From contig JAURLI010000030.1 of the NCBI GenBank assembly GCA_030831315.1, positions 1 through 47,613 on the forward strand: a stretch of DNA of 47,613 nt, written 5' to 3'. The notes beneath the pieces were generated by a model that was given only the letters and a program-made list of their open reading frames with translations, did not search any database and was not told where the DNA came from. Shown piece by piece: positions 1 to 47,613 of this stretch; the first letter of the stretch is position 1; the number at the start of each line of letters is the position of its first letter. The translations under genes were made by a program, and so were the position numbers. Source of the stretch: Alphaproteobacteria bacterium (lineage in GTDB: Bacteria > Pseudomonadota > Alphaproteobacteria > SMXQ01).

Positions 1-2175
1 AAAGCGGGCCTCGCCTACCGTCGCGAATCCTGGGTCAACTGGGATCCTGTCGATCACACGGTGCTGGCCAACGAACAGGTGATCGACGGCAAGGGCTGGC
101 GCTCCGGCGCGCCCGTGGAAAAGCGCAAGCTGTCCCAGTGGTTCCTGAAGATCACCGCTTTCGCCGACGAGCTGCGCGACGATCTCGCGACGCTGGAACG
201 CTGGCCCGAACGCGTGCGCATCATGCAGGAAAACTGGATCGGGCGTTCCGAAGGTGCCCGCATCCGCTTCAAGCTGTCTGCCGACAAGACCCCGCTGCCC
301 GCGGGCTTTGACGGCAACCTGGAAGTCTTCACGACGCGCCCCGACACCCTGTTCGGCGCCGCCTTCGTCGCCATTTCGCCCAACCATCCGCTGGCCGAGA
401 CGCTGTCGGCCAAGGACCCGGCCCTTGCCGCCTTCATCACCGAATGCAACGCCCTCGGCACTTCGGAAGAGGCGATCGAGAAAGCCGAAAAGAAGGGCAT
501 CGCCACCGGCCTCGTCGCGGCGCATCCGTTCATCGAAGGGCAGACGCTTCCGGTCTATGTCGCCAACTTCATCCTGATGGACTACGGCACCGGCGCCATC
601 TTCGGCTGCCCGGCGCACGACCAGCGCGACCTCGATTTCGCGCGCAAGTACGGCCTGCCCGTGCGCCCCGTCGTCATTCCCGAAGGCGAAGACGCAAAGG
701 CCTTCACGGTCGGCGATGAGGCCTATTCCGGCGACGGCCGCCTCGCCAATTCGGACTTCCTCGACGGGCTCGCCGTCACCGAGGCCAAGGCCGAGGCCAA
801 CCGACGTCTTGAAGCGAGCAACCAGGGCAAGGCCGAGATCACCTATCGGCTCCGTGACTGGGGCGTGTCCCGCCAGCGTTACTGGGGCTGCCCGATCCCA
901 ATCATTCACTGCGGCGATTGCGGACCGCAGCCGGTACCGGAGAAAGATCTTCCGGTGCGCCTGCCCGAGGACGTCACCTTCGATGCGCCGGGCAATCCGC
1001 TCGCCCGCCATCCGACATGGAAGCACGTCAAGTGCCCCGCCTGCGGCAAGGATGCCGAGCGCGAAACCGATACCTTCGACACGTTCTTCGAATCGTCGTG
1101 GTACTTCGCGCGTTACTGCTCGCCCGCCGCCAACGATCCCTTCGACCGCAAGGCCGCCGATTACTGGCTGCCGGTCGACCAATATGTCGGCGGCATCGAG
1201 CACGCGGTTCTGCATCTTCTCTATTCTCGGTTCTTTACCCGCGCGATGAAGGCCTGCGGCTATATCGGCATCGGTGAACCTTTCGACGGCCTTCTGACCC
1301 AGGGCATGGTGTGTCACGAAACCTATCGCGACGGCGCTGGCAAGTGGCTGTACCCGGAAGAAATCCGTCGCGAATCGGTAGCCAATGCAGTGAAGGTTTC
1401 CGACGGCAGTCCGGTCGCGATCGGACGTTCCGAAAAGATGTCGAAGTCAAAGAAGAACGTCGTCGATCCGCAGACCATCATAGATTCCTACGGCGCCGAT
1501 ACGGTGCGTCTGTTCATCGTTTCCGACAGCCCACCCGAACGGGACCTCGACTGGACCGATTCCGGCATCGACGGCGCCTGGCGCTATCTCGGCCGCCTGT
1601 GGCGCATGGTCGAAGACGCGGTGCCCGACCTGCCGGCGCCCGGCACGCCGGCCCCCGCTGCCGTCGCGGCGGACGGCTGTAGCGGCCCTGCTTTCGAGGC
1701 ACGACGCATCGTGCACAAGGCGATCAAGGATGCGACTGACGATATCGAGCGCCTGCATTTCAACCGCATGGTTGCCCGCCTGCGCGAACTGACCAATGCG
1801 GTGGCCGATATCGCGGGCGATGACGAGGCGACCCGCTGGGTCCGCCGCGAAGGGCTGGAAATGCTGATGCGGCTGGCCGCACCGACCATTCCCCACATCG
1901 CCGAAGAGCTTTGGAAGATGCTGGGCCACCGGGATATGCTGGTCAACGTTCCCTGGCCGCAGGCGGAGGCGAAGCTGGTCGCCGATGCCACCGTTACCGT
2001 GGCGGTGCAGGTCAACGGCAAGCTGCGCGGCACCATCGAGCTCGCGCGCGATGCCGACAAGGCAGTCGCCGAGCAGGCGGCGCTGGCCGTGCCGGGGGTG
2101 CAGGCCGTGCTGTCGGGCAAGGCGCCGAAAAAGGTGATCGTGGTACCGAACAGGATCGTCAATGTCGTGGCGTAA
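1..2175 (+). CDS. leuS: Leucyl-tRNA synthetase, 5' end missing
   Basis: Class I aminoacyl-tRNA synthetase that charges tRNA-Leu in the cytoplasm. The reading frame is open from base 1 (the window begins within the gene), giving 724 codons of the C-terminal part; the N-terminal HIGH region lies outside. Visible are the segment [16 protein letters not shown], the CP1 editing domain with [11 protein letters not shown], the KMSKS catalytic loop at bases 1435-1449, a Cys-containing insert (CPACGKD), and the usual C-terminal VQVNGKLRG. The stop is TAA. A GTG at 61 is an internal codon, not the start. It overlaps lptE by 14 bp, the common alphaproteobacterial leuS-lptE-holA order. Confidence 0.97.
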
Positions 2176-2680
2176 CGCGCAGCGACTGCTGTCGCTCGCG
2201 GGACTGTGCCTGCTGCTGGCCGCCTGCGGTTTCCAGCCGCTTTACGGTCGCGGCGCGGGCGCCGTCAACGCCGCCGACCTCGACACTGTGCAGCTGCCGG
2301 TGATCTCCGAACGCGAAGGCCAGATCCTTCGCAATTACCTGCAAGAGAGCTTCAACCCCGACGGCCGCCGCCGCGAAACGCGATACCTGCTCGATATAAA
2401 TCTGGTGCGCTCTTCGGAAAATCTCGGCGTGCGGCGCGATGGCACCGCGACGCGGGTCAACCTGACGCTGACCGCGTTTCTGACACTGCGCACTGCCGGT
2501 GACGGCAAGGAAGTGTTCAAGGGCCGCGCGCTCAGTACCGCGAGTTACAACATTCTTGAGCAGCGCTTCGCCACCGTCGCTTCCGAACAGGACGCCATAC
2601 GCCGCGCCGCGCGCACCCTTGCCAACAACATTGCCACCCGTGTCGCGGTCGTTCTGAAAAGCCGCAAGGACAAGGTGTGA
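2162..2680 (+). CDS. lptE: LPS-assembly lipoprotein LptE
   Basis: Outer-membrane lipoprotein that plugs the LptD barrel during lipopolysaccharide delivery to the cell surface. The 172-aa product opens with a lipoprotein signal peptide: positive N-terminus, hydrophobic core and lipobox LLAAC, followed by the typical GFQPLYGR sequence of LptE (RlpB). The ATG overlaps the end of leuS, implying translational coupling. It is followed by holA 19 bp later. Length and position match alphaproteobacterial LptE; sequence conservation in this family is low, so context supports the call strongly. Confidence 0.93.
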
Positions 2681-2699
2681 CGGCGCGCCGCGTGAAGCC

Positions 2700-3746
2700 A
2701 TGAAGATCGCGCCGCGCGGCATCGACGGTTTCCTGCGCAAGCCCGGCGACGAAATCGCCGCGGTTCTGATCTATGGCCCCGACGAAGGCCTTGCCCGCGA
2801 ACGGGCCGAAACGCTCACCCGCGTCATTGCCGGGCGCACCGACGATCCCTTTCTCGTCACCGAGATCACGCCCACCGATCTCAAGTCCGATCCTGCCCGC
2901 CTCCTGGACGAAGCGGCATCACTCGCCTTTGGCGGCGGCCGACGCGTGGTTCGCTTGCGCGGTGCGGGCGACGGCGATGCGGCGACGCTGAAAGCCGCCC
3001 TCGAAGTCCTTGGCGCGGGTGCGGCGCCGGCGCCGTCGTTGATCGTCGTCGAGGCGGGCGAGCTCAGCCCGCGTTCCCGCCTGCGCAAGCTGTTCGAAGA
3101 CGACAAGGCGGCGGCAGCGCTTCCCTGCTACCTCGATGACGGGCGAACGCTTGAAGATCTCATTGCCGATAGTTTGCGCAAGCAAAAGCTCCGCGCGAAC
3201 ACCGACGCTCTGGGATGGCTCGTCCAGCATCTTGGCGCCGACCGGCGCGTGACCCGGGGCGAGCTTGAAAAGCTCTCGCTCTACTGTGCAGGGCGTAGCG
3301 AAGTGACCCTTGATGACTGTATCGCCGTCATCGGTGATGCTTCCGCCACCGATCTCGATCAGGCTGTTTTCGCGGCCGCGGGCGGCGATCTCGATATCCT
3401 CGATACGTCGCTGGCGCGGGCGTTCCGTGACGGGGTCAACCCAATCACCGTGATCCGCGCCGCCATGCGGCATATGCAGCGCCTGCACCAGGTCACCGGC
3501 GCGGTTGCCCAGGGCGCGAACATGGACGGTGCGATCAAGACCCTGAAACCGCCACCCTTTTTCAAGGTCGCCGACCGGTTCCGCGCCCAGGCACGGGCAT
3601 GGCCCCCGCGGCAGGTTGAAGATGCGCTGGCGCTTTTGTCGGATGCGGAACTGCGTTGCAAGACGACCGGCATGCCGGCCGAGCTGATCTGCTCGCGGGC
3701 GATGATGCAGATCGCGGTTGCCGGGCGGCGCGCGCGGCGCGGCTGA
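2700..3746 (+). CDS. holA: DNA polymerase III delta subunit
   Basis: Clamp-loader delta subunit, which opens the beta sliding clamp during DNA replication. The 348-aa protein shows the expected N-terminal IYGPDEGLARERA segment, where the family has a degenerate nucleotide fold without a true P-loop, and a helical C-terminal domain with NPITVIRAAMRHMQRLHQV. Length is normal for HolA. It is the last gene of the leuS-lptE-holA run and ends 6 bp from the convergent parB stop. Confidence 0.95.
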   Translation: MKIAPRGIDGFLRKPGDEIAAVLIYGPDEGLARERAETLTRVIAGRTDDPFLVTEITPTDLKSDPARLLDEAASLAFGGGRRVVRLRGAGDGDAATLKAALEVLGAGAAPAPSLIVVEAGELSPRSRLRKLFEDDKAAAALPCYLDDGRTLEDLIADSLRKQKLRANTDALGWLVQHLGADRRVTRGELEKLSLYCAGRSEVTLDDCIAVIGDASATDLDQAVFAAAGGDLDILDTSLARAFRDGVNPITVIRAAMRHMQRLHQVTGAVAQGANMDGAIKTLKPPPFFKVADRFRAQARAWPPRQVEDALALLSDAELRCKTTGMPAELICSRAMMQIAVAGRRARRG

Positions 3747-3752
3747 CGTGTC

Positions 3753-4676
3753 CTAGTTTCCCGGGCGTGCCTGGGGATCGCGCTTCAGGCGATGCAGCAC
3801 ATCGTCGAGCTGTTCCAGCGTCTCGAAGTGGATCGAGATATCGCCCGTCTCGCCTTTCAGATCGATCGATACCTTGAGACCAAGCAGCAGCGACAGGTCG
3901 CGCTCGAGCGCACGCGTGTCGGCGTCCTTCGCCGTTGCCGGCATTGCTGATTTCTTCGCGCCCGACTTGCGCGCCCGCGGCGTCTTGCCTGACTGAGCAA
4001 GACGTTCGGTTTCGCGCACGCTGAGGCCTTTCGCCACGACCTCTTCGGCAATGGCGAGCGGATCCGGTGCATTGAGCAACGCGCGCGCGTGGCCCGCCGA
4101 CAGGCGGCCGTCGTCGAGCATCGACTTTACTTTTTCCGGCAGATTGAGAAGCCGCATCATGTTCGCAACGTGCGATCGGCTCTTGCCGACGGCACGCGAG
4201 AGGTCTTCCTGGGTGTGGGAGAATTCCGCCATCAGCCGCTGGTAACCCTCGGCCTCTTCAAGGGGCGTCAGGTCCTGGCGCTGGATATTTTCAACGAGCG
4301 CGACTTCCAGCGCTTCGGCATCGGAAAGCTCGCGCACGACGACGGGAAGTTCATGCACCTGCGCCAGTTGCGCGGCACGCCAGCGGCGCTCGCCCGCGAT
4401 GATCTCGAATTGGTCGGCTTCGCCTTCAAGCCGCCTTACAAGCAGTGGTTGCAGGACGCCTTTTTCGCGGATCGAATTGACGAGAGTGCCGAGCGCTTCG
4501 TCGTCGAAGCGACGGCGCGGCTGAAAGCGGCCCGGTCGCAACTGGCCGACGGCAACCTTGCGCGTCGTGCGCACGCGGTCGAGTTCGGCGTAGTCCTCTT
4601 TTTCCTCACCGAACAACGCAGCAAGGCCGCGTCCGAGATTGCGCTTCTCGCGTCCCTGTCCGCTCTGGTCACTCAT
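3753..4676 (-). CDS. parB: Chromosome-partitioning protein ParB
   Basis: CTP-dependent DNA clamp that loads at parS and spreads to build the partition complex. The 307-aa protein begins with the basic, Gly-rich KRNLGRGLAALFG segment typical of chromosomal ParB, contains the nucleotide-binding motif IAGERRWRAAQLA, a helix-turn-helix region (GKSRSHVANMMRLL), and a C-terminal dimerisation domain. The ATG overlaps the parA stop by 8 bp. Two perfect parS targets lie upstream at 6131-6146 and 8158-8173. Chromosomal rather than plasmid type, judged by its place after rsmG and parA. Confidence 0.97.
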   Translation of the reverse strand: MSDQSGQGREKRNLGRGLAALFGEEKEDYAELDRVRTTRKVAVGQLRPGRFQPRRRFDDEALGTLVNSIREKGVLQPLLVRRLEGEADQFEIIAGERRWRAAQLAQVHELPVVVRELSDAEALEVALVENIQRQDLTPLEEAEGYQRLMAEFSHTQEDLSRAVGKSRSHVANMMRLLNLPEKVKSMLDDGRLSAGHARALLNAPDPLAIAEEVVAKGLSVRETERLAQSGKTPRARKSGAKKSAMPATAKDADTRALERDLSLLLGLKVSIDLKGETGDISIHFETLEQLDDVLHRLKRDPQARPGN

Positions 4677-5541
4677 GATTCTCGGCCTCCCGCCGGATGA
4701 CTTCGCGCGCGAGCTGGATATAGGCCTGAGAGCCCGGGCAGCGCAGGTCGTAGAGCAGCACCGGCTTGCCGTGCGACGGCGCTTCGGAAACGCGGACGTT
4801 GCGTGGAATGACGGTGTTGTAAACTTTTTCGCCGAGGAACCCGCGCACGTCGGCGGCCACCATGTTGGTCAGGTTGTTGCGCCCGTCCGCCATGGTCAGC
4901 ACGACGCCCTGCAGGTCGAGCGACGGATTGAGATTGCGCTTGATGCGATCGATCGTGCGCAGAAGATGGGTCAGACCCTCGAGCGCGAAGAACTCGCATT
5001 GCAACGGCACCAGCACGGCATCGGCGGCGACGAGTCCGTTGAGGGTCAGAAGGTTCAGCGACGGCGGGCTGTCCACCAGCACGTAATCGTAGTCTGAGGC
5101 CACCGTCGTCAGGGCATCGCGCAGACGATACTCGCGCCGGTCCATGTCGATCAGTTCCAGCTCTGCCCCGGCGAGGTCGACCGTGCTCGGCACGAGATCG
5201 AGATTGGGCACATCGGTGTGCTGGGTCGCTTCATGCACGCTCGCCCGACCGATCAGCAGGTCATAGGTGCCGCGCTCGCGCCGGTTATGGCCGACGCCAA
5301 GCCCGGTCGATGCGTTGCCCTGGGGATCGAGATCGACCACCAGCACCCTTGAACCGACGGCGGCCAAGGCCGTCGCCAGGTTGATGGCGGTGGTCGTCTT
5401 GCCGACGCCGCCCTTCTGGTTGGCGATGATGAGCACCCGCGGACGGCGCGCCGAAGCGCGCGCAAGGCCGTCGTCCGACGCTTCCACCGCGGCGGGGGCG
5501 CCGGTACCCGGCAAGGTAGTTTCGGAAACGGAACTAATCAC
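4669..5541 (-). CDS. parA: Chromosome-partitioning ATPase ParA
   Basis: Walker-type ATPase (MinD/ParA family) that moves ParB-parS complexes over the nucleoid. The 290-aa product has a 30-odd residue variable N-terminal extension, then the deviant Walker A motif KGGVGKTTT, the DLDPQGNAS segment and VLVDSPPSL (Walker B). The start is a GTG overlapping the rsmG stop by 8 bp; there is no clear Shine-Dalgarno sequence, consistent with translational coupling. Order mnmE-mnmG-rsmG-parA-parB is the classical origin-proximal arrangement. Confidence 0.96.
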   Translation of the reverse strand: MISSVSETTLPGTGAPAAVEASDDGLARASARRPRVLIIANQKGGVGKTTTAINLATALAAVGSRVLVVDLDPQGNASTGLGVGHNRRERGTYDLLIGRASVHEATQHTDVPNLDLVPSTVDLAGAELELIDMDRREYRLRDALTTVASDYDYVLVDSPPSLNLLTLNGLVAADAVLVPLQCEFFALEGLTHLLRTIDRIKRNLNPSLDLQGVVLTMADGRNNLTNMVAADVRGFLGEKVYNTVIPRNVRVSEAPSHGKPVLLYDLRCPGSQAYIQLAREVIRREAENHE

Positions 5542-6178
5542 GGCGGATATCCGTCAGGCGGAGGATGCTGGCCCCGGCCTCGGTCAGGCTCGGAAAGCTC
5601 TCAACTTCCATTGTCCAATTTTTGCCGGCAGCGGTCAATTCTTCCCCCGACTGCCGGCCCTTCAGCAACAAGAGCGAGAGATTATCATGCCCTTGCCCTA
5701 TAAATCCCTGAATTACCGCGAGAATTTTATCTATAGGCGCGACTGCCCGGGCGCTGATGACATCGACGGGAAAGGCTTCCAGGTCCTCAACCCGGGCGTT
5801 ATGGACCTCCACCCGGACGCCGGCAAGGCGGGCTGCCTCGCGCAGGAAGGCACATTTGCGAGCATCGGATTCGACCAAGTGCACGGTCAGGGGCTGGTTG
5901 CCCGCATCTGCCATGATCGCCAGGACAAGGCCGGGAAATCCCCCTCCTGAGCCGAAATCCAAAAGAACCCGAGGCACCCCGGCCCCGCCCGGCGGCGGCA
6001 GATAGCGGTAAAGCTGGGCGGAATCCAGGAAATGGCGGCGCCACAAATCACGCAGAGTGTCGGGCGAGACAAGATTGATGGTCTTCTGGAATTTGACCAA
6101 GGCCTCGGCATAGGCCTCGAAGCGCCTCAATGTTTCACGTGAAACATCGACGGCAGCGGCAAAAGCCTCGGCCGTCAT
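5534..6178 (-). CDS. rsmG: 16S rRNA (guanine-N7) methyltransferase RsmG
   Basis: SAM-dependent methyltransferase forming m7G527 (E. coli numbering) of 16S rRNA. The 214-aa product carries the SAM-binding glycine motif [14 protein letters not shown] and downstream [18 protein letters not shown] chose the ATG at 6178 because it overlaps the mnmG stop as ATGA; a TTG further upstream at 6202 is possible. A perfect parS site (6131-6146) is embedded in the first codons and encodes the conserved VSRET stretch, so the protein sequence there is constrained by the DNA site. Confidence 0.95.
6131..6146. other. parS: parS site 1, inside rsmG
   Basis: Perfect 16-bp palindrome TGTTTCACGTGAAACA, identical to the bacterial chromosomal parS consensus bound by ParB. 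It lies in the 5' coding part of rsmG, where it encodes part of the VSRET motif. parA and parB follow directly downstream. Confidence 0.93.
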
Positions 6179-8097
6179 CGGATTGGGGTCGGGTTTCGGC
6201 AAGGCCAGCCGCAGGCCGTGCGCCGCGCCGCATCCCGGCGCTTGCGGACATGGGCGAGAAGAGCCGTCAGCGCAGCTGGCGTCATTCCAGGGATACGCGC
6301 CGCATGGCCGAGGGTCTCAGGGCGGACACGGTTGAGTTTTTCCCGGATCTCGTTCGACAGGCTGCCGACGGCCGCATAGTCCATGTCGGCCGGGATCAGC
6401 AGGGATTCATCCCGGCGGAAGGCGTCGATATCGGCCTGCTGGCGGGCGACGTAAACGTCGTACTTGGCGTCGGCCTCGATCTGGGGCCAGAGGCGTGGAC
6501 TTATCTCTCTGATTTCAGGCCATATTTCCGCGAGCCGGGCCAGCGTCACCCGGTCATGGGCAAGCAGCCGCCAGGCACTGCGCCGGGTGCCGTCCTCGCT
6601 GACCTTGAAGCCTGCGCGGCCGAGCTCGGCGGAGGTCGCGGCAAGTCCCTGCAACTTTTCGTGGGCAGCCTTCAGGGCCTGCGCCTTTGTGCCATAAACC
6701 CTGGCGCGTTCCGCGCCGACGCAGCCGATGGCGATCCCCGCCGGGGTCAGGCGCTGGTCGGCATTGTCGGCGCGCAGGAGCAGGCGGTATTCCGCCCGCG
6801 AGGTAAACATCCGGTAGGGTTCGCTGACGCCCCGGGTGACCAGGTCATCGATCATGACGCCCAAGTAGCCCGTGGCCCTGTCGACGGTGAAGGGCTGATC
6901 GCCCCCACCCGCCCTGAGGGCAGCATTGATGCCGGCGATGATCCCCTGGGCCGCAGCTTCTTCGTAGCCGGTCGTCCCATTGATCTGGCCGGCCAGAAAA
7001 AGCCCAAAAATTCTGCGGCTTTCAAGGCTATGGGCGAGCTCCCGGGGATCGACGTAGTCGTATTCGATGGCATAACCCGGACGCTGCATGACAACCCGTT
7101 CCAGCCCCGGAATGGTCGCCAGCAGCGCCTGCTGGACATCCTTGGGCAACGAGGTCGAAATGCCGTTGGGATAAACGGTGGGATCATCCAGACCCTCGGG
7201 CTCCAGGAAGATCTGGTGGCGCTCGCGGTCGGCGAACCGCACCACCTTGTCCTCGATGGACGGACAGTAGCGCGGGCCGGTGCTCTTGATCTGGCCGGAA
7301 TACATCGGCGCGCGATGGAGGTTGGCGCGGATGATCGCGTGGGTTTCCGGGGTCGTCGCCGTGATCCCGCAGGAAATCTGCGGGGTTTCGATGCGTTCCG
7401 TAAGATAGGAAAACGGCTCGGGCGGGCTGTCGCCGGGCTGGCTGGCAAGCCCCTGCCAGTCGATGGTACGGCCATCAAGGCGCGGCGGCGTGCCGGTCTT
7501 GAGACGCCCGAGGGCAAAGCCGAAGCGCGCCAGGGTCCGGGAAAGCCCAAGCGCCGGGGCTTCACCCACCCGGCCGGCGGGGAGCTTCTCCTCACCCATA
7601 TGGATGAGCCCGGACAGGAACGTCCCCGTGGTCAGAATCACGGCGGCCGCCCCGAGTTCCCGGCCATCGCCGAGAATGACCCCGGAAACCCTGCCGTCCT
7701 GGCCCAGACGCAGATCTTCGACCGCGCCCTCGACGATATCAAGACCAGCCTGTGCCTTGAGGATATCCTGCATCGCAGCCCGATAGAGCTTGCGGTCTGC
7801 CTGCGCCCGCGGCCCCTGCACGGCGGGCCCCTTGGATCGGTTGAGAACCCGGAACTGGATCCCGGCCCGATCGATGGCCCTGGCCATGACGCCATCCAGC
7901 GCATCGATTTCGCGCACCAGGTGGCCCTTCCCCAGACCCCCGATGGCGGGATTGCAGGACATTTCACCAATCGTCGCCAGCCTGTGGGTGACCAATGCCG
8001 TCGCAGCGCCCATGCGGGCCGCCGCGGCCGCGGCCTCGCAGCCGGCATGGCCGCCGCCAATGACGATGACGTCGTATCTGATCCGAGGGTGGCTCAT
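6175..8097 (-). CDS. mnmG: tRNA uridine modification enzyme MnmG (GidA)
   Basis: FAD-dependent enzyme that, with MnmE, makes the carboxymethylaminomethyl group at wobble U34 of certain tRNAs. The 640-aa protein starts with the dinucleotide-binding motif [12 protein letters not shown], and has the GidA signatures [22 protein letters not shown] and [17 protein letters not shown]. Length is normal for the family. It ends in ATGA overlap with rsmG. Between its start and mnmE lies an 87-bp gap holding parS site 2. Confidence 0.97.
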
Positions 8098-8157
8098 GGG
8101 CGCGAGACTCTACTTGCGGGCCTCTCCCTGTCAAAGGGAAAGCATCTGGGGGCGGAA

Positions 8158-8173
8158 TGTTTCACGTGAAACA
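8158..8173. other. parS: parS site 2, between mnmE and mnmG
   Basis: Second perfect copy of TGTTTCACGTGAAACA, 2.0 kb from the first. It lies in the short gap between mnmE and mnmG and so is intergenic. Its exact match to the consensus and the neighbouring parAB genes make it a confident ParB-loading site. Confidence 0.93.
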
Positions 8174-8184
8174 TTCAGGCGCCG

Positions 8185-9534
8185 CTATTTTCCGATACAG
8201 AACCGCGAAAAGACGCGATCGAGGACGTCTTCAACATCCACCTGCCCGGCGATCCGACCCAGCGCCCGGGCGGCAAGGCGCAACTCCTCCGCCAGCAGTT
8301 CCGGCGCGGCCCCGGCATCAGGCAAGGCCAGCGCACGTTCCAAGGCGGCAATGGCGTCGGCGAGTGCCCGGCGGTGGCGCTCCCGGGTAATCGGGGCGGC
8401 GGGCAGGTCAGCCATATGGGCCCTCAGCGCGGCCTCTATCAGGCCCAGCATCCGGTCGATTCCGGCCCCCGTCCGGGCCGAAACGGCGATGATGGGGACA
8501 TCCCGTTCCATCTTCGAAACATCGGCTGAAACCGGCGCCAAATCGCATTTGTTGACCACGACGAGGGAACCCGGACCGACGAAATGCGCGACGGCCGGGT
8601 CCAGCCGAGGCCAGGTCTGGGCATCGGCGACAATCAGTCGAAGGTCTGCCGTCTCAGCCCGGCCGGCAGCCCGACGCACACCCTCGGCCTCGATGCTGTC
8701 GGCGGTATCGCGCAGTCCGGCGGTATCGGCGACAATGACCGGCAGGCCGCCAAGATCGAGGTGAACCTCAATCACGTCGCGGGTAGTTCCTTCCACCTCC
8801 GAAACGATTGCCACGTCACGGCGTGTTAACACATTGATAATACTGGACTTCCCGACGTTCGGCGCCCCCAGGATGGCAATCTGAAAACCGTCCCGCAGAC
8901 GCTCGCCGAGGTGCCGATCCCCCATATATTGCGTAAGTTCACCTTTAAAACACAATATCTGGTGTTTTAGGCCTTCAAGAAGCCCCGGCGGCAGTTCCTC
9001 GTCGGCAAAATCCACGGTGGCCTCGACTTCCGCCAGAAGCCCTGTGACCGTCTCGCGCCAACCCTCGAAGCGCCGCGACAACCCACCCGAAAACTGTTCA
9101 AGGGCCTGAAGGCGCTGGGCTTCGGTTTCTGCGGCGACAAGGTCGGCAAGCCCTTCGGCTTCGGCCAGGTCGAGCTTGCCGTTAATGAAGGCCCGGCGCG
9201 TGAACTCGCCGGCCTCGGCCGGCCGCAAACCCGGCAGCGCGCCGAGCGCCGCTGCCAGAGCCTCGCTCACCGCGCGCCCGCCATGAACGTGCAGCTCCGC
9301 AACATCCTCGCCGGTGAAACTGTGGGGTGCTGGAAACCAAAGCATCAACGCCTGATCGATCAAAGACCCGTCGGCGGGCCGGCGAAGGGCGCGCAGTTCC
9401 GCCTTGCGCGGTGGCGGCAGCGCGCCCGCCAGCGCAAGCAAGGCGCCATCGGCCCCGGGCCCTGAAATGCGGAACACCGCGATCCCGGCAAGCCCCTGCC
9501 CCGAGGCCAGGGCGAAAATCGTATCGTCGGCCAC
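8185..9534 (-). CDS. mnmE: tRNA modification GTPase MnmE (TrmE)
   Basis: GTPase partner of MnmG in modification of tRNA wobble uridine. The N-terminal domain begins [11 protein letters not shown]; the G domain has the P-loop GAPNVGKSS, the G3 motif [10 protein letters not shown] and G4 NKCD; the protein ends in the conserved FCIGK with its catalytic-region Cys. I prefer the GTG at 9534 (449 aa) because GGAG sits 8 nt upstream and it places DTIFALA at the family's usual N-terminus; an in-frame ATG at 9594 would add 20 residues. A locally AT-rich stretch with an inverted repeat lies inside the gene (8946-8969). Confidence 0.95.
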
Positions 9535-9671
9535 GTCGCACTCTCCTGCCCGAAGTCCACTTGGAATTTGGGGTTGTGCCACCTTCATACCCACCCCAGA
9601 CTCGGGCCCGCATTCCGCTTACACCCATCACCGTTCCGGCGCCAGCCTGCCGGCCTCTACCCGGACACAGC

Positions 9672-11682
<2,011 letters not shown>

Positions 11683-11702
<20 letters not shown>

Positions 11703-12204
11703 GTCTGGATTTACCGGCGCCGATCCCGTCTACCGCCTGACCGTCGCAAGCCCCGTCGGCGCGCTTACACTGTTCGAGCAATCGGGCGCCATCACCCATC
11801 TTCTGTGGGCGGCAAGCAACCGCCTTCGCAATGGCCGCCCGACACCTTTGCTGGCCGCCGCCCGGATCCAGCTCGAGGATTATTTCGCGGGCAGGCTCAA
11901 ACGCTTTCACCTGCCCCTTGCCCCTGCCGGCACCGAATTCCAGTGCCGGGTCTGGGCCGCGATCCGGGAAATCCCGGCGGGAAAGACCCTGACCTATGGC
12001 GAGCTTGCCCGGCGGCTCGACAGCGGGCCGCGCGCCGTGGGTACCGCCTGCGGCGCCAACCCGATCCCCATCATCATCCCCTGCCACCGGGTGCTGGCAG
12101 CGGGGGGGCGCCTCAACGGCTATTCAGGACAAGGCGGCATCGTGACCAAGAAACGCCTGCTCGATCTCGAAGGCGCCCTTGAAGGCCGCCGCTCAAGCGG
12201 CTAA
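11683..12204 (+). CDS. ogt: Methylated-DNA--protein-cysteine methyltransferase
   Basis: Suicide DNA-repair protein that transfers alkyl groups from O6-alkylguanine (and O4-alkylthymine) to its own cysteine. The 173-aa product has the C-terminal ATase domain: [20 protein letters not shown], the arginine-finger helix region, and the active-site PCHRV with Cys134. GGAGGA lies 6 nt before the ATG, and the gene overlaps the end of the YyaL-family gene. There is no Ada N-terminal zinc domain, so this is an Ogt-type protein. A damage-inducible site was not recognised. Confidence 0.95.
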
Positions 12205-12246
12205 GACTGGGTTAAAGCAAAAACCCCAGAAATCAGGGAGTTTCCC

Positions 12247-12948
12247 ATGCCTGACATCACCATCGCCGCCCAGGGCGGCGGCAGCTTTTCCGCCTACCTC
12301 GCCATGCCGTCGAAGACGCCTGCGGCAGGCCTCGTGCTCATCCAGGAAATCTTCGGCGTGAACAAGGTCATGCGCGACCTCGCCGACAATTTCGCCAGCC
12401 AGGGCTATATCGTCGCCTGCCCGGATCTCTTCTGGCGCATCGAGCCGGGCGTGCAGATTACCGACAAGTCCCAGGCCGAATGGGACAAGGCCTTCGCGCT
12501 GATGAACAAGTTCCTGCCCGACTTCGCCAAGGGCGTGGGCGACATCCAGTCGACCATCAGCCATATCCGCGGCATGAAGGAATGCACGGGCAAGGTCGGT
12601 ACCGTCGGCTATTGCCTGGGCGGTTCGCTCGCTTACGCGACCTCCTTCTTCACCGATTCGGATGCTTCCGTCGGCTACTACCCGGTGCAGATCGACGACT
12701 TCCTGGGCCGGGTTCCCAACATCAAGAAGCCCCTGATGCTGCACATCGCGGAAAACGACGGGTTCTGCCCGGCCGAATCCCAGAAGAAGATCCGCGACGC
12801 GCTTGCCACCAACAAGCTGTGCACATCACACACTTATTCCGGTGTCGATCATGCGTTCGCGCGCATCGGCGGAGCCAACTACAACGACGCGGCTGCGAAA
12901 CAGGCTAACGATCGCACAAGCGCCTTTTTCAAGCAGCATCTCGCGTAA
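12247..12948 (+). CDS. Dienelactone hydrolase family protein
   Basis: Alpha/beta hydrolase of the dienelactone hydrolase family, which opens lactone or other ester-type substrates in the cytosol. The 233-aa protein shows the nucleophile elbow GYCLGG (Cys123), the acid ENDGFCP (Asp171) and the base VDHAFAR (His202), a complete Cys-Asp-His triad. No aromatic-ring cleavage genes lie nearby, so a role in chloroaromatic breakdown is not supported; a general detoxifying esterase is equally possible. It follows ogt by 42 bp and precedes the quinone reductase by 10 bp. Confidence 0.9.
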   Translation: MPDITIAAQGGGSFSAYLAMPSKTPAAGLVLIQEIFGVNKVMRDLADNFASQGYIVACPDLFWRIEPGVQITDKSQAEWDKAFALMNKFLPDFAKGVGDIQSTISHIRGMKECTGKVGTVGYCLGGSLAYATSFFTDSDASVGYYPVQIDDFLGRVPNIKKPLMLHIAENDGFCPAESQKKIRDALATNKLCTSHTYSGVDHAFARIGGANYNDAAAKQANDRTSAFFKQHLA

Positions 12949-12958
12949 GGAGATTTTC

Positions 12959-13933
12959 ATGGTCAAGGTCGTGCGGGTTCACGCTTATGGCGGACCCGAA
13001 GCACTGTCTTACGATGACGTCGAACTGGGTCAGCCGGGGCCGGGTCAGGCACTGATCAGCCAGACTGCCGTCGGGCTCAACTACATCGATACCTATCATC
13101 GCACCGGCCTTTACAAGCTGCCGTCGCTGCCGCACCCGATCGGCGTCGAAGGTGCCGGCATCGTCGAGGCCGTCGGCCCCGGCGTCACCAACGTCAAGCC
13201 GGGCGACCGCATCTGCTACGGCTCCATCCTTGGCGCCTATGCGCAAAAGCGCATCGTGCCCGCCGACCGCCTGCTTGCACTGCCCGAAGGTATCAGCGAC
13301 GAAGTGGCTGCCGGGATCATGCTCAAGGGCATGACGGCGCGTTATCTCGTGCGTGTCACCTATCCGATCAAGAAAGGCGACACTGTCCTGATCCACGCCG
13401 CCGCCGGCGGCGTCGGCCTGATCGCCTGCCAATGGGCGAAGCATCTCGGCGCCACCGTCATCGGCACGGTTGGCTCGGAAGAAAAAGCGGCACTCGCGCG
13501 CGCGCACGGCTGCGATCATCCGATCAACTACAACCGCGAGAATTTCGTCGAAAAGGTGAAGGAGATCACCGGCGGCAAGGGCCTGCCCGTGGTCTACGAT
13601 TCGGTCGGCAAGGATACCTGGGAAGGATCCCTCGACTGCCTCGCGCCGCGCGGCCTGATGGTGTCCTTTGGCAACGCCTCGGGCCCGGTTCCCCCGGTTT
13701 CGATCCTGGTGCTGTCGCAGAAGGGCTCACTGTTCCTGACCCGCCCCATCCTCGCCCATTACATCGTGACGCGCGCGGAATACGAAGAGACGGCGAACGA
13801 CCTGTTCAACGTCGTCAAGTCGGGCGCGGTCAAGATCGAGGTCAACCAGCGCTACGCGCTGAAAGACGTCGGCCAGGCGCATATCGATCTCGAGAACCGC
13901 AAGACCACCGGTTCGACGATCCTGATTCCATAG
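12959..13933 (+). CDS. qor: NADPH:quinone oxidoreductase (QorA type)
   Basis: Zinc-free medium-chain dehydrogenase/reductase that reduces quinones or alpha,beta-unsaturated carbonyls with NADPH. The 324-aa sequence has GLNYIDTYHRTGLY typical of quinone oxidoreductase 1, the nucleotide-binding AAAGGVGLIACQWAK, and no structural zinc cysteines. AAGGAG precedes the ATG at 9 nt. It is only 10 bp after the dienelactone hydrolase, so the two are probably co-transcribed. A strong terminator follows at 13952-13983. The exact substrate cannot be read from sequence. Confidence 0.93.
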   Translation: MVKVVRVHAYGGPEALSYDDVELGQPGPGQALISQTAVGLNYIDTYHRTGLYKLPSLPHPIGVEGAGIVEAVGPGVTNVKPGDRICYGSILGAYAQKRIVPADRLLALPEGISDEVAAGIMLKGMTARYLVRVTYPIKKGDTVLIHAAAGGVGLIACQWAKHLGATVIGTVGSEEKAALARAHGCDHPINYNRENFVEKVKEITGGKGLPVVYDSVGKDTWEGSLDCLAPRGLMVSFGNASGPVPPVSILVLSQKGSLFLTRPILAHYIVTRAEYEETANDLFNVVKSGAVKIEVNQRYALKDVGQAHIDLENRKTTGSTILIP

Positions 13934-13951
13934 GCGACATCTGTTCCAATG

Positions 13952-13983
13952 AAAAAGCGGCGTGGACATCCCCGCCGCTTTTT
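13952..13983. terminator. Bidirectional intrinsic terminator
   Basis: Perfect 11-bp inverted repeat, AAAAAGCGGCG paired with CGCCGCTTTTT, with a 10-nt loop, followed by further T residues on the + strand and preceded by A residues that act as a T-run on the - strand. It lies between the convergent qor and rho genes and should stop transcription from both sides. Confidence 0.88.
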
Positions 13984-14007
13984 TTCGTGCCAAACCGCGA
14001 AGGCGGT

Positions 14008-15261
14008 TCAGGTATTCATCTGCTGGAAGAAGTCGTTGTTGGTCTTCGACGACTTCAGCTTGTCGAGCAGGAATTCCATCGCATCCGACACGCCCATCGG
14101 CATCAGGATGCGGCGCAGCACCCACATCTTCGACAGCGTGCCCTGATCGACCAGCAGCTCTTCCTTGCGGGTGCCCGACTTGGTGATGTCGATGCCCGGG
14201 AAGGTGCGCTTGTCGGTCAGCTTGCGGTCGAGGATGATTTCCGAGTTACCGGTGCCCTTGAATTCTTCGAAAATCACTTCGTCCATACGCGAGCCGGTAT
14301 CGATCAGCGCGGTCGCGATGATGGTCAGCGATCCGCCTTCCTCGATATTGCGTGCGGCGCCGAAGAAGCGCTTCGGACGCTGCAGGGCGTTCGCGTCGAC
14401 ACCGCCGGTCAGCACCTTGCCCGACGACGGAACGACGGTATTGTAGGCGCGCGCAAGACGAGTAATCGAATCGAGCAGGATGATCACGTCGCGCTTGTGT
14501 TCGACCAGGCGCTTCGCCTTTTCGATGACCATTTCCGCGACCTGCACGTGGCGCGTCGCCGGTTCGTCGAAGGTGGAACTGACAACCTCGCCCTTCACGG
14601 TGCGGGCCATGTCGGTCACTTCTTCCGGACGTTCGTCAATCAGCAGAACGATCAGGTAGCACTCGGGATGATTCTCCGCGATCGAGTTGGCGATGTTCTG
14701 CAGCATCATCGTCTTGCCGGTGCGCGGCGGCGCCACGATCAGCGCGCGCTGGCCCTTGCCGATCGGGCAGATCAGGTCGATCACCCGGCTGGTCAGATCC
14801 TTGCCCGGCTTTTCGATTTCCATCTTGAGCCGCTCATCGGGGTAGAGCGGCGTCAGGTTGTCGAAGTTGATGCGGTGACGAACCTCGTCTGGCTCGCCGA
14901 AATTGATCTTGTTGACCTTGAGCAGCGCGAAGTAACGCTCGCCGTCCTTGGGCGCGCGAATCTGGCCTTCGACTGAATCGCCCGTGCGCAGGCCGAAGCG
15001 GCGCACCTGGCTCGGCGAAACGTAGATGTCGTCGGGGCCGGGCAGGTAGTTCGCCTCCGGCGCGCGCATGAAGCCGAAGCCGTCCTGCAGGATTTCAAGA
15101 ACGCCCGTTCCGGTGATCGGCGTGTCGTTGTCGGCGAGCGCCTTCAAGATCGCGAACATCATGTCCTGCTTGCGCAGGGTGGAAGCATTCTCGATCTGCA
15201 GTTCTTCGGCGAAGGCCAGAAGATCGGCGGGGGATTTCTGTTTCAGTTCCTGAAGATTCAT
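14008..15261 (-). CDS. rho: Transcription termination factor Rho
   Basis: Hexameric RNA-DNA helicase that ends transcription at unstructured C-rich RNA. The 417-aa protein contains the N-terminal Rho domain ([21 protein letters not shown]), the cold-shock-like RNA-binding domain ([14 protein letters not shown]), the Walker A motif PPRTGKT, and the conserved [10 protein letters not shown] and [11 protein letters not shown]. Length is standard. In many alphaproteobacteria rho sits next to mnmE; here four + strand genes separate them. The 226 bp upstream, up to hemJ, contain no gene I can support. Confidence 0.98.
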
Positions 15262-15487
15262 GGCGTGGACTGTCTGCTATGGCGGGGGGAAAAGGGAAAT
15301 GCGCGTGTCCCGTGAACTGTGGGACTTACCGGCCGCTTCCGCGCTGATATTCGCTTTTTCTGGAGAACGGCCGTGACGGGCAGGGAGAGGCGCGCTGGCG
15401 CGCGCTCATTGAGGATGTTTCTGCTTTAACGAAAAGCCGGGGCGAAGTCAAACAACCGTTGAAATCAGCGACTAGGGCCGGCCTCGC

Positions 15488-15922
15488 CTATAGCGGCCGG
15501 ACCACAACCAAAATGACGATGCCGATCATCAGGACCGTCGGCACCTCGTTGATCATGCGGTAGAAGCGGGCCGGTCGGATATTGGCATCGGCCTCGAAAG
15601 CCTTGCGCCAGGCCGCCAGGACCATGTGCATGGCGATCAGCCCCGAAACAAGCAACAGCTTGATATAAAACCATAAACCGGTTTCCCAGAGCCCCGGCGC
15701 GGAGGCCAGCGCGCCACCCAGAATGACGACGGCGATGAGCGCCGGGTTCATGATGCCGCGCAGCAGGCGCCGTTCCATGACTTTCAGCATTTCGGAACGC
15801 TCCGATCCCTTGGGAACGTCGGCGTGGTAGACGAAAAGCCGAGGCAGGTAGAGCAGCCCGGCCATCCAGGCGATCACGGCGATGATATGTAACGCCTTGA
15901 TCCAAAGATAATATTCGCCCAT
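15488..15922 (-). CDS. hemJ: Protoporphyrinogen oxidase HemJ
   Basis: Inner-membrane enzyme oxidising protoporphyrinogen IX to protoporphyrin IX, the step before ferrochelatase. The 144-aa protein has four predicted membrane helices and the conserved N-terminal WIKALHIIAVIAWMAGLLYLPR segment with its His, plus MNPALI and a C-terminal RMINEVPTVLMI. GGGGGAG precedes the ATG at 8 nt. It follows hemE-hemH on the same strand, which supports the heme role and separates it from generic CopD-like membrane proteins. Confidence 0.93.
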   Translation of the reverse strand: MGEYYLWIKALHIIAVIAWMAGLLYLPRLFVYHADVPKGSERSEMLKVMERRLLRGIMNPALIAVVILGGALASAPGLWETGLWFYIKLLLVSGLIAMHMVLAAWRKAFEADANIRPARFYRMINEVPTVLMIGIVILVVVRPL

Positions 15923-15961
15923 TCGCCGGACTCCCCCGATATTAGTTACGCAACCGAAACA

Positions 15962-17020
15962 TTATCGCGGACCACCGCAACCCGCCATCGCCGCGGGGCA
16001 GATGCGCCCGCCCGGGCCGGACATCACCCCCGTCCCGCTCGCGGCCTGAACCGCAAGACGGCCAAGCCCGGCGATGAAGTCTTCGCTGACGCCCGCCGCC
16101 GGAACGCGAACATAGGCTGTCGCCCCGGCACTTTCGGCCAGGTGCCGGTATTCGATATCCAGCTCGACCAGCGTTTCCGAATGTTCCGAAACGAAGGCGA
16201 CGGGCACGATCACGATTGCCGCACCATCCCGGGCTGCCCTGGCGATTTCGGCATCGGTGGCCGGCCCGATCCATTCAAGCGGCCCGACGCGGGACTGGTA
16301 GCAGGTCACCACTTCCGCGCTTTCGAGATGCCGGGATGCCCGCAAGCGTTCACAGACAGCCGCGACGCTCTGTTCCACCTGGAACTGGTAGGGGTCGCCC
16401 GCGGCAATCACCCGTTTCGGCAGTCCGTGGGCCGAGAACAGCACACGCAACGGTGACCCGGGTGCTTTCGCACGGGCCTCGTTGATGCCCGCCGCGGCAA
16501 GTCGTGTCACTGCCGAAATGAAACCGTCCTCGCCCGGATAGCAGCACACGCGCGTCGGCTTTGCGAAAATTCCGGCCAGCCGCGCGGCGCGGTCCCAATC
16601 GTCGAAGGACGACGCCGTGGTGGTGGTCGAAAACTGCGGATAGAGCGGCAGCAAGACGATCCGTTCGGGTCCGAAGGCTTTGACCTTCGCCGCCGCCTCG
16701 TCGGCAAACGGATGCCAGTAGCGCATGGCGATCACGACCTGCCAGTCGTGTTCGGGCGCCACGGAACCCAGCGATCTTTTCAGCGCCGCCGCCTGGGCTT
16801 CGGTCTCCGGCAGGATCGGCGAACGCCCACCCATCTGTTCATAGATTTTGCGTGCAAGCGGCGCGCGGCGCGACGAAATCAGCCGCGCCAGCATCCAGCG
16901 AACCGGTCCCGGCGCACGAATGATGGCGGGATCGGAAAACAGGTTCTTCAGGAACGGCTGCACCGCATCGAGGCTGTCGGGCCCGCCCAGATTGAACAGG
17001 ACGACGGAAACCCGGCTCAT
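15962..17020 (-). CDS. hemH: Ferrochelatase
   Basis: Inserts Fe2+ into protoporphyrin IX to make heme. The 352-aa protein begins SRVSVVLFNLGGPDSLDAV, typical of HemH, and has the catalytic-region FSAHGLPKRVI with the conserved His, and FVSEHSETLVELD with the second His and Glu. I chose the ATG at 17020, which overlaps the hemE stop as ATGA and has GAGGGA upstream; an in-frame codon at 17041 would add 7 residues. It belongs to the hemE-hemH-hemJ run. Confidence 0.96.
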   Translation of the reverse strand: MSRVSVVLFNLGGPDSLDAVQPFLKNLFSDPAIIRAPGPVRWMLARLISSRRAPLARKIYEQMGGRSPILPETEAQAAALKRSLGSVAPEHDWQVVIAMRYWHPFADEAAAKVKAFGPERIVLLPLYPQFSTTTTASSFDDWDRAARLAGIFAKPTRVCCYPGEDGFISAVTRLAAAGINEARAKAPGSPLRVLFSAHGLPKRVIAAGDPYQFQVEQSVAAVCERLRASRHLESAEVVTCYQSRVGPLEWIGPATDAEIARAARDGAAIVIVPVAFVSEHSETLVELDIEYRHLAESAGATAYVRVPAAGVSEDFIAGLGRLAVQAASGTGVMSGPGGRICPAAMAGCGGPR

Positions 17021-18048
17021 GCTGATTTGTCCCTCACGCAATCGACGAGGGCGGCGACATGATCGGGCGGCGTCGACGGCAACACGCCATGGCCGAGATT
17101 GAAAACGAAGGCGCCTTCGTTGAGTTTTGCGCAGATCGCGCGGGCTGCTTCTTCCATCGGTTTGCCGCCGGTAATCAGCATCACCGGATCGAGATTCCCC
17201 TGAACCGTCACGTTGCGCTGCAAGGCGCGCGCTGCCCAGTCACAGGGAACGCTCGCGTCGATTGAAATCGCATCAACGCCGGTTTCGCGCGTAAACGGTT
17301 CGTAAAGCACGCCCGCACGGTTTGGAAAACCGATGATCGGCACGCCCGGACAAGTCGCCTTGACCCTCTCGACGATGGTCTTGATCGGCTTGATCGACCA
17401 GTCCCAGAAAGCCTTGTCCGGCAGCACCCCAGCCCAGCTGTCGAAAATTTGCAGCGCTTCCGCTCCCGCTTCGACCTGGGCGACAAGATGGGCGCTTGTC
17501 GCTTCGACCAGCATATCGATCAGTTTCTGAAAACCTTCGCGATCGCCGTAGGCCCATGACTTGACCCGGGCAAAATCCTTCGATGACCCACCTTCGACCA
17601 TGTAGGTCGCCAAGGTCCAGGGAGCGCCACAGAAGCCGATCAAGGCAACATCCTGGGGCAGCCCCGCCTTGACCCCGGCTAACGCCTCGTAGACCGGTAC
17701 CAGCCTCTCCACGACGGCATTGACGGACAACTTCCCCACTGCGGACGGATCCGCCAGCGCTTCAAGCACCGGCCCCTTGCCTTCCTTGAAGGCGACCGGT
17801 TGCCCCATCGCATCGGGAATGACCAGGATATCCGAAAATATGATTGCGGCATCGAGCCCGAAACGCCGGATCGGCTGAAGCGTCGCTTCGATCGCCATGT
17901 CCGGGGTGTAGCAGAAGTGCAGGAAATCGCGCGCCTTCGACCTCAACTCCCGATATTCGGGCAGGTAGCGTCCTGCCTGACGCATCAGCCATATCGGCGG
18001 GACGTCGAAGACTTCTCCCTTCAATGCCTCGATCAGTGGTTTGCTCAT
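17017..18048 (-). CDS. hemE: Uroporphyrinogen decarboxylase
   Basis: Decarboxylates the four acetate side chains of uroporphyrinogen III to coproporphyrinogen III. The 343-aa protein carries the signature PPIWLMRQAGRYLPEYRE and the second signature GFCGAPWTLATYMVEGG. Length is typical. It is the first gene of the leftward heme cluster and flanks the non-coding region 18049-18484. In Caulobacter and Rickettsia hemE flanks the replication origin, which is a main reason for the oriC call here. Confidence 0.97.
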   Translation of the reverse strand: MSKPLIEALKGEVFDVPPIWLMRQAGRYLPEYRELRSKARDFLHFCYTPDMAIEATLQPIRRFGLDAAIIFSDILVIPDAMGQPVAFKEGKGPVLEALADPSAVGKLSVNAVVERLVPVYEALAGVKAGLPQDVALIGFCGAPWTLATYMVEGGSSKDFARVKSWAYGDREGFQKLIDMLVEATSAHLVAQVEAGAEALQIFDSWAGVLPDKAFWDWSIKPIKTIVERVKATCPGVPIIGFPNRAGVLYEPFTRETGVDAISIDASVPCDWAARALQRNVTVQGNLDPVMLITGGKPMEEAARAICAKLNEGAFVFNLGHGVLPSTPPDHVAALVDCVRDKSA

Positions 18049-18085
18049 TTCACTTCGCTCATGCCTCGTTGCCCAACTCTCTTCC

Positions 18086-18100
18086 TTAACATGAATCTAA
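18086..18100 (+). promoter_or_regulatory. CtrA-like half-site pair in putative oriC
   Basis: TTAA, seven bases, then CTAA: one mismatch from the CtrA consensus TTAA-N7-TTAA used to silence the Caulobacter origin. It also lies 37 bp upstream of the hemE start, so it could belong to the hemE promoter instead. A single near-match in an AT-rich stretch may be chance. Confidence 0.3.
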
Positions 18101-18313
18101 TATAAAAAGGTTGTAGTGGTAGTTGGACCACCGAGTCATGGGGATTATTCCTGTTCCACATTATGGCGTACCTGAATAAGGGCTCCCGGCTTCGATGTCT
18201 GCATCTGTGCGTGGCTCGGGGATGGAATGCCAGCACGGGCCTGAAACCTTGTCTGTGAACCGGACATTCAAAATGTGAATCCGGTGAATAACAGGCCCTC
18301 TCTTTTTACTTTC

Positions 18314-18328
18314 CCCGTGATTCACGGG
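18314..18328. repeat. 15-bp palindrome in putative oriC
   Basis: CCCGTGA, one central T, TCACGGG: a perfect 7-bp inverted repeat in the middle of the non-coding region. It resembles a binding site for a dimeric protein. No T-run follows, so it is not an intrinsic terminator. Confidence 0.6.
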
Positions 18329-18402
18329 ATCACTTTAAGTTTTCCACGCGCTCATAACTCGCATATGGAATCAGCCGCAGTGGTTGTCGAATAAGGGGGT
18401 CT

Positions 18403-18426
18403 GTGGACAACACCCGACTTGTCCAC
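18403..18426. repeat. Inverted pair of DnaA-box-like motifs
   Basis: GTGGACAA, 8 bases, TTGTCCAC: a perfect 8-bp inverted repeat made by two DnaA-box-like sequences facing each other. In RNA it could form a hairpin just ahead of maf; as DNA it fits a paired initiator-binding site. Confidence 0.6.
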
Positions 18427-18484
18427 CCTTTGCCGAAATCCGGCCGGGGGTTATCTTGCCCCTGTCCACAAGCCCGGTATCCAT

Positions 18485-19108
18485 ATGAACGCTCCCGCAA
18501 CAGGAAAATCGCCACCACCCGTGGTGCTCGCTTCGGCCAGCACTGTGCGTGCCACGCTGCTGCGTTCGGCGGGAATACATCCTGAAATTGTCCCGGCCCA
18601 TGTCGATGAGGACGAAATCAAGCGCGCCTTCCGTGCGGAAGGACGCAGTGCGCTTGATGCTGCCATCGCCCTCGCGGAGGTCAAGGCCATGCGCATTTCA
18701 CGCCATCACCCGGGAGCACTGGTCATAGGGGCAGACCAGATCCTTGTCTGCGGGGCCGAATGGTTCGACAAGCCTGTCGATCTCGATCATGCGCGCGCCC
18801 ATCTCCGCACCCTGCGTGGCAAGGCCCATGGGCTTGCCACCGCGGCGGTCGTCGTGCGCGACGGCCAGCGAATCTGGCATCACGGCGCGACACCGATGCT
18901 GACGATGCGCGACTTTACCGACGGTTTCCTTGATGACTATCTTGCCCGCGAAGGCGATGACGTCCTGACGTCAGTCGGCGTCTACAAGCTCGAAGGGCGC
19001 GGCGTACAATTATTCTCGCGCATAGACGGCGATTTCTTCACTATTCTCGGATTGCCGCTTTTGCAGCTTCTGGGGTTTCTGCGCGAACACGGGGTCGTTG
19101 GCACATGA
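18485..19108 (+). CDS. maf: Maf-family nucleotide pyrophosphatase
   Basis: Maf/YhdE-type nucleoside triphosphate pyrophosphatase that removes non-canonical or modified nucleotides. The 207-aa protein has the N-terminal VVLASAS motif (the usual PRR is replaced by TVR), the conserved IGADQILV with the catalytic Asp, and [11 protein letters not shown]. The ATG at 18485 fits the family N-terminus; a TTG at 18419 would add 22 residues that run through the DnaA-box-like region. It is the first rightward gene after the putative origin and overlaps aroE by 4 bp. Confidence 0.92.
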
Positions 19109-19956
19109 CGATATCGGGAAAGGCCCGCCTCGCGGGGGTGATGGGATGGCCGGTCGGCCATTCGCTGTCGCCGCGCCTGCACAATTACTGGCTCGATCTT
19201 CACGGCATCGACGGTGTGTTCGTGCCGCTGCCCGTGGCGCCCGAACATTTTGCCCAGGCGCTGCGCATCCTGCCGCGCCTCGGCTTTCGCGGCGTCAACG
19301 TGACGGTACCGCATAAGGAAGCCGCGTTGGCTGCGGTTGATCGCCTCGATCCGCTCGCGCGGCGCATCGGCGCGGTGAACACCATCGTCATGAGTGAGGA
19401 TGGAACGCTTTCCGGCAGCAATACCGATGCCTACGGATTTTCCGCCCATCTTGCCGCGAGCGTGCCGGGATTTTCCGCTGCCTCGGGTGCGGCCGTCATC
19501 ATCGGTGCGGGTGGCGCCGCGCGCGCCGTTGCGGTCGCGCTCACCGACATGGGCGCGCCTGAAATCCGCATCATCAACCGCACGCTTGCGCGTGCCGAAG
19601 AACTGGCGCTCGCGCTTGGCGGATCTGCGCATGTCGTCGACTGGTCGGGCAGGGCGCGGACGCTCGAAGGGGCGTCGATCGTCGTCAACACCACGACCCA
19701 GGGCATGGCCGGACAACCGGCGCTCGATCTCGATCTTTCACGCTTGCCGGCGTCGGCGGTCGTCTACGACATCGTCTACAACCCGCTTGAAACCGCGCTG
19801 CTCGCCGCAGCGCGCGGCCGCGGGCACCGGGTCGTCGACGGGCTCGGCATGCTGCTGCATCAGGCGGTCGCGGGATTCGAAGCCTGGTTCGGCGTGCGTC
19901 CCGAAGTGACGGCGCAATTGCGCGCCCATGTCCTTGCCGGGCTCGGCCAGCGGTGA
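19105..19956 (+). CDS. aroE: Shikimate dehydrogenase (NADP+)
   Basis: Reduces 3-dehydroshikimate to shikimate in aromatic amino acid synthesis. The 283-aa protein shows the substrate-binding SLSPRLHN, the catalytic Lys in [10 protein letters not shown] (Lys71), NTDAYGF with its Asp, and the NADP-binding [13 protein letters not shown]. The ATG overlaps the maf stop (ATGA) and the TGA touches the coaE ATG (TGATG), so maf, aroE and coaE look translationally coupled. Confidence 0.96.
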
Positions 19957-20582
19957 TGGTCCCCGAACATATCTGCATTCTGGGCCTCACCGGCTCGATC
20001 GGCATGGGCAAGTCCACAGCGGCCGCCATGCTTGAACGCATGGGGGTTCCGGTGTTTTCGGCCGATTCCTGCGTTCATGACCTGATCGGCCCCGGTGGCG
20101 ATGCGGTTGCTGCGGTTGTCGCGGCCTTTCCGGGCACGGGCGAGGGTACCGGTATTTCGCGTGCGGCGCTGGGGCGGGCCGTATTTGGCGACGATACGGC
20201 GCTTGCCCGCCTCGAATCGATCCTCCATCCCCTGGTGCGCGCCGCCGAAATCGACTTCTTCCACCGTCAGGCCTTGCAGGGACGGCGCATCTGCGCGCTC
20301 GAAATTCCGCTGCTGTTCGAAACCGGGGCCGAGGCGCTTTGCGATGCGGTGATTGTCCTGCAAGCGCCCGCCTTCGTTCAGGCCGCGCGGGTGCTTGCGC
20401 GCCCGGGCATGACGCCTGAACGCCTTGCAGCCATCCGCGCCCGCCAGATGAGCGAGGCCGAGAAATCCGTGCGTGCCGATTTTTGCGTCGCCACCGGTCT
20501 AGGCCGGCGTCATACTTGGCGCGCGCTCAGGCGTATCGTCGCCACTTTCAAGCGCAGTCGGAGACGCCAGGCATATGCGTGA
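19956..20582 (+). CDS. coaE: Dephospho-CoA kinase
   Basis: Phosphorylates the 3'-hydroxyl of dephospho-CoA, the last step of coenzyme A synthesis. The 208-aa protein opens with the P-loop GLTGSIGMGKST (residues 10-21), then has the VFSADSCVHDL, RLESILHPLVR and IPLLFETGAE segments of CoaE. The ATG at 19956 overlaps the aroE stop by one base; a GTG one codon earlier is also in frame. It overlaps dnaQ by 8 bp. Confidence 0.95.
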   Translation: MVPEHICILGLTGSIGMGKSTAAAMLERMGVPVFSADSCVHDLIGPGGDAVAAVVAAFPGTGEGTGISRAALGRAVFGDDTALARLESILHPLVRAAEIDFFHRQALQGRRICALEIPLLFETGAEALCDAVIVLQAPAFVQAARVLARPGMTPERLAAIRARQMSEAEKSVRADFCVATGLGRRHTWRALRRIVATFKRSRRRQAYA

Positions 20583-21249
20583 AATTGTTCTCGATACGGA
20601 AACCACCGGCCTCGATCCCAACGCCGGGCACCGGGTCGTGGAAATCGCCTGCGTCGAATTGATGAACCGCGTTCCCACGGGCAAGAGCCTGCAGATGTAT
20701 CTCAATCCGCAGCGCGACATGCCCGAAGAAGCCTTCAGGGTTCATGGCCTGTCGGCGGATTTTCTCTCCAAGCACAAGACCTTTGCCGATGAAGCCGAGC
20801 GCTTTATCGAATTCATCGGCGATGCCGGCTTCGTCATTCACAATGCGGAATTCGACCTCAAGTTCCTGAACTGGGAATTGAGGAACATCGGCCGCGGCGA
20901 TCTTTCCACCCACGGCGTCGTCGATACGGTGCTGCTGGCGCGCAAGAAGTTCCCGGGCGCGCCTGCATCCCTCGACGCGCTGTGCCGCCGCTTCGGCATC
21001 GACAATTCGGCGCGCACGGTTCACGGCGCGTTGCTCGACGCCGAGCTGCTGGCCGATGTTTATCTGGAACTGATGGGTGGGCGGCAGACTGCGCTTGGTT
21101 TTTCCGCTGCCGTTCAGGCCGCGCAAACCGGCCAGCGCCCGCGTGAGCGCGAAGCGCGCGAGGCGCGGCCCCACGCACCCAGCGAGGAAGAGCTTGCCCG
21201 GCATTCGGCCTTCGTCGGCCGCATCAAGGAATCAATCTGGAACGTCTGA
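20575..21249 (+). CDS. dnaQ: DNA polymerase III epsilon subunit
   Basis: 3'-5' proofreading exonuclease of the replicative polymerase. The 224-aa protein contains the exonuclease motifs: DTETTG (Asp7, Glu9) in motif I, HNAEFDLKFLN in motif II, and HGALLDAELLADVYLEL in motif III with the catalytic His and Asp (DnaQ-H type). The C-terminal tail carries a basic, charged linker before the presumed alpha-binding end. It lies at the end of the maf-aroE-coaE-dnaQ run. Confidence 0.96.
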   Translation: MREIVLDTETTGLDPNAGHRVVEIACVELMNRVPTGKSLQMYLNPQRDMPEEAFRVHGLSADFLSKHKTFADEAERFIEFIGDAGFVIHNAEFDLKFLNWELRNIGRGDLSTHGVVDTVLLARKKFPGAPASLDALCRRFGIDNSARTVHGALLDAELLADVYLELMGGRQTALGFSAAVQAAQTGQRPREREAREARPHAPSEEELARHSAFVGRIKESIWNV

Positions 21250-21267
21250 CCGCTTGGGTCGTGCGGG

Positions 21268-21738
21268 TTATTTCGCTTCCGGCTGCTTGGCCGCGACCTG
21301 GCTCATGTAGAGCTGGTTGAAGTCGACCGGGTTCAGCAGCAGCGGCGGGTAGCCGCCATTGCGCGTCACGTCGGCGACGATCTGGCGGGCGAAGGGGAAC
21401 AGCAGCGTCGAACAGTGAATGAACAGGACCGGCTCGAGGTGCTCGGGCGGAATGTTCTCGATGCTGAACAGGCCCGCGTAATGCATCTCAAGCAGGAACA
21501 GGTGCTTGTCGGCACGCACCGCCTTGCCGTCGATGGAGAGCGTCACTTCGTAGACGTTGTCCTGCACCTTGGCGGTGTTGATCTGGACGTTGATGCTGAC
21601 GTCCGGCGCGCCGCCTTCGTCATGAACGGCGTTTATGGCGTTCGGGTTCTCGAAGGACAGGTCCTTGACGTATTGCGCCAGGCAATGAATCGAGGGCTGG
21701 CCGCCCGCGGCTTCGGGTTGGGTGCTCTGGTCGGTCAT
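21268..21738 (-). CDS. secB: Protein-export chaperone SecB
   Basis: Tetrameric cytosolic chaperone that keeps precursors unfolded and hands them to SecA. The 156-aa acidic protein has the SecB core: LAQYVKDLSFENPNA, the long beta-strand VQINTAKVQDNVYEVTLSID, and HCSTLLFPFARQIVADVTRNGGYPPLLLNPVDF. Length is normal. A G-rich Shine-Dalgarno (GGGGGACACC) precedes the ATG. It converges with dnaQ with an 18-bp gap. Confidence 0.97.
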   Translation of the reverse strand: MTDQSTQPEAAGGQPSIHCLAQYVKDLSFENPNAINAVHDEGGAPDVSINVQINTAKVQDNVYEVTLSIDGKAVRADKHLFLLEMHYAGLFSIENIPPEHLEPVLFIHCSTLLFPFARQIVADVTRNGGYPPLLLNPVDFNQLYMSQVAAKQPEAK

Positions 21739-21830
21739 GGTGTCCCCCGTGATGAAGGCCGGTGAAAGCCCGGCGCGGCCTGTTTAGCCGGTCTGCCAGA
21801 GCCATGCAAGAAAAGCGGCCTGTGGCACGC

Positions 21831-22322
21831 CTAGCGGCGGCGGTCGTCGATGCTGTCTGGCGGGGCGGGCCGGACTTCGGTGTATTCGCCCTCGATGACG
21901 TCACCCTGACCGCCGGGGCCCTGACCGCCGGGACCCTGCCAATGGGTCGACATGTGAACATTGCCCGAGCGCAGCATGGCCTGCCAGATCCATACGGCGA
22001 TGCGCCGGCGGACCGGCGGCACCAGCAGCACGAGCCCCAGCGCGTCGGTGACGAAACCCGGCGTCAGCAACAGGATACCGGCCGCCAGCAGATTCAGCCC
22101 GTCGAACAGTTCCTCGGCCGGAAACTGGCCGCGATCAAGGCTGTCCTGGGCGCGGGCGAGGATCTGGAAACCCTGGGCGCGGACCAGCGCCGTGCCCACG
22201 GCCGCGGTCAGCACGATCAGCGCCACCGTCGGCCATACACCCAGCAACCCGCCCACCTTGATGATGACGGTAATTTCGATGATGGGAACCGCGATGAAGG
22301 CGGCAAAGAGGATCAGTGCCAT
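21831..22322 (-). CDS. fxsA: FxsA family membrane protein
   Basis: Small inner-membrane protein of the FxsA family, which in E. coli suppresses F-plasmid exclusion of phage T7; its normal role is unclear. The 163-aa sequence has an N-terminal hydrophobic segment (FAAFIAVPIIEITVIIKVG), a second at about residues 29-47, and the conserved LLAAGILLLTPGFVTDALGL. The C-terminal tail is Gly/Gln-rich (GPGGQGPGGQG) and hydrophilic. It is divergent from the Tim44-domain gene. Confidence 0.92.
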   Translation of the reverse strand: MALILFAAFIAVPIIEITVIIKVGGLLGVWPTVALIVLTAAVGTALVRAQGFQILARAQDSLDRGQFPAEELFDGLNLLAAGILLLTPGFVTDALGLVLLVPPVRRRIAVWIWQAMLRSGNVHMSTHWQGPGGQGPGGQGDVIEGEYTEVRPAPPDSIDDRRR

Positions 22323-22474
22323 GGCCCCTTCAAATTGGGAGTTTTTCTCCCCATGTCCAGTCTCCGGGGCCGATTAATTTCCGGGCGAGGCTGGATTTTG
22401 GTGGGCCGCATTGATACGTTGGGCCGGCGAAAGCCCGCGACAGCAGCGGTTTTTGCGGCAATCGAAGGAATTTC

Positions 22475-23179
22475 ATGGGCAACGGCTTCCAGTTCATTGA
22501 CATCATTTTCTTCGCCATGGTGGCGGTATTCGTCATCCTGCGCCTGCGCAGCGTGCTCGGCCGCCGCATGGGTCACGAGCAGCGCGATGAGGCCAAGAAA
22601 TTCCCGCCCCCGCAGGATCGCGGCGGCGCCGAAGACGCTTCGCGCAGCGAAAGCCCCGCCGACACGGGCGATGACAATGTCATCCGCCTGCCCGGGCGCA
22701 ACGGGCAGCAGGTGCCGAAGGACACGCCGCTCGGCGCAGGCCTCACCCAGATCAAACTCGCGGACGCGAATTTCGATCCTGCCGATTTTCAGGAAAAGGC
22801 CAAGATGGCCTTCGAATATATCGTCATGGCCTTTGCCGAAGGCGACAGCCAGAAGCTGAAACCGCTTCTGTCGAAGGACGTGTTCGACGGCTTTGATGCT
22901 GCGATCAAGTCGCGCGCCGAACAGGGTCATGTGCTGACGACGACGCTCGTGCGCATAAAGGATGCCGAATTGGCCGAAGCGTCTATGAACGGCCGCACGG
23001 CGTCGATCACGGTGCGCTACGTCACCGAACAGATCAACGTCACCCGCGATGCCGATGGCAAGGTGGTGGAGGGCGATCCCGACCGCATCACCGAAGCCGT
23101 CGATATCTGGACCTACGAACGCAACACCCGTGCGTCTGATCCCAACTGGACGCTCGTCGCGACGGCAACGCCCGAATGA
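22475..23179 (+). CDS. Tim44/TimA-domain membrane-associated protein
   Basis: The 234-aa protein has an N-terminal hydrophobic helix (IDIIFFAMVAVFVILRLRSVLG), a charged low-complexity linker of about 60 residues, then a C-terminal Tim44-like domain (about residues 95-234). Bacterial Tim44-like proteins are relatives of the mitochondrial import component, and in Caulobacter one (TimA) is membrane-associated; the function is not firmly known. GAAGGA precedes the ATG. Order fxsA / tim44 / mltA / smr next to secB is conserved in many alphaproteobacteria. Confidence 0.9.
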   Translation: MGNGFQFIDIIFFAMVAVFVILRLRSVLGRRMGHEQRDEAKKFPPPQDRGGAEDASRSESPADTGDDNVIRLPGRNGQQVPKDTPLGAGLTQIKLADANFDPADFQEKAKMAFEYIVMAFAEGDSQKLKPLLSKDVFDGFDAAIKSRAEQGHVLTTTLVRIKDAELAEASMNGRTASITVRYVTEQINVTRDADGKVVEGDPDRITEAVDIWTYERNTRASDPNWTLVATATPE

Positions 23180-23207
23180 CGACCCGTCCGCGCCGGCGGT
23201 AGCAGCC

Positions 23208-24395
23208 ATGCGCAGTTCCTTTTTATCCGGCCTTGCGGCTCTCCTTGTTCTCGTCTCGCTCGCGGCTTGCGCACCGCGTGTCGCCGAAGACCGTGCCGTG
23301 CTGTCACCTGCCCGGTTCTCAGACCTTCCCGATTGGCAGGCCGATGATCCCCGTGGTGCACTTGCGGCTCTCGACCGGTCTTGCGCGAAACGCGCCGGGC
23401 GGTCGGCGGGACGCGCCGTCGGCCCGTTCGCCATTGCCGGTTTCGAGCGCGACTGGGCCAAGGCCTGTGCGGCACTCGCGGCACTCGGTCGCGGCGGGCT
23501 CGACGCCGCCCGCGCCCGCGCCTTCATCGAAAAGAATTTCAGTCCCTGGGCGATCTCCGGCCCCGACGGCGAAGATGGCCTGTTCACCGGCTATTACGAG
23601 GCATCGGCGCGTGGTGCGCGCAAGAAGTCGGCGCGCTACAACGTGCCGCTTTACCGCCGCCCGTCGGATCTGATCGAAGCCGATCTCGGCAGCTTCTTCG
23701 AAGAATTCCGCGGCCGTTCCATCGCCGGGCGCGTGCAGGGCAGCCGCCTGGTGCCCTACGCCGATCGCAGGCGCATCGGTAACGGCGCGTTGTCGGGAAA
23801 GGGGCTGGAACTGCTCTGGCTCGACGATCCCGTCGATGCCTTCTTCCTTGAAATCCAGGGCTCGGGACGCATCACGCTGCCCGACGGCAAGATCCTGCGC
23901 GTCGGCTTCGCCGGAAAGAACGGCCGCCCCTATACCGCCATCGGTCGCGTGCTGATCGATATGGGCGCGATGGACCGCGACGCCGTCAGCATGCAGTCGA
24001 TCCGCGCCTGGCTCGCGGCCAATCCGCAAAAGGCACGCGAGGTGATGGAGAAGAATGCAGCCTATGTGTTCTTCCGTGAACTGAACGGCGATGGTCCCAT
24101 CGGTGGCGAAGGCGTGCCGTTGACGCCCGGGCGTTCGCTCGCCATCGACCGGCGCTATCTGCCCTATGGCGTTCCGGTCTATGTCGCGGCCGAAGACCCG
24201 CAAGGCGTGATGCCGTCCCACCGTGCGCTGATGGTGGCGCAGGATACGGGCGGCGCCATTCGCGGTGCGGTGCGCGGCGACATCTTTCTGGGTGCGGGCG
24301 AAGCGGCGGCCGAGCGTGCCGGGCGCATGAAGATGCGCGGGCGCGCATGGATACTCTTGCCTGTGGGCGTCGATGGACGCCGCATCTCGTCCTGA
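23208..24395 (+). CDS. mltA: Membrane-bound lytic murein transglycosylase A
   Basis: Outer-membrane lipoprotein that cleaves peptidoglycan glycan strands to 1,6-anhydromuropeptides. The 395-aa protein begins with a lipoprotein signal (hydrophobic core, lipobox LAAC), contains the MltA barrel with GLFTGYYE and LEIQGSGRITLPDG, and the C-terminal 3D domain with the catalytic-Asp region MVAQDTGGAIRGAVRGDIFLG. The ATG at 23208 gives a standard signal peptide. It lies 28 bp after the Tim44-domain gene. Confidence 0.95.
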   Translation: MRSSFLSGLAALLVLVSLAACAPRVAEDRAVLSPARFSDLPDWQADDPRGALAALDRSCAKRAGRSAGRAVGPFAIAGFERDWAKACAALAALGRGGLDAARARAFIEKNFSPWAISGPDGEDGLFTGYYEASARGARKKSARYNVPLYRRPSDLIEADLGSFFEEFRGRSIAGRVQGSRLVPYADRRRIGNGALSGKGLELLWLDDPVDAFFLEIQGSGRITLPDGKILRVGFAGKNGRPYTAIGRVLIDMGAMDRDAVSMQSIRAWLAANPQKAREVMEKNAAYVFFRELNGDGPIGGEGVPLTPGRSLAIDRRYLPYGVPVYVAAEDPQGVMPSHRALMVAQDTGGAIRGAVRGDIFLGAGEAAAERAGRMKMRGRAWILLPVGVDGRRISS

Positions 24396-24399
24396 CGCC

Positions 24400-24963
24400 A
24401 TGACAAAAGCGCCGCGCCGCCGAAAACCACCCGTGCCCGAGGATGCGGCCCTGTGGGAACAGGTCGCGCGCGAGGTAAAGCCCCTCAAGCGGCGCGTGCG
24501 CAAGGCGCCCGAGGAAAAAAAGCCCGCGCCCGCTCCGAAAATTCGTGGGAAGGCGAAACCCGCCGCCGCCGTTCCGCCTCCCGCAAAACCGGAAAAGCCG
24601 CGCGCGTCCGAACTCGTTGCGGGATCGACACCCGGCGTTGATCGTCGCACGGCAATGAAGCTGCGCCGCGGCGAAATGGACATCGGCGCGCGCATCGACC
24701 TGCACGGCTATACTCTTGAAAAGGCGCGCACCCGCCTGTTCGCTTTCATCGCCCGCGCCCAGGATCGCGGCCTGCGTTGCGTGCTGGTGATCACCGGCAA
24801 GGGCCTGCGTGGCGAAGGGGCCGGCGTCATCCGCAACGAATTGCCGCATTGGCTGAACGATCGCGACCTGCGCCCGGGCATCGTCGCCTTTACCGAGGCG
24901 CAGCCGCGCGACGGCGGTTCCGGCGCTTTCTATGTTTACCTGCGTCGCAGGCGCGCGCCGTGA
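24400..24963 (+). CDS. Smr-domain protein
   Basis: The 187-aa protein has a basic, Lys/Pro/Ala-rich N-terminal half (about residues 1-85, probably disordered) and a C-terminal Smr (small MutS-related) domain with the signature DLHG and the ITGKGLRGEG loop in place of the usual HGKG. Smr domains nick DNA or RNA in other proteins, but the substrate here is unknown. Start is uncertain: an ATG at 24373 would overlap mltA by 23 bp and add 9 residues. The stop overlaps the next gene's GTG (GTGA). Confidence 0.9.
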   Translation: MTKAPRRRKPPVPEDAALWEQVAREVKPLKRRVRKAPEEKKPAPAPKIRGKAKPAAAVPPPAKPEKPRASELVAGSTPGVDRRTAMKLRRGEMDIGARIDLHGYTLEKARTRLFAFIARAQDRGLRCVLVITGKGLRGEGAGVIRNELPHWLNDRDLRPGIVAFTEAQPRDGGSGAFYVYLRRRRAP

Positions 24964-25322
24964 CGCCGTTCGGCGCCAAGCTGCGCGAGTTGCGCGCCCA
25001 GCGCGGCATCAGCCTCAAGCAGATGGCGGCCGATCTGCAACTTTCGCCTGCCTATCTCTCGGCCCTCGAACACGGGCGCCGCGGGCGGCCGTCCCCGGTA
25101 CTGCTGATCCAGATCTGCCAGTATTTCCATCGCATCTGGGACGATGCGGAAGAACTCGAACGTCTCGCCCAGCTGTCGCATCCCCGTGTCACCGTGGATA
25201 CTTCGGGGCTGGAGCCGGAAGCGACCGAGCTTGCCAATCTTCTGGCCGAACGCATCCACGACATCGATCCGGCGCTGGTGCGCCGGATGCTCGCGTTGCT
25301 CAAGGGAACGGCTAAAGAATGA
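24960..25322 (+). CDS. Small XRE-family HTH regulator
   Basis: The 120-aa protein has a Cro/C1-type helix-turn-helix in its first half ([20 protein letters not shown], then [19 protein letters not shown]) and a helical C-terminal half with [21 protein letters not shown]. No enzymatic or ligand domain is seen. It starts with GTG overlapping the Smr stop, so its translation is probably coupled to that gene. The last 11 bp overlap the convergent hslU end. Targets cannot be deduced; it may regulate its own operon. Confidence 0.87.
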
Positions 25323-26634
25323 AGCGCGACAGGTCCTGATCCTTGACCAGGTCGCCGACGCGGGTCCGCACGTAAGGCCCGTCGATGGTCACTTTCATGC
25401 CGGGATTGTCCGACGCGCTGAAGCTGACTTCCTCCAGCAAACGTTCCATCACCGTCTGCAGCCGGCGCGCGCCGATGTTTTCGACCGTGTGATTGACTTC
25501 CGCCGACAGCGCCGCGATCTCACGCACGCCGTCATCGGTGAAATCGAGCTCGACCTGTTCGGTCGCGAGCAGCGCCGTGTACTGGCGGATCAGGCTTGCT
25601 TCCGGTTCGGTCAGGATGCGCACGAAGTCGTCCACCGACAGTGCCGACAATTCGACGCGGATGGGAAGCCGCCCCTGCAATTCGGGCAGCAGGTCGGACG
25701 GCTTCGAGAGGTGAAACGCACCAGACGCGATGAACAGGATGTGGTCGGTCTTGACCGTGCCGTGCTTGGTGGCGACGGTGGTGCCTTCGATCAGCGGCAG
25801 CAGATCGCGCTGCACGCCTTCGCGGCTGACGTCGGCGCCCGCGCGTTCTTCACGCGCGCAGATCTTGTCGATCTCGTCGATGAAGACGATGCCGTTCTGC
25901 TCGCAGGCCGAGATCGCCTCGCGCACGACGACATCGTTGTCGACCAGCTTGTCGGCTTCTTCTTCGACCAGGATCTTGTGGGAATCGGAAACCGTGATGC
26001 GGCGGCTTTTCTTCTGGCCGCCGAAAGCCTTGCCCAGGATATCGCCGATGTTGATCATGCCGACGTTGGCGCCGGGCATCCCCGGGATTTCCATGGTCGG
26101 CATTCCGCCGCCGCCGTCATTGACCTGGATTTCGATTTCCTTGTTGTCCAGCTCGCCGGTGCGCAGGCGGGCGCGGAATTTCTCGCGCGTGTCCTTGCTT
26201 GCAGTCTCGCCCACCAGTGCGTCGAGAACGCGTTCTTCGGCGCGAAGTTCCGCCTTGGCGGTGACGGCGGCGCGTGCGCGTTCGCGCGTCTGGCTGATGG
26301 CCACTTCGACCAGGTCGCGCACGATCTGTTCGACGTCGCGCCCGACGTAGCCGACTTCCGTGAACTTGGTCGCTTCCACTTTCAGGAAGGGCGCCTGCGC
26401 AAGACGCGCGAGCCTGCGCGCGATCTCGGTCTTGCCGACGCCAGTCGGCCCAATCATCAGGATGTTCTTGGGCATGACTTCTTCGCGCAGGTCGTCGGCA
26501 AGCTGCTGGCGGCGCCAGCGGTTGCGCAGCGCGATGGCGACGGCGCGCTTGGCATCGTTCTGCCCGACGATGTATCGGTCGAGCTCGGATACGATCTCGC
26601 GCGGGCTGAACGCGGCGGCGGTGTTTTCGGCCAT
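25312..26634 (-). CDS. hslU: HslUV protease ATPase subunit
   Basis: AAA+ unfoldase that feeds proteins to the HslV protease chamber. The 440-aa product starts about [25 protein letters not shown], has Walker A GPTGVGKT, the [22 protein letters not shown] pore-loop region, the I-domain with Gly/Met-rich [13 protein letters not shown], Walker [11 protein letters not shown], and the C-terminal SRFIL tail that docks on HslV. I chose the ATG at 26634, one base after the hslV stop; the upstream open frame overlaps hslV and is not used. Confidence 0.97.
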
Positions 26635-26635
26635 A

Positions 26636-27190
26636 TCAGGCGCCCAGTTTTTCGAGGGTGACGTTGGTATTGGTGTAGACGCAGATGCCTGCAGCGATTT
26701 CGAGCGCGCGGCGCGCGATGGCCTCGGCATCCATGTCGGTGCGATCGGCAAGCGCGCGGGCGGCGGCGAGCGCATAATTGCCACCCGAACCGATGCCGAT
26801 CAGCCCGTCTTCGGGCTCCAGCACATCGCCGGTGCCGGTGACGACCAGCGATACCCGCGCATCGGCGACTGCCAGCATGGCTTCAAGGCGGCGCAGGTAG
26901 CGGTCGGTACGCCAGTCCTTGGCCAGTTCGACGCAGGCGCGGGTCAGTTCGCCGTGCTTTTCAAGCTTGGCCTCGAGGCGTTCGAACAGGGTGAAGGCAT
27001 CGGCCGTGGCGCCGGCGAAACCCGCCAGCACCTTGCCGCCCCGCAGCGTGCGCACCTTGCGGGCGTTGGATTTGATCACGGTCGGCCCCATCGAGACCTG
27101 GCCGTCGCCGGCAATGACCACGTCGGCGCCCTTGCGGACGCAGAGGATGGTTGTGCCGTGCCAGTCGGGGTTTTGTGTCGTGGTGGTCAT
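26636..27190 (-). CDS. hslV: HslUV protease peptidase subunit
   Basis: Threonine peptidase that forms the double hexamer core of HslUV. The 184-aa protein has a short propeptide ending WHG before the catalytic TTILCVRKG, followed by [17 protein letters not shown] and [17 protein letters not shown]. The ATG at 27190 fits the family and has AGGGA upstream; a longer frame reaching 27256 is less likely. hslU follows after one base. A heat-shock-like promoter candidate lies at 27212-27239. Confidence 0.97.
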
Positions 27191-27211
27191 GGTGATCCCT
27201 GATGGGGGGCA

Positions 27212-27239
27212 AGATAGCATCCCATGTGGGGATGAAAAG
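27212..27239 (-). promoter_or_regulatory. Possible RpoH-type promoter of hslVU
   Basis: On the minus strand CTTT, 17 bases, GCTATCT: one mismatch in each box from the alphaproteobacterial heat-shock consensus CTTG-N17-CYTATNT. It ends 22 bp ahead of the hslV start. HslVU is heat-shock controlled in many bacteria, so it is plausible but not proven. Confidence 0.35.
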
Positions 27240-27372
27240 CCCGCAATCAAGCGCAAAACCGCCGTTTTTCAGGGTCGCCGGGGGTCGAAGCGCCTTCCCG
27301 TGGCGGGTCCTTCCTGCTAAAAGGCGCTCTTCGGGCAGGGCCGCCCGGAATACCTTCTGGAAGGAGAGCGCC

Positions 27373-27978
27373 ATGACCGCCCGCATCGGCCGCGTCGAGC
27401 GCAAGACCAAGGAAACCAGCATCGTCGTCGAGATCAACCTCGACGGCACCGGCGCCTATGACATTTCAACCGGCATCGGTTTCCTCGACCACATGCTGGA
27501 ACAGCTTTCCCGTCACAGCCTGATCGACATGACGGTGAAGGCGGTGGGCGATCTCCACATCGATTTTCACCACACGACCGAAGACACCGGGCTCGCGCTC
27601 GGTGAAGCGCTGACCAAGGCGCTCGGCAGCCGCGCGGGCATCGTGCGCTATGGCGACTCGATGATCCCGATGGACGAAACGCTGACGCGCGTCGTTCTCG
27701 ATGCGTCGAACCGGCCGTATCTCGTCTACGAGGTAAAGCTGCCGGTTGCCAAGCTCGGCGACATGGATACCGAACTGTTCAAGGAATGGTTCCGCGCGTT
27801 TGCACAGACGGGCGGGCTGACGCTGCACGTCGAAAACCTCTATGGGGAAAACGCGCACCACATCATCGAGTCGTGCTTCAAGGGCCTTGCACGCGCGCTG
27901 CGCCAGGCGGTGGAGATCGATCCCCGCAAGGCCGATGCCGTGCCGTCCACGAAGGGCGTGCTCGGCGGTTCTCTCTGA
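27373..27978 (+). CDS. hisB: Imidazoleglycerol-phosphate dehydratase
   Basis: Sixth step of histidine synthesis, dehydrating imidazole glycerol phosphate. The 201-aa protein is the dehydratase alone, without the histidinol-phosphatase domain of the enterobacterial fusion. Metal-binding motifs are visible: [18 protein letters not shown] and [18 protein letters not shown] precedes the ATG. It is the first gene of hisB-DUF2628-hisH-hisA-hisF-hisE and is divergent from hslV, with a 182-bp shared upstream region. Confidence 0.97.
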
Positions 27979-27994
27979 ACGGGTGCGGGACGGA

Positions 27995-28375
27995 ATGCGG
28001 ATCTACACCATCCACCTTCCCCCGCCCTACAGTGCGCGCGGCCATGAACCGCTGGCGATCCGCGAAGGCTTCAACTGGTGGGCGCTGCTGTTCTCGGGCC
28101 TGTGGGCTTTTGCAAACCGCATGTGGCTGGCGGGCATCGCGATGCTGGTGGTCCCGGCCGCGGTTGCCGCGGGGCTCGACTACGCGGGTGCTGGGGAAAT
28201 CTTTTCCACGGTGGTGACGTTGGCCATCGCGGTTTACATCGGTGCCGCGGCAAACGACTGGCAGCGCGCGCATCTCGCGCGCAAGGGCTGGAAGGAAACG
28301 CGTGTCATCGCCGCAGCCGACCGCGACAGCGCGCTGCGTCGTTATCTCGATTTTGCCGCCATCGGCGCGGCGTGA
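27995..28375 (+). CDS. DUF2628 membrane protein in the his operon
   Basis: The 126-aa protein has a short N-terminal segment ([12 protein letters not shown]), then hydrophobic stretches at about residues 29-60 ([18 protein letters not shown] and onwards) and 65-85, and a charged C-terminal tail. This matches the DUF2628 family of small membrane proteins. It sits 16 bp after hisB and 22 bp before hisH, so it is probably co-transcribed, but no role in histidine synthesis is known to me. Codon use resembles its neighbours. Confidence 0.87.
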
Positions 28376-28397
28376 AGGCAGGCACGGTTCAGCCAAC

Positions 28398-29024
28398 ATG
28401 ACCACGGTGATCGTCGATTACGGTTCGGGCAACCTGCGTTCCGCCGCCAAGGCGTTTGAACGCGCGGGCGGTTCCGAGCGAATCGTGGTGACGGGCGAAG
28501 CATCGGCGCTGGCATCGGCCGACCGCATCGTCCTGCCCGGCGTCGGCGCCTTCGCCGATTGCGCGGCGGGCCTTGCGGCGCTGCCCGGCATGGTCGAGGC
28601 GCTGAATGAAAACGTTGTCGGCAAGGGTAAGCCGTTTCTCGGTATCTGCGTCGGCATGCAACTGATGGCGACGCGCGGTCTCGAATACGGCGCCCATGAC
28701 GGTCTCGGCTGGATCGCGGGCGAGGTGCGTGCCATCGAAGGTGCCGGCCTCAAGGTTCCGCACATGGGCTGGAACGATCTGCGCCTGAAAGCGCCTGCCC
28801 ATCCGGTTCTCGCGGGTCTGGAAGCGGGCGATCACGCTTATTTCGTGCACAGCTATTGCATGCGCGCCGAGCGCGCGGCCGATGTGCTGGCCGAGGTCGA
28901 ATACGGCGGCCCGATCACGGCCATGATCGGGCGCGACAACATGGTCGGCACCCAGTTTCACCCCGAAAAAAGCCAGGCGGTCGGTCTCAGGCTGATTGCC
29001 AATTTCCTCGCCTGGCGGCCCTGA
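28398..29024 (+). CDS. hisH: Imidazole glycerol phosphate synthase, glutaminase subunit
   Basis: Class I glutamine amidotransferase that supplies ammonia to HisF. The 208-aa protein has the [13 protein letters not shown]-terminus, the nucleophile in GICVGMQL (Cys84), and the His188-Pro-Glu190 pair of the triad in FHPEKSQ. Length is normal. It is followed by hisA 22 bp downstream, with its partner hisF two genes on. Confidence 0.97.
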
Positions 29025-29046
29025 ACGCGAAGGGAGTAGACGCGCG

Positions 29047-29787
29047 ATGATCCTTTTTCCCGCCATCGACCTGAAGGACGGTGCCTGCGTGCGCCTGTTC
29101 CAGGGCGCAATGGACAAGGCCACCGTTTACAACGCCGATCCGGCCAATCAGGCACGCGCCTTCGGCAAGGCGGGCTTTCACTGGTTGCATCTGGTCGATC
29201 TCAACGGTGCGATCGAAGGCCATCCGGTCAACGACAAGGCGGTGGAGAAAATCCTCGGCGCGATCTCGGTGCCTGCCCAGCTCGGCGGCGGCATCCGCGA
29301 CATGGCGACGATCCGCATGTGGCTTGAGAAAGGCGTGCGCCGGGTCATCCTCGGCACCGTCGCGCTGGAACAGCCCGATCTCGTGAAGCAGGCATGCCGG
29401 GAATTTCCCGGGCGCATCGTCGTCGGCATCGATGCCCGCGACGGTTACGTCGCCGTCGCCGGTTGGGCCAAGACGTCCAAGGTGAAGGCGCTCGACCTCG
29501 CGCTCAAGTTCGAAGACTGCGGCGTGGCAGCCATCGTCTACACCGACATTTCGCGCGACGGCGCCATGATGGGCGTCAATGTGGACGCAACGACGGATCT
29601 CGCCTGGGCGCTGACGACGCCGATCATCGCATCGGGGGGCGTGTCGTCGATCAGCGATCTGGAAGAGTTGAAGGCGGTCGAAGAGTCAGGCATCGAAGGC
29701 GTCATCGTCGGCCGTGCGCTCTACGACGGGCGTATCGATACGAAAAAGGCGTTGGCGCTGCTCGATGCGCCGGCGAAGGGCGCATAA
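29047..29787 (+). CDS. hisA: ProFAR isomerase HisA
   Basis: Isomerises N'-(5'-phosphoribosyl)formimino-AICAR ribonucleotide (ProFAR) to PRFAR, an Amadori rearrangement. The 246-aa TIM barrel begins [11 protein letters not shown] with the catalytic Asp in PAIDL, and has QLGGGIRDM and the second-half [16 protein letters not shown] with the second catalytic Asp. It is related to hisF by gene duplication. The stop lies two bases before the hisF ATG. Confidence 0.97.
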
Positions 29788-29789
29788 GC

Positions 29790-30551
29790 ATGCTCAAGGT
29801 CCGCATCATTCCCTGCCTCGACGTGAAGGACGGCCGCGTGGTCAAGGGTGTCAATTTCGTCGATCTGCGCGATGCGGGCGATCCGGTCGAACAGGCACGC
29901 GTCTACGATGCGGCAGGCGCGGATGAATTGTGTTTCCTCGACATCACCGCATCGTCGGAAAACCGCGACACGCTCTACGATGTCGTACGCGGCACGGCGG
30001 AACAATGCTTCATGCCGCTCACCGTCGGCGGCGGCGTGCGCGTGGTCGAAGATATCCGCAAGCTTTTGCTGGCGGGCGCCGACAAGGTTTCGATCAACAC
30101 CGCCGCCGTGGCGCGGCCCGAATTCGTGCGCGAAGGGGCGGAAAAATTCGGCTCTCAATGCATCGTCGTCGCCATCGACGCCAAGGCCGTGGCCCCGGGC
30201 AAATGGGAAATCTTCACCCACGGCGGGCGCAAGGCGACGGGGCTCGATGCGGTCGAATGGGCGCGTCACATGGTTTCCCTCGGTGCGGGTGAAATCCTGC
30301 TGACCTCGATGGATCGTGACGGCACCAAGGCGGGATTCGACTGCAAGCTGACCCGGGCGGTTGCCGATGCGGTCAGCGTGCCGGTCATCGCGTCCGGCGG
30401 GGTCGGCACTCTCGACCACCTCGTCGAAGGGGTGCGCGACGGCCATGCATCGGCGGTACTGGCGGCCTCGATCTTCCATTTCGGCACCTATACGGTGGCC
30501 GAGGCCAAGGCCCATATGGCCGCCGCCGGCCTTCCCGTCAGGCTCGCCTGA
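29790..30551 (+). CDS. hisF: Imidazole glycerol phosphate synthase, cyclase subunit
   Basis: Cyclase half of IGP synthase, using ammonia from HisH to form imidazole glycerol phosphate and AICAR. The 253-aa TIM barrel begins [20 protein letters not shown] with Asp11, and has [23 protein letters not shown] and [15 protein letters not shown] with the second catalytic Asp. It follows hisA by 2 bp and hisE follows after 28 bp. Confidence 0.97.
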
Positions 30552-30579
30552 CGGCGCGCGATCTGCTATCCCCTTGGCC

Positions 30580-30921
30580 ATGACCACGACCGACAAGCCA
30601 TCCGCTGAAGTTCTGGCGCGCCTGTTTGAAACCATCAGCGCGCGCAAGGGCGCTGATGCGTCCAAGTCCTACACGGCATCGCTGTTCGCGGGCGGGCCCA
30701 AGCTCATCTGCCGCAAGGTGGGCGAAGAGGCGATCGAGGTTACGATCGAAGGCATGAAGGGTGACGCCGCCGCGCTGACCCGCGAAAGCGCCGATCTTCT
30801 CTACCATCTGCTGGTGCTGTGGGCGGAGACCGGCGTCGCACCCGACGATGTCTGGGCGGAACTTGCCCGCCGCGAAGGCACCTCGGGCATCGCCGAAAAA
30901 GCCTCGCGCCCGAAAAAGTAG
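30580..30921 (+). CDS. hisE: Phosphoribosyl-ATP pyrophosphatase
   Basis: Second step of histidine synthesis, hydrolysing phosphoribosyl-ATP to phosphoribosyl-AMP. The 113-aa all-helical MazG-like protein shows KVGEEAIEVTIEGM and ESADLLYHLLVLW, the metal-binding Glu/Asp helices. It is a stand-alone HisE, without a HisI domain. It ends one base before the convergent EamA gene. Confidence 0.95.
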   Translation: MTTTDKPSAEVLARLFETISARKGADASKSYTASLFAGGPKLICRKVGEEAIEVTIEGMKGDAAALTRESADLLYHLLVLWAETGVAPDDVWAELARREGTSGIAEKASRPKK

Positions 30922-30922
30922 G

Positions 30923-31834
30923 CTAGCCCTTCCGGCCGAACTTTATGACGCCTGTCGTCAGCGCGACGCCCGCGAAAATCAGTGCGATGCCCAGCGCGTG
31001 ATAGGTCCGGAACGCTTCGTTCAGGACAACGACGCCCAGCAGCGTGCTGAACACCGGCATCAGGTAAATGAACATCCCCGTTCGCCCCGGCCCCAGCACG
31101 GCGACCGTCCGGTTCCAGCAGATATAGGCAAGCACCGACGGGAACACCGCGAAATAGGTGATGGCCGAAAGGGTTGCCGCCGTTACCGGCATGGCGCCCA
31201 TGCGCGGATATTCAAAGGCGATCAGCGGCAGGTGGAACAGCACGCCGAAGCCGATGGTGATGCACAGGAAAAGATTGAGCGGCAGCGCCGTCCTGCGCCA
31301 GCGGATCAGCACCGTATAAAGCGCCCAGAAAATCACGCCGCCGATCACAAGCAGATCGCCCTGGTTGAACCTGAGCGCCGTAAGGGCGCTTGCGTCGCCG
31401 CGCGCGATGATGACCAGCGCGCCGATGATGGCAACGCCGACACCGATGATCTGGGCGCGCAGCGGATGATCGCGCAGGATAATCATCGCCATCAGGAAGG
31501 TGAACACCGGCAGCGTTGAATTGATCAGGGACGCATTGACGACGGTGGTGTAATGCATCGCCGCGTAGATGAAGCAGTTGAACGCGGTGATGCCGACCCC
31601 GCCGAGCACGACAAGGAAGGGCAGCTCCTTGCGGATGGTTGCGCGGTGCGCCGAAAACAGCGGCAGCGCGAAAGGCAGGAAGATCAGGAAGGCCAGGACC
31701 CAGCGCCAGAACGACATCTGGATCGGCGGGATCGTTCCCGCCATCATGCGGGCGACCAGAAAATTGCCGGACCAGAATAGCGGTGCGAGCGCGCCGATCA
31801 GGAAGGCGGAGACAGGGGGACGTTCGGTGTTCAT
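30923..31834 (-). CDS. EamA-family (DMT) transporter
   Basis: Inner-membrane transporter of the drug/metabolite superfamily with two EamA repeats and about ten hydrophobic helices over 303 aa. Repeat one runs from about LIGALAPLFWSGNFLVAR to GALVIIARG; repeat two from GDLLVIGGVIFWALYTVLIR to IFAGVALTTGVI. Substrate cannot be predicted. I chose the ATG at 31834, since the residues upstream are hydrophilic and poor in family features. It diverges from the HIT gene, with 118 bp between the starts. Confidence 0.9.
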   Translation of the reverse strand: MNTERPPVSAFLIGALAPLFWSGNFLVARMMAGTIPPIQMSFWRWVLAFLIFLPFALPLFSAHRATIRKELPFLVVLGGVGITAFNCFIYAAMHYTTVVNASLINSTLPVFTFLMAMIILRDHPLRAQIIGVGVAIIGALVIIARGDASALTALRFNQGDLLVIGGVIFWALYTVLIRWRRTALPLNLFLCITIGFGVLFHLPLIAFEYPRMGAMPVTAATLSAITYFAVFPSVLAYICWNRTVAVLGPGRTGMFIYLMPVFSTLLGVVVLNEAFRTYHALGIALIFAGVALTTGVIKFGRKG

Positions 31835-31952
31835 GGCGCGCAAGGTAAGTCGTCTGCGCCCTTCGGTCCAGCGGCCTTTAGTTGCGGTGACAGATCGCCC
31901 GTCTTCTGGTAACTGGTCAGAAGGGCCGCGATGCGTGCGGCGGGAGGATGCC

Positions 31953-32315
31953 ATGTCATACGACCCCAACAACATCTTTGCCCGCATCCTGCGCGGCGAG
32001 ATTCCCTGCAAGAAGGTGTTCGAGAACGAGCAAGTTCTCGCCTTTCATGACATCGCGCCGAAGCGGCCGGTCCATGTCCTGGTGATCCCGAAGGGCGCTT
32101 ATGTTTCCCACGATGATTTCGCGGCGAAGGCAACCGAGGCCGAGATTGCCGCTTTCACCCGTGCCGTCGGGCAGATCGCCCGTGATCTCGGCGTTGCCGA
32201 AAGCGGTTACCGCCTGATCGCCAATGCCGGCGTCAACGGTGGCCAGGAAGTGCCCCATTACCACGTGCATATTCTGGGCGGCGCCAATGTCGGCCCGATG
32301 GTCAGCGCAAAATGA
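31953..32315 (+). CDS. Histidine triad (HIT) nucleotide-binding protein
   Basis: Small HINT-type nucleotide hydrolase or transferase acting on nucleoside phosphoramidates. The 120-aa protein begins YDPNNIFARILRGEIPC and ends with the triad motif HYHVHILGG (His-x-His-x-His). GGGAGG precedes the ATG. The physiological substrate is not known from sequence. It is followed by a 264-bp stretch before the preferred start of the receiver-domain gene. Confidence 0.94.
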   Translation: MSYDPNNIFARILRGEIPCKKVFENEQVLAFHDIAPKRPVHVLVIPKGAYVSHDDFAAKATEAEIAAFTRAVGQIARDLGVAESGYRLIANAGVNGGQEVPHYHVHILGGANVGPMVSAK

Positions 32316-32417
32316 AATAATGCGTGCAGGGTGTTTCGTGCGCCCCTGCCGTTACCTGCGGCTTTGCTGGCAAAACAGCTGGGGCGCAGCGAATTTATAT
32401 AAAATTCAATACGATCT

Positions 32418-32434
32418 GGGGTGGATTCCACCCC
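32418..32434. repeat. 17-bp palindrome upstream of receiver-domain gene
   Basis: GGGGTGGA, central T, TCCACCCC: perfect 8-bp inverted repeat, within otherwise AT-rich DNA (tatataaaattc before, tatattaatc after). No T-run follows, so it is more like an operator than a terminator. It is 162 bp ahead of the GTG at 32580. Confidence 0.55.
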
Positions 32435-32579
32435 GGATACGCACACTATATTAATCGCCTTTTAAGCGAATCCCCCTAAATCCAATCAGGAACACATCCT
32501 GCATTTTATGTTCCGTGCGGCCAGCCGCACCGGCAACCGGGATGAAAGTACTGGGGCATTCCGGAAAACGGAGACGATT

Positions 32580-33539
32580 GTGGCCGCTTCCGACAAGAAA
32601 TACGCCTTCAATCAGGCGACTGTGGTCCTGTTCAATCCGCAGGCGCAGATGCGCTCCATCCTGCGTTCGGCCATGATGGGACTTGGCTTCGAAAACGTTC
32701 TCGACTACGGCGATATGGACCAGGCGCGTTTTGCCATCATCGAGCGCGCACCCGATCTCATTCTTCTGGACCTAGACAACGAGCGCGACCGGATCTGCGG
32801 ACTAGTACGTGAAATCCGCAACACGAACATTTGTGCGGATCCCTTCGTGCCGGTCATGGCGTTTTCATGGCAGCCCAACAAGACGCTGGTAAATAACGTC
32901 CTTGAAGCTGGTATCGACGACCTGATCCTGATGCCGATCTCGGTCAATCTGATTTACAAGAGGATCGACGCAATAATCCGCAACCGTCCCGAATTCGTGG
33001 TGACGGCGAGCTATGTCGGGCCCGAACGCCGGTCGGGTGGGCGCGAAAAGGAAGATGATCTCGGCCTCGGAACCATCAAGGTTCCCAATACTCTGCGTTT
33101 CAAGACGACCGGCGACGAGGATGCTATTGCCTCTCAGAAAGTCATCGATGAAGTGAAAGCACGCATCGATCATCACCGCGTCAACCGTTATGCCCAGCGC
33201 ATCCAGTGGCTCATCGACCAGATCCTGGGCGATCAGGCGAAGAAAACCGAGAAGGCTTCGGTTACCCTGGAACGCCATGACGAAATCGGACGGCTGATCG
33301 AAGACACGGCCTTCGACCTGCGCACTCAGGGGCATGTCGAGTTGCTCGAAATCACCGATTCCATGGCGCGTGTGCTGGAATTCGTTCGCGCGCGCCACAC
33401 CCGGCAGTTCTACGATTTCCTGTGGCTGCATGCGATGGCGATCAACGCTACGCTGCTCGAACGCGAAAGCGCGGCGGCTCTCGTCCGTCAGGCGCTGGAA
33501 GAAACGGCGAGCTACCTCGATCGCATCGAGGCGGCATGA
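32580..33539 (+). CDS. Degenerate receiver-domain protein
   Basis: The 319-aa protein has an N-terminal CheY-like receiver fold (about residues 14-130) and a helical C-terminal part without a recognised DNA-binding or enzyme domain. Asp64 or Asp66 in LILLDLDNE could be the phospho-acceptor, but the usual acidic pair after strand 1 is replaced (VVLFNPQAQ) and the conserved Lys is replaced by Met118 in LILMPIS. A YVGPERRSGG motif, common in alphaproteobacterial signalling proteins, follows the receiver. GGAG lies 6 nt before the preferred GTG; an ATG at 32508 would add 24 residues. No histidine kinase is adjacent. Confidence 0.85.
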   Translation: MAASDKKYAFNQATVVLFNPQAQMRSILRSAMMGLGFENVLDYGDMDQARFAIIERAPDLILLDLDNERDRICGLVREIRNTNICADPFVPVMAFSWQPNKTLVNNVLEAGIDDLILMPISVNLIYKRIDAIIRNRPEFVVTASYVGPERRSGGREKEDDLGLGTIKVPNTLRFKTTGDEDAIASQKVIDEVKARIDHHRVNRYAQRIQWLIDQILGDQAKKTEKASVTLERHDEIGRLIEDTAFDLRTQGHVELLEITDSMARVLEFVRARHTRQFYDFLWLHAMAINATLLERESAAALVRQALEETASYLDRIEAA

Positions 33540-33544
33540 AAAAA

Positions 33545-33570
33545 CGGCCCCGTTTTCGCGGAGCCGCTTT
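33545..33570. terminator. Possible bidirectional terminator
   Basis: CGGCCCCG and CGGAGCCG form an 8-bp stem with one mismatch and a 6-nt loop, flanked by A residues on the left and CTTT on the right. It lies just after the receiver-domain gene stop and 22 bp before the end of the convergent membrane-protein gene. The flanking T-runs are short. Confidence 0.4.
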
Positions 33571-33591
33571 CCATCAACTTCCTGAACCCAA

Positions 33592-33966
33592 TCAGCCTTC
33601 CTTAGCTGTCGCGCGAAATACGATGATCGCGAACAGGATCATGCCTGCCAGCACGACAAAGGAAAATGCCGCGGTGAACGGTTCCGCCTCTTTCACGCCG
33701 AGCAGGTAGGGAATCAGCGCGCCGATCAGGCCGACGACGCCGATATTGGCGATCCAGAAATGCCAGTTGGCGAGGCGATCGTTCGTTGCAGATGGGTAGA
33801 CCCGGTAGAACAGGCCATAAATCGCCATCGACACGAAACCGAGGAGATTGAGATGTGCATGGGCGGCCGCCAGTGTGTACTTGTGGCTGGCTGCCATGTG
33901 AATACCGATTCCGATTCCGATCAGAATATAAATGACCGAATGACGAAGAAAACGACGCGCAAGCAT
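33592..33966 (-). CDS. Orphan heme-copper-oxidase-like membrane protein
   Basis: The 124-aa protein has four hydrophobic segments: IYILIGIGIGIHMAAS, AHAHLNLLGFVSMAIYGLFY, IANIGVVGLIGALIPYLL and FVVLAGMILFAIIVF. The HAHLNLLGFVSMAIYG stretch resembles part of subunit I of cbb3-type or nitric-oxide-reductase-like heme-copper oxidases, but the protein is far too short to be a full subunit and no other oxidase gene is near. It could be a small stand-alone relative or a remnant. A run of 15 G lies 6 nt before the ATG. Function is not assigned. Confidence 0.75.
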   Translation of the reverse strand: MLARRFLRHSVIYILIGIGIGIHMAASHKYTLAAAHAHLNLLGFVSMAIYGLFYRVYPSATNDRLANWHFWIANIGVVGLIGALIPYLLGVKEAEPFTAAFSFVVLAGMILFAIIVFRATAKEG

Positions 33967-33972
33967 GTTCTA

Positions 33973-33987
33973 CCCCCCCCCCCCCCC
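33973..33987. repeat. 15-bp homopolymer (C on +, G on -)
   Basis: Fifteen C residues on the plus strand, read as G15 in the leader of the leftward membrane-protein gene; TAGAAC separates it from that ATG. It occupies the ribosome-binding position. Such tracts change length by slippage, and are also prone to sequencing error. Confidence 0.9.
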
Positions 33988-34022
33988 TTGTTCTCATTGA
34001 TGCACGAACGCTACACCGAATT

Positions 34023-35537
34023 TCAGCGTCCCGGTAGTATTCGCCGGTAACCGACGGCCTCGGCGATGTGGGCGCGACGTACCCCGTCGGCCCCGTCCAG
34101 GTCCGCGAGCGTTCGCGCGACACGCAACACGCGGTGATAGCCGCGTGCGCTCATGCGCATTTTTTCTGCTGCTGCCGTCAGCATGGCGCGGCCCGCATCG
34201 TCGGGCGCCGCGATTTTTTCCAGAATCGTGCCATCGGCTTCCGCATTGGTGCGTAAATTCTCGCCCAACTCCTCGAACCGTTCACGCTGAACGTCCCGTG
34301 CCCGGGCGACGCGAAGCGCGACGTCCCTGGACCCTTCCGCAGGCGGCGGCAAGGACAGATCTGCGGCATCCACCGCCGGCACGTCGACATGCAGATCGAT
34401 ACGGTCGAACAACGGCCCCGAAATCTTGCCCTGATAATCGACGGCGCAGCCGGGTGCGCGGTTGCAGGCAAGGGCGGCATCGCCGAAATAGCCGCGGCGG
34501 CAGGGATTCATCGCGGCGATCAGCTGGAAGCGCGCGGGCCATGTCACATGGGCCTGGGCACGGGCAACAACAGCACGCCCGCTTTCAACCGGCTGGCGCA
34601 GCGCTTCCAGCGTCGCCCGGCTGAACTCCGGCAATTCGTCAAGAAACAGGACACCGAGATGGGCAAGCGACACCTCGCCTGGCTTGGCCCGTGGACCGCC
34701 GCCGATCAGCGCGGGCAGCGACGCCGAGTGATGCGGATCGCGGAACGGCCGACGGCGCACCAGACCGCCTTCGGGCAAGGTGCCGGAAAGGCTGTGGATC
34801 ATGGAAACCTCCAGCGCGTCGCGCGCATCGAGCGGCGGCAGAAGTCCCGGCAGGCGCTGGGCGAGCATGGATTTGCCCGCACCGGGCGGCCCCACCATCA
34901 GCAGGTTATGACCTCCCGCGGCCGCGATTTCGAGCGCGCGCTTCGCGGTTTCCTGTCCCTTGATGTCGGCCAGGTCGGGTAATGGCGGGCCTGCCTCCTG
35001 CGATGTCGGCAGCGGGGCCGCCAGGACCTGATGACCCTTGAAATGGTTGATCAGTTCCATCAGCGAGGGCGGGGCGATGATCTCCAGCCCCTTTACCCAT
35101 GCGGCTTCGCCGCCGCAGGCTGCGGGACAGATGAACCCGAGTTCGCGCGAATGGGCATGAATGGCTGCGGGCAGAACGCCAGTGACCTTGCTGATCCGCC
35201 CATCAAGGGCGAGCTCGCCCATCGCAACGAAGCCCGCCAGTTCTTCCGCGGGCAGGACATCCATCGCGGCCAAAAGGCCGAGCGCGATCGGCAGGTCGAA
35301 GTGGCTTCCTTCCTTGGCGAGGTCGGCCGGCGCCAGATTGACCGTGATGCGCCGGGGCGGCAGGCCAAGACCAAGGGAATTGAGCGCCGCGCGCACCCGC
35401 TCCCGGCTTTCACCTATGGCCTTGTCGGGCAGGCCGACGATGGAAAACGCAGGCAAGCCGGAGGCGACCTGAACCTGAACGTCCACATCGACCACGTCGA
35501 TGCCCTGAAAAGCGACGGTATTGACGCGCGCGACCAC
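34023..35537 (-). CDS. comM: YifB/ComM-family Mg-chelatase-like AAA+ ATPase
   Basis: Hexameric AAA+ helicase family; ComM drives branch migration during natural transformation in Vibrio, though many non-competent bacteria carry it. The 504-aa protein begins ARVNTVAFQGIDVVDVDVQVQ (GTG start), has an N-terminal Lon-like fold, Walker A GPPGAGKSMLAQRL, Walker B GVLFLDELPEF, sensor AMNPCRRGYFG with Cys residues, and a C-terminal Mg-chelatase domain (SARGYHRVLRVARTLADL). Length is standard. Transformation ability cannot be inferred. Confidence 0.94.
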   Translation of the reverse strand: MVARVNTVAFQGIDVVDVDVQVQVASGLPAFSIVGLPDKAIGESRERVRAALNSLGLGLPPRRITVNLAPADLAKEGSHFDLPIALGLLAAMDVLPAEELAGFVAMGELALDGRISKVTGVLPAAIHAHSRELGFICPAACGGEAAWVKGLEIIAPPSLMELINHFKGHQVLAAPLPTSQEAGPPLPDLADIKGQETAKRALEIAAAGGHNLLMVGPPGAGKSMLAQRLPGLLPPLDARDALEVSMIHSLSGTLPEGGLVRRRPFRDPHHSASLPALIGGGPRAKPGEVSLAHLGVLFLDELPEFSRATLEALRQPVESGRAVVARAQAHVTWPARFQLIAAMNPCRRGYFGDAALACNRAPGCAVDYQGKISGPLFDRIDLHVDVPAVDAADLSLPPPAEGSRDVALRVARARDVQRERFEELGENLRTNAEADGTILEKIAAPDDAGRAMLTAAAEKMRMSARGYHRVLRVARTLADLDGADGVRRAHIAEAVGYRRILPGR

Positions 35538-35625
35538 CTGAACCGAATTCCCCGGATGAAGAAACGCGGTCCGATCCTAGCCATCACTCATAATTGAGTC
35601 GAGAAATTCGCTGCAACCGTTGAAC

Positions 35626-35657
35626 GGGCCGGCGATGGGTTTCCCTATCGCCGGCCC
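35626..35657. other. Strong GC-rich hairpin downstream of small membrane gene
   Basis: GGGCCGGCGAT pairs perfectly with ATCGCCGGCCC (11 bp) around a 10-nt loop that can itself pair GGG with CCC. It lies 19 bp beyond the stop of the candidate 43-aa gene and ahead of comM. No T-run follows on either strand, so it may protect or pause RNA rather than terminate classically. Confidence 0.6.
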
Positions 35658-35676
35658 ACCCAAGGCATCGCTTTAG

Positions 35677-35808
35677 TCAGCCGCGAATAACAACAACGGC
35701 GATCAGGATGGCCACTGCAACGACGCATAACACGAACTTGATACCTGGACGCGACGCTGTGGTCTCGCCGACCTTTTCCGGGACTGGATTCTGGTTTGGT
35801 GTGCTCAT
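35677..35808 (-). CDS. Candidate 43-aa single-pass membrane protein
   Basis: The 43-residue product has a polar N-terminal half (STPNQNPVPEKVGETTASR) and a C-terminal hydrophobic helix (FVLCVVAVAILIAVVVI) ending RG. AAAAGAA just before the ATG is a weak ribosome-binding site. A longer frame to 35985 is open, but its extra residues look unstructured. A strong hairpin follows. I do not recognise a family; the composition argues for a small tail-anchored protein. Confidence 0.45.
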   Translation of the reverse strand: MSTPNQNPVPEKVGETTASRPGIKFVLCVVAVAILIAVVVIRG

Positions 35809-35927
35809 TTCTTTTGCCTTTTCGGTTCCCTGGTGACGGCCGTGTATCTCGCTGAATCCAGTCCGGAGGGCGGACCGTTTGCGAAGCGCGGACGAAAGCA
35901 GGGTGATGTGTCGGAACGGAAAAACGA

Positions 35928-36257
35928 TCAGGCCTGGATTGGCGGGCCTGTCGGAAAAGGCAAAAACCGGAGTGCGGGAAAGCATCTGTCCGCTGTGATA
36001 CAGATCGTCGCCGCATGCACGCCGGGTACGGGCAGCGTAAACCTGTTGAGTACACCGTCCGCAGAATCCTTTTCGGACCCCGTGAAGGTGGTTTGTCCTA
36101 TCGCAAGGACGGGATCATCTGTCCCACCATTTTCCAGTGCGGCATTAACGGCGATCGCCGTGGCGGTGGCAGACAAAGACAGCGCTGCCGCGCTGCCCGC
36201 AAAGGTGACAAGCAATGCGAAAACGAACAGCAATGGAATTCGAAGCTGTCGTGTCAC
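35928..36257 (-). CDS. Doubtful small secreted protein
   Basis: From a GTG at 36257 the frame encodes 109 aa with a convincing signal-peptide shape: basic TRQLR, hydrophobic IPLLFVFALLVTFAG, and cleavage-like SAAALS. The rest (ATATAIAVNAALENGG, then a Cys pair ICITADRC) matches nothing I know. AAGGAAA lies 8 to 14 nt upstream. The frame extends to 36497 with less protein-like sequence. The interval 35809-36462 holds no other gene I can support. Confidence 0.33.
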   Translation of the reverse strand: MTRQLRIPLLFVFALLVTFAGSAAALSLSATATAIAVNAALENGGTDDPVLAIGQTTFTGSEKDSADGVLNRFTLPVPGVHAATICITADRCFPALRFLPFPTGPPIQA

Positions 36258-36462
36258 GTCATGCGTTTCCTTGCGACTGAAGGCGTTTAGAAGCGCCCTC
36301 TTTTCAACCGTAACACTGCGCGTACCACCCGTAACACTATCCTGAGCCATGTCATCGGCCGGTGGAAAGACGGATCGCGCGAAGGGCGGCGACGGCGGGG
36401 CTGCGGCGCCTGGCCGGGGGTCCCGCCCGAATACGCAGGGCGCCTCGAGATCCGCGGTATCT

Positions 36463-37428
36463 TCATCGGATCCGGCGTGGGTGCCGTTCGGCCACACGCC
36501 GTTCTATGGCGTCCCAGATCTGCGTTTCCAGCGTCACGCCGTCGAACCGGTTTATTTCCTGAATGCCCGTGGGCGAGGTGACATTGATCTCGGTCAGGTA
36601 ATCGCCGATGACGTCGATGCCGACGAAAACCAGGCCCTGCTCGCGCAACGTGGGACCTATCGCGGAACAAATGTCGCGTTCGCGGCTGGTCAGTCCGGAT
36701 TTTTCGGCGCGCCCGCCGACATGAAGATTGGCACGCGCTTCGCCGCCCGCAGGCACGCGGTTGACCGCGCCGGCGGCTTCGCCGTCGATCAGGATGATGC
36801 GCTTGTCACCCTTGCGCACCTCTGGCAGGTATTTCTGAACGACGATCGGTTCGCGATAAAGCTGGGTGAAAAGCTCCAGCAACGCGTTCAGGTTCTCGTC
36901 ATCGGGCCTGATGTGAAACACGCCGGCGCCGCCGTTGCCGAACAGCGGCTTGATGATGATGTCGCCGTATTCCTTGCGGAAGTCGAGCACCGACATGCGG
37001 TCCGAGGTAATCAAGGTCGGCGGCATCAGATCGGCAAAATGGGTGACGAATAGTTTTTCCGGCGCATTACGCACGCGCACGGGATCGTTGATCACAAGCG
37101 TTTCCGGATGCACGTGTTCCAGAAGATGCGTCGCCGTGATGTAGGCCATGTCGAAGGGCGGATCCTGGCGCATCAGCACGACGTCGAGCGCGGCGAGATC
37201 GATGACTTCTTCCTTGCCGGTCTCAAAAGGCTTCGAGGGATCGCGCCGCGCGGTGAAGCTGCGCGCGCGCGCTGTAACGCGTCCCTGAGTCAGTGAAAGG
37301 TCCTGCGGCACATAATGGAAGAGCGCGTGTTTGCGCTTCACCGCCTCCAGCGCCAACATGTAAGTGGAATCCGCCGCCGGGTTGATCCGGTCGAGCGGGT
37401 CCATCTGAAAGGCGACGGCAAGCGACAT
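36463..37428 (-). CDS. gshB: Glutathione synthetase
   Basis: ATP-grasp ligase joining gamma-glutamylcysteine and glycine to glutathione. The 321-aa protein begins [20 protein letters not shown], has [29 protein letters not shown], the ATP-grasp loop [15 protein letters not shown], and ends with the metal-binding [26 protein letters not shown]. Length is typical. It is in the same direction as the dolP-like, yraN and rsmI genes and 95 bp from the first of these. Confidence 0.97.
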
Positions 37429-37523
37429 CTTGAAAACTCGCGAAAGTCTATGAATCCGGGGCTGAGCCTAGCACGGACGCGGTACCGCTTTATACGGCAA
37501 GCGACAGTCAGGGTCCCCGAGGC

Positions 37524-38144
37524 TCAGGTCTTGCGCCTCGGGTCGCTTTTCAGCCAGACATGATTGACCACGCGCTGCACGTATTCGACGTTCCGCGCGT
37601 AGTTGATGACCTTGTCCAATTCCTTCTTGTCCTGGGCGACGCCGAACAGATATACGGTGTGGCGCACGGTCTCGACCGTGTAATTGATCCCCATGATATC
37701 GCGGTCGAACAAAATCTTTCCGCGCAGTTGCGCCGAAATCCAGGTATCGCGCGTGAAGGTTCCGGTTTCACCTTTCGGATCGACGAGGATTTCGTTGATG
37801 ACCTCGCGCACGCCGCGCACCGACCACGCCCGGCGCAGGATCTCCGCACGCTGGTCCTCCGTTCTTACAATACCGGTCATCAGCACGCGGCCTTCATAGA
37901 CCGCCGCACCAAGATGCGCGAACAGCGACTGGTCGTAATCGAGCCAGCTGTGATTGATCTCCGCATGGATACGCGAATCGACGATGGCGATGTCGAGGCC
38001 GCGTTCCTGCATCCCTGCGGTCGCGGCGCTGGCCCCGCCGCCGACCAGGGCTTCAGCGCAGCCGCCAAGCGACAGCGGCATGGCTACCAGCGCAAGAAGG
38101 ACCAAACCGGTCCGTAACCGGTGCGATATGGAACGGGAAATCAT
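37524..38144 (-). CDS. dolP: BON-domain lipoprotein (DolP/YraP-like)
   Basis: Periplasmic lipoprotein with two BON domains; in E. coli DolP helps maintain the outer membrane. The 206-aa product has a signal peptide ending in lipobox LGGC, first BON domain about DIAIVDSRIHAEINHSWLDY to INEILVDP, second about TWISAQLRGKILFDRD to VVNHVWLKSD. GGAGGAG lies 6 nt before the ATG at 38144; the longer frame to 38192 lacks this. The rsmI-lpoA-yraN-dolP neighbourhood of E. coli is partly kept here, without diaA, which supports the name. Confidence 0.87.
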   Translation of the reverse strand: MISRSISHRLRTGLVLLALVAMPLSLGGCAEALVGGGASAATAGMQERGLDIAIVDSRIHAEINHSWLDYDQSLFAHLGAAVYEGRVLMTGIVRTEDQRAEILRRAWSVRGVREVINEILVDPKGETGTFTRDTWISAQLRGKILFDRDIMGINYTVETVRHTVYLFGVAQDKKELDKVINYARNVEYVQRVVNHVWLKSDPRRKT

Positions 38145-38222
38145 GCGGCACTCCTCCGCAGCTGACGAAAAAAGCTGCCCAATTAGACTCAACTCCGGCT
38201 GGCTTGTCCAGCAACGCCGGGT

Positions 38223-38582
38223 TCACTCGCGCCAGGCATCGCGCAATATCATGGGCAGCCGCCAGGGCCGCATCAATATGGCATCGAAACGGCAATCGCG
38301 GCTGGCGTCGTCCGGATGTGCGGCGATCCAGGCACGCGCCGCGCCATTGATGCGCCGGCGCTTTGTTTCTGTGATGGCTTCGGCGGCGTCGGCTGCCTCG
38401 GCGCGGTATTTCACCTCTATGAAAGCGACGGTTCGGCCGCGCCGCGCGACGATATCGATTTCGCCGCCGTTCGCGGCATAGCGGCGCGCGGCGATGCGAT
38501 AGCCGAGCAGCCGCAGCCAAAATGCGGCCATCGCTTCGGCCATTGCGCCGCGCCTGTTGGCAGCCTTGCGGGAAATGCTCAT
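38223..38582 (-). CDS. yraN: YraN/UPF0102 family nuclease-like protein
   Basis: The 119-aa protein has the family core: basic N-terminus, AAFWLRLLGYRIAARRYAANGGEIDIVARRGRTVAFIEVKYR, in which E-x-D-I and E-V-K form a restriction-endonuclease-like (PD-(D/E)XK) active site. Substrate is unknown, possibly DNA. The ATG overlaps the rsmI stop by 4 bp, so the two are translationally coupled as in many proteobacteria. Confidence 0.94.
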   Translation of the reverse strand: MSISRKAANRRGAMAEAMAAFWLRLLGYRIAARRYAANGGEIDIVARRGRTVAFIEVKYRAEAADAAEAITETKRRRINGAARAWIAAHPDDASRDCRFDAILMRPWRLPMILRDAWRE

Positions 38583-39487
38583 TCTTCCTTCTGCGGCCCG
38601 CCCAGTTCAAGGGCACGGGCATAGACGCGCCTGCGCGGCAGGCCGCTTTCGGCGGCGACATGATCGACCGCATCGCGCAAGGTGAAGCGTGCCATTGCCG
38701 CTTTCAGAAGTTCATCGAGGCGATCGGCAGCCTGCCCGGCATCCGCCGCGCCCGGTGGCGCTACGACGACGACGATCTCGCCTTTCGGCGGGCCGTCCGC
38801 TTTGTAACGGGCGGCCAGGACATCGAGTGTGCCTTCGATGACATCCTCATGCAGCTTGGTCAGTTCGCGGCACACGCTGGCCTTGCGCGATCCCAGTACC
38901 GCGGCGGCATCTGCCAGGAATTCGGCGAGCCGGCGCGCCGATTCGTAGAACACGAGGCTACCCGGAACCGCGGCCAGTTCCGCAAGGGCGCGCTTTCGTG
39001 CCGCCGATTTGGGTGGCATGAAACCCGCGAAGAAGAAGGCGTCGCTCGGCAGCCCAGAAAGCTGCAGCGCGATCAATGCCGCCGATGCCCCCGGTAATGC
39101 CGTCACCTTTATGCCTTGGGCGCAGGCCTCGGTGACCAGCTTGTAACCCGGGTCCGATATCAGCGGCGTGCCCGCGTCCGATACCAGGGCCACGGCCTCG
39201 CCCGCCGCCATCCGGCGGACAAGGGCCGGCCTGGCCCGCTGGGCATTGTGTTCATGATAGAGCGTCATCGGCGTTTCGATGCCGTGCGCCGCCAGAAGCT
39301 TGCGTGTTACCCGGCTGTCTTCGCAGGCGATGACCGATGCCCCCGACAGCACGGAAAGGGCGCGCAAGGTGATGTCGCCGAGATTGCCGATGGGTGTTGC
39401 CACCAGGTAAAGCCCTGCCTCAAGCGGCGCAGACGGGGCATTCCGGCCACGGTTTACTTGTTCGGGTCCGCCGTCTAGGCTCGGCAT
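38579..39487 (-). CDS. rsmI: 16S rRNA 2'-O-methyltransferase RsmI
   Basis: SAM-dependent enzyme that methylates the 2'-O of C1402 in 16S rRNA. The 302-aa protein has the tetrapyrrole-methylase fold with GLYLVATPIGNLGDITLRAL, VIACEDSRVTRKLL, VALVSDAGTPLISDPG and LPGASAALIAL. A 20-residue N-terminal extension precedes the core. AAGGGAC precedes the ATG. Its start is only 24 bp from that of the divergent LpoA-like gene, so the promoters must overlap each other or lie inside genes. Confidence 0.96.
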   Translation of the reverse strand: MPSLDGGPEQVNRGRNAPSAPLEAGLYLVATPIGNLGDITLRALSVLSGASVIACEDSRVTRKLLAAHGIETPMTLYHEHNAQRARPALVRRMAAGEAVALVSDAGTPLISDPGYKLVTEACAQGIKVTALPGASAALIALQLSGLPSDAFFFAGFMPPKSAARKRALAELAAVPGSLVFYESARRLAEFLADAAAVLGSRKASVCRELTKLHEDVIEGTLDVLAARYKADGPPKGEIVVVVAPPGAADAGQAADRLDELLKAAMARFTLRDAVDHVAAESGLPRRRVYARALELGGPQKEE

Positions 39488-39511
39488 CGTTTGTCCCTTG
39501 AGGGTTCACTG

Positions 39512-41011
39512 GTGGCCATGTCCGGTTCGTCGCGTGCCTTTGCAAAATGGCTTTCGCCGATGCTGCTCGTGCTGGCAATGCTTGCCATTGCCGGCTGCGA
39601 AGAGCTTCGCGAGGTTAGGAAGGTGTTCGAGGCCACGCAAGAAACTTCGCAGGCTGCACCGCCCCCCGCGCCGTCCTCCGTTCCTGCACCGGCGCCTGCG
39701 CGCGCACCGGAAACCGCTGCGCTGCCTCCCACACCCGCGCCTGCCGCCGTGCCGCAGGCGGCGCCCCTGCCGGGTCTTTCGGCCCCGCCCGAGGGTGTCC
39801 AGTTGAAACCCCCGCCCGGTGTTGTTCCCCTGCTTCGTGTCGCCGTGTTGCTGCCGCTTTCGGGGCCCGAGGCCAAGCTCGGCCAGGCGCTTCTCAATGC
39901 CGCGCAGCTCGCGCTTTTCTCCCTCGCCGATGAGAGCTTCGCGCTGCTGCCCGTCGATACCCGCGGCACGCCCGAAGGGGCCGCGGCGGCGGCGCGCAGC
40001 GCGATCGAAGACGGCGCGCGTCTTATCCTGGGCCCCATCTTCGCGGCCGAAGTCGCGGCGGCGGCTCCCGTTGCGCGTGCGGCGGGCGTACAGATGGTAT
40101 CGTTTTCCAACGACCGCTCGGTTGCCGGGAACGGCGTCTTTATTCTCGGCTTCACGCCCGAAACCCAGATCAATCGCGTCGTCTCATACGCGGCCGCCCG
40201 CGGTGTGCGTCGCGTTGCCGCCATCGTGCCTTCGGGCGCATATGGCGATCGCGTGCGCGACAGCCTGATCGCGGCGGCCAGTGCCAACGGCATCGGCATC
40301 GGCGGGCTGGTCCGTTACATGGCGGCGGATACCGAAACCCTTTCGCCGCTCATACGAAGGCTCGCAAATTACGACGCGCGTCGTGCCACGTTGCTGGCGC
40401 GTCGGCGCGAGCTCGAGGACAAGACCGACGAGGCGAGCCGCCGCGCCCTCAAGCGCCTCGAGGGCGTGGAAACACTCGGCGATGTGGATTTCGATGCCGT
40501 GCTGATGCCTGAAGGCGGGAGCAGCCTTCGTGCCATCGCGCCGCTTCTGCCTTTCTTCGACGTCGATCCGCGCAAGGTTCGCATGCTCGGCACGACCCAA
40601 TGGGACGATCCCTCGGTTGCGACGGAACCGTCCCTGTTCGGCGCCTGGTTTCCCGCTTCCGCCCCCGGCGCGCGCGGCACTTTCGACGATATCTATCGCA
40701 AGACCTTCAGCGAACCGGCGCCGCGCATTGCATCGCTCGCCTATGACGCGACGGCGCTTGCCGCTGTTCTCGTCCGTGGACACATCGAGGCGACGCGCCT
40801 TGCCGTGGCCACTCGCGGTGCCGTGCCGCCGGCACCCGCCAGCGTATTCAGTGCCGAGGCGTTGACGGCTACCAATGGCTTTGCGGGCGTCGATGGCATT
40901 TTCCGGCTGTTGCCGTCGGGCTTGTCGGAACGTGGCCTCGCAGTGATCGAGGTGCGCAACCGCCGTTTCGCGGTGGTCAGTCCCGCGCCGAACACCTTCC
41001 AGAAGCCCTAA
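39512..41011 (+). CDS. LpoA/LppC-like penicillin-binding protein activator
   Basis: Outer-membrane lipoprotein related to LpoA, which in E. coli activates the synthase PBP1a. The 499-aa product has a lipoprotein signal (lipobox IAGC), a Pro/Ala-rich linker of about 60 residues that could cross the periplasm, and a periplasmic-binding-protein-like domain (VAVLLPLSGPEAKLGQAL to the end). The E. coli N-terminal TPR domain is absent. GAGGG lies 7 nt before the GTG at 39512; an ATG at 39518 or TTG at 39491 is also possible. Activation of a PBP is inferred. Confidence 0.85.
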   Translation: MAMSGSSRAFAKWLSPMLLVLAMLAIAGCEELREVRKVFEATQETSQAAPPPAPSSVPAPAPARAPETAALPPTPAPAAVPQAAPLPGLSAPPEGVQLKPPPGVVPLLRVAVLLPLSGPEAKLGQALLNAAQLALFSLADESFALLPVDTRGTPEGAAAAARSAIEDGARLILGPIFAAEVAAAAPVARAAGVQMVSFSNDRSVAGNGVFILGFTPETQINRVVSYAAARGVRRVAAIVPSGAYGDRVRDSLIAAASANGIGIGGLVRYMAADTETLSPLIRRLANYDARRATLLARRRELEDKTDEASRRALKRLEGVETLGDVDFDAVLMPEGGSSLRAIAPLLPFFDVDPRKVRMLGTTQWDDPSVATEPSLFGAWFPASAPGARGTFDDIYRKTFSEPAPRIASLAYDATALAAVLVRGHIEATRLAVATRGAVPPAPASVFSAEALTATNGFAGVDGIFRLLPSGLSERGLAVIEVRNRRFAVVSPAPNTFQKP

Positions 41012-41020
41012 CCAGAAGCG

Positions 41021-42145
41021 CTAGCCCAGAAGGTCCGCGATCACGGCGTTGAGCCGCAACCGGCCTTCCGCCGTCGTGCGGATGCGGCCTTCGATGCACT
41101 CCAGAAAACCGCCTGCGATCAGGCGCGGCAGGCGCGCCTTGTCGGGAATGATGTCTTCGGCGATGCCCTCGGCCAGCCTGAGGCCCATCATCACGCGTTC
41201 TTCCCCGATTTCGGCGGGCGACAGCACATTGTCCTCGCCGATGCCGTAGCCCGCCAGTTCGACCTGGGCGAGCCAGTCGTCCGGGCGGCGCAGGTTCGCC
41301 GTCGCGCTGCGCCCGCCGTCTTCGCGGGGAAGCCGTCCATGCGCGCCCGGCCCGATGCCAAGATAATCCTGCCCGCGCCAGTAGATCAGGTTATGGCGGC
41401 ATTCCTCGCCAGGTCTCGCGTAGTTTGATACTTCGTAGGCGAACAGGCCCGCATACGTGAGCACCTCGCCTGTCATCTCGTACAGTTCCGCTGCGGTGTC
41501 TTCATCGGGCAGCTCGAACGTGCCCTTGTTGTGCAGGCCGAAGAACGGTGTGCCGCGCTCGATGGTCAGCTGATAGAGCGACAGATGCCCAAGGCCGAGT
41601 TCGAGCAGCCGCGCCAGTTCCGACCGCCAAGCTGCGACGGTCTGTTCCGGGCGCGCATAGATCATGTCGGCATTGACGCGGGCAAAATTGCGGCGCGCGA
41701 CTTCAAGTGCGGCGAGCGCCTCTTTCGCCGAATGTTCACGGCCGAGGAATTTCAGCGCGTTGTCGTCGAGCGCCTGCACGCCGACCGAAACGCGGTTGAC
41801 GCCGGCGGCGCGAAAGCCCGCGAATTTTTCGGCCTCGATGGATGTCGGGTTGGCCTCCAGCGTGATTTCCGGCTCGACCCCCGGCCACAGTGCGCGCGCC
41901 GCATCGATGATCGCGGCGGTCGTTTCGGGACGCATCAGAGACGGCGTGCCGCCGCCGAAAAAAATGCTGGAAAGCTCGCGTCCGGCAAGACGCGGGGCAA
42001 GCGTTGCAATCTCGCGCAGATAAGCCTGACACCAGCGGGCATGGTCGATCGCATCGGCGACATGGCTGTTGAAATCGCAGTAAGGGCACTTCGACCGGCA
42101 GAACGGCCAGTGGACGTAAAGGCCGAAGGGTTGTGCGCCGTTCAC
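41021..42145 (-). CDS. hemW: Radical SAM heme chaperone HemW
   Basis: Radical SAM protein that binds and delivers heme; often misnamed coproporphyrinogen oxidase. The 374-aa protein has the cluster motif C16-x3-C20-x2-C23 in [13 protein letters not shown], with Phe25 in the position where true HemN has a fourth Cys, plus [21 protein letters not shown] and the HemN C-terminal domain. It overlaps rdgB by 4 bp. The rph-rdgB-hemW order is conserved in alphaproteobacteria. Confidence 0.95.
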
Positions 42146-42759
42146 GTCCCGCGCCCGATGACGCGCGCGACCAGCTTGCGAAAGGCATCGGTGCGGTGGC
42201 TGATGGCATGCTTGGCGGCGGGGTCGATCTCACCGAAGGTCTTGTCGTCGCCGTCGGCGATGAAGATCGGGTCATAGCCGAAGCCGTTCTTTCCACGCGG
42301 CGGAAACACGATATGCCCGCGCACTTCGCCCTCGACGGTTTCCACATGTCCGTCGGGCCATGCGACCGACAGGGCGCAGACGAAACGTGCCGATGTATCG
42401 GCGCTGCCTGACGCCGCCATCTCGCGCCATACGCGTTCCATCGCCGCCATGAAATCGCCGCCGCCGCCGCCCGCCCAGCGCGCCGAATAGATGCCGGGCG
42501 CACCGGCAAGAGCCGTCACTTCAAGTCCCGAATCGTCAGCAAGGGCCGGCAGCTTTGCCGCCGTCGCCGCGGCGCGCGCCTTCAGTTCGGCATTGGCGAT
42601 GAAGGTGGTGCCGGTCTCTTCGGGTTCTGCCAGTCCCAGCGTCCCGGCCGAAACGATATCGAAACCGAAAGGCGCCAGCAGTTCGGAAATTTCGCGCACC
42701 TTGCCCGCATTGTGCGAGGCGACGATCAGCCTGCCCGCTTCCAGCCTGCGCGTCGTCAT
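42142..42759 (-). CDS. rdgB: XTP/dITP pyrophosphatase RdgB
   Basis: House-cleaning enzyme that hydrolyses dITP and XTP to monophosphates to keep deaminated bases out of DNA. The 205-aa protein has [34 protein letters not shown] and the C-terminal AISHR, all Ham1 family signatures. The ATG overlaps the rph stop (ATGA) and the end overlaps hemW by 4 bp, so all three are coupled. Confidence 0.96.
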
Positions 42760-43502
42760 TTGGCCTTGGTCGGAAAGGCGGTGATGCCGACCGCCGCAAG
42801 CTGGGCCGCGCAAAGCTCATTCGTGCCCTTGCGCGCAAGGCGCAGCATTTCGTGAAATTGCTCTTCGCTGAACGGTTCGCCTTCGGCGGTACCCTGCACT
42901 TCCACGAGGCGGCCGTCGCCGGTCATGACGAAGTTGCTGTCGACATGGGCTGCCGAATCCTCGACGTAATCGAGATCCAGCACCGCTGCCCCTTCCTGCA
43001 ACCCGCAGGAGACCGCGGCGACCTGGCTGACAAGCGGCACCGATTTCAGCGCGCCCTTTTTCACCAGCCCGTTGAGAGCAAGGTAAAGCGCCACCCAGGC
43101 GCCGGTGACCGATGCCGTGCGCGTGCCGCCGTCGGCCTGGATCACGTCGCAGTCGATCTTGATCTGGCGTTCGCCGAGGCCTTCGAGGTCGGTGACCGCG
43201 CGCAAGGCGCGCCCGATCAGGCGTTGGATTTCCTGGGTACGGCCCGATTGCTTGCCGCGGGCCGCCTCGCGGTCGGTACGCGTGCCGGTGGACCGGGGCA
43301 GCATGCCGTATTCGGCCGTGACCCAGCCCTTGCCCGAATCGCGCATCCAGAACGGCACCCGGTCCTCGATCGAAGCGGTACAAAGCACGTGGGTATCGCC
43401 GAATCGGGCCATGCAGGAGCCTTCGGCATATTTGCTGAAGCCGGGCTCCAGGCTGACGGGCCGCATCTGGTCGGCGGCGCGCCCTGACGGGCGGGTGCTC
43501 AT
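42756..43502 (-). CDS. rph: Ribonuclease PH
   Basis: Phosphorolytic 3'-5' exoribonuclease that trims tRNA 3' ends. The 248-aa protein begins [29 protein letters not shown], has [10 protein letters not shown]-like [31 protein letters not shown] and [20 protein letters not shown]. Unlike the E. coli K-12 allele it appears complete. It diverges from hrcA, with 156 bp between the starts. Confidence 0.97.
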
Positions 43503-43600
43503 GGTCTGTCCTTTCGGCGATTGGCGGTTTCCGGCGAAGCTAACCGCTTGTGCCGCCCCCGTAAAGCCGCGCTTTTCTGCGGTTCGCGAGGGTACACAGG

Positions 43601-43628
43601 TTGACGCCCGGGGGGGGCGTTACTAGAT
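43601..43628 (+). promoter_or_regulatory. Putative promoter of hrcA
   Basis: TTGACG at 43601-43606, a 16-bp spacer with a run of eight G, and CTAGAT at 43623-43628: a fair sigma-70-like match, ending 30 bp before the hrcA ATG. Sigma class is uncertain; no CIRCE element overlaps it. Confidence 0.4.
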
Positions 43629-43658
43629 TCCGCTGGCACGGACTTCCGGAAAGCGGAA

Positions 43659-44717
43659 ATGGCCTTGGACAAGACGACAGGAATCCAGGAACTGAACGAA
43701 CGCTCGCGCGAGATTCTGCGCCAGGTGGTGGAAACCTATGTTCAGACCGGCGAGCCCGTGGGCTCGCGCACCATTTCGCGCCGTGTCGGGCTGGGCCTGT
43801 CGCCGGCGTCCATCCGCAACGTCATGGCGGACCTTCAGGAAGCGGGACTTCTCTATTCGCCCCATACCTCTGCCGGGCGCCTGCCGACGGAAGCTGGGCT
43901 CAGGCTGTTCGTCAACGGCATCCTCGAGCTCGGCGGCCTTTCGGAATCGGACCGCAACGACATCGAAAGCCTGTGCGCGGCATCGGGCAAGTCGCTGGAA
44001 GAAGCGCTCGGCGAAGCGACCCGTGCGCTGTCGGGCCTTTCGCAATGCGCCTCTCTCGTGCTGGCGCCGAAAACCGAATCGCCGCTCAAGCACATCGAAT
44101 TCGTGAAACTGAACGAAGGCGGCGCGCTCGTCGTCATGGTTTCCGAATCAGGCACGGTGGAAAACCGCCTGATCGAAATGCCCCTCGGCATTCCGCCCTC
44201 CGCCCTGATCGAGGCGGGCAATTACCTGACTCGCAGGCTTGCTGGGCGCACCGTTGCCGAGGCGCGGGTGGAAGTCACGCGCGAACTCGAAAGCCATCGC
44301 GCCCAGCTCGACAATCTGGCGAGCGAACTGGTCGAACGCGGCCTTGCCCAGTGGTCGGGCGGCACCCTGCCGCAGGGTTACCTGATCGTGCGCGGGCAGG
44401 CGAACCTGCTCGATTCGATCACCGCCCTTGAAGACCTCGAACGCGTGCGCGAACTTTTCAATATCCTCGAACAGAAGGAAACCCTTGCCCGTCTGCTCGA
44501 TCTGACCCAGAGAGCCGACGGCGTTCAGATATTCATCGGCGCCGACAACAACCTGTTCCGCAATGCCGGCTGCTCGATGATCGTGGCGCCCTTCGTCAAT
44601 GCGACCGAACAGATCGTCGGCGCCATCGGTGTCGTCGGCCCGACGCGCATGAATTATGCCCGCATCGTGCCGATGGTGGACTATACATCTCGCCTGGTCG
44701 GCCGTTTGATCGGCTGA
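43659..44717 (+). CDS. hrcA: Heat-inducible transcription repressor HrcA
   Basis: Repressor that binds CIRCE operators and controls chaperonin genes. The 352-aa protein has an N-terminal winged helix (REILRQVVETYVQTGEPVGSRTISRR, then SPASIRNVMADLQEAGLLYSPHTSAGRLPT), a central domain and the C-terminal GAIGVVGPTRMNYARIVPMVDYTSR. Length is standard. GGAAAGCGGAA precedes the ATG. I see no CIRCE inverted repeat (TTAGCACTC-N9-GAGTGCTAA) near hrcA, grpE or dnaK, so its targets are probably elsewhere, such as groESL. Confidence 0.97.
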   Translation: MALDKTTGIQELNERSREILRQVVETYVQTGEPVGSRTISRRVGLGLSPASIRNVMADLQEAGLLYSPHTSAGRLPTEAGLRLFVNGILELGGLSESDRNDIESLCAASGKSLEEALGEATRALSGLSQCASLVLAPKTESPLKHIEFVKLNEGGALVVMVSESGTVENRLIEMPLGIPPSALIEAGNYLTRRLAGRTVAEARVEVTRELESHRAQLDNLASELVERGLAQWSGGTLPQGYLIVRGQANLLDSITALEDLERVRELFNILEQKETLARLLDLTQRADGVQIFIGADNNLFRNAGCSMIVAPFVNATEQIVGAIGVVGPTRMNYARIVPMVDYTSRLVGRLIG

Positions 44718-44754
44718 TCCCCATTTCACATCCCGTCTAGTCAAGGAAGCGTCA

Positions 44755-45396
44755 ATGACCGAAGAGTCCGAAAAGACCGAAGGCGCCGCCGCGCCCGCGC
44801 CGGAGGTACCCGCAGAACCGGCAGAGGCCGACGATGCGCTTGCCCTCGCCCAGCGCGAAGCGGCCGATGCCCGCGACCGTGCGTTGCGCGCGCTCGCCGA
44901 GCTTGAAAATTATCGCCGCCGTGCCGACAAGGAACGCCAGGACACGGCGAAATATGCGGTCGCGGCCTTTGCCCGCGATGTCCTGCCGGTGGTCGACAAC
45001 CTGCGCCGCGGCCTCGACACGGTGACGGCGGATGCGCGCAAGGCGGAACCCGGCCTCGATGCGCTTGCCGCCGGGGTGGAACTGACCGAACGCGAGCTTT
45101 TGACGGCGTTCGAGCGCCACGGCATCGTCAAGGTCGACCCCAAGGGCGAGGCCTTCGATCCCAACCTGCATCAGGCGATGATGGAGATCGAGGACCCGAG
45201 CGTCGCCCCCGGCACGGTCGTTCAGGTCATGCAGGCGGGATATACGCTGCATGACCGGCTGCTGCGCCCGGCACTTGTCGGTGTTGCCAAGGGTGGTACC
45301 GCCGATGCAGGCGACAAGCCGAAGCCCGTGCAGGCGCCCATCGCCAACGAGGATCTTTCCAATCCCACGGCAAGCGACGGCGACAAGAATGACTGA
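44755..45396 (+). CDS. grpE: Nucleotide exchange factor GrpE
   Basis: Releases ADP from DnaK. The 213-aa protein has an acidic, Ala/Pro-rich N-terminus, a long coiled coil (about residues 28-75, with ARDRALRALAELENYRRRADKER), and the C-terminal beta domain ending in VVQVMQAGYTLHDRLLRPALVGVAKGG, the GrpE signature. AAGGAAG precedes the ATG. It follows hrcA after 37 bp and overlaps egtB by 8 bp. Confidence 0.96.
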   Translation: MTEESEKTEGAAAPAPEVPAEPAEADDALALAQREAADARDRALRALAELENYRRRADKERQDTAKYAVAAFARDVLPVVDNLRRGLDTVTADARKAEPGLDALAAGVELTERELLTAFERHGIVKVDPKGEAFDPNLHQAMMEIEDPSVAPGTVVQVMQAGYTLHDRLLRPALVGVAKGGTADAGDKPKPVQAPIANEDLSNPTASDGDKND

Positions 45397-46705
45397 AGCG
45401 GCGCCCGCGCCTGCCGGTGACGACGGGCGCGAACGCCTTCTCAGGCGCATCGGCGCGGTGCGGGACTTGAGCAAATTGCTCGCGGCACCGCTGTCGCCCG
45501 AGGACCAGCAGGTCCAGAGCATGGCCGATACCTCGCCCACCAAGTGGCATCTCGCGCACACGACTTGGTTCTTCGAGACTTTCGTGTTGGCACCGAACGT
45601 CGCCGACTACGCTCCGTTCCATCCCGACTACGGCTACCTGTTCAATTCCTATTACGAAGCTGTCGGTCCGCGTCATGCGCGGCCCCGGCGCGGCCTGCTG
45701 ACGCGCCCGCCCTTGGCCGATGTGATGCGTTATCGCGCCCATGTCGATGATGCGTTGTCGCGCTTTGTAGCGGAAACTCCGGCCGAAGTGCTCAACCCGC
45801 TGGTGCCGCTGATCGTTCTCGGCCTGCATCACGAACAGCAGCACCAGGAACTGCTGCTGACCGATATCAAGCACGCGCTCGCCAGCCAGCCGCTGCTGCC
45901 CGCCTACCGCGGTGACCTGCCCGTGCGGCCGGGCAAGGCGCCCGGCTTGTCGTGGGTCGAATTCATGGGCGGCGAACACGAGATCGGCGCCGATCCCGCA
46001 TCCGGTTTCTGTTTCGACAACGAGACGCCGCGCCGTGCGGTGCTGACTGCACCGTTCGAACTGGCCAACCGTCCCGTCACCAATGCCGAGGTTCTCGCTT
46101 TCATCGAAGCAAACGGCTACGCGATGCCCATGCTCTGGCTCGCCGACGGCTGGGCATGGGTGCAGGCAGGCGGCGCCAACCTGTGGGGGGAAGCCGCGCC
46201 AATGTACTGGCGCAGCGACGGCGACGGCTGGGGCGAGTTCACCTTGGGCGGGCTGCGCGCGCTTGATCCAGAGGCGCCCGCCAGCCACCTTTCCTATTTC
46301 GAGGCCGACGCCATCGCCCGCTTCATGGAGGCACGGCTGCCGACGGAGGCCGAATGGGAGCTGGCCTGCGCGCTCACCTACCGGCCCGGCGCCAATCCCA
46401 ACCTGATGGCGGCGGGGCTGTTGCATCCGGGCCCCCCGGCGGGCGAGGCATCGCGGGGGCTTTACCAGATCCTGGGCGACGTCTGGGAATGGACGGCCTC
46501 GGCCTATGCCCCCTATCCGGGCTTCAAGGCAGCCCCCGGCGCGGTCGGCGAATACAACGGCAAGTTCATGGTCAGCCAGCTGGTGCTCAAGGGGGGGTCC
46601 TGCGCCACGCCGCCGGGCCATATCCGGCCCAGCTACCGCAATTTCTTCTACCCCGGCCAGTCGTGGCAGTTCTCCGGGGTCCGGCTCGCCCGGGACAGCA
46701 GCTAA
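45389..46705 (+). CDS. egtB: EgtB-type sulfoxide synthase (ergothioneine family)
   Basis: Non-heme iron enzyme that in ergothioneine synthesis joins a sulfur donor to trimethyl-histidine with O2. The 438-aa protein has an N-terminal DinB-like domain with KWHLAHTTWFFE (His54, His57) and HHEQQHQE (His148, His152), and a C-terminal formylglycine-enzyme-like domain with PVTNAEVLAFIEANGY, RLPTEAEWELA, GDVWEWTASAY and the final GVRLARD. The ATG overlaps the grpE stop by 8 bp. The methyltransferase partner EgtD is not in the window, so ergothioneine production is inferred. The sulfur donor (cysteine or gamma-Glu-Cys) is not decided. Confidence 0.92.
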   Translation: MTEAAPAPAGDDGRERLLRRIGAVRDLSKLLAAPLSPEDQQVQSMADTSPTKWHLAHTTWFFETFVLAPNVADYAPFHPDYGYLFNSYYEAVGPRHARPRRGLLTRPPLADVMRYRAHVDDALSRFVAETPAEVLNPLVPLIVLGLHHEQQHQELLLTDIKHALASQPLLPAYRGDLPVRPGKAPGLSWVEFMGGEHEIGADPASGFCFDNETPRRAVLTAPFELANRPVTNAEVLAFIEANGYAMPMLWLADGWAWVQAGGANLWGEAAPMYWRSDGDGWGEFTLGGLRALDPEAPASHLSYFEADAIARFMEARLPTEAEWELACALTYRPGANPNLMAAGLLHPGPPAGEASRGLYQILGDVWEWTASAYAPYPGFKAAPGAVGEYNGKFMVSQLVLKGGSCATPPGHIRPSYRNFFYPGQSWQFSGVRLARDSS

Positions 46706-46743
46706 GGGGCCGTTTTAAGTCGATTTTTTTGGGCTGCGGGGCG

Positions 46744-46771
46744 GTTGTATCGGGTTTTTCCCTCCCTATAT
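46744..46771 (+). promoter_or_regulatory. Putative RpoH heat-shock promoter of dnaK
   Basis: GTTG (46744-46747), 17 bases, CCTATAT (46765-46771): one mismatch from the alphaproteobacterial sigma-32 consensus CTTG-N17-CYTATNT. It ends about 110 bp upstream of the dnaK ATG, leaving a leader of roughly 100 nt. Confidence 0.55.
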
Positions 46772-46787
46772 ACGGTTCAGCAATCAA

Positions 46788-47613
<826 letters not shown>

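Follow-up and report, generated by a model that had tools for sequence, protein, structure and literature searches.

The non-coding gap between the divergent genes hemE and maf, positions 18049-18484 of the window (the whole analysed stretch of 47,613 bp), is very probably the chromosomal replication origin, oriC, of this alphaproteobacterium; we put the probability at roughly 0.94. The preliminary description of this DNA had proposed the same, and its proposal gains support from synteny with Caulobacter, DnaA boxes, parS sites, an AT-rich region, islands of conservation in the family and the GC-skew minima of relatives. It had missed a (GTN)5 run, GTTGTAGTGGTAGTT, at 18110-18124, which lies beside the AT-rich stretch and is followed by a tandem DnaA-box slot. 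The chance that this run acts as a DnaA-trio whose middle base is relaxed appears to be about even. The window corresponds to contig C8 in a draft genome (2.70 Mb, 89 contigs, 99% complete). The gap measures 436 bp, and its limits had been given exactly, the start codon of hemE ending at 18048 and the ATG of maf beginning at 18485. An Rfam search of the gap gave no match.

17017-18048, minus strand: hemE, left flank of the putative origin (TIGR01464, 8e-122)
18049-18484, no strand: hemE/maf intergenic region, putative chromosomal oriC (box cluster, synteny in relatives, no Rfam RNA)
18485-19108, plus strand: maf, right flank of the putative origin (NF002690, 1e-62, and TIGR00172, 2e-30, both under the cut-off)

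Comparison with NCBIfam confirmed the gene order and divergence described before, with parB-parA-rsmG-mnmG-mnmE and rho-hemJ-hemH-hemE on the left side and maf-aroE-coaE-dnaQ-secB on the right side of the gap. Plus-strand genes for a methylguanine methyltransferase, a dienelactone hydrolase and a zinc alcohol dehydrogenase (11425-13933), located between mnmE and rho, break the leftward gene run on that side of the origin. The dnaA gene is found on a different contig (C4). An origin beside hemE has been described in this class before: the experimentally mapped origin of Caulobacter, Cori, adjoins hemE, and the Rickettsia origin was predicted likewise (PMC1914354). The gap shares with Cori of Caulobacter crescentus and with the predicted Rickettsia and Wolbachia origins the hemE flank, the DnaA boxes, the AT-rich stretch and a non-coding length of about 400 bp (PMC1914354). 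Cori lies between hemE and COG1806 (DUF299), whereas maf is the direct neighbour here; this fits the finding that a COG1806/DUF299 (PpsR) gene (PF03618) was not found anywhere in the genome. The COG1806/DUF299 flank is a trait of Caulobacter and Rickettsia, and Wolbachia also lacks it (PMC1914354).

The closest relatives by HemE were alphaproteobacterial metagenome-assembled genomes and Rhodospirillales-like genera with at most 61% identity. Genomes for close comparison were one from the same genus and nine from the same family. In relatives, hemE-hemH-hemJ are found on one side of the gap and maf-aroE on the other, and this neighbourhood is kept across the class. Three family members (L004, L005, L025) carry about 1 kb of additional sequence on the right-hand (maf) side of the gap.

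The ParABS system, said before to be 10-12 kb away, is indeed present with two perfect parS sites at 10 and 12 kb from the gap. These are the only parS sites of the genome, no other having at most one mismatch in the 14-nt core.

3753-4676, minus strand: parB (TIGR00180, 9e-57)
4669-5541, minus strand: parA (ParA-family matches)
6131-6146, no strand: parS TGTTTCACGTGAAACA, perfect match
8158-8173, no strand: parS TGTTTCACGTGAAACA, perfect match

Within the window GC skew is weak. Its cumulative curve dips slightly to a local minimum near 21 kb and falls equally low at the contig end, and owing to these two equal lows it neither supports nor refutes an origin in the gap. A skew of the organism's own genome cannot be drawn from an 89-contig draft. 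The preliminary description had named a skew minimum at another place, for instance next to dnaA, as the result that would speak against its reading; two closed relatives, whose skew was taken from sampled stretches, showed the opposite. In G156 the minimum (37,235) falls within hemE (36,978-37,991). In G019 the skew is negative before the hemE region and positive after it, and the cumulative minimum (3,616,825) is about 12 kb from hemE (3,604,131-3,605,141) in a flat stretch. The nearly flat skew of G038 was uninformative. Most commonly bacteria have their origin next to dnaA, Bacillus and numerous other phyla included, and on these general grounds such a location had to be considered, but it is exceedingly improbable here. 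The 16 kb around dnaA (C4:70000-86000) contain seven scattered box-like sites, never two within 436 nt, and in G019 dnaA is at contig position 653, whereas the skew minimum lies close to hemE, at 3.617 of 3.741 Mb. This location was rejected, as the box cluster is absent there.

Six DnaA-box-like 9-mers were counted in the gap, compared to a mean of 0.45 in shuffled sequences, and none of 1000 dinucleotide shuffles reached six. The gap is thereby the densest 436-nt stretch of the window for such 9-mers. The count of five TCCAC cores given before proved exact (TCCAC/GTGGA; shuffle mean 1.09, 0/1000 reaching five), and a perfect TTATCCACA box is absent from the gap, as had been stated. The suggestion that the origin uses an unusual box was right in part: the boxes are variants, e.g., TTGTCCACA and TAATCCCCA, which relatives have in this gap as well, while the unusual part is the trinucleotide element that had escaped notice. 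The inverted repeats reported before were mostly short and imperfect and were rejected as an origin feature; of these repeats, only the head-to-head boxes at 18402-18427 are meaningful.

18130-18138, minus strand: trio-proximal DnaA-box slot, degenerate here (from the alignment; ATATCCACA or similar in several family members)
18139-18147, minus strand: trio-adjacent DnaA box TAATCCCCA, two mismatches to TTATCCACA
18152-18160, plus strand: DnaA-box-like TGTTCCACA (9-mer pattern match)
18283-18291, minus strand: box-like TTATTCACC, aligned with TTATCCCC in relatives, in the conserved island 18274-18293
18340-18348, plus strand: DnaA-box-like TTTTCCACG (9-mer pattern match)
18402-18410, minus strand: DnaA box TTGTCCACA, the best in the gap (one mismatch; conserved head-to-head pair)
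18419-18427, plus strand: DnaA box TTGTCCACC, head-to-head partner of the 18402-18410 box (conserved pair)
18462-18470, plus strand: distal DnaA box CTGTCCACA near maf (9-mer pattern match)

A box 411-415 nt from hemE, comparable to the distal box at 18462-18470, is also present in L004, L005, L025 and L006. An alignment of the gap from ten family members revealed conserved islands at 18084-18147, 18274-18293, 18400-18427 and 18454-18470. In the strongest island, the AT-rich stretch and GTTGTAGTGGTAGTT are followed, after a short spacer, by 9-mer slots in tandem; counted from the trio run, a TGTGGAT-like one lies at +5 and YGGGGATTA at about +14. The former 9-mer was found in L008, L009, L011 and L012, and the latter is recurrent.

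The AT-rich stretch mentioned in the preliminary description is real: by nearest-neighbour energies, no 40-mer of the window is less stable than 18085-18124. A GAATC sequence, i.e., a GANTC site of the CcrM type, occurs in this stretch and is found about -13 to -18 from the trio run in eight of ten family members (shuffle mean 1.06, 0/1000). Among 20 other alphaproteobacteria, GANTC was present in the 40 nt before the run in eight, with 1.9 expected. The genome encodes, at C31:20550-21683, a CcrM-like methylase that contains a RAMA domain (NF050803, 2e-185, under a Caulobacter-based cut-off).

18084-18109, no strand: AT-rich DNA unwinding region (DUE), part of the window's least stable 40-mer and of an island conserved in ten family members
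18086-18100, plus strand: weak CtrA-like TTAA-N7-CTAA, pattern match only, overlapping the GANTC site
18093-18097, no strand: GANTC (GAATC) CcrM site within the DUE, at a conserved position in the family
18110-18124, plus strand: DnaA-trio-like run GTTGTAGTGGTAGTT; seen from the boxes and including the G that follows, it is 3'-GTT GAT GGT GAT GTT-5'

Unlike Cori, which has five CtrA sites, the gap contains a single weak site of the type TTAA-N7-TTAA with one mismatch (18086-18100), and GcrA (PF07750) was not found in the genome. Some predicted hemE-linked origins have no CtrA site at all (PMC1914354). A single IHF-type site with one mismatch, at 18101, overlaps the trio run. Elsewhere in the window, a perfect TTAA-N7-TTAA is located at 32451-32465 in a stretch of low G+C content (about 57% at 32-34 kb versus about 64% in the rest of the window), which possibly contains regulated or recently acquired genes.

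The trio run was present at the same place and on the same strand in all ten family members examined; that of L025 is one trio shorter. In the nine runs that were compared, all G and T positions are invariant, and the third GTN position alone varies (T, A, G). The sequence GGTTGTNGTNGTNGTTG occurs once in the 2.7-Mb genome, and a (GTN)5 run appeared in the gap in 0/1000 shuffles. The architecture is that of TAATCCCCA, 13 nt including the degenerate box slot (spacer limit 16 nt) and then five GNT trios. The published trio rule of at least three consecutive NAN trios after a box did not match the element, and at most two middle-A trios follow in a row after any box; a GNT rule does match.

The invariance of two bases out of three with a free third one resembles the conservation of a coding sequence, and the run could be read as polyvaline. 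This reading was rejected and is very improbable. The frame comprises 7-109 codons from stop to stop, usually without a start codon ahead of the run, its continuation is not conserved, and the spacing from run to box varies by non-multiples of three.

The gap might also be merely the divergent promoter region of hemE and maf with transcription regulated by DnaA, the origin being elsewhere. The divergence of these genes agrees with this explanation, as do DnaA boxes at the ribonucleotide reductase gene (C79:50851-51187), which represent a known kind of DnaA-regulated promoter. We nevertheless consider it improbable. No sigma-70-like promoter was found in the gap, where a promoter/terminator scan, a weak test, remained at chance level, and the combination of six boxes, trio run and DUE was found at no other site examined. 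Furthermore, both parS sites are on the same contig, the skew minima of closed relatives are at or near hemE, and the trio run and the DUE are kept though the right-hand gene of the gap differs among relatives.

In the genome-wide list of TTNTCCACA, only three other places had close pairs, on contigs C79, C11 and C81; with few boxes and no trio run alongside, they were rejected as alternative origins. On C79 (G000:C79:50851-51187, L225), a tandem TTATCCACA/TTTTCCACA is located upstream of the ribonucleotide reductase gene (PF02867) and a TTGTCCACA box inside it, which looks like DnaA-controlled nucleotide supply. The inverted perfect TTATCCACA pairs in short gaps at G000:C81:7674-7697 and G000:C11:35456-35511 (L226, L224) may serve to titrate or reactivate DnaA or may be simple hairpins.

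Runs of the same type were found upstream of hemE in many other alphaproteobacteria. Across the class, a GTN score of 9-10 was obtained in 30 of 110 hemE-upstream regions, compared to one on the opposite strand and four in the 700-1400 nt upstream. Among 289 class genomes, the pattern ATCCACA-N2-12-(ACN)4 was present in 35, and in eight of these at most 300 nt upstream of hemE (G273, G025, G011, G018, G219, G003, G156, G236); matches in G193, G268 and G039 are on the hemH side of hemE and therefore were excluded from this count. The pattern AATCCCC-N8-20-(ACN)4 was present in 29 of the 289 genomes, with 16 matches within about 160 nt upstream of hemE (G246, G233, G094, G026, G072, G193, G268, G213, G282, G028, G039, G041, G003, G000, G179, G105), and G193, G268 and G039 were counted solely for this upstream TCCCC-box match. 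With genomes of a few Mb, chance alone would place a match no more than 300 nt from a given gene in about one case in ten thousand. Many matches of both patterns fall elsewhere in their genomes, away from hemE. The run is not universal: among the 110 regions, no clear run was seen upstream of hemE in many other lineages, such as the Rhodobacteraceae loci, most Rhizobiales loci and one Caulobacteraceae metagenome-assembled genome. Strings of tandem boxes and GNT trios resembling ATCCACA-NTTNTC-(NAC)n occur at G020:C58:4587, G016:C76:5894, G293:C1:174486 and G106:C18:56546, in G020 and G016 on another contig than the listed hemE; they are candidates for the origin in alphaproteobacteria whose replication does not start at hemE.

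The element resembles the DnaA-trio/basal unwinding system of Bacillus subtilis in the succession of a box pair, a short G+C-rich spacer, a trinucleotide run and an AT-rich stretch, in the strand relative to the boxes and in the guanine that comes first in every trio (PMC6669920, PMC8287927, PMC10721633). It differs in the middle base, which is A in B. subtilis (published consensus 3'-GAT-5') and T, A or G here, in this order of frequency, and in the location of the origin, at dnaA there and at hemE here. In elements with a GTN score of at least 9, a selection independent of the base after GT, this base, the middle one of the trio, was T in 63, A in 46, G in 26 and C in 8 cases. In B. subtilis DnaA, Asn187 binds the middle adenine and Arg202 together with Glu228 the guanine, and a middle T or G reduces strand separation and growth; the three residues are not universally conserved (PMC10721633). 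The DnaA protein of the organism studied here (C4, L154:6278-7672; TIGR00362, 3.5e-174) has Tyr, Lys and Glu at the positions of Asn187, Arg202 and Glu228, and the same residues were found in all 26 aligned alphaproteobacterial DnaA proteins. The guanine contacts are kept as R202K and E228. In the DnaA alignment, Thermotoga maritima has Asn/Arg and Aquifex aeolicus Gln/Arg at the same pocket positions.

The relaxation of the middle base coincides with the loss of Asn187, its reader, and this match is suggestive; as the residue state is class-wide, it counts as one evolutionary correlation and not as many. Alphaproteobacterial DnaA might read a relaxed trio 3'-GNT-5' because Asn187 is replaced by Tyr throughout the class with the Arg202 (to Lys)/Glu228 pair kept, and hemE-linked origins would have drifted to a middle T, A or G accordingly; in addition, opening may be coupled to the methylation state through the conserved GANTC (CcrM) site of the melting region. 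We regard this proposal as evenly balanced between right and wrong. The trio variant is apparently new in the searchable literature, leaving aside the supplement of PMC8287927.

Alternatively, the gap could be oriC with the GTN run serving as a single-strand DUE motif of the Escherichia coli type (TTGT-like) or as a low-stability spacer. At the E. coli DUE, with its single-strand motifs TTGT and TTATT, T/G-containing strand repeats likewise lie beside an AT-rich region, and the TTG repeats of the run hold 5'-TTGT-3', the single-strand DnaA motif of that system (PMC10797057). The middle base also favours this possibility, since it is not consistently A and T or G there lowers activity in B. subtilis (PMC10721633). 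The repeats here are, unlike those of E. coli, in strict three-base register, with G and T held beside tandem boxes; TAG triplets are common among the repeats, and the order of box, spacer and trinucleotides as well as the strand fit the basal unwinding system (PMC8287927). On balance we consider the E. coli-type motif or spacer unlikely, though clearly less so than a promoter or a coding function.

For a relaxed DnaA-trio, the arrangement of the elements suggests the following course of initiation, in which origin activity, DnaA binding and strand opening are inferred from sequence. DnaA would bind the weak boxes throughout the gap, among them the box at 18139-18147 on the trio side and the two head-to-head boxes at 18402-18427. 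From the trio-adjacent box, a DnaA oligomer would grow toward hemE on the plus strand (18110-18125), with every subunit occupying a single 3'-GNT-5' trinucleotide of the run, and would melt the adjoining AT-rich region 18084-18109. The helicase would be loaded there and forks would leave both ways, and ParAB with the parS sites 10-12 kb to the left would segregate the copied origin.

The authors of the survey of basal unwinding systems suspected that there are deviant trios without a middle adenine (PMC8287927). The conserved candidate trios and the matching change in the DnaA pocket bear on this point. If correct, the relaxed G-any-T repeat would extend the DnaA recognition rule worked out in Bacillus. 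The analysis would place oriC in a further alphaproteobacterial lineage and may provide a sequence signature of the melting site for many hemE-linked origins.
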